43,100 nucleotides of DNA from Leifsonia sp. Leaf264 (GTDB taxonomy: Bacteria; Actinomycetota; Actinomycetes; Actinomycetales; Microbacteriaceae), in NCBI RefSeq assembly GCF_001422325.1, contig NZ_LMMR01000001.1:1047887-1090986 (forward strand), in the 5' to 3' direction. Of the stretch, positions 1-43,100 are shown one piece after another; within the stretch, counting starts at the first letter, position 1; each line of letters opens with the position of its first letter. The translations under genes were made by a program, and so were the position numbers. The notes under the pieces are model-generated. The model worked only from the letters and a program-made list of their open reading frames with translations. It did no database searches and was not told the DNA's origin.

Positions 1-1
1 A

Positions 2-397
2 GTGGCGAAGCTTGACCGGCTGGCACGCTCGCTCCGCGACGCCAGCGACATCGTCGATGAGCTCACTGCGAAACACGTCAAACTCAGCATCGGCGGGTCC
101 GTCCACGACCCACTCGACCCGGTCGGGAGGCTGCTGTTCAATGTGCTCGCGATGGTGGCTGAGTTTGAGTCGGACTTGATCCGAGCTCGCACTCGCGAAG
201 GCATGCAAGTTGCGAAAGCAAAGGGCCGGCTCCGCGGCAAGCAGCCGAAACTCTCGGTCCCCCAGCAGCGTCACCTCATGGAAGTCCACAACTCCGGTAC
301 TCACACCACAGCTGAGCTCGCCGAACTATTCAACGTCGCACGGTCGACCGTCTACAGAACTATCCAGCGTCAGACACACGCAAGGACAGGCGAGTAG
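2..397 (+). CDS. Serine recombinase (resolvase/invertase family), 5'-truncated by the window edge
   Basis: The frame is open from the first bases, so the gene begins upstream of the window. The visible start reads V-A-K-L-D-R-L-A-R-S, the family signature around the conserved Arg pair of the resolvase catalytic domain (usually near residues 65-75). The catalytic Ser domain itself is therefore missing from view. The middle part (FESDLIRARTREGM) is the long E helix, and GRLRGKQPKL leads into a C-terminal helix-turn-helix (TAELAELFNVARSTVYR). Small resolvases and invertases of this family cut and rejoin DNA through a Ser-DNA link in Tn3-type transposons, inversion systems and plasmid dimer resolution. 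A strong terminator follows at 461-498. Its presence suggests mobile DNA at this edge; which element it belongs to cannot be seen. Confidence 0.93.
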   Translation: MAKLDRLARSLRDASDIVDELTAKHVKLSIGGSVHDPLDPVGRLLFNVLAMVAEFESDLIRARTREGMQVAKAKGRLRGKQPKLSVPQQRHLMEVHNSGTHTTAELAELFNVARSTVYRTIQRQTHARTGE

Positions 398-460
398 ACG
401 AGGTGTGTCGCACGACGTTCTTGGTTAGACGTCTCTAGAGCGCCCCCAGAAGAGCCGCTA

Positions 461-498
461 GGGCGGTAGTTGTCAGGGAGGCAACTACCGCCCGTTTG
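461..498 (+). terminator. Rho-independent terminator after the recombinase
   Basis: A perfect 12-bp stem (GGGCGGTAGTTG at 461-472 with CAACTACCGCCC at 482-493) with a 9-nt loop is followed by GTTTGCTT. It lies 64 nt after the recombinase stop codon and is oriented to end that transcript. The T-tract is short but the stem is very stable. Confidence 0.8.
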
Positions 499-570
499 CT
501 TCGTGCGTCGTCTGCGCCTCAGTCAGTACGGCGGGCGCGGGGTGATGCCGCAGCCGGATCCCTCGCGGGG

Positions 571-1104
571 CTAGAGAGATTGATCGTCGACCTCCGTGAG
601 GCAATGCGCGACAACCCCTGCATGTCGATAGCGCGCCCATCCGTCGCCATCTGGCGCGTCCCACTGGAGACTGCTGCCGGCACGATTCAGACGGTCGTGC
701 TCATCCTTCGTGACCCAACACTTCTGGAGAAGCTGGTCGAAGATCGAGATCAGGTGTTCTGGAGAAGTGGCAGGGCCACCAGCGATCGGCGCATTGTGAG
801 TGTTCGATCTGGGGTCCGCCTGGCTTGGATCGACGATCTCTATGACGATTCGTTTGAACGGGATCACATGCTCCACAACTCTTTGACCACGCGGTAGCTG
901 AATCGCATCAATCGTCGCGAATGTGACGTCGTGAGCTTTGTCCAGTCCATGAAGAATCTGACGTAGACGACTCGGGTAGCCTCCCGACCCCTTCGACCAC
1001 AACCGGCCACCTGAGGCAAGGAGCGGACGAACCTCCGCTTCGATGAGGTCAAAAGCCTCGGTCGCGATCCGCATGCGGCGCTCATCGTCCCGCTTAGGGT
1101 CCAT
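571..1104 (-). CDS. Hypothetical protein (about 177 aa)
   Basis: The Met at 1104 (MDPKRDDERR) is chosen because a GAGG Shine-Dalgarno-like sequence lies just upstream; the frame stays open to 1161. The protein is soluble, with no signal peptide or membrane segment. Recognisable blocks are an EHVIPFKRI segment in the middle, an FDQLLQKCWVTKDEHDRL segment and a closing WDAPDGDGWARYRHAG motif. From memory this pattern (EHV-P, a V-T-K-E/D-E-D segment, then W-D...ARY) occurs in an uncharacterised bacterial family, but no function can be assigned. It stands alone between two plus-strand terminators and is convergent with the recombinase. The lack of operon partners and the position beside a recombinase suggest cargo of a mobile region. 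Confidence 0.6.
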   Translation of the reverse strand: MDPKRDDERRMRIATEAFDLIEAEVRPLLASGGRLWSKGSGGYPSRLRQILHGLDKAHDVTFATIDAIQLPRGQRVVEHVIPFKRIVIEIVDPSQADPRSNTHNAPIAGGPATSPEHLISIFDQLLQKCWVTKDEHDRLNRAGSSLQWDAPDGDGWARYRHAGVVAHCLTEVDDQSL

Positions 1105-1210
1105 TGCGCGATCCTCGCACCGATTCGGCCCTGCAGTCCACCCAAAGTGCGGTGACCGCATACGGATCTCTCAGTGCGATCGGATTAGAGGCTGGTGTGT
1201 ATCCAGTTGG

Positions 1211-1262
1211 GAAGAGGAGGCTCACCCTATGGAATCGGGGTGAAGCCTCCTCTTCATTTTTC
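1211..1262 (+). terminator. Strong rho-independent terminator with no obvious gene ahead of it
   Basis: GAAGAGGAGGCT at 1211-1222 pairs with AGCCTCCTCTTC at 1244-1255. An inner CACCC/GGGGTG stem lengthens it, and the T-rich tract ATTTTTCATTT follows. The T-tract lies only on the plus-strand side, although both neighbouring genes are on the minus strand. It may end an unseen plus-strand RNA, or block plus-strand readthrough into the hydrolase operon. Confidence 0.75.
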
Positions 1263-1277
1263 ATTTGGTAGATGACG

Positions 1278-2111
1278 CTAGCGTGCTGCCTTCTCGATGA
1301 GGCTGAGCACATCCAGGGGGTGGCTCAGCATCGGTACGTGCGAGCTCTTGATCTCGACTGTGGTGGCACCCGCTCGTGCTGCCATCGCTCGTTCCGCTTC
1401 GGGTGGGATGATCCGGTCATTGCTCGCGACCATGTACCAGCTCGGAATGGACTCCCACGCGGCCGGCCCGGAGGGCGTCACCAGGGACGCCAACGCTCCG
1501 GGGCGCTGCGACGCGGCCATACCCTGCGCGATGATCTTCGGGAGATCCTGTGCGAAGAGTTGTGGGAAGAACGCCGGATCGATGTACGCATCGCCGTCAC
1601 CTTCTGTCGCTCCCGGGAACGGGCGGAGGACGAGATGGTCGATGACGTCCGTGTGTCCGCCGCCGAGTGCATTCGCCGCTTGGACCGACTCGCCTTCAGC
1701 CAACGCGTAAGCGGCGATGTAGACGAGCGATTTCACGTTCGGGTTTCCGGTCGCAGCGTTGGAGATGACGGCCCCGCCGTAGGAGTGGCCGACGAGGACG
1801 ATCGGGCCGGTGATGGTGCTGAGGAACTGCCGCAGGTACTCGCCGTCGTACGCCGGCCCGCGCAGCGGGTTGGAGAACGCGATCACGGGATAGCCCTTGA
1901 GCTGGAGGGCTGTTGCGACCGGGGTCCAGCCGCTCGAGTCAGCGAAGGCCCCGTGGACGAGGACGATGGTCGGCTTCGCAGCCTTGGCTGCCGCCACGAC
2001 CGCTGGTGCTTTGGTTTCGTTCTGGGCGACGGCCGGCGCCGCGAAGCCGGCGAGGACGAGGGCGGCGGCCGCCGCGAGGGCGATGAGCCCTCGTCGTTTG
2101 TTGCGGATCAT
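1278..2111 (-). CDS. Secreted alpha/beta hydrolase (esterase-like)
   Basis: The start at 2111 is chosen because GAAGGGA lies 6 nt upstream and the protein then opens with a textbook Sec signal: MIRNKRR, a hydrophobic stretch, and A-P-A-V-A-Q near residue 29. The mature part is an alpha/beta-hydrolase: oxyanion segment LVHGAFADSSGW, nucleophile elbow GHSYGG, acid ASNDRIIP and catalytic His in SSHVPMLSHP. Length is 277 aa, normal for the small esterase/hydroxynitrile-lyase-like subgroup. It is the last gene of a four-gene minus-strand operon, 55 bp after the metallo-hydrolase gene, and would act outside the membrane. The substrate cannot be told from sequence; ester or lactone hydrolysis is likely. 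Confidence 0.88.
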   Translation of the reverse strand: MIRNKRRGLIALAAAAALVLAGFAAPAVAQNETKAPAVVAAAKAAKPTIVLVHGAFADSSGWTPVATALQLKGYPVIAFSNPLRGPAYDGEYLRQFLSTITGPIVLVGHSYGGAVISNAATGNPNVKSLVYIAAYALAEGESVQAANALGGGHTDVIDHLVLRPFPGATEGDGDAYIDPAFFPQLFAQDLPKIIAQGMAASQRPGALASLVTPSGPAAWESIPSWYMVASNDRIIPPEAERAMAARAGATTVEIKSSHVPMLSHPLDVLSLIEKAAR

Positions 2112-2166
2112 GAGTGTTCCCTTCGATGGTGGAGTCGGGTGTTTCGGGTGACCTCGGCGGGGTGGG

Positions 2167-2946
2167 TCAGACGTCGACCGGTTGACCGTCGGGGAGCCAG
2201 CGGATGCGTGAACGGATGTCGGGTGGGGCTGTGGCGACGGCTGAGCACATCCCCTTCTCACCGTCTCGGAAGTGGGACCAGCCGTCGTAGTGAGCAGGGA
2301 TAGCAACGCGTGGATCGATCTCGGCGATGAGTCGCACTGCGTCTGCGCCCGTCATCGTGTACTTGAGCGGTCCGGTCGCGGGGAACCCCACTCCGCCGGC
2401 GTTGACGATCGCGACATCGACATCGAGTTCCACGGCTGTGCGGCGGAGGGCCGGGTAGAGGACGGAGTCGCCGGTAATCCACAGTGCGACCCGAGCCTGT
2501 CCAGGTCTGCGGATAGCGAAGCCGATGACGTCACCGACGATTGGGTGGCTGAACACTGGGCCGTGCCGGCACGGGGTCGCGGTGACTTCCAGCGGCGCCT
2601 TCCCGTCGGTTTCGATCCGGATGCTCTCGCCCGCTGTGAGGCCGTGGGCATGCGGCATCGCGAGGCGCTTCGCGCCGCTCGAAGTCGTGATCACATGCGT
2701 CGCGGAAGGCAGTACAGCGCGGCCGGCCGTGTCGAGGTTGTCGGCGTGATGGTCGTGACTGACCAGGATCAGGTCGATCCGGCCGAGGCTCGAGGCGGTG
2801 ACGGCCGGTCCGCGGGTTTTGACGCTGGAGGTACCCAGCGCGAAAGGGTATCTCCTGCCCGGCGGGTCGAAGGTCGGGTCGATGAGGATCCGCCATCCGT
2901 CCAGCTCGACGAAGATGCTCGGCCCGCCGATCCTGGTCATACGCAT
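2167..2946 (-). CDS. Metallo-beta-lactamase-fold hydrolase (UlaG-like)
   Basis: 259 aa. The metal site motif HDHHAD lies at residues 64-69 (SHDHHADN). Further expected ligands are the His in TPCRHGP, the Asp in TGDS and the His in IPAHYDGWSHF near the C-terminus. This layout is typical of UlaG-like/YtnP-type MBL-fold hydrolases, which open lactones, phosphodiesters or other esters using one or two metal ions. No signal peptide is seen, so it is cytoplasmic. A GAGGATCC stretch sits a few bases before the ATG at 2946. The gene is 32 bp downstream of the second hydrolase and 55 bp upstream of the secreted hydrolase, so all are probably co-transcribed. The specific reaction is not deducible. Confidence 0.87.
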   Translation of the reverse strand: MRMTRIGGPSIFVELDGWRILIDPTFDPPGRRYPFALGTSSVKTRGPAVTASSLGRIDLILVSHDHHADNLDTAGRAVLPSATHVITTSSGAKRLAMPHAHGLTAGESIRIETDGKAPLEVTATPCRHGPVFSHPIVGDVIGFAIRRPGQARVALWITGDSVLYPALRRTAVELDVDVAIVNAGGVGFPATGPLKYTMTGADAVRLIAEIDPRVAIPAHYDGWSHFRDGEKGMCSAVATAPPDIRSRIRWLPDGQPVDV

Positions 2947-2978
2947 GTCGGATCCTCACCGCTTCGCCGGCTGGGCAG

Positions 2979-3830
2979 TCAGCTTGCCGGCGTGCCAGCG
3001 ATAGCGGCCGTTCGGGCGTTGGTCAGCGCCCAATCGAGGGCGTAGTCAGCGACGGCCTCCCAGCCGGGTGCCGCACAGGTCCAGTGGTCGCGGCCGGGGA
3101 ACTCGTGGTAGTCGGTGACGGACGGGCCGGCCGCATAGTGCTTGGCGTTGGACTTGTTCACGGACGGCGGCATGATGTGGTCGAGTTCGCCGCCGATGAA
3201 AAGCAGCGGCGCACGGTCGGCGGTGTAGTCCACCCACGTCTCTTGGTGGCCCGGCTTGTAGTTGGCGATGAGGCCGTAGGCCCACACCCAGTTGCCGGGT
3301 GCGCCGATCGCGTAGCGTTCCCAGGCGGCGTCGGAGTCCTCTCGGGAGAGCGTGTTGGTGAACGCGTAGTGGAACTCCTCCTGAGTGAACGCGACCGCCT
3401 TGTGCCGGTTTGCCGGGTTCTTCAACGCAGGGAACAGCGACTTCACCTGCGACAGCGGGCTTAACCGAACTCCTTCAGTTGGCGCCGAGTCCACGACGAC
3501 AGCGGACACGCCGAGCCCCCTGGCGAGGAGCAGCTGGGTGAGGGTGCCGCCGAAGGAGTGGCCCATGATGATCGGCGGCTTCGGCAGGGCCTCGATCTGC
3601 GAGGCAATGTGATCGACGGTTTCGGGGACGGTGAGCTTGGCGATGATGTCGGGGTTCTCGCGTAGCGCTTCGACCTCGATCTCGAACCCCGGGTAAGCGG
3701 GAGTAAGTACGGTGTACCCCTTGGCTTCGAAGCGTGCTTTCCAGCCTTCCCAGCTGCGGGGTGTCATCCACAGTCCGTGCACGAGCACGATGGTGTCGGG
3801 GGTGTCGGGGGTGTCTGATTCTTCGGTCAT
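2979..3830 (-). CDS. Alpha/beta hydrolase
   Basis: The start at 3830 (MTEESDTPDTPD) is preferred over longer frames because GAAAGGAACC lies just ahead of it. The 283-aa protein shows IVLVHGLWMTPRSWEGW (oxyanion region), GHSFGG (nucleophile), GGELDHIMPP (acid) and FPGRDHW (catalytic His). There is no signal peptide. These features fit soluble esterases and lyases of the alpha/beta-hydrolase fold. It starts 25 bp after the haloperoxidase-like gene and belongs to the same operon. Having three alpha/beta hydrolases plus an MBL-fold enzyme in one operon suggests stepwise breakdown or detoxification of an ester, lactone or haloaromatic compound; that is inference. Confidence 0.88.
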   Translation of the reverse strand: MTEESDTPDTPDTIVLVHGLWMTPRSWEGWKARFEAKGYTVLTPAYPGFEIEVEALRENPDIIAKLTVPETVDHIASQIEALPKPPIIMGHSFGGTLTQLLLARGLGVSAVVVDSAPTEGVRLSPLSQVKSLFPALKNPANRHKAVAFTQEEFHYAFTNTLSREDSDAAWERYAIGAPGNWVWAYGLIANYKPGHQETWVDYTADRAPLLFIGGELDHIMPPSVNKSNAKHYAAGPSVTDYHEFPGRDHWTCAAPGWEAVADYALDWALTNARTAAIAGTPAS

Positions 3831-3855
3831 GATGAGGTTCCTTTCGGGTGGGGGC

Positions 3856-4680
3856 TCAGGAGTCGATGAAGGCGAGCAGGTCGGCGTGGAGGCGGTCGCG
3901 TGCGGTATCTGGCAGGCCGTGGGCGCCACCCTCGTAGACGATCAACTGAGCATCTGGAATGAGCTGGACGGAGAGTTTTCCCGCTACCTCGAACGGAACG
4001 ATCTGGTCGTCATCGCCATGGATGATCAGGGTTGGAACATCGATCTTGGCAAGGTCGGGACGGAAGTCCGTTGCCGAGAACGCGGCAATGCACTGATACG
4101 CGTTGCGGGTTCCGGATGCCAGACCTTGGAGCCAGAACGCGTCGCGGGTGCCCTGCGGCACGCCTCCGGTGCGGTTGTTGCCGAAGAACGGACCGTCGGC
4201 GAGATCCCGGTACAGCTGCGAGCGGTTCGCTGACTCGCCGCTCCGGATCGCGTCGAAGGTCTCGACGGGAAGGCCCCCTGGGTTGTCGTCGGTGCGAACC
4301 ATCATCGGCGGGACCGCGGACACGAGCACGACCTTCGCGACGCGCTCGCTACCGTGCCGGCCGAGATAGTGGGCGACCTCGCCGCCGCCGGTGGAGTGTC
4401 CGACGAGAGTGAGGCCGGTCAAGTCGAGATGACCGATCAGACAGGCAAGGTCGTCTGCGTAGGTGTCCATCTCGTTCCCGGCCCACGTCTGAGTGGATCG
4501 CCCGTGACCGCGACGGTCGTGCGCGACGGCGCGGTGCCCATGTTCGGCCAGGAACAAGGCTGCCGCCTCCCATGCATCCGAGTTCAGAGGCCAGCCGTGG
4601 CTGAGAAGGACGGGTGAACCTTCGGTTCCCCAGTCCTTGTAAAAGATTTGGGCACCGTCATCAGTTGTCACGTACGGCAT
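3856..4680 (-). CDS. Alpha/beta hydrolase of the non-heme chloroperoxidase (bromoperoxidase-esterase) type
   Basis: 274 aa, exactly the usual length of cofactor-free haloperoxidases/perhydrolases. The motifs are classic: YKDWG near the N-terminus, [21 protein letters not shown], nucleophile elbow GHSTGG, acid HGDDDQIVP and final His in GGAHGLPDT. Family members hydrolyse esters and can form peracids with carboxylate and H2O2; the halogenation activity is a side reaction. GGAGGAACACC precedes the ATG, an excellent ribosome-binding site. It is the first gene of the four-gene minus-strand operon and diverges from the LuxR gene across about 155 bp, so the two probably share a control region. Confidence 0.93.
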
Positions 4681-4768
4681 GGTGTTCCTCCAGCGGCTCG
4701 GATGAGCTCATGGTTCCCCGTGGGGGTACTCGGCCGCACCACGTGATGCTCGTAGTCCCCGGAGGCGG

Positions 4769-4795
4769 TGTGAGACGAGCGCTACGCGTTTCACA
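4769..4795. promoter_or_regulatory. Candidate operator in the divergent hydrolase/LuxR control region
   Basis: The intergenic region contains the inverted repeat TGTGA (4769-4773) and TCACA (4791-4795), 17 bases apart, just ahead of a TATAAC hexamer at 4822. Its placement between two divergent genes suits binding of the LuxR dimer or another regulator. The arms are short and could be chance. Confidence 0.3.
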
Positions 4796-4821
4796 ACTCT
4801 TTCGCGCGTGATGACGGTCGG

Positions 4822-4835
4822 TATAACTTGATCCC
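4822..4835 (+). promoter_or_regulatory. Candidate -10 box for a leaderless LuxR transcript
   Basis: TATAAC at 4822-4827 is followed by 8 bases and then ATT-GAC-GCG in the LuxR frame. Transcription would start at or near that ATT. The same -10-to-start distance is seen before serC and other genes here. No convincing -35 is visible. Confidence 0.4.
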
Positions 4836-7568
4836 ATTGACGCGACCGATCTGCTGGGGCGTGCGGCCGAACTCGAGCGGGTCCGCACGCTCTTCTCCGC
4901 TGCCCGAAACGCCGTTGGCGGGGCGACGCTCATCGAGGGGGAACCAGGAATCGGTAAAACGGCCCTGATCGAAGCGGCGCTGCGGGGACACGAGTCCATG
5001 CGGGTAATCCGCGTGCAGGGTGTCGAGGTGGAAGCGCAGATCGCCTTCGGGGCCTTGCAGCGCATCGGGCGACCGCTGGCGAAGTTCGCGTCGGACATAC
5101 CCGAGAACCAGCGTGCGGCCCTCCGTGTGGCGGTAGGACTTGACGAAGGACCGCCGCCCGAATTGCCACTCGTCGGCTTGGGTGCCCTGTCCTTGCTGGC
5201 ACGCGCTGGCGACGATCAACCAACCGTCTGCATCATCGACGACGCTCACCACCTCGATCAGGAAAGCTTGCTCGCTCTCGGGTTCGTCGCGCGCCGACTG
5301 TCCGCCGAATCGGTGGTCCTCCTGTTTGCCTCACGACCCGGCGACGTCGTCGCGAGCTCGCTCGCCAGTGTTCCTCGGCTCGAACTCGGCGGTCTGGATG
5401 CCGCCTCAGCATCAGCGCTGCTGCGCCAGAAGGTACGCGGCAACCTCGACCCGACCGTCGTGCTCGAGTACGTCACGTACACCGGCGGAAACCCATTGGC
5501 ACTACGGGAGATTGCCTCGGAGAGGACGGCCGAAGAACTGACCGCATCCGCAATCGGGCACTCGCCGATCCCGATCGGCCGCCACCTCGAACAGCTCTAC
5601 ACCCAGCGCATCGAAACACTGCCCGAGCCCACCAGAGCGTGGCTCCTGCTTGCAGCGGCGGAATCCACCGGTGACAGCGCCGCGGTGCAAGCGGCCGCGC
5701 GGGCGAGGGGCATCCCCGCGCATGCCTCCAGCCCTGCGGAGCAGATCGATTTCGTCACGGTGGTGCATGGGTCGATCCGGTTCCGGCATCCGTTGATCCG
5801 TTCCGCCATCTACCTCAGTGCCGCAGAACGTGATCGGCTCAGCGCGCATCACGCCTTATCGGCTTACGCCCGGGACAATGATCGACCTGACTTGGCGGCA
5901 TGGCACGCGGCCGCGGCGACTCCAGGGCCTGACCAGGCGGTATCCGATCAAGTCGCGGATGCCGCCGGTATCGCAGGATCTCGCGGCGGAATGCTCTCCC
6001 GCGCGCACCTGCTGGGCCGCGCAGCCGAACTCACGCCGGACCCGGCTCTCCGGAGCGAACGTTACATCGCGGCAGCAGAAGCATGCCTGAGCGCGGGCGC
6101 AGCTACTCTTGCGCTGCAGATGCTCTCGAATGCCGATTCAGACCGACTCGATGATGTCGGGATAGGACGAACACTCATCGTCGAGGCCATGTGCGGCCTG
6201 TTCTTGTCCGAATCCGTCGCGCTTCGCGGCGGAATGGCAAAGCTCATCCATGCCGCCGACCTGATGGAACAGTCAGCACCTGACCTCGCCCAACACGCGC
6301 TGCTGTTGGCGATGAACTCGGCAACCGGGCAAGAGGACCGTGCCACAGGGGCCAACGTGCTCGACCTCGCCAAGAAGATGAGAGACGTGTCCTCGGGAGA
6401 CCACACCACCGCAGCCGTCCTGGAGGCAGTCAGCTCATTCATTCTGGACCCGTATCCCGTCGCAGTCCCACATCTACGCCGCGCGGTCGCCGCACTCGAT
6501 GCCTTGGACGACGCTCGCGTAATCGAGTTCACGTTCGCGGTGACTGTGCCGACCATTGCCCTCTGGGACTGGAACGCGGCATCTCGGCTTCTCGGACGGG
6601 TTGTTCGAATCGGCCGTGAAACAGGCGCACTCAGAGCAGTCGACAGCGCTCTCTGGATTCTCAGCGCCGTCGAGATGACACGCGGCGACCCGGCCCTCGC
6701 CAGCCTGTACCTCGAGCAGGCGGCCGAACTACGACGCGCTCTCGGATCCTTGGATGAGCTCGCCGTCAACGCGGCGCTGCTTGCGTGGCAGGGAACCCCT
6801 TCATCCCTTGTCGAACAGGTCAGCTACGCCCTCAATGAAGCAGGCTGGGGCGGTATCGCTCGGATGGCAACCGGTGCGATCGCCACACAGGAGATCGCGG
6901 CCGGCGAATACGCGCCAGCCTTCGAACGGCTCACACCCATCGTTCGTCACCCCTTCCTTCAGGCTACGTTCCATCAGATCCCAGAATTCGTCGAAGCGGC
7001 CGTCCGAAGCGGGAATCGACCCGCAGCTTTGGAAGCCGCCAAAGCGCTCGACATGTACGCCGTGTCAAGCGAATCGCCCGTCGCCCGCGGGTTCATGGAA
7101 CGATCCCACGCTCTGCTCGCAGAGGCCGATCAAGCAGAAGCGCTGTTCCGTGCATCGATTCGGAGTTTCCATGGCGTCGGACATCGCGGCGACAGCGCAC
7201 GATCACGGCTGCTTTACGGCGAATGGCTGCGCCGAGTACGCCGCCGATCCGACGCCCGCATCGAACTTGAGGGCGCGCTGCGCGCGTTCAGCATCGCGGG
7301 TGCAACGGCATTCGCAGAGCGAGCACGTCGCGAACTGCGCGCAACGGGCGCGACTGTAGTCGATCGGCCCAAGGTGAATCCGACCCTGACGCCCCAGGAA
7401 GATGAAGTTGCCCGCCTTGCTGCCAGCGGAGCGACCAACGCCGAGATCGGCGCCACCCTGTTCATCAGCGCCAACACCGTCGATTACCACCTCCGCAAGG
7501 TGTTCCGAAAACTCGAGATCACATCCCGCCGCCAACTCATGGACTATCTCCGCGACCTCACATTGTGA
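4836..7568 (+). CDS. LuxR-family ATP-binding transcriptional regulator (LAL/MalT-like), start codon uncertain
   Basis: The protein has about 910 aa. An AAA-type NTPase comes first: LLGRAAELERV, Walker A G-E-P-G-I-G-K-T at bases 4938-4961, Walker B CIIDDAHHLD. A long helical-repeat middle follows, then a C-terminal LuxR helix-turn-helix (LTPQEDEVARLAASG, then NTVDYHLRKVFRKL). The first ATG in frame is at 4998, after Walker A, so it cannot be the real start. Between the in-frame stop at 4824 and 4998 there is no ATG, GTG or TTG. The start is therefore an unusual codon (ATT 4836 or CTG 4851), or a one-base frameshift separates the domain from the ATG at 4811. LAL regulators sense a ligand through the middle domain and activate promoters. 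The divergent hydrolase operon is the likely target. Confidence 0.85.
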   Translation: MDATDLLGRAAELERVRTLFSAARNAVGGATLIEGEPGIGKTALIEAALRGHESMRVIRVQGVEVEAQIAFGALQRIGRPLAKFASDIPENQRAALRVAVGLDEGPPPELPLVGLGALSLLARAGDDQPTVCIIDDAHHLDQESLLALGFVARRLSAESVVLLFASRPGDVVASSLASVPRLELGGLDAASASALLRQKVRGNLDPTVVLEYVTYTGGNPLALREIASERTAEELTASAIGHSPIPIGRHLEQLYTQRIETLPEPTRAWLLLAAAESTGDSAAVQAAARARGIPAHASSPAEQIDFVTVVHGSIRFRHPLIRSAIYLSAAERDRLSAHHALSAYARDNDRPDLAAWHAAAATPGPDQAVSDQVADAAGIAGSRGGMLSRAHLLGRAAELTPDPALRSERYIAAAEACLSAGAATLALQMLSNADSDRLDDVGIGRTLIVEAMCGLFLSESVALRGGMAKLIHAADLMEQSAPDLAQHALLLAMNSATGQEDRATGANVLDLAKKMRDVSSGDHTTAAVLEAVSSFILDPYPVAVPHLRRAVAALDALDDARVIEFTFAVTVPTIALWDWNAASRLLGRVVRIGRETGALRAVDSALWILSAVEMTRGDPALASLYLEQAAELRRALGSLDELAVNAALLAWQGTPSSLVEQVSYALNEAGWGGIARMATGAIATQEIAAGEYAPAFERLTPIVRHPFLQATFHQIPEFVEAAVRSGNRPAALEAAKALDMYAVSSESPVARGFMERSHALLAEADQAEALFRASIRSFHGVGHRGDSARSRLLYGEWLRRVRRRSDARIELEGALRAFSIAGATAFAERARRELRATGATVVDRPKVNPTLTPQEDEVARLAASGATNAEIGATLFISANTVDYHLRKVFRKLEITSRRQLMDYLRDLTL

Positions 7569-7632
7569 CCGCAAGCAGCGTGGCCCCTATGCCGTCCAAG
7601 TTCCAAAATCGGAGCCCTCTCAACCCCTTCCG

Positions 7633-7653
7633 CCCGATCACAAGGTGATCGGG
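7633..7653 (+). terminator. Hairpin after the LuxR gene
   Basis: CCCGATCAC and GTGATCGGG form a perfect 9-bp stem with the loop AAG, 65 bases past the LuxR stop. No T-tract follows, so termination efficiency is uncertain. The rest of 7569-7870 has no credible gene, only an imperfect direct repeat at 7706-7754. Confidence 0.45.
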
Positions 7654-7705
7654 TCGCATCGAAGCGGAATCTGGACAGGGCGCGCGCCGACGCTGCGGAT
7701 CCACC

Positions 7706-7754
7706 TCGGATGTCCGCTGAAGGATCCGCTTCCGGACGTCCGCTGACGGACCGC
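7706..7754 (+). repeat. Imperfect direct repeat, two units of about 24 bp
   Basis: The two units lie at 7706-7729 and 7732-7754. Both contain GTCCGCTGA followed by GGATCCGC or GGACCGC. They differ at several positions, so the duplication is old or the match reflects a repeated binding motif. The repeat sits in a gap between the LuxR gene and the converging membrane-protein gene. Confidence 0.5.
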
Positions 7755-7870
7755 CATGCGGTCGCGATGTATTGGAGATTCGCCGAAGATCATGGGCCAA
7801 GCAAGCGCGAAGGGCCTGAGACACGGCGAAGGCCAAACGCAAGTGGTCAGGTTGGCCCACCGGGACGAAG

Positions 7871-8482
7871 TCAGACTCCAGGAGCGTTACGAGAGTGGCG
7901 CCGTCCTTCTTCAATGCCGAAGTAGATCCGGACAGACTTCGCAAGCAAATCCGAGTGCTCCGCAAGGTCGTGCTGCGGTGTGAAGGTGTCTTCAGAGGTA
8001 CTAGCTCGAACAACCGCCGCGGCGAGCTCCCAGTGCCTCTCAACGGTATCGCGAACACTCGGCGGAGCAACGAGCGCGAGCTGATCACATTCATGCGATA
8101 GTGCTTCGAACGCGTCCATGAAGGCGTTCAACGCCGGCTGCGCAATGGTTGGGTAGCCAATGGACTCGCCCCTCTTTTGCTGATCGAGCATCACCTCAGT
8201 CTGGGCTCGTTCGGCCGTGTGGAAGTCAGCCGCCGCCGACCGAAGCTGCTTAGTCAGGGTGATCACATTCGACGTGTGATTGAGCAGGTTCTCGTCCCAA
8301 CGCTCGAGCCGCTCGCGTTCTGCCTTCCGCTTCTCAGCACGCTGGTTGAAGAGATAACCCAAGGTGACACCCGCGAGTGTGAAAAAGCCTGTCAGTACCC
8401 ACCCGAGCCAATCGAGGTTAGGTCCACTCCCTACCACCTGAATGAGAATCGGCGTCGGGGTCGGCGTCGGTGGCATGACCAC
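7871..8482 (-). CDS. Hypothetical one-pass membrane protein
   Basis: 203 aa. A short Pro/Thr-rich N-terminus (PPTPTPTP) is followed by one hydrophobic helix at about residues 25-45 (WLGWVLTGFFTLAGVTLGYLF). A charged, coiled-coil-like segment (NQRAEKRKAERERLERWDE) follows, then a helical cytoplasmic domain. The arrangement resembles many uncharacterised phage- or island-encoded proteins with a membrane anchor and helical tail. The second in-frame ATG at 8476 is an equally possible start. It is convergent with the LuxR gene and has no operon partner. I do not recognise the family and assign no function. Confidence 0.65.
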   Translation of the reverse strand: MVMPPTPTPTPILIQVVGSGPNLDWLGWVLTGFFTLAGVTLGYLFNQRAEKRKAERERLERWDENLLNHTSNVITLTKQLRSAAADFHTAERAQTEVMLDQQKRGESIGYPTIAQPALNAFMDAFEALSHECDQLALVAPPSVRDTVERHWELAAAVVRASTSEDTFTPQHDLAEHSDLLAKSVRIYFGIEEGRRHSRNAPGV

Positions 8483-8684
8483 AATCTACTGTGCCGTAGC
8501 AGCGAGGCAATGGCAGAGGGCGATAAGCGAGCGCACAATCCGCGCGTGCTCAATGGGCAGAATCCGCCGAGCAGATCAAATCTTCCTGCCGCGCCGTTCG
8601 AGGCTGACATGCAGCTTTCGACTACGAGCGTGATGGGTCGGATGGTGATCGAGCACCGATTGCCAGCCCGCGTCCCCTTATCGC

Positions 8685-8744
8685 GCAGTGCCCCATGGGA
8701 TCCGCATACGGATAGCAGTGCCCCATGGGATCCGCATACGGATA
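8685..8744. repeat. Perfect 30-bp tandem repeat, two copies
   Basis: The units at 8685-8714 and 8715-8744 are identical and begin GCAGTGCCCCATGGG. They lie in the 326-bp stretch (8483-8808) between the divergent membrane-protein and DinB-like genes; I see no gene in that stretch. Each unit ends in CCGCATACGGAT, and the same 12 bases occur at 1156-1167. A repeated regulator site or a recent slippage event are both possible. Confidence 0.95.
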
Positions 8745-8808
8745 ATGGACGGCACCGGCAACCGACAATGCCTCGCGACTAAAACGTGCATGGCGATAGC
8801 GTTTCCGG

Positions 8809-9453
8809 GTGGACGTGGTGATTGACTCCAGCAGTGTGATGGCTCGGCTCGGCGAGGTCGCGATATGGTCGTTCGACCTCGAGGCGTGGGGTGAATGCAC
8901 GCAAGCACCTGACGATACCTCTGCTCTGACCTTGTTCTCGCGCCGCGTCCACGTCGCTCCGAACGAGCTAAGGGTTGCCGAGCGCATCACTGGTCCTCGC
9001 GCCGTCTTCAAGCAGGACCTCGCGCCCGCATCCGACGAGCAGATCGCCAGGACGCTGCAGCTCCTCGAGCTGCACCGATCCCGGACCCTCTCCTTGCTCG
9101 ATGCTGTCAGCGAGGATGATTTGGATACTCAGGATCCCACCGTGGAGCAGCCGCCGTGGATGCCTTGGCGCACGCCTCGACAGATCTTGCACCACATAGC
9201 GGACACGGAGGCCCGCGCGTACCCCAGGTGGTGCGGGCTTCCTCAGCTCGGCCAAGTCGACGACCTCCGCACTGAGTTGGAGGCATCAGCCCGCCACATA
9301 GGGCGCGTCATTCTGGAGATGCCGCGATCCTTCACGACGGAACATCGAGGCGAAACGTGGACGCCGGTGAAACTTCTCCGAAGGCTCGCCTGGCATGAAC
9401 GGATCGAGCTGATATTCCTCCGACGCCGCCTCAGCTGCACTCTCCAGCAATAG
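8809..9453 (+). CDS. DinB-like (DinB/YfiT) helical-bundle protein
   Basis: 214 aa from a GTG at 8809. The C-terminal ~135 residues match the DinB fold: ELHRSRTLSLLDAV, LHHIADTEARAYPRW and LAWHERIELIFLRRR supply the spaced His residues that bind a metal in this superfamily, which includes many thiol-dependent transferases. The N-terminal ~80 residues (up to LAPASDEQIART) are not part of the core fold, and I do not recognise them. No strong ribosome-binding site is seen, so a later start is possible. The last codons and the stop lie inside a 26-bp tandem duplication (9442-9493), so the C-terminus may have been altered. The substrate is unknown. Confidence 0.7.
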   Translation: MDVVIDSSSVMARLGEVAIWSFDLEAWGECTQAPDDTSALTLFSRRVHVAPNELRVAERITGPRAVFKQDLAPASDEQIARTLQLLELHRSRTLSLLDAVSEDDLDTQDPTVEQPPWMPWRTPRQILHHIADTEARAYPRWCGLPQLGQVDDLRTELEASARHIGRVILEMPRSFTTEHRGETWTPVKLLRRLAWHERIELIFLRRRLSCTLQQ

Positions 9454-9493
9454 TGCCCGCCCGCAAGCTCCAGCAATAGTGCCCGCCCGCAAG
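9442..9493. repeat. Perfect 26-bp tandem repeat spanning a stop codon
   Basis: Units at 9442-9467 and 9468-9493 are identical (CTCCAGCAATAGTGCCCGCC followed by CGCAAG). The first copy holds the last codons and TAG stop of the DinB-like gene; the second lies just downstream. It is the second exact tandem duplication within 800 bp. Confidence 0.95.
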
Positions 9494-9502
9494 CCGGTCC
9501 GT

Positions 9503-9796
9503 CTATGGCGATTGAATTGCGAGTTGGTTGAGCTTGACGACGAGGTCAGCGACTCCCTGATCGCTCACGATCGAACTCAACGTTTCACCAAACCATTCGC
9601 GCCAGATTGAATCGACCTGGACAACTCTGATCACCCCTTCCTCGCTAAGCAGATCGGCCATCGGCTTCGCCTCAAGGATGTACTCGTCCGCAGGAGAACC
9701 ATCCGCCTCTCCGGGAGTAAGACCGTACGGATCCAGTTCAGTCAACAGCCGCAGCACACTTTCGGTCAGTGGTCTCGACTGTTCGCTCCCATGCAT
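9503..9796 (-). CDS. Small DUF1871-like protein
   Basis: 97 aa if started at the ATG at 9796 (MHGSEQSRPL); the frame stays open to 9958 and a longer form cannot be excluded. The sequence has the pattern of small DUF1871-type proteins: LLTELDPYGLTPG, PADEYILEAKPMADLL, and a late IWREWFGE segment. These are soluble helical proteins of unknown function, often found as single genes in accessory DNA. It converges on the DinB-like gene, leaving 49 bp between their stop codons. No operon partner is visible. The family assignment is from memory of the motif pattern and is tentative. Confidence 0.6.
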   Translation of the reverse strand: MHGSEQSRPLTESVLRLLTELDPYGLTPGEADGSPADEYILEAKPMADLLSEEGVIRVVQVDSIWREWFGETLSSIVSDQGVADLVVKLNQLAIQSP

Positions 9797-10403
9797 GCGA
9801 CCATCATGTCGCAGGATTTGATGCTCGATGCCTTCCAATGAGGGGTCCCTCAACGTGTTGGTTGATGTCGTGCCGAGTCCGCGCGACGGCCGAAGCATCT
9901 TCGGTCCCGTAGACCCCGCCCGCGAAAATGCCCGGTGAAGGTGCGACAACCGCAACAACCATGCGCTCGTCCGTCACGACCGCACAACAACCAAATCCAC
10001 ACGTCCGCCGACAAGCGAATGCCCACCTCGACTGACGCCGACACCGACACCAGTCCAGATTCGGAAATGCCGAACGAGTCCAGTTACTTGCGGAAAGTCC
10101 AGTTTCGACAGCAGCAGGACAACGAACTCTTGAACCAACGGTCGTCGAACCATCCCGCGAAGTGCCTGCCGCTCACCTTAGAGCCGCGGTGTTCAAGGCC
10201 GAGCTACAGCTGTCGCGAGTCGGCTCCCAGGAGCTCCCGCAGCATCGCTAGCCGCGGGCTCTGCACGGATACGAGCACTGACCAGCAGTTATTGCCCCAA
10301 CGTGAGCTTCGCGTATTCGCACCTCGGAAGCCGTTCTAGTCTCACCGATATGAGACGAGTCTCACTCTGAATGAGATCCGTCATCAATCGACGCTCTCAA
10401 CGG
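9797..10403. other. 607-bp stretch without a convincing gene
   Basis: Several frames are open here but none has a credible ribosome-binding site, codon bias or recognisable motif. The only structured part is the half-site array at 10339-10377 next to the tRNA. It may be decayed DNA at an island edge. Confidence 0.55.
10339..10377. promoter_or_regulatory. Array of alternating inverted half-sites (GTCTCA/TGAGAC)
   Basis: Four half-sites occur in 39 bp: GTCTCA (10339), TGAGAC (10351), GTCTCA (10359) and TGAGAT (10372). The central pair makes the near-palindrome TGAGAC-GA-GTCTCA. Such spacing is typical of operators for dimeric regulators (TetR-like) or of integrase arm sites. It lies 27 bp from the 3' end of tRNA-Arg, on the presumed island side. 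Confidence 0.5.
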
Positions 10404-10475
10404 TGCCCCTGGAGGGACTCGAACCCCCAACCCTTTCCTTAGGACGGAACTGCTCTTCCATTGAGCTACAGAGGC
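10404..10475 (-). tRNA. tRNA-Arg (anticodon CCT)
   Basis: The minus strand folds into a full cloverleaf of 72 nt. The acceptor GCCTCTG pairs with CAGGGGC (one G-T pair), the D stem is GCTC/GAGC, and the T loop is TTCGAGT. The anticodon loop reads G-T-C-C-T-A-A, giving CCT, which reads AGG. The discriminator is A, followed by CCG, so CCA is not fully encoded. Its 3' end faces the accessory region 1-10403, the usual orientation for an island inserted at a tRNA gene. Confidence 0.93.
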
Positions 10476-10535
10476 TGACCCACCGAGTTTATCGGGTCGC
10501 GGATGCCGGCGGGAACGCGGCCGGTCATGCCGACG

Positions 10536-10901
10536 CTAGCTCGTCGGGGCGTCGCCGCCTTGCGTACCGCCGCCGGTGTCGGACCGATCGCCGGGTCGGC
10601 CCGGGAAGCTTCGGCCGTCGGTGCCATCGCCGCGTCCGTCGAAGCCGGGGCCGGGTCCGCGCTGGTCATCGCCGCCGAGGAGATGCTGCACCGAGTGCGA
10701 TGCCGCTTGCGCCAACGACGACGTGGCGAATCCGAGAGCGAAGAAGACGATGGCGATGCCGACAGCGATGAGCGACAGCCAGAGCCACAGGTGCCGCGCC
10801 CATGCACTCCTGCCGTCGGGTGCCGTCGTCGCTGGCGGAACCGATGCCGGAACCGATGCCGGAGCAGGTACCGAACCGGCTGCTGAGGTGATGCCTGACA
10901 T
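10536..10901 (-). CDS. Hypothetical single-pass membrane protein
   Basis: 121 aa from the ATG at 10901 (MSGITSAAGS), preceded at a distance by GGAGGG. An Ala/Pro/Thr-rich N-terminus is followed by one membrane helix (about residues 39-66, HLWLWLSLIAVGIAIVFFAL). A short helical part (AQAASHSVQHLLGG) leads into a Gly/Asp/Arg-rich disordered tail. No catalytic motif is visible. It is conserved-style small envelope protein architecture, with no known function. It sits between tRNA-Arg and the CHAP gene, on the same strand as the latter, 171 bp downstream of it. Confidence 0.7.
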   Translation of the reverse strand: MSGITSAAGSVPAPASVPASVPPATTAPDGRSAWARHLWLWLSLIAVGIAIVFFALGFATSSLAQAASHSVQHLLGGDDQRGPGPGFDGRGDGTDGRSFPGRPGDRSDTGGGTQGGDAPTS

Positions 10902-11072
10902 GGTGAACCTGCCCTCCGGGCGCGCCCACGCACGCCGAACGCTCCCAGAATGCACTGGCACCTTATGACCCGGCTATGGACGCCATGAGAGATAGCCGCG
11001 AACGAAGGCCCCGCACGCTGGTGGAAGTCCAGCTCACCGACGACCCGTCGGCGGTGGATGCCGGGCAGACAG

Positions 11073-12215
11073 CTACGCGGGCGGCGGGTAGAGGTAGAGC
11101 GCCGCGTCTCCGACACCGATAGTGCGGCGGTGATAATTGTGGTCGGAGTTCTGGTTGTACTCCTCGATCGTCACCGTCCCGTCGCCGTTGACCGATTGCA
11201 CGTAGGCGACGTGGTTGCCGGTGAACCAGGCGACGGATCCGACGATCGGGTCGTGGCTGACCTGCCAGCCGTTCGCGTACCAGGCGTTGGCCCAGTTCCA
11301 CGCACTGCCGCCGCCGGGTGTGAGGTTCGACCAGACCCAGCGGAACGGGCCGGTGGCTCCAGCATCGCGGTTGAGGCGCCAGGCGACGAAGTCGACGCAC
11401 TCGCGGTATTCGTAGTTGAGCGGGGAGAGCACGCCCACCGGGCCGCCGGGCCACGGGTAGTCGTCGCCCTCCTGCCGTTGCGCCGGCGCCGAATAGGAGC
11501 CGACCTGGGCCGCCAGTTCGGCCGCGGCCTGAGCACGGGCCGCCGCTTCGGCCTCCTCGGTCTGCCGACGGATCTCCTCGCCGCTCACAGCGGTGTAGCC
11601 GTCGCGAGCGACGGTGATCTTGGCGGCCGAGCTCGAGACGTCGACTTCCTGGGCGGATGCGACTGCGAGTTCGTGCGAGTCAGTCTCGCCGAACCCCGAC
11701 CCCTCCCCCGTCGGTGCGAAGGCATAAGCCGGCAGCGCGACGGTGAGGAACAGTCCCGGAACGACGACCAGGGCGACGAGTGCGCCCAGCGGATTCCGGC
11801 GCTTGCGCGGAGCCGTCCTGATGGTGGGCGTTGATCCGGTCGGCGGCACACCGCTGCCTGAGGCTGCGGCGCGTGCTGCCGCCGGCGAGGCGACGGGGCG
11901 AGCAGCGGCTGCGGCTGCGGCCGTTGAGCTTGGGACGACGGATGCAGTCGCCGGAGCCACCGCGGCCGAGGCGTCCGGCGCGACGACGGTGTGGGCTGCC
12001 CGCGGGTCTGCGGCATCCGTTCGCTCATCGCGACCGGAGATGGTGCCTGGCGTCGGCCACTGCACGGCCGGCACGGATCCGGTGCTCGTCGCCGACGACG
12101 CTTCGCGCCCGGCACGCAGCGAACGGCGCGTGGGAAGCTCGCCGGGCAGACTGGTGCCGGTGGTCTCCGGAGCCGACTCTGGTACGAGTCGGTCGGGGTT
12201 ACCGGGTTCAGTCAC
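11073..12215 (-). CDS. CHAP-domain peptidoglycan hydrolase, membrane-anchored or secreted
   Basis: 380 aa. A GTG start at 12215 is chosen because GAAGGA lies 8 nt ahead. Domains in order: a disordered Ala/Pro/Thr-rich cytoplasmic part of about 145 residues; a basic patch (RTAPRKRRN); one hydrophobic segment (LGALVALVVVPGLFLTVALPAYA); a short module with ITVARDGYTAVS; a charged helical linker; and a C-terminal CHAP domain with Cys in YRECVDFVAWR and His in GNHVAYVQSV. CHAP enzymes are NlpC/P60-fold amidases or endopeptidases that cut peptidoglycan stem peptides. The long N-terminus before the hydrophobic segment suggests a type II membrane protein rather than a cleaved signal. It shares the hydrophobic/ITVARDGY module with the NlpC/P60 protein at 13278-14081. 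Confidence 0.87.
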   Translation of the reverse strand: MTEPGNPDRLVPESAPETTGTSLPGELPTRRSLRAGREASSATSTGSVPAVQWPTPGTISGRDERTDAADPRAAHTVVAPDASAAVAPATASVVPSSTAAAAAAARPVASPAAARAAASGSGVPPTGSTPTIRTAPRKRRNPLGALVALVVVPGLFLTVALPAYAFAPTGEGSGFGETDSHELAVASAQEVDVSSSAAKITVARDGYTAVSGEEIRRQTEEAEAAARAQAAAELAAQVGSYSAPAQRQEGDDYPWPGGPVGVLSPLNYEYRECVDFVAWRLNRDAGATGPFRWVWSNLTPGGGSAWNWANAWYANGWQVSHDPIVGSVAWFTGNHVAYVQSVNGDGTVTIEEYNQNSDHNYHRRTIGVGDAALYLYPPPA

Positions 12216-12428
12216 AGATGGTCCTTCGAGGCGCTGGTAACGCCGCGTCGTCGTACATGGGGGCACATCGCCCGCTGGAATGGGGGTCCCGCGGCGCGAC
12301 CTGCCCCAGACTACGTGATAGCCCGGAGGTTGTCACGGTGGGAAACGGCTAAGTGCGCGCCTGCGCGTGAGAGGGCTCTCATGCACAGCCGAGGCGGGCG
12401 CATCGCATCCGACGGCACGCGCGAGAAC

Positions 12429-12926
12429 TCAGGCCGCAAGCGTGAGGAACTCGTCCCACTGCGGCTCGGGACGCTCGAAGCCCCGCACGAGCCACGCCGT
12501 GCCCTGCGGCATCGTGGGTGTGAAGCGCAGGTGCCAGCCCATCTCGTTGGGCGTCTTGTCCGCCTTCACGTTGTTGCAGCGCACACAGCAGGCAACGAGG
12601 TTCTCCCACGAATCACGCCCTCCGCGCGAACGTGGCAGCACGTGGTCGATCGTCGCGGCCGACTTCCCGCAGTAGCCGCAACGGTGATTGTCACGCCGGA
12701 GAACGCCCCGGCGGCTGACCGGAACGTCGCGGGCGTATGGGACACGCACGTAGCGCGTGAGCAGGATCACCGACGGGCGCTCCCAGGATCCGGACTGACC
12801 CCACACGGGGTGATCAGCGTCGTACTGCAGCAGGACGGCCTTGCCATTCATCACCAGGATGAGTGCTCGTTTGAACGAGATGACGGCGAGCGGCTCGTAG
12901 CCGGCGTTGAGGACCAGTGTGCGCAT
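12429..12926 (-). CDS. HNH endonuclease
   Basis: 165 aa. An N-terminal ~75 residues (RTLVLNAGYEPLAVISFKRA, then RYVRVPYARDVPVSRRGVLRRD) precede the HNH core: CGYCGK, the catalytic His in ATIDHVLPRSRGG, the Asn in SWENLVACC and a second Cys pair CVRC binding the structural zinc. This family of small HNH proteins is very common in Actinobacteria. Its role is not settled; they are single-domain nucleases not clearly tied to phage or restriction. GAGGGAGAGAC lies immediately before the ATG at 12926. Two hairpins and a mini-ORF lie in the leader (12939-13137), suggesting control by attenuation or translation. Confidence 0.92.
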   Translation of the reverse strand: MRTLVLNAGYEPLAVISFKRALILVMNGKAVLLQYDADHPVWGQSGSWERPSVILLTRYVRVPYARDVPVSRRGVLRRDNHRCGYCGKSAATIDHVLPRSRGGRDSWENLVACCVRCNNVKADKTPNEMGWHLRFTPTMPQGTAWLVRGFERPEPQWDEFLTLAA

Positions 12927-12938
12927 GTCTCTCCCTCT

Positions 12939-12969
12939 CGAATGAGGCTGGACGGCTTCCAGCCATTCG
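12939..12969 (-). promoter_or_regulatory. Hairpin just upstream of the HNH ribosome-binding site
   Basis: CGAATG (12939-12944) pairs with CATTCG (12964-12969), and GCTGGA (12947-12952) with TCCAGC (12958-12963), with a 2-nt bulge and a 5-nt loop. The 12-bp hairpin ends a few bases before the GAGGGAGAG sequence of the HNH gene, so it can influence ribosome access. Confidence 0.65.
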
Positions 12970-13011
12970 AACTACCCCGACGTGCGGGATCTCAGGAGGG
13001 AGGGCGAACAG

Positions 13012-13040
13012 AAAAGGGCACCGTCACGCAGACGATGCCC
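13012..13040 (-). terminator. Rho-independent terminator or attenuator in the HNH leader
   Basis: On the minus strand GGGCA-T-CGTC, loop TGCGT, GACG-G-TGCCC is followed by TTTTCTGTT. The stem has one A-C mismatch. It lies downstream of the mini-ORF and upstream of the HNH gene, and the mini-ORF stop codon falls inside the hairpin. Confidence 0.65.
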
Positions 13041-13137
13041 TACCAACCACCCGCGGGTGGAGTTGCGTGCGACTCGAATGCCGACGCACGAAAGCACAGC
13101 GGTCATCCATGGTGCGGATGCTGCGTGAATCGTGCAT
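13024..13137 (-). CDS. Candidate 37-aa leader peptide
   Basis: The minus-strand ATG at 13137 is preceded by AGGAG with a 5-nt spacer, one of the best ribosome-binding sites in the window. The frame runs 37 codons (MHDSRSIRTMDDRCAF, then an Arg/His-rich part) to a TGA at 13024-13026. That stop lies within the terminator hairpin 13016-13040. A translated ORF ending in a terminator ahead of the HNH gene has the layout of a leader peptide: ribosome position would decide whether the hairpin forms. It could also be an independent small protein with its own terminator. No homologue is recognised. The rest of 12927-13277 holds no other gene. Confidence 0.5.
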   Translation of the reverse strand: MHDSRSIRTMDDRCAFVRRHSSRTQLHPRVVGRASSA

Positions 13138-13277
13138 GGGCTCTCCTGAGAACTCGGTTGTCAGAGCTTCAGGCTAAACCACCGCGGAGGAACACTCACC
13201 ATCAGGCGCGCCGAGTGCCGAGTGTCGTCATCCGATCGTCACAGGACGTTCACGAGGGAAGTCGGATGCCGCAACTC

Positions 13278-14081
13278 TCAGATGCCGAGGCGCACGATCG
13301 TGTAGTCGCCGGTCCAGATGGGCTGGATACGCACGGATGCACCCTCGTAGGGAGCGTGCAGGATGTTGCCGTTGCCGGCGTAGAAGCCGTCGTGGCCGTC
13401 CATGATGACCAGGTCGCCGGGCTGCGCATCCGCGATGGAGATCGGGGTTCCCATGGCACCCTGCCCGGAGGACGAGTGCGGGAGGCTGACACCGAACTGG
13501 GCGAAGACGTACTGCACGTAGCCGGAGCAGTCGAAACCGGCCGGGGTGTTGCCGCCGTAGACGTACGGCACGCCCTGGTACTGGAGCGCGACGTTGTATA
13601 CGGCACCCAGGTCGAAGCCACCGGGGAACGGCGGGTTGGCGAGGAGGTCACCGACGCTGGGGCCCGAGAAGGCGGCGCTGTAGGCACTCATCTCGGCGGC
13701 GGCGGTCGCGGCAGCCTGGGCCGCGGCTGCGGCAGCAGCGGCATCGATGGAGGCCTTGGTGGTCGCGGAGTAGCCGTCGCGGGCGACGGTGATCGTGGCC
13801 GCCTTCTTGTCGACGGTCACCTCCTGTTCGCCGGCCTTCATGGCACGGTTCACGTCGGATTCCGCGAAAGCCTGCTCGCCGACTCCTGGCGCACTGGCGT
13901 ACGCGGGCAGCGCCACTGTGGCCACGAGGCCGACGGCGACGGCCATCACTGTGAGGTTCGAGGCCACACCACGGCGCTTGGCGCGGGGCTTGGACTTCTC
14001 GATCGCAGCGCCGGGGGCTGCCGCGATGGTTCTTGAGTTGTCTTGTGGGTCTCGACGATTGTGTAGCTGGGCCAAAGTCAC
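13278..14081 (-). CDS. NlpC/P60 peptidoglycan endopeptidase
   Basis: 267 aa from the GTG at 14081, which has GGAGG 8 nt ahead; the frame stays open to an ATG at 14120. After about 40 basic/disordered residues comes a hydrophobic segment ending VALPAYASAP. The module with AATITVARDGYSATT follows, then an Ala-rich helix, then a C-terminal NlpC/P60 domain: FDCSGYVQYVF (catalytic Cys), PHSSSGQ, QPGDLVIMDGHDGFY and the His in NILHAP. These enzymes cleave the D-Glu to diaminoacid (or Lys) bond of stem peptides, outside the cell. The N-terminal module matches that of the CHAP protein at 11073-12215. A structured leader (14179-14214) suggests RNA-level control. Confidence 0.92.
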   Translation of the reverse strand: MTLAQLHNRRDPQDNSRTIAAAPGAAIEKSKPRAKRRGVASNLTVMAVAVGLVATVALPAYASAPGVGEQAFAESDVNRAMKAGEQEVTVDKKAATITVARDGYSATTKASIDAAAAAAAAQAAATAAAEMSAYSAAFSGPSVGDLLANPPFPGGFDLGAVYNVALQYQGVPYVYGGNTPAGFDCSGYVQYVFAQFGVSLPHSSSGQGAMGTPISIADAQPGDLVIMDGHDGFYAGNGNILHAPYEGASVRIQPIWTGDYTIVRLGI

Positions 14082-14178
14082 CTCCGGCGCCTCCGGCAGC
14101 CATGCGGCTGGTCCGTCCACTGCGGGTATCGCGTGCGTATCGGAAGGTCAAGAGACGGGGTGGGAGGCGTCTTGATCC

Positions 14179-14214
14179 GAGTCCTTCGACCAGGGGGGAC
14201 GGTCTGTGGGACTC
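14179..14214 (-). promoter_or_regulatory. Hairpin in the 5' leader of the NlpC/P60 gene
   Basis: GAGTCC (14179-14184) and GGACTC (14209-14214) enclose an inner GACC/GGTC pair. The hairpin lies about 100 bp ahead of the GTG start. It does not match the c-di-AMP (ydaO) riboswitch that often precedes such genes in Actinobacteria, as far as I can align it. Confidence 0.35.
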
Positions 14215-14308
14215 CTCGACGCTAGCCGAAGGTCACGGTCATGTCACATCGGGTGACGCGGCATGCCGCCTTTGAGAGCGGTTTCTCAGGGTGCGGAGGA
14301 CCAGCAGA

Positions 14309-15001
14309 TCAGGCCTCGACGAAGATGTGGCCGGCCGATTCGTTCGGCAACTCGAGGCCGCCGTCGACGCCGTCGACCTCGATGCGCACGTACGAGCCGG
14401 CGTTCGAGAATGACGCCTGGGCACCGGGAAGGATGCCGAACTGCTTGAGCTGCGCGAGGAGTTCCGGGTCGAACTGCACGGGTTCTGCGAGGCGACGGAT
14501 GCGGCCGGGCACGGCGGTTCCGCCTTCGGCGACCAGCGAGACGATGTTCACGACGCCGGTCATGAACGGCGTCGATGCCGGTTCGCCGAGCTCTTCCAGC
14601 CCGGGGATGGGGTTACCGTACGGCGACTCGGTGGGGTGATCGAGGATCTCCAGGAGCTTGCGCTCGACCTGCTCGCTCATCACATGCTCCCAGCGGCATG
14701 CCTCCTCGTGCACGAACTCCCACTCGAGTCCGATCACGTCGGAGAGCAGGCGCTCGGCGAGGCGGTGCTTGCGCATGACGTGGACCGCCTTGAGGCGTCC
14801 GGCATCCGTCAGCTCCAGGTGGCGATCACCGGAGACCACGACGAGGCCGTCGCGCTCCATGCGAGCGATCGTCTGCGAGACCGTGGGACCGGAGTGACCG
14901 AGACGCTCGGAGATGCGGGCCCGGAGGGGAACGATGTTCTCCTCCTCGAGGTCGAGGATGGTGCGGAGATACATCTCCGTCGTGTCGATGAGGTCCGTCA
15001 C
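14309..15001 (-). CDS. DtxR/IdeR-family metal-dependent repressor
   Basis: 230 aa, the normal DtxR/IdeR length. An N-terminal winged helix (residues 1-70; SGPTVSQTIARMERDGLV recognition region) is followed by the metal-binding and dimerisation domain and an SH3-like C-terminal domain. The metal ligands sit at the classic DtxR positions: Met10, Cys102, Glu105 and His106 for one site, His79, Glu83 and His98 for the other. Cys102 points to the Fe(II)-type DtxR/IdeR group rather than MntR, which has Asp/Glu patterns instead. It would repress iron-uptake genes when Fe(II) is plentiful. It is divergent from serC across 99 bp; no operon partner is visible. Confidence 0.9.
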   Translation of the reverse strand: MTDLIDTTEMYLRTILDLEEENIVPLRARISERLGHSGPTVSQTIARMERDGLVVVSGDRHLELTDAGRLKAVHVMRKHRLAERLLSDVIGLEWEFVHEEACRWEHVMSEQVERKLLEILDHPTESPYGNPIPGLEELGEPASTPFMTGVVNIVSLVAEGGTAVPGRIRRLAEPVQFDPELLAQLKQFGILPGAQASFSNAGSYVRIEVDGVDGGLELPNESAGHIFVEA

Positions 15002-15088
15002 TCACGCCTCCCCTGTCGCCTTGGCACGTACCCCGCTAGCCTACCCGCCCCGAGACGTCACTCGCCGTCACTCGCTGGGGGCTCCATC

Positions 15089-16219
<1,131 letters not shown>

Positions 16220-16236
16220 TCCGCGAGACCAGTCGC

Positions 16237-16248
16237 TAGGGTCGAGGC
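16237..16248 (+). promoter_or_regulatory. Leaderless promoter of the DUF2530 gene (-10 TAGGGT)
   Basis: TAGGGT at 16237-16242 is followed by 6 bases and the ATG at 16249. The spacing repeats that of serC, so this gene likely has its own leaderless transcript as well as readthrough from serC. Confidence 0.5.
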
Positions 16249-16485
16249 ATGCGCATCTGGCTGAAGGACAGTGAGCGGAGACCCGATCCTGAGCCCGCTC
16301 GGGCCGATGGGCGCAAGGCCGTCGTCGCCGGAACAGCCGCGTGGGTCATCGCCCTCGTCGTCTGGTTCATCTGGGACGGCGCGCTCACAGACGCCGGTTA
16401 CGGCTGGTGGCTCTGGATGTGCATCACCGGCATCGCGCTCGGTGTCATCGGCCTGGTGGTCGTGCAGGTGATGCGCCGGGGCTGA
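16249..16485 (+). CDS. DUF2530 small membrane protein
   Basis: 78 aa with two hydrophobic helices (about residues 23-43, AVVAGTAAWVIALVVWFIW, and 52-74, WWLWMCITGIALGVIGLVVV). The N-terminus is charged and the end is Arg-rich. The size and layout are those of DUF2530, a small membrane-protein family of Actinobacteria that commonly follows serC. Function is unknown. It converges on the DUF3027 gene. Confidence 0.88.
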   Translation: MRIWLKDSERRPDPEPARADGRKAVVAGTAAWVIALVVWFIWDGALTDAGYGWWLWMCITGIALGVIGLVVVQVMRRG

Positions 16486-16507
16486 CCGCAGTCAGCCCCG
16501 GGCCGCG

Positions 16508-17308
16508 TCACTCGTCTTCGTCGGCGTCCGATTCGTCGTCGGACTCGTCTTCCTCGTCGTCGTCTGAGTCGTCTTCGGACTCGTCATCGTCTTCGGACTC
16601 GTCGTCGTCTTCGGACTCGTCGTCGTCTTCGTCGGACTCGTCATCGTGCTCGTCGTCGTCGTGCTCGTCGTCATCGGACTCGGCACGGTCGTCGCCGAAG
16701 ACGTCGACGTCGAGGTCGTCGTCGAAGTCCTCGTCGTCCTCGTCGAGGTCTCCGTCATCGTCACCCTCGGCCGCAGCCTCTGCAGCCGCCGCGGCTACGG
16801 CTTCCTGAGCGGCACGGTAGTCGGCCAGTCGATCCGACCACGGCACCCAGTCCGGCGCGAGCAGCGCGCGCTCACCGGGCATGAGCTCGGCCTCGAGCAC
16901 AGTCGGCTCCGCACCCTCGACGCGTCCCAGCGTCACGGTCCAGTGCCAGCCGGGATAACCGGCCAGACGGGTCTCGAACAGCAGCGAGAGGGCGTGCTCC
17001 CCCTCGACGATGTGACCGGCTGGCTCGCCGATGGTCTCCTCAGGAGTGATCTCGGCGAGCGCCGTGCGCGCGAGCGCCACTGCGGCGAGCAGCACGTCGT
17101 CGGCGACGAGCGGCGCCACCGGCTCGACCGGCGCGGTGTCATCAGCGGCCTCAGCCTGGTCGGCGGCGGCATCCGTCACCGGCTCGGAACCGGCAGCGGC
17201 ATCCGTGCGTGAGTCGTCGGCAGCGGCATCCGTCGCCGACTCGCCCTCGACGACGACCTCGTCCTCGCGGGCGAGCTCGGCGTCGGTCGTTCCGTCGGAA
17301 TCAGACAT
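16508..17308 (-). CDS. DUF3027 protein with a long acidic tail
   Basis: 266 aa. An Asp/Ala-rich N-terminus of about 65 residues precedes the conserved DUF3027 core (about residues 66-180: DDVLLAAVALARTALAEI, HALSLLFETRLAGYPGWHWTV, LLAPDWVPWSDRLADYR). The core ends and about 80 residues of almost pure Asp/Glu/Ser follow, built from repeats of the type E-D-D-D-E-S. The tail is encoded by in-frame tandem repeats on the DNA (about 16555-16680). Function of DUF3027 is unknown. The start overlaps the end of the cold shock-domain gene by 8 bp, so the two are translationally coupled. The acidic tail might mimic nucleic acid or bind basic proteins or cations; that is speculation. Confidence 0.9.
   Translation of the reverse strand: MSDSDGTTDAELAREDEVVVEGESATDAAADDSRTDAAAGSEPVTDAAADQAEAADDTAPVEPVAPLVADDVLLAAVALARTALAEITPEETIGEPAGHIVEGEHALSLLFETRLAGYPGWHWTVTLGRVEGAEPTVLEAELMPGERALLAPDWVPWSDRLADYRAAQEAVAAAAAEAAAEGDDDGDLDEDDEDFDDDLDVDVFGDDRAESDDDEHDDDEHDDESDEDDDESEDDDESEDDDESEDDSDDDEEDESDDESDADEDE
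16555..16680. repeat. Tandem repeats coding an Asp/Glu/Ser tract
   Basis: Three near-identical 18-bp units built on GTCTTCGGACTCGTC, followed by shorter TCGTCG repeats, fill this stretch. Read on the minus strand they give repeated E-D-D-D-E-S. Length is probably variable between strains through slippage. Confidence 0.8.
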
Positions 17309-17681
17309 CCAGCTCGTCAGCCACCTTGCGCAGCATCGCAGCGGTCGTGCGGGTCTTCGCGTTGTCGGGGTAGTGGCCGCGACGCAGGTCTCCGCCGAGA
17401 GTGTCGAGGTACTTCACGAGGTCCTCGAGCAGGATCGCCATCTCGTGAGCCGGCTTGCGGTTCATCTTGGCGAGGCTCGGCGGAGTGTCGAGCACCCGCA
17501 CGGAGAGGGCCTGCGGGCCGCGCTTGCCTTCGGCGATGCCGAACTCGAGGCGGCTGCCCGCCTTGACGACAGCGCCGGCGGGCAGGGCTGACGCCGGGAG
17601 GTGGACCTGCTGTCCGTCATCGGCGCTGATGAAGCCGAATCCCTTGTCGTCGTCGTAGAACTTGACCTTGCCGGTGGGCAT
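17301..17681 (-). CDS. Cold shock-domain protein with C-terminal extension
   Basis: 126 aa, about twice the size of CspA. Residues 1-65 are a cold shock domain (TGKVKFYDDDKGFGFISADD contains the RNP1-like KGFGFI; VHLPASAL replaces the usual [11 protein letters not shown]2). The remaining 60 residues (NRKPAHEMAILLEDLVKYLD, then AAMLRKVADELDV) form a helical extension. The divergence of RNP2 suggests weaker or different RNA binding from CspA. It overlaps the DUF3027 start by 8 bp, and this pair is conserved in related Actinobacteria as far as I recall. Confidence 0.9.
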   Translation of the reverse strand: MPTGKVKFYDDDKGFGFISADDGQQVHLPASALPAGAVVKAGSRLEFGIAEGKRGPQALSVRVLDTPPSLAKMNRKPAHEMAILLEDLVKYLDTLGGDLRRGHYPDNAKTRTTAAMLRKVADELDV

Positions 17682-17855
17682 ACTGAACCTCGATTAGTGT
17701 GCGGGCGCGCCGAATCGCGACGCAGTCCTCCTCCTAGTTTAGAGGGGTGACGGATGCCGCGCGCCGAGCCGGCGGCATCCGCCCGCTGATCGTTCGTGCC
17801 CACCCCGTTCGGGGCGGCGCTGCCGCGCGAGGGCTCGGCACACCCGGAATGCTCG

Positions 17856-17868
17856 TATTGTTGTTCGG
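17856..17868 (+). promoter_or_regulatory. Leaderless promoter (-10 TATTGT)
   Basis: TATTGT at 17856-17861 lies 7 bases before the GTG start at 17869. No Shine-Dalgarno sequence is present, in line with the other leaderless starts here. Confidence 0.45.
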
Positions 17869-18135
17869 GTGACCTCTGAACCGACCGTCCCCGGCAAGCA
17901 CCGCCTGGAGCGCGCGCTCGCCTCGATGGCCGGAACGACCGTCGGCCTGGCCGTGCTCGCCATCGTCGCCCTGCTCATCGGCAGCGCCGCCGGGCTCGAC
18001 ATGAGCGGCGGCATCTGGGTCGTCGTGCTCGTCATCCCGCTCATCGCCCTGCCGATCGGGCTGCTGTTCATCATCGCCTTCATCATCGTGTCCGGCGTCA
18101 GACGCTCTCGAGAATCCTCGTCGAGGCAGAGCTGA
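17869..18135 (+). CDS. Small two-pass membrane protein
   Basis: 88 aa from a GTG. A basic N-terminus precedes two long hydrophobic helices (about residues 22-42 and 47-76, GIWVVVLVIPLIALPIGLLFIIAFIIV), and the tail is Arg/Ser-rich. This is typical of small conserved actinobacterial membrane proteins. It precedes the Helicase_C_3 protein by 13 bp on the same strand and may be co-transcribed. Function unknown. Confidence 0.75.
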   Translation: MTSEPTVPGKHRLERALASMAGTTVGLAVLAIVALLIGSAAGLDMSGGIWVVVLVIPLIALPIGLLFIIAFIIVSGVRRSRESSSRQS

Positions 18136-18148
18136 TTCGTTCCCTGCC

Positions 18149-20005
18149 ATGATCGCGCTGGCCGCCCTCGCACGATCGATGAGCGATGATGCTCTCGTCG
18201 AGGCGTTGCACGCGCGCGGCGTGCCGAGCACCGGCATGCGCGACCTGTTCGACCTGGCGGAGTGGCTGCTGACGCCGACATCGGTGCAGTCGGCCCTCGC
18301 CGACTTCGACCGCACCCATCTGGCGGTCCTGGGCGCGGCAGCCGCCATCGTCGCTGAGACCGATGCCGAGCCCGAGAGCACAGTGGCCTACGCCGCCGTC
18401 GCAGAACGGCTGTCGCAATCGCGCGTCGAGCCGATCGGAGCCGACGATGTGCGCACCGCCGCCCGGGATCTCGCCGCCGTGCTGCTCTGCCGGGCCGACG
18501 ACGACGGCATCGCCGTGTTCCGCGGCGTCGGTGAGCGACTTGCGGCGTGGCCGTCCGAGGGGCTTCCGTCACTCATGGAGCTTGCCGCCCCCTTCCCTCC
18601 GACACCGGTCGCCGATGGTGCCGCTGACACGCGCATGCTCGATGCCCTCGCCGCCGAGCGCTCCTTCTCGACAGTGGCAGCGATAGCCGAACTCGTGGCG
18701 GCCGTCGGCACCGAGCCGGCCCGCGAGCTGGGCAAGGGCGGCCTCTCGCTCCCCGATGCGAAACGGCTCGCGCTGGCCATGTCGATCCCCATCGAGCAGG
18801 TCGCCGGCCACCTGAGGGTGGCGGCTCGCGCCGGGCTCGTCGCACTGAACGTCACCGACTGGATGCAGACGGATGCCGGTGGCGACTGGTTGAACGGCTC
18901 CACCCCCGAGCGCTGGTCGGCCCTCGCCTCGGCCTGGTACGAGGCGATGCCCACCGACGTGCACGACATCCTGGCGAGCGCCCGGGTGCCGTGGGGTCCT
19001 GGCATCCGTGCGTACGTCGCGTGGCTCTATCCGGCGTCAGGGTCTGCCCTCGAGGCCCGCATCGACGAGTTCTCGGCCGATGCGGAGCTGCTCGGCATCA
19101 CTGCGGGCAGCACGCCCGGTCTCGTCGGAGCGCTCGTCCTCCGGGGTGAGCGGGCAGCTGCCGTCGCCGCCCTCGATGGCCTGTTGCCGCACGAGGTCGA
19201 CAAGGTCTACCTGCAGCACGACCTCACCGTCATCTCCCCCGGACCCCTGGCTCCACGCCTCGACGCCCGCCTGCGCACCCTCGCCGACGTGGAGAGCCGT
19301 GAGCTCGCGTCGAGCTACCGCGTGACGGCGGCATCGGTCGAACGGGCCCTCGCCGTCGGCGAGACCGCGGAGTCGATGCTCTCCTTCCTGGGCGAGATCT
19401 CGCTCACCGGGATGCCGCAGCCCCTGGGCTACCTGATCTCCGAGACGGCCGCCCGCTACGGTCGGGTGCGGGTCGGCGCGACCAACGGCGAGGACCAGTT
19501 CCGCAGCTACGTGCGCAGCGACGACGAGTCGCTCATCGGCCAGATCAGCGTCGACAAGACGTTGGGCGCCCTCGCACTGGTGCGCACGGGGCGACATCGG
19601 GTCGCCAGCCGCTTCGAGCCCAGCATCGTCTTCTGGGCGCTCAGCGACGCGCGCTACCCCGTCGCCGCCGAGAACGACAGCGAGCAGATCGTGCACATCG
19701 CCCGCCGTACCATCCGCCGCCCACCGCCCGCCGTCAAGCCCGATCCCCTCATCGATCTCGTCGTCCGGTTGCGGGCAGCGGATGCCGACATGGGCGAGAC
19801 CGGCCAGGCCTTCCTCGCCCGTCAGATCGAGGCGGCCATCCGGGAGAAGCGCACCCTGACCGTGAGCGTGCGGATGCCGGGCGGCACGGTCTCCGACTAC
19901 CTGCTCGAGCCCACCTCCGTGGCCAATGGACGGATGCGCGCCCGCGACCGCCGCGCTGACATCGAGCGCACCCTGCCGCTGTCGAGCATCGACGGGATCT
20001 CCTGA
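18149..20005 (+). CDS. Helicase-associated domain protein (Helicase_C_3 type)
   Basis: 618 aa. The first ~400 residues are helical, with winged-helix-like segments. A conserved block around VDKVYLQHDLTVISPGPLAPRLDARLRTLADVESRELASSYRVTAASVERAL is the hallmark of the XPB/Ssl2-associated Helicase_C_3 (PF13625) region. The C-terminal part (TGQAFLARQIEAAIREKRTLTVSVRMPGGTVSDYLLEPTSVANG) resembles a WYL/SH3-like fold. There is no Walker A, so it is not a helicase itself. The adjacent XPB helicase begins 77 bp later, and this pair is conserved in Actinobacteria, which suggests the two proteins act in the same DNA repair or transcription-coupled process. Confidence 0.88.
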   Translation: MIALAALARSMSDDALVEALHARGVPSTGMRDLFDLAEWLLTPTSVQSALADFDRTHLAVLGAAAAIVAETDAEPESTVAYAAVAERLSQSRVEPIGADDVRTAARDLAAVLLCRADDDGIAVFRGVGERLAAWPSEGLPSLMELAAPFPPTPVADGAADTRMLDALAAERSFSTVAAIAELVAAVGTEPARELGKGGLSLPDAKRLALAMSIPIEQVAGHLRVAARAGLVALNVTDWMQTDAGGDWLNGSTPERWSALASAWYEAMPTDVHDILASARVPWGPGIRAYVAWLYPASGSALEARIDEFSADAELLGITAGSTPGLVGALVLRGERAAAVAALDGLLPHEVDKVYLQHDLTVISPGPLAPRLDARLRTLADVESRELASSYRVTAASVERALAVGETAESMLSFLGEISLTGMPQPLGYLISETAARYGRVRVGATNGEDQFRSYVRSDDESLIGQISVDKTLGALALVRTGRHRVASRFEPSIVFWALSDARYPVAAENDSEQIVHIARRTIRRPPPAVKPDPLIDLVVRLRAADADMGETGQAFLARQIEAAIREKRTLTVSVRMPGGTVSDYLLEPTSVANGRMRARDRRADIERTLPLSSIDGIS

Positions 20006-20068
20006 CAGCGACCTCGGCGGGCGTCGTGGCACCCCCTCGCGGTACTCGGATGCCACAGCAAGCGACGC

Positions 20069-20082
20069 TAGGATTGACGGTT
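20069..20082 (+). promoter_or_regulatory. Leaderless promoter of the XPB gene (-10 TAGGAT)
   Basis: TAGGAT at 20069-20074 is followed by 8 bases and the ATG at 20083. This supports that ATG over upstream in-frame starts. Confidence 0.55.
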
Positions 20083-21732
20083 ATGTCAGACGGACCCCTG
20101 ATCGTCCAGAGCGATCGCACAGTGCTCCTCGAAGTGGCGCATCCGCTCGCCGAGGATGCCCGCCACGACCTCGCCGTTTTCGCCGAGCTGGAGCGCGCTC
20201 CCGAGCACATCCACACCTATCGCATCACACGGCTGGGGTTGTGGAACGCCCGCGCGGCCGGGCATGAGGCATCCGACATGCTGGCGACGCTGGAGCGGTA
20301 CTCGAAGTTCCCGGTGCCGCAGACGGTGACGATCGACATCGCCGAGACCGTCGGCCGCTACGGCCGCCTGGTGATCGAGCGCAACGACGACGGCGAGCTC
20401 GTGCTCCGGTCGACGGATGAACCCGTGCTCACCGAGATCTCGCACGCCAAGCGCATAGCGCCGCTGCTCATCGGGCATCCGTCGTCGGACACCTACCTCA
20501 TCGAGCCGTGGGCGCGCGGCGCCCTGAAGCAGGAGCTGGTCAAGCTCGGCTGGCCGGCGGAGGACCTCGCCGGGTACACGCCGGGCACACCGCACGCCAT
20601 CGACCTCGCCGAAGACGGCTGGAGCCTGCGCGACTACCAGAAGAAGGCCGTCACCAACTTCTTCGACGGAGGGTCGGGTGTCGTTGTTCTTCCGTGCGGC
20701 GCCGGCAAGACCCTCGTCGGCGCCGGGGCCATGGCCACGGCGAAGACGAACACGCTGATCCTGGTGACGAACACCGTCTCGGCTCGGCAGTGGCGCGACG
20801 AGTTGCTGAAGCGCACCTCGCTCACCGAGGACGAGATCGGCGAGTACTCCGGCCAGATCAAGGAGGTGAAGCCCGTCACGATCGCGACGTACCAGATCCT
20901 CACCGCCAAGCGGAAGGGCGAGTACGCGCACCTGGCCCTGCTCGACGCCCTCGACTGGGGCCTCATCGTCTACGACGAGGTGCACCTGCTGCCGGCGCCG
21001 GTGTTCAAGCTGACAGCCGAACTGCAGGCCCGACGTCGTCTCGGCCTCACCGCCACGCTGGTGCGGGAGGACGGCCGCGAGGGCGACGTGTTCTCCCTCA
21101 TCGGACCGAAGCGCTTCGACGCTCCCTGGAAGGAGATCGAGGCCCAGGGCTTCATCTCCCCCGCGTCCTGCTACGAGGTGCGCATCGACCTGCCGCAGAG
21201 CGATCGACTCACCTATGCCGCCGCCGCGGACGACGAGCGCTATCGTCTCGCCGCGACGGCGCCCGCGAAGCTCGGCGTCGTGCGCCAGCTCGTGGCCCGG
21301 CATCCGGGCGAGCGCATCCTGGTGATCGGCCAGTACCTCGACCAGATCGACGAACTGGCCGAGGCGCTGAACGCTCCGAAGCTCACCGGGGCCACGCCCG
21401 TCGACGAGCGCGAGCGGCTGTACCAGGCGTTCCGAGAGGGCAGTGAGGAGGTGCTCGTCGTCTCCAAGGTGGCGAACTTCTCCGTCGACCTTCCCGAGGC
21501 GACAGTCGCCATCCAGGTGTCGGGATCGTTCGGCTCGCGTCAGGAGGAGGCCCAGCGCCTCGGACGCCTGCTGCGCCCCAAGGAGTCCGGACTCACCGCC
21601 AACTTCTACACTCTCGTGGCCCGCGACACCGTCGACCAGGACTTCGCGCAGAACCGCCAGCGGTTCCTCGCGGAGCAGGGCTACAGCTACACGATCCTCG
21701 ATGCGCATGCTCTGGACGCGGTGGCGGCCTGA
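20083..21732 (+). CDS. XPB-type DNA repair helicase
   Basis: 549 aa, the usual bacterial XPB length. The start MSDGPLIVQSD is supported by the -10 box just upstream. The N-terminal ~130 residues are the XPB damage-recognition-like domain. Helicase domain 1 has LRDYQKKAV (Q motif), Walker A L-P-C-G-A-G-K-T (Lys209), DEVH at residues 298-301 and LTATLVREDGRE, including the R-E-D motif specific to XPB. Domain 2 holds GERILVIGQYLDQIDELAEAL and the arginine-finger motif QEEAQRLGRLLRPK. It is a 3'-5' ATP-dependent DNA helicase of superfamily 2. The upstream Helicase_C_3 protein is its likely partner. Confidence 0.95.
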   Translation: MSDGPLIVQSDRTVLLEVAHPLAEDARHDLAVFAELERAPEHIHTYRITRLGLWNARAAGHEASDMLATLERYSKFPVPQTVTIDIAETVGRYGRLVIERNDDGELVLRSTDEPVLTEISHAKRIAPLLIGHPSSDTYLIEPWARGALKQELVKLGWPAEDLAGYTPGTPHAIDLAEDGWSLRDYQKKAVTNFFDGGSGVVVLPCGAGKTLVGAGAMATAKTNTLILVTNTVSARQWRDELLKRTSLTEDEIGEYSGQIKEVKPVTIATYQILTAKRKGEYAHLALLDALDWGLIVYDEVHLLPAPVFKLTAELQARRRLGLTATLVREDGREGDVFSLIGPKRFDAPWKEIEAQGFISPASCYEVRIDLPQSDRLTYAAAADDERYRLAATAPAKLGVVRQLVARHPGERILVIGQYLDQIDELAEALNAPKLTGATPVDERERLYQAFREGSEEVLVVSKVANFSVDLPEATVAIQVSGSFGSRQEEAQRLGRLLRPKESGLTANFYTLVARDTVDQDFAQNRQRFLAEQGYSYTILDAHALDAVAA

Positions 21733-21768
21733 CGCCGGCGCCCGCCGACCACCTGCCCGCGCCGTCGC

Positions 21769-22449
21769 CTACCCGACGAGAGCGTCGCGCCCGTACCTCA
21801 GGAACAGCAGGCGCTCCCCCTGCAGTGCGTGCAGGAGCCGCATCCGTCGCAGCTGCTCCGAGGCACCGCTCAGGATGCGCCCGGCGTCTCCGCCTACCAG
21901 TACCGGGCTGAGGCTCAGGCACAGCTCGTCGACGAGGTCGGCGTTCACCAGCTCGCCGAACAGGTGCGGTCCGCCCTCGGAGAGCACCTGCGGGTGGCCG
22001 CGTTCGGCGAGCGCCGCCGTCGCCGCAGTCAGGTCGACGGCGTCGTCGCCGAGCACCAGCACCTCGGCGACGGCTGAGAGGGCTTCGCGCCGATCGACCG
22101 GCGATCCGGCGTGGGTGATCACGTAGCGGGCTGCATCGGTCGCGGTGAACACCGGATGCCGCGCATCGATGTCGAGTGAACCGGAGACCACGGCCAGCGG
22201 CATCCGCACGCCGCCATAGCCCTCGGCGCGCACCGTTCCCGCGCCCACGAGCAGAACGTCCGCGGCCCCGCGGAGCACCTGCATGACCCGCTGATCCTCG
22301 TCGTCGCCCAGTCCTCCGCTGCGGCCGTCGACTGTCGCCGCCCCGTCGAGGGAGACGACGAAGTTCATCCGCACCCGCGGCGTCCCCCTGTCGGGAAGCG
22401 CGTAGGCGGCGGCGAGGGTGTCGTGGTCCAACCCAGCCGCGTCAGCCAT
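21769..22449 (-). CDS. RibD C-terminal-domain reductase (pyrimidine reductase/DHFR-like)
   Basis: 226 aa from the ATG at 22449 (MADAAGLDHD), which overlaps the folP-like stop by 8 bp. It contains only the reductase half of RibD: VRMNFVVSLDGAATVDGRSGGLG, VLLVGAGTVRAEGYG, VLSEGGPHLFGELV and VDELCLSLSPVLVGG, the NADPH-binding fold shared with DHFR. The deaminase half is missing, so it is not a complete riboflavin enzyme. A similar stand-alone protein of Mycobacterium tuberculosis (Rv2671) has been reported to have dihydrofolate reductase activity. Being in an operon with a dihydropteroate-synthase-like gene fits a folate-related role; that is inference. Confidence 0.88.
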   Translation of the reverse strand: MADAAGLDHDTLAAAYALPDRGTPRVRMNFVVSLDGAATVDGRSGGLGDDEDQRVMQVLRGAADVLLVGAGTVRAEGYGGVRMPLAVVSGSLDIDARHPVFTATDAARYVITHAGSPVDRREALSAVAEVLVLGDDAVDLTAATAALAERGHPQVLSEGGPHLFGELVNADLVDELCLSLSPVLVGGDAGRILSGASEQLRRMRLLHALQGERLLFLRYGRDALVG

Positions 22450-23371
22450 GCCGGGTCTCCCGCACCTCATCAGCCGCCATGTTGTGCCGCAGCACCGCGG
22501 GCTCCCGCCATCCGGCGATGGTCTCGATCATCCGCATGGCGTCCACCGTCTGACGCACGTTGTGCACCCGAACGATGCGTGCGCCCTGCAGCACGCAGTA
22601 CACGGCGGCGGCGATGGACCCCTCCACCCTGTCGCCACGGTCGCGGGCGATCGACTCCCCGATGAAGTCCTTGTTCGACAGGGCGACGAGGGTCGGATGC
22701 CCGAGCGCGGTGATCTCCGAGAGCCGGCGCGTGAGCTCGAGCGAGTGCACCGTGTTCTTGTTGAGGTCGTGGCCGGGGTCGACGACGATGCGCTCCGCCG
22801 GCACCCCGGCCTGGAGCGCCCTGTCGACCCGCGACCGCAGGAAGTCGACGACCTCCGTCACGACGTCGCCGTAGCGGGGCGCCGGGTAAGCCGTGCGCGG
22901 CTCGGCGAGGCTGTGCGTGACGACGATGGTCGCGTCGCTGGCGGCGACGACCTCGGCCATGCGGGGGTCGTGGATGCCGGTGGTGTCGTTGATGACGTGG
23001 GCGCCGGCGGCGATGGCCGCCTCGGCGACAGCCGCGTGGAAGGTGTCGACCGAAATGACGGCCCCCGACCCCCGCAGGGCCTCGATGACCGGCACCACCC
23101 GGGCGATCTCCTCCTCGACCGGGATCGGCGGCCCCGGAGCGAACTTCGCCCCGCCCACGTCCACCCAGTCGGCTCCGTCGGCGAGAGCCCGGTGAGCTGC
23201 CGCGACAGCCGCGTCGAGGGCGAAGGTCGAGCCCTTGTCGTAGAACGAGTCCGGCGTGCGGTTGACGATGGCCATCACGGCCACCTGCCGCGAGAAGTCG
23301 AAGGTGCGCGGGCCGATCCGCCGGATCGGCTGGATGCTCGGGCCCGGGGCCGATGCCCTGGACGCGCTCAC
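22442..23371 (-). CDS. folP2: Dihydropteroate synthase paralogue (FolP2-like)
   Basis: 309 aa. The TIM-barrel motifs are present: VAVMAIVNRTPDSFYDKG, ISVDTFHAAVAEAA, VINDTTGIHDPRM and IARVHN-like IVRVHNVR at the end. However the pterin loop reads VDPGHDLNKNT and is followed by LVALSNKDFIGES, as in mycobacterial FolP2 (Rv1207-like), not the canonical DPGIGFAKT of FolP1. Mycobacterial FolP2 has been reported to lack normal DHPS activity, so the real substrate here is uncertain. It overlaps the oxidoreductase gene by 4 bp (ATGA) and the RibD-like gene by 8 bp; the three form one operon. Confidence 0.85.
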   Translation of the reverse strand: MSASRASAPGPSIQPIRRIGPRTFDFSRQVAVMAIVNRTPDSFYDKGSTFALDAAVAAAHRALADGADWVDVGGAKFAPGPPIPVEEEIARVVPVIEALRGSGAVISVDTFHAAVAEAAIAAGAHVINDTTGIHDPRMAEVVAASDATIVVTHSLAEPRTAYPAPRYGDVVTEVVDFLRSRVDRALQAGVPAERIVVDPGHDLNKNTVHSLELTRRLSEITALGHPTLVALSNKDFIGESIARDRGDRVEGSIAAAVYCVLQGARIVRVHNVRQTVDAMRMIETIAGWREPAVLRHNMAADEVRETRHG

Positions 23372-24612
23372 GCGGGCAGGAGGGAGTCGAGGGCCACGTC
23401 GGGGTCCGCCAGCGCGACCGGATCGACCCGCACCCCGGCACGGATGAGCTTCTGCACGTGCTCGTTGACGTCCCAGACGTTCACGTTCATGCCGGCGACC
23501 ACGTGGCGGTCCCGCAGCCAGAACGCCACGAACTCGCGCCGGGCCAGGTCGCCGCGCACCACCAGCTCGCCGCCTGCCGCGAGGGAGCCGTACCCCGAGT
23601 ACTCCATGCCGAGGTCGAACTGGTCGGTGAAGAAGTAGGGGATCTCGTCGTACTCGATGTCGGCTCCGGCCAGCGCCCGACCCGCAGCCGCCCCCTGCGA
23701 GCCCGCGTTGGCCCAGTGCTCGACGCGCAGTCGCCTGCCGAGAACGGGATGGTAGGCATTGGCGACGTCGCCCGCCGCGAACACGTCGGGCGCGCTCGTG
23801 CGGAGGCCGGCATCCGTCACGATCCCGTCGTCCACGGTGATCCCGGATGCCGCGGCCAGGGTCGTGTTCGGGGTCGCGCCGATGCCGACGACCACGAGGT
23901 CGGCATCGAGCTCCTCGCCCGAGCCCAGCACGACGCCGGTCACGTGTCCCGAGCCGTGCCCGGGGCCGCGGATGGCGCTCACGGCCGACTCCATGCGCAG
24001 GTCGACGCCGTTGTCACGGTGCAGCCCGGCGAAGACCTCGCCCATCACGGGGCCGATCGCCGACGCAAGGGGAACGGCACCGTGGCCGATGACCGTCACG
24101 GTGTTCCCATAGGTCGTGGCGGCGGCGGCCACCTCGAGTCCGATCCATCCGGAACCGATCACGACGACGCGTCGGCCGCCTCGGGCGAGCGCCGTGCGCA
24201 GCACCGTGGAGTCGTGCAGGGTGCGCAGCGTGTACACACCCGTGAGTGCCGCTCCCGGGCCTGTGAACGCTCGGGGGGAGGCACCGGTCGCGAGGAGGAG
24301 CCTGTCGTAGGCGATGCTCTCGTCGCCGACGCTCACCGTGTGGCCGACGGTGTCGAGTGCGGTCGCCTCCACCCCTGTGCGCAGATCGATGTGGTGGGCC
24401 GCGTACCAGGCGGCATCCAAGGGGATCGTCGCGGCGGCGTCGTCGCTGCCGAGCAGGTAGCCCTTCGACAGTGGCGGACGCTCGTAGGGCGGCCGCGCCT
24501 CCCCGGCGACTACCGTGACCTCGCCGTCGAAGCCCTCGCTGCGCACGCTCTCGGCAGCTCGCGCCGCCGCGAGCCCGCCTCCGACGATGACGATCCGTTG
24601 CTGAACGCTCAT
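23368..24612 (-). CDS. FAD-dependent NAD(P)H oxidoreductase (ferredoxin reductase-like)
   Basis: 414 aa. An N-terminal dinucleotide fold for FAD (RIVIVGGGLAAARAAESVR) is followed by PPYERPPLSKGYL, the typical ferredoxin/rubredoxin reductase loop. A second fold for NAD(P)H is RRVVVIGSGWIGLEVAAAA, and the FAD-binding DVFAAGDVAN motif follows. The C-terminus (YFFTDQFDLGMEYSGYG) is the reductase C-domain (reductase_C). It passes electrons from NAD(P)H to a ferredoxin or monooxygenase system, but no ferredoxin or P450 gene is nearby. First gene of the operon with the folP-like and RibD-like genes (4-bp overlap). Confidence 0.92.
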   Translation of the reverse strand: MSVQQRIVIVGGGLAAARAAESVRSEGFDGEVTVVAGEARPPYERPPLSKGYLLGSDDAAATIPLDAAWYAAHHIDLRTGVEATALDTVGHTVSVGDESIAYDRLLLATGASPRAFTGPGAALTGVYTLRTLHDSTVLRTALARGGRRVVVIGSGWIGLEVAAAATTYGNTVTVIGHGAVPLASAIGPVMGEVFAGLHRDNGVDLRMESAVSAIRGPGHGSGHVTGVVLGSGEELDADLVVVGIGATPNTTLAAASGITVDDGIVTDAGLRTSAPDVFAAGDVANAYHPVLGRRLRVEHWANAGSQGAAAGRALAGADIEYDEIPYFFTDQFDLGMEYSGYGSLAAGGELVVRGDLARREFVAFWLRDRHVVAGMNVNVWDVNEHVQKLIRAGVRVDPVALADPDVALDSLLPA

Positions 24613-24780
24613 ACCGCCGAGTCTTCCATGCCGGTCGCATGACCGCCCAGCACCGTCGCAGATGGTCGCCGGACTCCCAGCACGCCCGTCACCGGCCTCC
24701 GAGACGGGGCATAGTGTTCACCCGACTCGCCTCCATTCGATTCTCAGGCAGGTTTCAGGAAACGCGCAGATACTGGAGCC

Positions 24781-25473
24781 ATGGCTGACGGTCCCCGCAT
24801 TCTCATCGTCGACGACGAACCCAACATCCGCGATCTCCTCACCACGAGCCTGCGCTTCGCCGGCTTCGCGGTGCGTGCTGTCGGCAACGGCGCCCAGGCG
24901 ATCTCCGCCGTCCTCGAAGAGGAGCCGGACCTCATCATTCTCGACGTCATGCTGCCCGACATGAACGGATTCGGCGTCACCAAGCGCCTCCGCACCGCGG
25001 GCTACACGGCGCCGATCCTCTTCCTCACAGCGAAGGACGACACCGAGGACAAGATCACCGGCCTCACCGTCGGTGGCGATGACTACGTGACCAAGCCCTT
25101 CAGCCTCGACGAGATCGTGGCCCGCATCCGCGCCATCCTGCGCCGCACGATGCACGCCGACGAAGAGGCCGTCATCCGCACCGGCGAACTCACCATGGAC
25201 CAGGACACCCACGAGGTGCTCGTCGGCGAGGTTCCGATCGAGCTCTCCCCCACCGAGTTCAAGCTGCTGCGCTACCTGATGCTCAACCCCAACCGCGTCC
25301 TGTCGAAGGCGCAGATCCTCGATCACGTCTGGGAGTACGACTTCAACGGCGATGCCGGCATCGTCGAGAGCTACATCTCCTACCTGCGTCGCAAGCTCGA
25401 CCAGCACTCCACCGAGCCGCTCATCCAGACCAAGCGCGGCTTCGGCTACATGTTGAAGAGCTCGAAGGGCTGA
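24781..25473 (+). CDS. OmpR/PhoB-family response regulator
   Basis: 230 aa. The receiver domain (residues 1-120) has the acidic pocket VDDEP, phospho-acceptor Asp55 in LIILDVMLPD, Thr in FLTAKD and Lys in VTKPFS. The C-terminal winged helix (about 130-228: IELSPTEFKLLRYLMLNPNRVLSKAQILDHVWEYDF, then SYLRRKLD and RGFGYML) binds DNA. GGAG is close to the ATG. The sensor kinase gene follows 74 bp later on the same strand. It is most like the TrcR/MprA-type regulators of envelope stress, but the regulon is not visible. Confidence 0.95.
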   Translation: MADGPRILIVDDEPNIRDLLTTSLRFAGFAVRAVGNGAQAISAVLEEEPDLIILDVMLPDMNGFGVTKRLRTAGYTAPILFLTAKDDTEDKITGLTVGGDDYVTKPFSLDEIVARIRAILRRTMHADEEAVIRTGELTMDQDTHEVLVGEVPIELSPTEFKLLRYLMLNPNRVLSKAQILDHVWEYDFNGDAGIVESYISYLRRKLDQHSTEPLIQTKRGFGYMLKSSKG

Positions 25474-25547
25474 TCCCGGAGGTCGCGGGCAGATGCCCGG
25501 TCATCGGTGGGCTGATGCTCAGACTGCATTCGTAGACTGACGCCGCC

Positions 25548-27305
25548 ATGCATGAATCACTCTCCGAGCGGTGGAACCGCGTCTCCCTGCGCAGCAAGAT
25601 CACCGGTGTCACCGTGTTCATGCTCACCCTCGGACTCCTGGTCTCCGGCATCGGCACGATGGCCATGCTGCGCCAGTACGTGACCCAGCAGGTCGACCAG
25701 CGGCTGGAGACTGTCGCGCAGGGCAACCTCAACCGCTTCTTCGGTGGAGACGACGACGGCGAGATCAGTACCGTGACGAGCGAGTCCGCTCCGTCGGACT
25801 ACTTCGTGGCGGCGTTCGACACCGAGGGCAACCCGATCGTGCACAACTGGCAGGGGCATCCGCTCGACGACCTGCCCGTCATGACGAGCAGCCTCCCGCT
25901 CGAGACCACGGTCTCCCTCGGGGGATCCATCCGCGAACTGCGCGACTCCAACGGCACGATGTTCCACGCCATCGCCGTGCCGATCTCGATCGACGCCCAG
26001 GGCACGACCGGCACCGCGCTCATCGCGGTCTCGATGCGCGAGACCGACAACATCATGGCCACCTACCTGTCGATCTTCCTCGGCTTCGGTATCGGGGTGG
26101 TCATCCTCGGCGGGCTCATCACCCGGATGCTCGTCACGACGACCTTCTCGCCGCTGCGCGAGGTGGAGCGCACAGCCGCTGCCATCGCCGACGGCGACTT
26201 CAGCCAGCGACTCGGCGGTGCGACGCCCAACACCGAGGTCGGTCGCCTCAACCGCTCGCTCAACACCATGCTGAATCGCATCGATCGCGCCTTCAAGGAC
26301 CGCGCGCGCAGCATCGAGCAGATGCGCCGCTTCGTCGGCGACGCCAGCCACGAGCTGCGCACGCCGCTCGTGTCGGTGCGCGGCTACGCCGAGCTGTACC
26401 GGATGGGCGCGCTGCAGACGCCGGACGACGTCGCCCAGGCCATGGAGCGCATCGAGAAGGAGGCCATCCGCATGGGCGGCCTGGTGGAGGACCTGCTCTC
26501 CCTCGCCCGCCTCGACGAGACCAAGCCCCTCGAGCTCGCTCCGGTCGACCTCGTACCGATCGCCCGCGACGCTGCCCTCGACACCATGGCGTCATCGCCC
26601 GATCGCACCGTCACGGTCATCCTGCCGCCGAGCCCGCAGCACCACCTCGAGAACGCCGACGCCGCTGTCTCCCCTGACGACAGCTCGGCGTCCACGACGA
26701 CCACCCCTGAGCGCCTCGGAACGAGCAATGCCACCGGCCCTGTCGCCTTCGCCGGCGCCACCCTCGCCCGACTGCGCGGGCGCCGCTATCGCAAGGCGGA
26801 TGCGGCATCCGTCGTCGCCGGGACCATCGTCGCCTCGGCCGCGGCCCCGACTCCAGCCGCCGAACAGGCCGAAGCCCCCGAGGCGATCGTGCTCGCCGAG
26901 GAGAACAAGATCCGGCAGGTGCTGACCAACCTGCTGGGCAATGCCATGAGGTTCTCACCCGAGGGCAGCCCAATCGAGATCGGCGTCGCCATCGACGAGT
27001 CGACCGACAGGGCCGTGCTCTCGGTCATCGACCACGGCGACGGCATCCCGCCGCAGATCCGCGAGAAGATCTTCCAGCGCTTCTGGCGCGCCGACACCTC
27101 GCGCACCCGCGAGACGGGTGGAAGCGGCCTGGGCCTGGCCATCGTGTCCGCGATCATCGCCGCGCACAACGGTACCGTCGACGTCGTCGAGACCCCGGGC
27201 GGCGGAGCGACGTTCCGCGTGAGCCTGCCGCTGGCCACCTCGTCCTCGGCACCGCAGTCGCTCGATGCCACGGGCACCCCGACAGCGGCCACGCCCGTCG
27301 TCTGA
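25548..27305 (+). CDS. Sensor histidine kinase with an unusual linker insert
   Basis: 585 aa. Two membrane helices (about residues 18-40 and 168-192) flank an extracytoplasmic sensor of roughly 120 residues. A HAMP domain (TRMLVTTTFSPLREVERTAAAIADGDF) is followed by HisKA with the phospho-His at residue 268 (FVGDASHELRTPL). The HATPase_c domain has NLLGNAMRFSPEG, DHGDGIP and GGSGLGLAIV. Between about residues 360 and 445 lies a disordered insert rich in Ala, Pro, Ser and Thr, with a basic patch RLRGRRYRK, replacing the short loop normally found after the ILPP-like strand. It pairs with the response regulator just upstream. Confidence 0.95.
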   Translation: MHESLSERWNRVSLRSKITGVTVFMLTLGLLVSGIGTMAMLRQYVTQQVDQRLETVAQGNLNRFFGGDDDGEISTVTSESAPSDYFVAAFDTEGNPIVHNWQGHPLDDLPVMTSSLPLETTVSLGGSIRELRDSNGTMFHAIAVPISIDAQGTTGTALIAVSMRETDNIMATYLSIFLGFGIGVVILGGLITRMLVTTTFSPLREVERTAAAIADGDFSQRLGGATPNTEVGRLNRSLNTMLNRIDRAFKDRARSIEQMRRFVGDASHELRTPLVSVRGYAELYRMGALQTPDDVAQAMERIEKEAIRMGGLVEDLLSLARLDETKPLELAPVDLVPIARDAALDTMASSPDRTVTVILPPSPQHHLENADAAVSPDDSSASTTTTPERLGTSNATGPVAFAGATLARLRGRRYRKADAASVVAGTIVASAAAPTPAAEQAEAPEAIVLAEENKIRQVLTNLLGNAMRFSPEGSPIEIGVAIDESTDRAVLSVIDHGDGIPPQIREKIFQRFWRADTSRTRETGGSGLGLAIVSAIIAAHNGTVDVVETPGGGATFRVSLPLATSSSAPQSLDATGTPTAATPVV

Positions 27306-27316
27306 CGCGCCCCTCG

Positions 27317-28543
27317 TCAGGTCGTCAGGTTCTCCACGACGGATCCTGCGATGGCGAGGATGTTCTGACGAGCCATGAGAGTGTCCGGGCCATCTCCCAC
27401 CCCGTCTCCATCACCGTCTCGGGGCTCCCACGCGACCGAGACCTGGATCCAGTTCCCGTCGATGGTGAAGTCGACCACGCACAGGTCGTCCGGGTCGTCG
27501 CAACGCAGCGTCGCCCGCTCCCCGTCGTCGAGTCCGGGGACCGCCACAGTCGCCGCATCACCGAGAAGGAGATGGGCGTCCATGCGTTCGGCACCGGCCC
27601 ACGCCCCGTCGACCATGGCATTCACACTGCCGATGACCGAGTCCAGATGGGAGTATCCGACGTCGCACTTGCGCGACGCGCCCGTGAACAAGCTCACGAT
27701 CCAGGCGGTGCCGCGGCTCGGCCCATCCCACCACCGAGCCACGGTGAGGGGCGACTGTCCGGTGAGGTCTTCCGCCTGCTCGGTCGTGAGGAACTCACTG
27801 CATTCCGTCGGAAGGGCGAGCGACGGCTCCGCGGGCGTCCATGGTTCGGGAGAGCCCGCCACTTCGGCCTCGAGAGAGGCCGTGATCCCGTCGATGACCG
27901 GCTGGATCAGACTGAGAAGTTCGTCTTGGGTCAGGTCGGCTCCACCGGCGAGGCGAGAGGAGCGGAACTCGACGAAGTACCCGTTCACGCGCCCCTCGAA
28001 GTAGCATGAACTCACCGAGCCGTCCCGGATCGGCCAGCACCAGGTGTGCATGGCATCCCCGTTGTCGTACGACCACGTGGTTCCGTACTCGGTCCACTCG
28101 TCGTCGGTGACGGGCGTGATCGAAAGTGACGCGCCGCCGAATCCGGGTTGGGTGATCCACCAGCGATTCCGCATCTCCGATCCCCACGAACAGAACAGCG
28201 CGCCCCGTCCTGCCGGCGCAGCGTGGAGCGGCGAATCGAACTCGACATCAGTCGCCACGTCGAGTGGGGAGACGTCCGGGCCGAGGACGGACGCGACGAC
28301 GTCCACCGGAAGCGAATCATCACAGCCGATCGGCGTCCGCGGCTCAGGAGCATCGACACCTGTCGACGAGACCTCCGGGGATGCCGTGGACTCCGGCGTC
28401 ACGGTGGCCGACGGCGCTGGAGTCGGGGTGGCGGATGCAGCGACGGGGTGTGGCGGTTCGGCCCCCGAACGCTGCGGAGACGCACATCCCGCCAACAGCA
28501 CCAGCGCGAGCATCCCCGTAGCCAGCCCCCACGACTTCGTCAT
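27317..28543 (-). CDS. Lipoprotein with two repeated Cys-containing domains
   Basis: 408 aa. A lipoprotein signal (MTKSWGLATGMLALVLLAGC; lipobox L-A-G-C) would be processed and lipidated at Cys20. A Pro/Thr/Ser-rich linker of about 50 residues follows. Two related domains come next: IGCDDSLPVDVVASVLG...LFCSWGS and LPTECSEFLTTEQAEDLTG...RKCDVGYS, each starting and ending near Cys, suggesting disulphides. This DUF3558-like layout occurs in many actinobacterial lipoproteins without known function. It faces the histidine kinase gene tail-to-tail, 11 bp apart, and diverges from the WXG100 gene. Confidence 0.82.
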   Translation of the reverse strand: MTKSWGLATGMLALVLLAGCASPQRSGAEPPHPVAASATPTPAPSATVTPESTASPEVSSTGVDAPEPRTPIGCDDSLPVDVVASVLGPDVSPLDVATDVEFDSPLHAAPAGRGALFCSWGSEMRNRWWITQPGFGGASLSITPVTDDEWTEYGTTWSYDNGDAMHTWCWPIRDGSVSSCYFEGRVNGYFVEFRSSRLAGGADLTQDELLSLIQPVIDGITASLEAEVAGSPEPWTPAEPSLALPTECSEFLTTEQAEDLTGQSPLTVARWWDGPSRGTAWIVSLFTGASRKCDVGYSHLDSVIGSVNAMVDGAWAGAERMDAHLLLGDAATVAVPGLDDGERATLRCDDPDDLCVVDFTIDGNWIQVSVAWEPRDGDGDGVGDGPDTLMARQNILAIAGSVVENLTT

Positions 28544-28749
28544 GGGCTCAAGCTAGCGGTTGGATCGTTCAGGGCGACAGCGAGTCATATTCCAACTCGG
28601 TAACGCACCCGAGCTCATACGCGAAGCGGAATATTGCTGCTCCTCCCCGCCGCGCCATTCAGCGCACGAAGCCCACCATCCTCGGCTCCGCGAGTTCCGA
28701 TCGCGCGGGGTTCCTACGATCGGAGGCCACAGGGAGAGGACCCATACCC

Positions 28750-29040
28750 ATGACCACCTACCACGTCGACAGCGACGCCGTCATCCAGACCACTCGGAGC
28801 GCCCACGGATCGATCGAACGCCTCCGCACCGAAGTGCAGGCGCTCCTCGGACAGCTCACGAGCCTCGAGGGCTCCTGGAGTGGGCAGGCGTCCGTTGCCT
28901 TCCAATCCGTCGTCGCCGACTGGCGTGCGACCCAGCAGCGCGTGGAGGAGAGCCTCGTCGGTATCACCACAGCGCTCGGCAGCGCCGGTGCGCAGTATGC
29001 CGAGACCGAGCAGGCGAACCTGCGGCTGTTCGGACGCTGA
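28750..29040 (+). CDS. WXG100 family protein (EsxA-like)
   Basis: 96 aa, the exact WXG100 size. The helix-turn-helix hairpin centres on the W-S-G motif (GSWSGQASVAFQ), with a helix on each side. No signal peptide is present, as expected for substrates of the type VII (ESX) secretion system. The C-terminus has no obvious YxxxD/E, although QYAETEQANLRLFG is close to it. There are no ESX machinery genes nearby. GGGAGAGG precedes the ATG by 9-16 nt. Confidence 0.9.
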   Translation: MTTYHVDSDAVIQTTRSAHGSIERLRTEVQALLGQLTSLEGSWSGQASVAFQSVVADWRATQQRVEESLVGITTALGSAGAQYAETEQANLRLFGR

Positions 29041-29143
29041 ACGCCTGCATCCGTTCGGCCCACCTTCGACGCACGGGCCCGCGACGTACCGTGGGCCCGT
29101 GCGCGCAAGGTGGGCGGCCGGGTCGGCCCGCGCCAGGACGCGA

Positions 29144-29178
29144 AAGAGGGCGCCTCCCGCAACGGGAGACGCCCTCTT
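29144..29178 (-). terminator. Terminator after groEL
   Basis: AGAGGGCG (29145-29152) pairs with CGCCCTCT (29170-29177), with an inner CTCCCG/CGGGAG stem and loop CAA. On the minus strand it is followed by TTTC. It lies 20 bp after the groEL stop and may also serve the WXG100 transcript from the other side. Confidence 0.8.
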
Positions 29179-29196
29179 CTCGTGCTTCAGCGGGAC

Positions 29197-30855
<1,659 letters not shown>

Positions 30856-30859
30856 CTAG

Positions 30860-30886
30860 TTAGCACTCAATCCAAACGAGTGCTAA
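30860..30886 (-). promoter_or_regulatory. CIRCE operator (HrcA binding site) of groEL
   Basis: TTAGCACTC (30860-30868), 9 bases, GAGTGCTAA (30878-30886): a perfect match to the CIRCE consensus with its standard spacing. It sits 44 bp ahead of the groEL start. HrcA binds it at normal temperature and releases it on heat shock. Confidence 0.97.
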
Positions 30887-30948
30887 TTCAATTCTGGCAC
30901 TCTGATGCCCCGAGTGCAAGCCGGTGCGACGCTCCGGGAAGCGAACGT

Positions 30949-31989
30949 CTACTGCAGCGTGACGGACCCCGTGCCGTTGGGCACCAGCTCGATCCAGGTG
31001 TTGCCCGGCGCCAGCCGCACGACCACGCCGTTGCCGTCGACGAAGCGGATCGGGCTCCCGGCGTCGGCCTTCGACCAGGTGGCGTTCACCGTCTTGCCAC
31101 CGGTGGAGACAGTCGCTGCTCCAGACCCGGTCAGCACGGTCTTCGGCACTTCGCCGTAGGTGCCGTCGATGTCGACCCGCATCGTGATCACGTTCGTCGC
31201 CTGCAGCTGCTTGCCGTTGGCGTCGAGGTCGGGAGACCCCTCCTGGTTGCGCAGCCAGACCTTCGTGGCCTCGTCCCAGGTGTAGTTCGGGTATCGCTCC
31301 GGGGAGAACGAGACCGCGATGTTGCCCGTGGGCGCACCGTCGAGCGCGGCGGTCGAGGTGGCGATGTCGGTCGAGTACGCCCATTGCTGCTGCGGAGCCG
31401 CGAGAGCGGCGGACTGGCCGACGACATCCTTCGCACGCAGGATCACGTTGTGCGGCGCATCGTGCACGTCGTTGCGGTAGAAGATGCCCGAGGTGTCGTA
31501 GTCGAAGACGAGGTTCTTCACCGGGGTGGCCATCATCATGTCGACGAAGATCTGCTGGCCGCCGGAGTAGGCGATGATGCCGCCGAACGGCGAGATGATG
31601 TCGGGGTCCATCGGCCGAATGGAGCGCACAGGGCCGATCTCATCGGGGACGTCCGACTGCCAGACCGCTGCGTACCGGGTCAGGCCGCCTTCGACGAGTT
31701 CCTCGAAGACGATGTCGGTGCGGTCGAGTCCGTACTGCGGCCGCGCTTCCTCGTGGTTGTCGATCTTGGCTGCGAGAGACGGATGCGCGAGGCTCCCCGC
31801 CGGCACCGTCGTTCCGCGCAGTGGGGCGATCTCCGTGGCGGCCGGCGCCTCATAGGTCGAGACGTACGCCGGCTCGGTCGGCGTCGGACTCGCCGACTTC
31901 TTCGGTGGCGCCGCGGTGCATCCCGCTGCCAGCAGGAGCATGGGCAACACGATGATCGTGGACAGCACTACTCTTCGACGCATCCGCAC
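30949..31989 (-). CDS. DUF3048 lipoprotein (YerB-like)
   Basis: 346 aa. A lipoprotein signal with lipobox L-A-A-G-C (Cys24) is followed by a Pro/Thr-rich linker. The DUF3048 N-terminal domain holds LAAKIDNHEEARPQYGLDRTDIVFEELVEGGLTR and IGPVRSIRPMD; the C-terminal domain holds VSFSPERYPNYTWDEATKVWLR and FVDGNGVVVRLAPGNTWIELVP. This resembles Bacillus YerB. Function is unclear; it is outside the membrane. It has no strong ribosome-binding site visible and is transcribed alone, ending 62 bp before CIRCE. Confidence 0.92.
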   Translation of the reverse strand: MRMRRRVVLSTIIVLPMLLLAAGCTAAPPKKSASPTPTEPAYVSTYEAPAATEIAPLRGTTVPAGSLAHPSLAAKIDNHEEARPQYGLDRTDIVFEELVEGGLTRYAAVWQSDVPDEIGPVRSIRPMDPDIISPFGGIIAYSGGQQIFVDMMMATPVKNLVFDYDTSGIFYRNDVHDAPHNVILRAKDVVGQSAALAAPQQQWAYSTDIATSTAALDGAPTGNIAVSFSPERYPNYTWDEATKVWLRNQEGSPDLDANGKQLQATNVITMRVDIDGTYGEVPKTVLTGSGAATVSTGGKTVNATWSKADAGSPIRFVDGNGVVVRLAPGNTWIELVPNGTGSVTLQ

Positions 31990-32015
31990 CCCTCAGTCGG
32001 TTCCTCGACGAAACA

Positions 32016-32047
32016 CTAACGCCGCCCGGTCACCCGGACGGCGTTAG
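32016..32047 (-). terminator. Terminator after cspA
   Basis: CTAACGCCG (32016-32024) and CGGCGTTAG (32039-32047) form a 9-bp stem, extended inside by CCGG pairs around TCA. On the minus strand it is followed by TGTTTCG. It lies 30 bp past the cspA stop. Confidence 0.75.
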
Positions 32048-32077
32048 GACACGGGCTGAGCCCGCAGATCGTGCTGA

Positions 32078-32281
32078 TCAGGCGAGTCGGACGGACTCGG
32101 CCTGAGGACCCTTGTTCCCGGTTCCGACTTCGAAGACGACCTGCTGGCCCTCCTCGAGAACCTTGTAGCCCGCCATGTCGATGGCGGAGTAGTGAACGAA
32201 AACGTCCTGACCCCCACCGTCGACCGTGATGAACCCATAGCCCTTTTCAGCGTTGAACCACTTGACGGTTCCGTTCGCCAT
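32078..32281 (-). CDS. cspA: Cold shock protein CspA
   Basis: 67 aa from the ATG at 32281, with GGGAG 6 nt ahead. It is a single cold shock domain with RNP1 KGYGFI and RNP2 VFVHYSAI, the full set for single-stranded RNA and DNA binding. The length and sequence ([16 protein letters not shown]) are those of the main actinobacterial CspA. The 220-bp region upstream (32282-32501) has no gene. It probably holds a long structured 5' leader, which is usual for cold-shock mRNAs. Confidence 0.96.
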
Positions 32282-32501
32282 TCGTTGCTCCCATTGCTGT
32301 GTAACTCGCAGCACCTGCCCAATTGCCTGTACCGGGCCTGTCGCAGTGAACTGCGCCTGCTTCCCCGCTCTCGCGGAAAACGTTCGACCAGCACCAGATG
32401 TTACTGAAATCGACGGCGACGACAAGGGAAAGAACGCTGCTTTTCATCGCAGATTGGCAACGATTCGTCACAGACCCCGTGACAGGCGCTCGAAGCGAGC
32501 G

Positions 32502-33050
32502 TCACGCCGGGGATTCGTAGTCGGAACCGATCACCAGCACGAGCTGCGCTCCGGCGTCGGCGAAGTCCTGCGAGAGCTGGACGTCGGCCCCGGGGACCGC
32601 CGCGGCGAGACCGCGGGCAGCGCCTTCGAGCGTGGGGTCCGCGTAGTAGACGACGGTGTCCTTGTAGTCCTGCTTGTCGGCGTTGGATGCAGCCCCGACC
32701 GTCCAGCCCGCTCCGCGGAGGGTGTCCGCCACCTCGCCGGCGAGGCCGGAGGTCGCCGTGCCGTTCAGCACGGTGATCGTCACCGACGGGTCCTGGGTCG
32801 GCTCTGCCGTGGCCGTGGGCGCGGCTGTCGACGTCTCGGGCGCTGAGGTGTCACCGGGAGCTGCATCCAGGCCGGAGTTCAGCATCATGATGGCGACGGC
32901 GCCGATCGCGACGAGCACGATGGTGGCCAGAGCAGCCCAGCCGAATGCGATCCAGCCACGGCCGCGCTTGCGGGGGGAACGGTGGGCTCCGACCCGCTCG
33001 AGATCCTTGGGGATGTCGTCGAAGCGGTCTTCAGGGTACGAGGTGGCCAT
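32502..33050 (-). CDS. LytR C-terminal domain protein
   Basis: 182 aa. The ATG at 33050 (MATSYPEDRFDDIPKDL) follows a GGGAAG sequence. One membrane helix (about residues 35-57, GWAALATIVLVAIGAVAIMML) is preceded by a basic stretch, RSPRKRGRGW, so the C-terminus is outside. After a Thr/Ala/Pro linker comes the LytR_C domain (VTITVLNGTATSGLAGEVADTLRGAGWTV...QLVLVIGSDY). LytR_C domains occur at the end of wall teichoic acid or arabinogalactan ligases; here the ligase domain is absent. It starts 10 bp after the DUF3263 gene and is likely co-transcribed with it. Confidence 0.92.
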   Translation of the reverse strand: MATSYPEDRFDDIPKDLERVGAHRSPRKRGRGWIAFGWAALATIVLVAIGAVAIMMLNSGLDAAPGDTSAPETSTAAPTATAEPTQDPSVTITVLNGTATSGLAGEVADTLRGAGWTVGAASNADKQDYKDTVVYYADPTLEGAARGLAAAVPGADVQLSQDFADAGAQLVLVIGSDYESPA

Positions 33051-33060
33051 TCTTCCCGGT

Positions 33061-33366
33061 TCAGTTCGTGTCGTCAGTTGTGCCGAGGGAGCGCCGGCGG
33101 CGTGCAGCGGTGCGGGTGTCGCGCAGACGCTGCAACCTCTTGACGAGCATGGGGTCGTGCGCGAGTGCGAGCGGCGAGTCGATGAGGGCTCCCAGCACTT
33201 GATAGTAGCGGGCGGCGGAGAGGCCGAATTCGGCTCTGATCGCCTGCTCCTTCGCCCCGGCGTGCACCCACCACTGGCGCTCGAATGCGAGCACGGCCTC
33301 GTCGCGTTCCGACAGGCCGGACGACGTGCGCGAACGGTCGTGTCGGCTCTCATTCGCCTCGGCCAT
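33061..33366 (-). CDS. DUF3263 protein
   Basis: 101 aa from the ATG at 33366 (MAEANESRHD), with GGGAGG 5 nt ahead; an in-frame GTG at 33372 is less likely. The core LSERDEAVLAFERQWWVHAGAKEQAIRAEFGLSAARYYQVLGALIDSPLALAHDPMLVKRLQRLRD is the DUF3263 signature (shown only to name the blocks ERQWW, AIRAEFGL, YYQVL). It looks like a small helix-turn-helix protein and may bind DNA. It is conserved beside LytR_C genes in Actinobacteria. Function unknown. Confidence 0.9.
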   Translation of the reverse strand: MAEANESRHDRSRTSSGLSERDEAVLAFERQWWVHAGAKEQAIRAEFGLSAARYYQVLGALIDSPLALAHDPMLVKRLQRLRDTRTAARRRRSLGTTDDTN

Positions 33367-33524
33367 GCGCACCTCCCACAGACGACCGCGACCGGTTCGG
33401 GTCGGCTTGCCGCCATCCTATGCACGAGCCATCGTCCGGCAGCTGAGCGCGACCCGGCTCGTCGGAATGCGATCATCGATACTGACGTTGTCGTTCTCGA
33501 CGACGTGTTCCCGGAAGGATCCCC

Positions 33525-33926
33525 ATGAGTTACCAGGTTTCGAAGTCCGACGACGAGTGGCGCGAGGAGCTGGGCACCGAGCAGTTCCAGGTGCTGCGCG
33601 AAGCCGCGACCGAACGGCCGTGGACCGGCGAGCTCCTCGACGAGGAGCGCGGCGGCATCTACACCTGCGGCGCCTGCAACGCCGAACTGTTCAAGAGCGG
33701 AACGAAGTTCGACTCCGGATGCGGCTGGCCGAGCTTCTACGAGTCGGTGCGCCCCGAGGCCGTGCAGCTGATCGCCGACACCACCCTCGGCATGGAGCGC
33801 ACCGAGGTGCGCTGCGCCAGCTGCGGCTCGCACCTCGGCCACGTGTTCCCCGACGGCTTCGGCACGCCGACGGGCGACCGCTACTGCATGAACTCGATCG
33901 CGCTCAACTTCACCCCCGACGCCTGA
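33525..33926 (+). CDS. msrB: Peptide-methionine (R)-S-oxide reductase
   Basis: 133 aa, normal MsrB length. It reduces methionine-R-sulfoxide in proteins, using thioredoxin. The structural zinc site has two Cys pairs (CGAC and CASC). Substrate-binding GCGWPSFYE and the catalytic Cys121 in RYCMNSIALNF are present. GGAAGG lies ahead of the ATG. The nitroreductase-like gene starts only 3 bp after its stop, so they form an operon; both are redox-related. Confidence 0.97.
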   Translation: MSYQVSKSDDEWREELGTEQFQVLREAATERPWTGELLDEERGGIYTCGACNAELFKSGTKFDSGCGWPSFYESVRPEAVQLIADTTLGMERTEVRCASCGSHLGHVFPDGFGTPTGDRYCMNSIALNFTPDA

Positions 33927-33929
33927 CTC

Positions 33930-34481
33930 GTGGGGTCAGCCTTCGAAGCCGCCGGTGAGCGGCGTTCCCGGTCGCGGGTCACGGATGCCGCACCGACACG
34001 CGACGAGCTGCTGAGACTGCTCGGAGCCGCCGGACGCGTCGCCGACCACGGGTCGCTCGCCCCGTGGCGAGTGATCGAGCTGCGCGGCGAGGCCCGCGAG
34101 CGACTCGGACGGGCGCTGGCGGCCTCGGCACGACGCGCCGGCCGGGACGGCGACGCCCTGCTGGGAAAGCCGCTGCGGGCGCCGCTGCTGCTCGCGATAG
34201 TGAGCCGCAGGCAACCGAGCGAGAAGGTCGACGGCTGGGAGCAGGACGCCGTGGCTTCGGGCGTCGCCCACACCATGAGCCTGCTGCTCGACGAGGCCGG
34301 GTGGGGCGTCATGTGGCGCACCGGTCCCTACACGCGCACCAAGGCGGTGCGGCGCATGCATGCCCTGGCGAAGAACGAGCGACTGCTCGGCTGGCTCTAT
34401 GTCGGCGGCGTCCCCGACGGCATCCGCGAGCCCAGGCGCAAGCCCGTCGACGCCGGAGCGTTCCTCACGCTGCTCGGCTGA
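33930..34481 (+). CDS. Nitroreductase-family protein
   Basis: 183 aa from a GTG at 33930 just after msrB. The fold is suggested by an N-terminal RDELLRLLGAAGRVADHGSLAPWRVIEL, where a family Arg/Ser loop binds FMN phosphate, then LLLAIVSRRQ and VASGVAHTMSLLLDEAGWGVMWRTGPY, and the final LLGWLYVGGVP. It resembles the short putative NAD(P)H nitroreductases (YdjA-like/TdcD-like subgroup) of 180-190 aa. It needs FMN and reduces quinones or nitro compounds. It converges on the YdcZ-like gene with a 17-bp overlap of coding ends. Confidence 0.85.
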   Translation: MGSAFEAAGERRSRSRVTDAAPTRDELLRLLGAAGRVADHGSLAPWRVIELRGEARERLGRALAASARRAGRDGDALLGKPLRAPLLLAIVSRRQPSEKVDGWEQDAVASGVAHTMSLLLDEAGWGVMWRTGPYTRTKAVRRMHALAKNERLLGWLYVGGVPDGIREPRRKPVDAGAFLTLLG

Positions 34482-35457
34482 ACCCGCGCCAGTTCACGCC
34501 GGCCACGACGACGGCGGCGAGGGCCAGGACCGTGCCGATGACCGTCGACACGGCGAGGGAGCCGGCGTGTCCGGGCAGCATGGTGTCGATGACGATGGCA
34601 GCGACGAGCTGCCCGGCGATCATCGCCAGCGAGAGCACCAGGGTTCCGGTGATGCGCACGAGGACGGCGGCGGCCGCGATGAAGACGCAGCCGATGGCGC
34701 CGCCGAGGTAGAGCCACGGTTCGGTCGGCAGCGACTGCGGCCAACCGGCGGCGAGCCCGTGCACGAGGAAGGCGACCAGCAGCACGACGGTGCCGACCGC
34801 GAAGTTGCCGACGGTGGCGGTGAGGGCGCTCTCGGCGCTCTCGCGCACCCGTCCGTTCACGGCCTGCTGCCAGCCGAGGCCCAGGCCGGCGAAGAACGGC
34901 AGCAGCAGCATCCAGAGCGGCGCTGCCCCGCTCAACTGCGTCGCCACGGAGATGACGACGGCCAGGACCGCCAGCGCCGCACCCACGACGCGCGGCACCG
35001 TGAGGTGGCGGGGTCCGCCGGAGACCAGAGTCGTGCGATCGACGAGCAGTCCGCTGATCGACTGCCCGGCCACTGTGGCGACGCTGAACAGCGCGACGCC
35101 GAGGATGGCGGCGGTGAGTCCCTGGCTGAGCACGAGGAAGGCTCCGGCGGCACCGCCGCAGAGCATCCACCAGCGCAGGCGGCCGTCGCGGAGGGCTGCG
35201 GGCAGACGGCGGAATCCGGCTCGTCCCGGACGCCACACGGCGAGGGCGATCAGCAGGATGACGAGGCCGCTTCCGAAGGAGATCAGCGCGGCGGCGAAGC
35301 CGTCGTCGAGGCGTTGGCCGAGCTCGCCGTTGATGCGCGACTGCACGGCGACGAGGACACCGGCGACCACTGCACAGGCGATGGCGATGATGACGGCGGA
35401 ACGAGCCGGCGGGGAGTGAGTCGTCACCGTCTCGGCCGGCGCGTCCTGCTGTGTCAC
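34465..35457 (-). CDS. DMT-superfamily transporter, DUF606/YdcZ type
   Basis: 330 aa from a GTG at 35457 (TQQDAPAETV). Ten hydrophobic helices are spread over the sequence, in two related halves (ARSAVIIAIACAVVAGVLVAVQSRINGELGQ near the start and LLLPFFAGLGLGWQQAVNGRV in the middle, both with Gln/Arg-Asn-Gly). This Q-x-x-x-N-G-x-L signature is typical of DUF606 (YdcZ). The family is membrane-bound, with unknown substrate. The first 7 codons and the upstream region lie inside the 169-bp tandem duplication, so an extra copy of its start exists at 35607-35626. Confidence 0.92.
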   Translation of the reverse strand: MTQQDAPAETVTTHSPPARSAVIIAIACAVVAGVLVAVQSRINGELGQRLDDGFAAALISFGSGLVILLIALAVWRPGRAGFRRLPAALRDGRLRWWMLCGGAAGAFLVLSQGLTAAILGVALFSVATVAGQSISGLLVDRTTLVSGGPRHLTVPRVVGAALAVLAVVISVATQLSGAAPLWMLLLPFFAGLGLGWQQAVNGRVRESAESALTATVGNFAVGTVVLLVAFLVHGLAAGWPQSLPTEPWLYLGGAIGCVFIAAAAVLVRITGTLVLSLAMIAGQLVAAIVIDTMLPGHAGSLAVSTVIGTVLALAAVVVAGVNWRGFSRAA

Positions 35458-35477
35458 GTGTGTTTCCCCCGATCGGG

Positions 35478-35541
35478 GCCGGCTGCGGGACTCGAACCCG
35501 CAACCCCCGCTTTACAAGAGCGTTTGCTGCGGTCAACCGGC
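35478..35541 (-). pseudogene. tRNA-Thr(TGT)-like sequence lacking a D arm, copy A
   Basis: On the minus strand the acceptor GCCGGTT pairs with AGCCGGC, the T arm is GCGGG-TTCGAGT-CCCGC, and the anticodon loop is CTTGTAA (TGT). Only 64 nt long: the D arm is absent and the top pair of the anticodon stem is mismatched. It is either a decayed tRNA or the 3' half of a tRNA left as an attachment-site remnant. Confidence 0.6.
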
Positions 35542-35646
35542 GTGTCATACCTTGACCTACTCCACTGTGGTGCATTCTCATTTGCAATACCTCACCATCG
35601 TGTTACGGCGCGTCCTGCTGTGTCACGTGTGTTTCCCCCGATCGGG

Positions 35647-35709
35647 GCCGGCTGCGGACTCGAACCCGCAACCCCCGCTTTACAAGAGCGTTTGCTGCGG
35701 TCAACCGGC
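35647..35709 (-). pseudogene. tRNA-Thr(TGT)-like sequence, copy B with a broken T stem
   Basis: This is identical to copy A except that one base is missing in the T arm (CTGCGGACTCG instead of CTGCGGGACTCG), which breaks the 5-bp stem. It cannot be a working tRNA. Confidence 0.6.
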
Positions 35710-35800
35710 GTGTCATACCTTGACCTACTCCACTGTGGTGCATTCTCATTTGCAATACCTCACCATCGTGTTACTTGATTTGCGACGACAAGGGGCTCCA

Positions 35801-37213
35801 ATGAGGAAGTTCCTCTTCGATTCGAAGAGTGTCGACGAATTGCACCCGTCGCCAATTGTGAGCCTCCCCGATGGTATGCCCTTCGTTCTGGACGACGACT
35901 TCACGCCGGTCGAGGAGATCAACACCTGGCTACGCTCATTGCCCCAGCGAGGATGCCACTCGCCCCGCACGTGGAGCGGCTACGCCGATGACATGGTCGC
36001 GTGGGCTTCCTTCCTTCAGGAACGTGGCAAGTCAGTCTTTGACGGGCACGAAGCTCTCGTCCAAGCGGTCGCTCACTATCGGGAAGTCCGCTTGCAGGGC
36101 GACCCCGACGGACCATACGAGCTGCTCGGACCGAGCGCGTGGAACCGCGCAGTAGCGGCGATGGAGAACTTCTACTCCTGGGCCGTCGACGAACGCCGAA
36201 TCGTGTCGAAGCCGTTCAGATACAAGCAAGTGCGAGTGTGGCAAGGAGCACTCGCCGGCGAGACCACGCAGAAGAACCTCGCGAAAGCAAGAGCGGGCTC
36301 TCCCCTGGCGACGATGCGGCATCTCGAGGTCGACTTCGCTGACATGTTCATCAAGGTCGGCCTGGGTGGTGAGCTCCTCGACGGCAAGCCGGATCTAGCA
36401 TTTCGCGGTCGTCTCGCAGCCCGAAATCGAGCGTTGGGCCACCTGGTGAGGCGCAGCGGTCTTCGGCGCCAGGAGTTCTCCAACCTGCTCGTTTGGGAGG
36501 CACCTCGCTCCCTCGGTCCGTTCAGTGACTACGTGGCTCTGCCGGTCCCCCGGACCATCGCCAAAGGCGCTCATGCGCGTGTCACGTGGGCGACGAATGA
36601 GGCGCTGGACGATGTCCGAACCTACATCGATCTCGAACGTGCGATCGCAGTGGAAGGCTCCGACTGGATGCCTGAGCGGCCACTGCATGTAGAAGAGCCG
36701 AATGAGCGTTCTGGCATCGTCAATGGCCGACGGGTCACTTGGGCGAAACTCTCCATTCAGCACCGACGCCGGCTCGTTGGTCCCAACGGTGGAAGTGCTC
36801 TACTCTTCGTCAGCAGCAACGGTTCGCCGGTCGAGGAGAACAACTGGCGGTACACGTTCGCCTCGGCCGCCGACCGATGCCGGGAGTTCTCGCCGACATT
36901 CCCAGACGTCACTCCTCACATGTTGAGGCACACGTTTGCGATGGAAACGCTCACCGCCCTGACCCGGGGTGCCCTCTCCCGCGCTGAGCGCCTCGCACGA
37001 GTTACAGGTGCCGACCCTCTGCTGATGGCGATACTCCGTCGCAACGATCCGCTTCTGGTCCTGCGCGACCTTCTCGGTCACAAGCACCTGTCCACCACAG
37101 AGGTCTACCTCGCCGCCCAAGACGCCACTACCGTGCTCACGGACGCCGAGCTTGACCTCCTCGAAGAGCTAGACCTTGCCGAGACGGACGAACTCGACGA
37201 CTGGGCATCATGA
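35801..37213 (+). CDS. Tyrosine recombinase 1 (TnpA-like, complete catalytic set)
   Basis: 470 aa from the ATG at 35801, with AAGGGG ahead; the open frame extends upstream only because of the tandem repeat. The N-terminal ~200 residues include a SAM-like core-binding domain (RTWSGYADDMVAWASFLQERG). The catalytic domain shows Arg222 (SGLRRQE), His373 and Arg376 (HMLRHTF), His427 (LLGHKHL) and the nucleophile Tyr436 (TEVYLAA). This is the complete R-H-R-H-Y set. It cuts and rejoins DNA through a 3'-phosphotyrosine. The stop overlaps the next start (ATGA). Confidence 0.95.
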   Translation: MRKFLFDSKSVDELHPSPIVSLPDGMPFVLDDDFTPVEEINTWLRSLPQRGCHSPRTWSGYADDMVAWASFLQERGKSVFDGHEALVQAVAHYREVRLQGDPDGPYELLGPSAWNRAVAAMENFYSWAVDERRIVSKPFRYKQVRVWQGALAGETTQKNLAKARAGSPLATMRHLEVDFADMFIKVGLGGELLDGKPDLAFRGRLAARNRALGHLVRRSGLRRQEFSNLLVWEAPRSLGPFSDYVALPVPRTIAKGAHARVTWATNEALDDVRTYIDLERAIAVEGSDWMPERPLHVEEPNERSGIVNGRRVTWAKLSIQHRRRLVGPNGGSALLFVSSNGSPVEENNWRYTFASAADRCREFSPTFPDVTPHMLRHTFAMETLTALTRGALSRAERLARVTGADPLLMAILRRNDPLLVLRDLLGHKHLSTTEVYLAAQDATTVLTDAELDLLEELDLAETDELDDWAS

Positions 37214-38754
37214 CTGTCAGCCCCCAGCGCTTGGAAGAAGTGCCGCTGGGCCTCCGACTCGCCTTCCTCAACGATGACCCGCTCCACATTCCGCTCCACA
37301 GACTGCCCTGCCGGCCAGTCGTTCGATCCCTCGCGTTGGGTCTCCTCGACGCTACGAACGCGTTGGGCGACATCAAGACGAACTGGACGGCACGTCACTA
37401 CACCGCGGCAATCGCACGATTCGCCCGTTGGCTGGACAGCCAAGGGTTCGCTGGTGACCTTGACGAACTGACCGTCGACCATCTCTACGAGTTCGGACGG
37501 TATGAGGAGTCAAGTGTAGAGCGGCGGACCCGTGCTCTCCTCCGATCGGCTACACCCGCTGCAGGCGTCAAACGGCCCGTCACCGATGAAGTTCGGGAGC
37601 ATCTCAACGGTCCAGCGATCAGTCCACCGAAGCCGAAATCGACTCCTCTACGCGCTTATACAGCGGGCGAGTATCAACGTCTCGTTGCGGCTTGTCGTGC
37701 CGAGATTGAGTCGTGGGATCAAGTGCGTCCGCGGACGTTGCCTGATGCACGTGTCACTCTCGCTTTCCGCATCCTCCTGGGGCTTGAGCTCGGCTTGCCT
37801 CCTGAGTGCGTTGATGCGCTTCGCGTCGAGGACCTTCGCTGGCAAGGAGAACGTGACCTCCGTGTCGAGTTCGTGAAGCGACGCGCAGACGGGCCGCAAG
37901 CCAGGACGTTCCGAGCTTCTGGCCGATGGTCTGGTCCAAAACTCATCGAGCGATGGCTCCAAGCCTCCGCTCCGCTGCGCGTCAATGAAGATAGCGGCGC
38001 GATATGGATCTGGTCCCCACGGCCGGGTGAGGCTGAAACCGTCAGGTTCTCGGCAATCGCGTGGTGGGGGCGGCGCAAAGCGTTCCTCCAAGCTGCCGGC
38101 CTTGAAGACGACGACGGCCGACCACTCTCCCTCGACATGCGCAGGCTCAGGACGACGTGGACTGCACGAAAGTCCAAGTACTGGCACGGCGCGGTCACCG
38201 TCGATCCCAACCACAGCGCGAAGGTGGAGGGGGACAACTACCTGACGCGATCGGCCGACCTCGATGAAGTCGATACGACGATCGAGGGAGCCCAGCAGGA
38301 CCTCATGAGGCGTGCGCAAGCGGTCGCCCTAGTTGTGGCTGACGAGGACACACTTGCCGACGCGGTCGATGACCCCACGTTCGCAACGCAACGAGGGGAA
38401 GGCTCCAACAGCTCGGGCTGGGACATGTTCGCTGCAGCCTGTCGCGACCCGTTCTCTTCACCGTTCGGCCCGAAGGGTACCTTCTGCACCGCCGCCGTCT
38501 GGTCTTGTCTCGTGTGTCCGCTCGCAGTGATCACCCCATCCAAACTGCCAGCTCTGATGCGGCTCGAAGGGTACTTGCGTGACCAATCCGCAGCCGTCAC
38601 GCAGACGGAATGGCTACGCATCTACGGCCCGGCCTGGGTTCAGCTCACGACCCGCATCTTCCCGAAGTTCGCCGAATCGGTGATCGCCGAAGCAAGGCGG
38701 ATTGTCGAAGAGAACCTCGACCTGCCGATGCCAATTGAACCCTTGGAGTCATGA
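37210..38754 (+). CDS. Tyrosine recombinase 2 (catalytically degenerate)
   Basis: 514 aa. It begins at an ATG overlapping the first gene's stop and ends with another ATGA overlap. The N-terminal core-binding domain (WTARHYTAAIARFARWLDSQG) is clear. In the catalytic domain the box-I Arg is replaced by Pro197 (LGLPPECVDALR), the H-x-x-R box reads MRRLRTTW without His, and a Tyr (DNYLTRS) lies near the expected nucleophile position. Conserved Cys residues near the C-terminus (FCTAAVWSCLVCP) may form a metal-binding knuckle. It probably acts as an architectural partner rather than as an active nuclease. Confidence 0.85.
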   Translation: MTVSPQRLEEVPLGLRLAFLNDDPLHIPLHRLPCRPVVRSLALGLLDATNALGDIKTNWTARHYTAAIARFARWLDSQGFAGDLDELTVDHLYEFGRYEESSVERRTRALLRSATPAAGVKRPVTDEVREHLNGPAISPPKPKSTPLRAYTAGEYQRLVAACRAEIESWDQVRPRTLPDARVTLAFRILLGLELGLPPECVDALRVEDLRWQGERDLRVEFVKRRADGPQARTFRASGRWSGPKLIERWLQASAPLRVNEDSGAIWIWSPRPGEAETVRFSAIAWWGRRKAFLQAAGLEDDDGRPLSLDMRRLRTTWTARKSKYWHGAVTVDPNHSAKVEGDNYLTRSADLDEVDTTIEGAQQDLMRRAQAVALVVADEDTLADAVDDPTFATQRGEGSNSSGWDMFAAACRDPFSSPFGPKGTFCTAAVWSCLVCPLAVITPSKLPALMRLEGYLRDQSAAVTQTEWLRIYGPAWVQLTTRIFPKFAESVIAEARRIVEENLDLPMPIEPLES

Positions 38755-40784
38755 TGAGCCTCGACCGTGCACTCGAGCTAACCCAATCGCCTTCGGAACC
38801 GCCGTCCGCCTTGTTTGCGCCGGAGCTCGACGTGTACGCGATCCTCCCTGCCCGGGCGCCCTCCGGAACACCGCCCACACGTTTCGCCGACGCTCGATGG
38901 CGTCTCGACAGCATTCCCACCTGGCCCGCCTATAGCCCCCGATCCGACCTGATCTGGGACACCATCGAGAACCCGAACTGGCGCGTCAGCGCCAAGGAGG
39001 TGGCGCTGTTGCTCATGCAACCGAAGGAAGCCATCGAGCGGCGCCTTCCTCGGGCGCGACGAAAGCCATACCCGCCATGGGCGATGCCCTACCAGCGGCT
39101 CTCCTACTGGCGACGATGGTTCGCATTCCTGCAAAGCAACGGCCACACCAGTTTGGCGACAGTGACGCAGACCACCTGCGATGGGTTCCTCAAGACGATC
39201 ACTCCGGACTCGCGTCACATCGCCATCACCGCCATCCGCGCATTCGCGGACTACGGTCCCGCGCTCACCTACGACCGCTACGCAGCGGACTTCCGCCCTT
39301 GGGGAGACTTGAGCGCTAAGAGCGCATCGGAGCAGCCAGGGCTTGGCGACGCCGGCAACAAGACTCCTCCGATTCCGGATCGGGTATTCGCGCCGCTGTT
39401 GGCAGCGTGCCTACTCCTCGTCCAAGAACTCGGCCCGGACCTGATCGCCGCCCGCGCGGAGCTAGCGAGACTCACCGCGATCCCGTCATCACGGGGCAGT
39501 GTGCGAGTCGATTTCGATGCGCGACTCGACGACTACCTCGCTGCGGCCCGCCGGGATCAGCGAGCGATTCCGCAAGCGCAGCGTTCGTATGGTCGCTCAC
39601 ACGCCATCGACCTTCCCATGGTCGCTCTCAATATAAGCCTGCGCGATCAGAGCGCTCTACTGCGGCCAGATCGCTGGGCCAAGCTGACGCAGGCGGCCGA
39701 CGAACTCGGGCTGGCCCGGACGGGCCTGAATACCCCCGGGACACGCTTCTCCTTCAGCCGGTCGATGATTAGCCACATGACTCGAGTGGTGTCGACCGCC
39801 TGCTACGTCGTGGTCGCTGCCCTTTCCGGCATGCGCTCAAGCGAATTGGCCGCCATCGAGCGCTCGGCCTACCGCCGCGAAGTTCTCGACGGCGGAGTCG
39901 TCCGCTATCGCGTCCACAGCAAGCTCCTCAAAGGCGAACCGCCTGGGGGTCGCAGAGAGATCTGGACGGTGGTCGAGCCGGTCGCGGACGCCCTGCGCCT
40001 CGCGGAACAGCTTTCAGACGACAACCACCCGTTGAACGGCCAGTACTTCTCGGAGTCGATTTCCGAACTGCGCGGCTGGGTAAACGGCGCCGGCGCAGCG
40101 CACGGACTGGAACAGATCCCGTCCGACTGGGAGCTGCGCCCACGACAGTTCCGACGCACTCTGGCACGTGAACTCGCCTGGCGGCCCAACGGTGTGATCG
40201 CGGGCAAGATCCATCTAAAGCACGTATCGGTCGCTACGACCGAAGGGTATGCCGGTCGGCGCGGCGAATCCGCCAACGCATTCTTGGCCGAAGTGGAGTC
40301 CGAACGACGGCGAGCTGCCGAACATGAGGTGCGGGTCGTCATCGAAGCGGTCGAACGTGGTGAGCCTGTTGCCGGTCTTGGCGCACGCTCCCTAGTAGCC
40401 GCAGTGGCCGCGCTGCCCGATGCGACCACAGACGGGCCGCAAGTGCGCCTCCGCGACGATGCCCTCGTTGCGCTCACTCGCGCACGCGCTGACACCCTCC
40501 ACATCACGCCGCTCGTGCACTGTTGGTTCACCGATCCCGAACGCGCGCGGTGTCTACGTGGAGTCGCCGACAAGAGCCGACCTATCGTCGGATCATGTCA
40601 ACCCGACCTGTGCGCTCAAGCGACGATCCACGACAAGCATGCCCCCATCTGGGTATCCGGAATTGAGGATCTGCGGGCAACTCTGAAGGACATTCGGGTA
40701 CCTAAGGGCGAGCGAGAGCGACTGGCCGCGAAAGCCCAACGCATGGAAGAAACGATCGCACCCGTCGTGGGGAGGATGCAGTGA
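38751..40784 (+). CDS. Tyrosine recombinase 3 (TnpB-like)
   Basis: 677 aa, near the size of Tn554 TnpB (630 aa). The core-binding part (RLSYWRRWFAFLQSNGHTSLATV) is followed by a catalytic domain with Arg362 (LSGMRSSEL), Arg468 in RQFRRTLARE (the box-II His is replaced by Arg465), His491 (IHLKHVS) and nucleophile Tyr500 (TTEGYAG). The C-terminal ~150 residues contain HCWFTDPERARCLRG and GSCQPDLCAQA, a Cys/His-rich zinc-binding-like region also typical of TnpB. It is probably active together with recombinase 1. Both start and stop overlap neighbours by 4 bp. Confidence 0.9.
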   Translation: MMSLDRALELTQSPSEPPSALFAPELDVYAILPARAPSGTPPTRFADARWRLDSIPTWPAYSPRSDLIWDTIENPNWRVSAKEVALLLMQPKEAIERRLPRARRKPYPPWAMPYQRLSYWRRWFAFLQSNGHTSLATVTQTTCDGFLKTITPDSRHIAITAIRAFADYGPALTYDRYAADFRPWGDLSAKSASEQPGLGDAGNKTPPIPDRVFAPLLAACLLLVQELGPDLIAARAELARLTAIPSSRGSVRVDFDARLDDYLAAARRDQRAIPQAQRSYGRSHAIDLPMVALNISLRDQSALLRPDRWAKLTQAADELGLARTGLNTPGTRFSFSRSMISHMTRVVSTACYVVVAALSGMRSSELAAIERSAYRREVLDGGVVRYRVHSKLLKGEPPGGRREIWTVVEPVADALRLAEQLSDDNHPLNGQYFSESISELRGWVNGAGAAHGLEQIPSDWELRPRQFRRTLARELAWRPNGVIAGKIHLKHVSVATTEGYAGRRGESANAFLAEVESERRRAAEHEVRVVIEAVERGEPVAGLGARSLVAAVAALPDATTDGPQVRLRDDALVALTRARADTLHITPLVHCWFTDPERARCLRGVADKSRPIVGSCQPDLCAQATIHDKHAPIWVSGIEDLRATLKDIRVPKGERERLAAKAQRMEETIAPVVGRMQ

Positions 40785-41227
40785 ACGAACCATCCAGCTC
40801 GGTTACGGAGCGAAATCAACGGCGGCTTCGGGACGCCGCAGAGCGGCTTCTTGCCGGGCGCGCCACCGTTTCGAACGGGAAGCTCACACTCAAATCGTTG
40901 GCTGAGGAAGCCGGAGTACCGCGTCCGTACCTCTACAGGGCTGAGTACAAATCCATCGCGGAGGACTTCGAGGAGCAAACCCTTCGAATCCAGATGCGGG
41001 GCACCTCACCGGACCCGAGGGTGGCCGAAATCGAGCACCTTCGCTCTGAGCTGGCGAAAGTTCGCGGACGAGCCAAACGCCATCACGACGACCTCGTAGA
41101 GGCCCGGAAGGACGTGAAGAAGGCTGCGACTCAGATCGCTTACCTGACCGAGCAGACCAGGGCACTGCGTGAGGAACTCAATGCCGCCCAGAACGTCGTC
41201 AGCCTCGCCGGGCGGGCGAAGGGCTGA
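40781..41227 (+). CDS. TnpC-like HTH/coiled-coil protein (DUF6262 type)
   Basis: 148 aa from a GTG overlapping the previous stop (GTGA). The N-terminal part (LTLKSLAEEAGVPRPYLYRAEYKSI) is a helix-turn-helix. Residues 75-140 form a coiled coil (EIEHLRSELAKVRGRAKRHHDDL, then ALREELNAAQNVV). The size and architecture match TnpC of Tn554 (125 aa) and the DUF6262 family found next to such recombinases. In Tn554, TnpC affects the efficiency and orientation of insertion without being essential. It is the last gene of the operon. Confidence 0.85.
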   Translation: MNEPSSSVTERNQRRLRDAAERLLAGRATVSNGKLTLKSLAEEAGVPRPYLYRAEYKSIAEDFEEQTLRIQMRGTSPDPRVAEIEHLRSELAKVRGRAKRHHDDLVEARKDVKKAATQIAYLTEQTRALREELNAAQNVVSLAGRAKG

Positions 41228-41243
41228 CTGCGGGCGTGAAGGT

Positions 41244-41264
41244 GTCGGTCAACACCGCACCGAC
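41244..41264 (+). terminator. Weak hairpin after the recombinase operon
   Basis: GTCGGT (41244-41249) and ACCGAC (41259-41264) enclose a 9-nt loop, 17 bp after the last stop. No T-tract follows, so it may be a structural end feature of the element rather than a terminator. Confidence 0.3.
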
Positions 41265-41409
41265 GACCGCGGCGAGGGGCGGCGCCGTGGGCCGTCATCG
41301 AGTGGGCGGGCATTCACGCGTCAGTAAGAAACGCCCTCGACTTACCTGCCGACCCCAGACAGGATAGGAGGACGTTCCCAGACTGCGGGGACACGAGATG
41401 GGGGCGTAG

Positions 41410-42780
41410 ATGTCGACAACTGTTCCGGGGCCGGTTTCAGGCACCACGATGACGGATGCGTACGTAAAGGCTGTTGGCCGGTTCGCATATGTGTGGGGCT
41501 GGCCGATGGTGTCGATGATCAACCGCCGCACAGGCCTCACCTCCGTACCGGAGCCTGGAATGCGCGGAGGAGTCCTACCGAACGCTCCAGTCGGTCGGGT
41601 CTGCATGATGACCGACTACATCGCGCCAAGTCAGCGTTTCGTCGCCTGCACGAACCAGGACGTCCTCTACGGTTTCGGATTCGGAAGCCTCGACGAGCAG
41701 CCGGCCGTCTTCCAGATCCCCGACTTCGGCGATCGCTTCTGGGTGGCCGCCGCATGGGATCACCGCACGGACTCGTTCGCGCAGATGGGCACGCAGTACG
41801 GAACCGAGGCCGGCTTCTACGCCGTTGTGGGACCGAACTGGAACGGCGAGATTCCCGACGGGATCACCGGCGTCTTCCGCTCGCCGACTGCACTCGCCGC
41901 CTTCTGCCCGCGGGTCTTCATCGAGGACACGGCCGAAGACCGAGCCGCGGTTGCCGCCCTGATCCCGAAGGTGAACATCTACCCGCTCGACGAGTTCGAC
42001 GGCACAGTGCACGAGTACGACTGGGCCAACGTGCCCAGCTTCCCGGTGCCGGAAGCGGCAGCGGAGGGGGAGATCCACTGGGTGAACCCAGACACCTTCT
42101 TCGACCAGCTCGTCGACGTGCTCGCAACAGTGCCTCCCCTCCCGGGCGAGGAAGCTCTGTATCAGCAGTTCAGCGCCCTGCTCGATGCTGCAGCCGCTGA
42201 TTCATCGGTGAAGTCGGCGCTGGTCGAAGCGGCCCGTGAAGCGGAACAGGAATTGATCACCCCGCTGCTTCGCTGGGAGCACAACGGTCCTGAAGCTGGC
42301 AACGGATGGTACTCACCGAAGAACAACTCGGCGTTCGGCACCGACTACCTCACCCGCACGGCGATCGCCCGCTCGAACATGTTCGAGAACGCGCCCCAGG
42401 AGACGAAGTACATCTTCACCGACACGGACGTCGACGGGAACCAACTCGACGGCACCCACAGCTACACGGTCACCTTCGCCGCCGGCGAACTTCCGCCGGT
42501 GGACGGCTTCTTCTCCCTCACCCTGTACAACCAGCACCACTTCTATTACGAGAACGAACTGGGCCGGTACTCCCTCGGTACCAAGAACCCGGACCTGCAG
42601 TTCGGTAACGGCGGCTCCTTAACCATCTACGTCGGCAACGAAAAGCCCGCCGATGCACCCGCGAGTAACTGGCTGCCAGCTCCTGCCGAAGCGTTCTCCG
42701 TGTACATCCGCGCCTACTGGCCGAAGCAGGCGATCATCGATGGCACATGGCTGCCGCCCAAGGTGGAACGCGTCAGCTAG
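41410..42780 (+). CDS. DUF1254/DUF1214 protein
   Basis: 456 aa, with GGGGGCGTAG before the ATG. The N-terminal half is DUF1254 (YVKAVGRFAYVWGWPMVSMINRR, VGRVCMMTDYIAPSQRFVACTNQDVLYGFGF, FWVAAAWDHRTDSFAQMGTQYG). The C-terminal half is DUF1214 (GTHSYTVTFAAGELPPVDGFFSLTLYN, YSLGTKNPDLQFGNGGSLTIYVG, FSVYIRAYWPKQAI). Such fusions are common, have a jelly-roll-like fold and no known function. Unlike many homologues it has no signal peptide, so it is probably cytoplasmic. It follows the recombinase operon, and may belong to the ordinary chromosome or to cargo. Confidence 0.9.
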   Translation: MSTTVPGPVSGTTMTDAYVKAVGRFAYVWGWPMVSMINRRTGLTSVPEPGMRGGVLPNAPVGRVCMMTDYIAPSQRFVACTNQDVLYGFGFGSLDEQPAVFQIPDFGDRFWVAAAWDHRTDSFAQMGTQYGTEAGFYAVVGPNWNGEIPDGITGVFRSPTALAAFCPRVFIEDTAEDRAAVAALIPKVNIYPLDEFDGTVHEYDWANVPSFPVPEAAAEGEIHWVNPDTFFDQLVDVLATVPPLPGEEALYQQFSALLDAAAADSSVKSALVEAAREAEQELITPLLRWEHNGPEAGNGWYSPKNNSAFGTDYLTRTAIARSNMFENAPQETKYIFTDTDVDGNQLDGTHSYTVTFAAGELPPVDGFFSLTLYNQHHFYYENELGRYSLGTKNPDLQFGNGGSLTIYVGNEKPADAPASNWLPAPAEAFSVYIRAYWPKQAIIDGTWLPPKVERVS

Positions 42781-42910
42781 GTCGCGCGTCTGGATCTCGC
42801 TCAGGATCTCCGTACGCCCGATCAATGCATTCGCGCGCGCGAGCCTCAGAGGCTTGTCCCATCTACGACTCGCCGAAATCACTCGGATTTGCCGAAGTGA
42901 GAGAGCTGAG

Positions 42911-42981
42911 AGCCGGTGGCGGGAATCGAACCCGCGACAACTGTTTACAAGACAGCCGCGTTACCACTACGCCACACCGGC
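42911..42981 (-). tRNA. tRNA-Thr (anticodon TGT)
   Basis: The minus strand gives a complete 71-nt cloverleaf: acceptor GCCGGTG/CACCGGC, D stem GCGT/ACGC, anticodon stem GCTGT/ACAGT with loop CTTGTAA (TGT), T arm GCGGG-TTCGATT-CCCGC, discriminator T. CCA is not encoded. It is clearly different in sequence from the tRNA-like copies at 35478-35709 although both carry TGT. Confidence 0.93.
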
Positions 42982-43100
42982 AGAAACCACGAAGAGTGTT
43001 ACACACGCCTCCTGGCGTCGAATATTCAGTTGTGGGGTATCGCGCTTCTCTTGGTGACACGGCGGCACTGTTACACGCCATTTCCGCAGCAAAAGAGCGG

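Follow-up and report, generated by a model that had tools for sequence, protein, structure and literature searches.

An SE-like four-gene tyrosine-recombinase element that probably replaces the tRNA-Thr gene it splits in Leifsonia sp. Leaf264

The window, i.e., the whole stretch of 43,100 nucleotides of Leifsonia sp. Leaf264 that was analyzed, contains an operon of four genes:

35801..37213, + strand: gene A (IntA-like), 470 aa, catalytic residues R222, K255, H373, R376, H427, and Y436
37210..38754, + strand: gene B (Tfp-like), 514 aa, characterized by alignment with its relatives
38751..40784, + strand: gene C (IntB-like), 677 aa, with R362, K394, R468, H491, and Y500
40781..41227, + strand: gene D (Srap/TnpC-like), 148 aa

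Neighboring genes overlap by 4 bp at all three junctions, with ATGA between A and B (ATCATGACTG) as well as between B and C (GTCATGATGA) and GTGA between C and D (GCAGTGAACG). This confirmed the original prediction of recombinases of 470, 514, and 677 aa translated in overlap with a TnpC-like protein. Pfam analysis identified gene A as a tyrosine recombinase (PF00589 and PF02899, both over cut-off), and its active-site residues are conserved. The same search returned nothing over the cut-offs for gene B and no match for gene C, and comparing the profiles of B and C with that of A, on six-row alignments, gained nothing. An alignment with 25 relatives revealed that the active-site layout is visible in C and partly lost in B. 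Gene B lacks the Arg of the first active-site position and the His of the HxxR place, and carries a Cys cluster at its C-terminus. All 26 aligned rows showed a degenerate B, and the expectation that one recombinase-type member would be degenerate thus held. In gene C the His of the HxxR motif is replaced by Arg (R465) and the other residues are kept; because of this replacement the strict RHRY motif is missing from C, and the His is absent from C in 20 of the 26 aligned rows. Gene D, comprising an HTH-like N-terminal part and a coiled coil, matched DUF6262 at an E-value of 0.01, under the cut-off of that family. A Marinobacter gene located beside the same trio is annotated as DUF6262 and matches the D profile of the Leifsonia element.

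The ends of the element were mapped with the empty sites of two genomes of the same genus (G001 and G002) and with the adjoining contig C10, which yielded the following features:

35691..43093, + strand: whole element, 7403 bp, defined by the empty sites, the right flank on contig C10, and a second insertion
35691..35713, + strand: left terminal repeat of 23 nt, TTTGCTGCGG..GGCGTGT, matching the right end imperfectly in inverted orientation
43073..43093, − strand: right terminal repeat, 21 nt
35685..35690: 6-bp spacer AGAGCG at attL, also present at 35517-35522 in a duplicated copy
43094..43099: 6-bp spacer AGAGCG at attR, followed only by the last base of the window
35477..35522, − strand: 3′ half of the split chromosomal tRNA-Thr(UGU), spacer included
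35438..35774: tandem duplication of the left junction, period 168-169 bp

The element runs from the first base of TTTGCTGCGG through the last base of CCGCAGCAAA, so that the span of 35710..41264 proposed originally was too short. Within 23 and 21 nt, respectively, the terminal repeats share 10 bp exactly as well as GGCGTGT, and their local alignment score was equalled in 1 of 5000 shuffles. An extension of the element beyond the contig end was ruled out by a 114-bp overlap of contigs C1 and C10. The insertion point is the anticodon arm of a tRNA-Thr(UGU) gene whose 5′ half is situated on C10; the 3′ half is repeated, minus one base, at about 35646-35690. The tandem duplication of the left junction is probably an assembly overlap and is absent at the second insertion. 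This second insertion interrupts another tRNA-Thr(UGU) gene at the same position on the 701-kb contig C5, probably a megaplasmid, the start of which shares DNA with Curtobacterium plasmids. The second copy is visible only in its outer 88 and 107 bp, and its ends are identical as far as visible. Joining of the flanks restores tRNA-Thr(TGT) at both sites, and the joined flanks were identical to the empty sites at 195 of 214 (G001) and 193 of 211 (G002) aligned positions. AGAGCG is found at both ends of the element at both insertion sites; since both targets share the same 6 bp, a donor-derived spacer, the rule in SEs, would not stand out here.

The original prediction of an element devoid of cargo was refuted, as two further features are situated between the operon and the right end:

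41410..42780, + strand: cargo gene, 456 aa, DUF1254 (105.7 bits) and DUF1214 (107.7 bits), both over cut-offs
42910..42981, − strand: intact element tRNA-Thr(UGU), called by ARAGORN, 73.4 bits with RF00005

The split junction copy reached 32.6 bits with RF00005 versus 73.4 bits for the element tRNA, and ARAGORN called no tRNA there. The anticodon stem of the element tRNA is unlike that of the targets, and the target sequence is absent from it. The possibility that 42910-42981 represents the rebuilt host tRNA was rejected, because only 55 of 75 aligned positions match the chromosomal tRNA, the anticodon stem is another one, and the native 5′ half was located on C10. The element tRNA is located 112 bp inside the right end and oriented like the split host tRNA. 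A search of window positions 42700-43100 for sigma-70-type promoters gave no match.

Taken together, the gene content, the junctions, and the two tRNA genes split alike and both restored on joining the flanks suggest, with a probability of roughly 0.8, a site-specific SE-like tyrosine-recombinase element of the IntA-Tfp-IntB-Srap type with tRNA replacement. From these features we infer its activity and the role of each protein. The circular form would consist of the element ends with the 6-bp spacer between them, and A and C would join this circle to tRNA-Thr(UGU) genes within the anticodon arm, arranged for this by B, which is catalytically degenerate, and by the TnpC-like D. The crossover would take place over the 6 bp corresponding to tRNA nucleotides 28-33, directly 5′ of the anticodon. 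After insertion the 3′ half of the tRNA stands at the A-proximal end and the 5′ half at the opposite one; the gene is not rebuilt. The complete tRNA-Thr(UGU) of the element is expected to work for the host and yet not to be targeted, because its anticodon stem differs from that of the target. With regard to transcription, the host tRNA promoter could reach the element tRNA, since 112 bp separate the latter from the right end and both tRNAs have the same orientation. The host may need this tRNA; any loss of the element except by exact excision would deprive the cell of it. Such an arrangement resembles the tRNA-dependent lysogeny of actinobacteriophages, in which the need for the tRNA has been shown (PMC10865867): a short core lies in the host tRNA, this tRNA is not rebuilt, and the same isotype is carried. 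The phages, however, employ a single integrase, whereas the present system is a four-protein transposon known from its sequence.

It is conceivable, but unlikely, that the element merely inserts into tRNA-Thr genes and that the host is independent of the element tRNA, either because a UGU tRNA-Thr was missed or because another tRNA covers the codon. The assembly consists of 11 contigs with collapsed repeats, which would favor a missed gene. Searching the assembly of the strain (G000) with a UGU tRNA-Thr pattern, however, revealed four places, namely the split chromosomal half in two copies, the split half on the plasmid, and the element tRNA; no unsplit copy besides that of the element was found by this pattern, which unusual tRNAs could escape. 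Each of the two congeners, G001 and G002, contains one such gene. Moreover, the element tRNA is intact, at 73.4 bits, and without the target sequence.

SEs are characterized by the four-gene order intA-tfp-intB-srap and are described from Gammaproteobacteria only (PMC10214605; see also PMC9345347); they possess RHRY in both IntA and IntB and imperfect terminal inverted repeats of 13-19 bp (PMC10214605). The Leifsonia element shares with them an active recombinase, a degenerate Tfp, a large recombinase, and a TnpC-like Srap in the same order, as well as short imperfect inverted repeats (23/21 nt, slightly longer than the SE range), a 6-bp spacer next to each end, a small number of preferred sites, and copies on the chromosome and (probably) a plasmid. 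It differs in having RHRY in A only, the HxxR His being absent from C, in its host outside Gammaproteobacteria, and in targeting and carrying a tRNA, a word absent from the main text of PMC10214605. Because of the missing HxxR His and the host outside the published range, we call the element SE-like rather than class it among the SEs. The lack of this His in C could also indicate an inactive relic of an SE-like element. This appears quite unlikely in view of the four intact frames with coupled starts, the conserved active-site residues of A, and two insertions with identical ends as far as visible.

A, B, and C were adjacent and in the same order in 26 of 30 fetched loci, mostly from Actinomycetota and Alphaproteobacteria, and the trio is therefore not due to chance. 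This agrees with the proposal of a single transposon-like unit inherited as a set. For D the co-occurrence was less strict, as none was found within 0.6-0.7 kb downstream of A-B-C in 2 of 25 loci (L101 and L102); in L103 gene A terminates early. Loci L072, L073, L087, and L088 were dropped since the searches did not yield the full trio. The counts exclude matches G536 and G430 and loci L117 and L118, the alignments exclude L068 (a repeat of L067), and gene B of L099 was picked for the alignment by its position in the locus and matches the B profile at 22 bits. Two weakly matching neighboring ORFs in L088 could represent a remote member. An SE-order operon of Alteromonas, picked by gene order, scored 54, 22, 133, and 33 bits with the profiles of A to D, and these profiles picked out all genes in four of four further proteobacterial operons. 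A contig scan of genomes with B yielded no confirmed relative, and no such operon was seen in the annotation of the first 50 kb of pAQU1. No replacement tRNA was seen in the other 25 distinct trio loci, so that one strain only shows one; at the relatives ARAGORN detected only a tRNA-Val (L086) and, next to L071, a tmRNA. The terminal repeats of the relatives reached best scores of 9-14 (window: 10), which were judged no better than chance, and their ends are consequently unmapped.

On balance, these sequence comparisons lead us to lean towards an SE-type branch in Actinomycetota and Alphaproteobacteria, for which the literature searched gave no name and one member of which may have true tRNA-dependent integration, with a host dependent on a target-proof tRNA within reach of the host promoter. 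A poorly understood class of transposons, described as nesting in Gammaproteobacteria, would then have a wider range of hosts, and host tRNA replacement at the insertion site, so far described for certain bacterial viruses, would not be confined to phages. The relatives provide a set for learning the role of the degenerate recombinase and the TnpC-like protein. Moreover, the target, the spacer, the ends, and the empty site have been located with single-base precision, which makes the site choice of a four-protein system directly testable.

The element might instead be a GInt (ginABCD island) of an actinobacterium with the tRNA as incidental cargo. GInts likewise comprise a four-gene operon of three recombinase-type proteins and a small TnpC-like fourth protein, insert site-specifically, and carry cargo after the fourth gene (PMC5385486). 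However, it is the third protein that lacks the first Arg and the RHRY motif in GInts (PMC5385486; PMC10214605), whereas the degenerate member is the second one in the Leifsonia element, GInts being compared by description. In addition, the flank repeats of GInts measure 10-17 nt, their reported targets are protein genes, and the word tRNA is absent from the main text of PMC5385486. We consider this assignment very unlikely. That the split tRNA and the double insertion arose from assembly is hardly credible: the left junction carries a tandem duplication with a 1-bp difference, the start of C5 a 39-bp duplication, and contigs C1, C5, and C10 each terminate in the element, but pairing of the four flanks gives two complete tRNA-Thr genes with the same crossover point, and one joined site matches the empty site of two other genomes.

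The original prediction was supported in part, but the idea of a distinct class was refuted at the level of kind: four-gene elements of this kind are already named as GInts (PMC5385486) and SEs (PMC10214605), while no name for their actinobacterial branch was found in the literature searched. For the same reason a Tn554-plus-one or RIT hybrid was rejected as family name, the four-gene layout being covered by SEs and GInts. Tn554 combines recombinases with TnpC, is site-specific, and leaves a 6-bp footprint (as told in PMC10214605); compared by description, it contains TnpA, TnpB, and TnpC only and no counterpart of B. RIT elements resemble the operon in having three recombinase genes in a row. 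Their recombinases, according to PMC10214605, measure 315-410 aa, all possess the catalytic tyrosine, and are followed by no fourth gene, whereas the Leifsonia element encodes proteins of 470, 514, and 677 aa plus D, and B does not qualify as a catalytic recombinase of the RIT type. The RIT part of the proposed layout was a misfit in this respect as well as by profile scores, three consecutive genes annotated as integrases in L102, presumably a RIT, reaching only 2.4-27.8 bits with the profiles of A, B, and C.

The original prediction of a four-gene recombinase operon with 4-bp overlaps at every junction was borne out by the ORF coordinates, with the following genes and Pfam results.

35801-37213: gene A, tyrosine recombinase
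37210-38754: gene B, degenerate recombinase-type, below the Pfam cut-off
38751-40784: gene C, below the Pfam cut-off
40781-41227: gene D, TnpC-like, DUF6262 at E 0.01 only

NCBIfam and PHROGs contributed just recombinase matches for A and a weak integrase match for C. In alignments of 26 rows (the window and 25 relatives), A retained the residues R, K, H, R, H, and Y in 25 rows. In C, the R, the K, the Arg of HxxR, the His and the Tyr were retained, and the His at the HxxR place occurred in only 6/26 rows, the window having Arg there. B lacked Arg at the first active-site position in 26/26 rows; Arg and Tyr persisted near their expected places and a C-terminal Cys cluster was common across the rows. 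Across 24 loci, the four genes were correlated in their distances (r 0.82-0.95), and none of 2000 permutations was as high.

The window is the terminal part of contig C1 of the 4.54-Mb assembly (11 contigs). The left neighbours of the element were the same in G001 and G002, two same-genus genomes with an empty site, in which an intact tRNA-Thr(UGU) gene adjoins a DMT_YdcZ-type transporter gene. Similarity of both genomes to the window broke off within the anticodon arm of this tRNA. Its native far side was found at the end of contig C10, where 114 exact bases in common with the C1 end were followed by the 5' half of the tRNA. Mapping against genomes without the insertion, proposed with the original prediction, thus placed the element at 35691-43093, since the empty sites and the C1/C10 overlap fix both ends. 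AGAGCG lies directly outside both ends, and the termini form an imperfect inverted repeat (23/21 nt) whose score was equalled by 1 of 5000 shuffles. The joined flanks were recognized by ARAGORN as tRNA-Thr(TGT) and were identical to the empty sites at 195/214 (G001) and 193/211 (G002) aligned positions.

The left junction lies in a tandem duplication (35438-35774; 168-169 bp), half chromosome and half element, whose copies differ by 1 bp in the tRNA T-arm. No such duplication was present at the junction on contig C5, and this one is probably an assembly overlap. The chimeric left junction (35477-35541) is tRNA-like (32.6 bits with the tRNA model RF00005; gathering 29). The left end of the element gives a 7/7 match to the chromosomal acceptor stem, as 98 of 20,000 shuffles do, and one of just 5/7 to the plasmid stem; it is perhaps a decayed 5' half that formerly rebuilt the tRNA.

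A second insertion was detected on C5, the copy being known by its ends alone: the C5 start repeats the final 107 bp of the element, and the C5 end its first 88 bp. The C5 flanks together make up another tRNA-Thr(UGU) gene, interrupted exactly where the chromosomal one is, and gave tRNA-Thr(TGT) in ARAGORN when joined. Against G001 and G002, the C5 start had short matches only, and 12-14% of an 8-kb query from it was common to three Curtobacterium plasmids (546-608 kb); in both annotated plasmids of the three, the match is an RNA-ligase gene. The first 12 kb of C5 hold 14 tRNA genes. C5 is taken for a megaplasmid, and it is possibly part of a cointegrate. The tRNA array on C5 (locus L048, 5894-11954) lies near the Curtobacterium-shared sequence with the RNA-ligase gene.

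The element itself carries a tRNA (73.4 bits with RF00005), 112 bp inward of its right end and oriented like the split host tRNA. The UGU tRNA-Thr gene pattern was found once each in G001 and G002 and at four places in the window's own genome, of which two are copies of the split chromosomal half, present twice owing to the duplication, and the others are the C5 half and the element tRNA. The anticodon stem of the element tRNA is GCTGT/ACAGT, whereas CCGCT/AGCGG is common to both targets. UGU is required for ACA codons. No sigma-70-type promoter match was found in 42700-43100, and the element tRNA may use the host promoter. This probable case of tRNA replacement, read from sequence, comprises one element in one strain with two insertions; none was seen at the other loci carrying the A-B-C trio.

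The gene order A-B-C-D is that of the SEs, named four-gene elements encoding IntA, a degenerate Tfp, a large IntB and Srap, which in the SE survey come from Gammaproteobacteria only, with the caveat that distant members may have been missed (PMC10214605). Family profiles built without outgroups matched all four genes of an Alteromonas SE-order operon (54, 22, 133, and 33 bits) and of 4/4 further operons, from Pseudomonas, Cupriavidus, Pseudoalteromonas, and Marinobacter. These matches indicate that the four-gene architecture extends beyond Gammaproteobacteria in both directions. We refer to the element as SE-like rather than as an SE. No name in print for the actinobacterial branch was found in a literature search that reached few subscription papers and preprints.

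Counting the window's own genome, matches to B were rare (8/398 family genomes; 7/396 phylum genomes with the profile), and C was matched in 3/396 order genomes at E 1e-10. At E 0.01, C had matches in 237 records of a 72,556-record plasmid set, the best-represented genera being Streptomyces (69), Agrobacterium (28), and Sphingobium (22). Co-occurrence of the four genes, a check proposed with the original prediction, was found for the trio in 26/30 fetched loci, comprising 17/17 plasmid loci (gene B of one, L099, being first placed by position) and 9/13 loci fetched via genome searches; D was recognized in 23 of the 25 distinct trio loci. Loci L101 and L102 have A-B-C without a visible D, flanked by zincin/ArdC-like genes; in L102, three more integrase genes in a row come next. 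L067 and L068, both from genome G144, are probably two copies, because their trio ORFs are the same in lengths and scores.

A terminal-repeat search did not map the element ends of the relatives. In L086 (12009-14792), the operon directly adjoins a truncated second gene A and the flank breaks off within the HxLRH-motif codons of that gene, as though an element had landed in another's integrase. By our own reading of these unmapped flanks, the sequence directly left of the elements in L067 and L104 encodes NPPF, a methyltransferase motif, which may be a common target. In L071, a tmRNA gene (4873-5242) ends 176 bp ahead of gene A. The plasmid relatives L092, L095, and L104 adjoin restriction-modification, methyltransferase or helicase genes.
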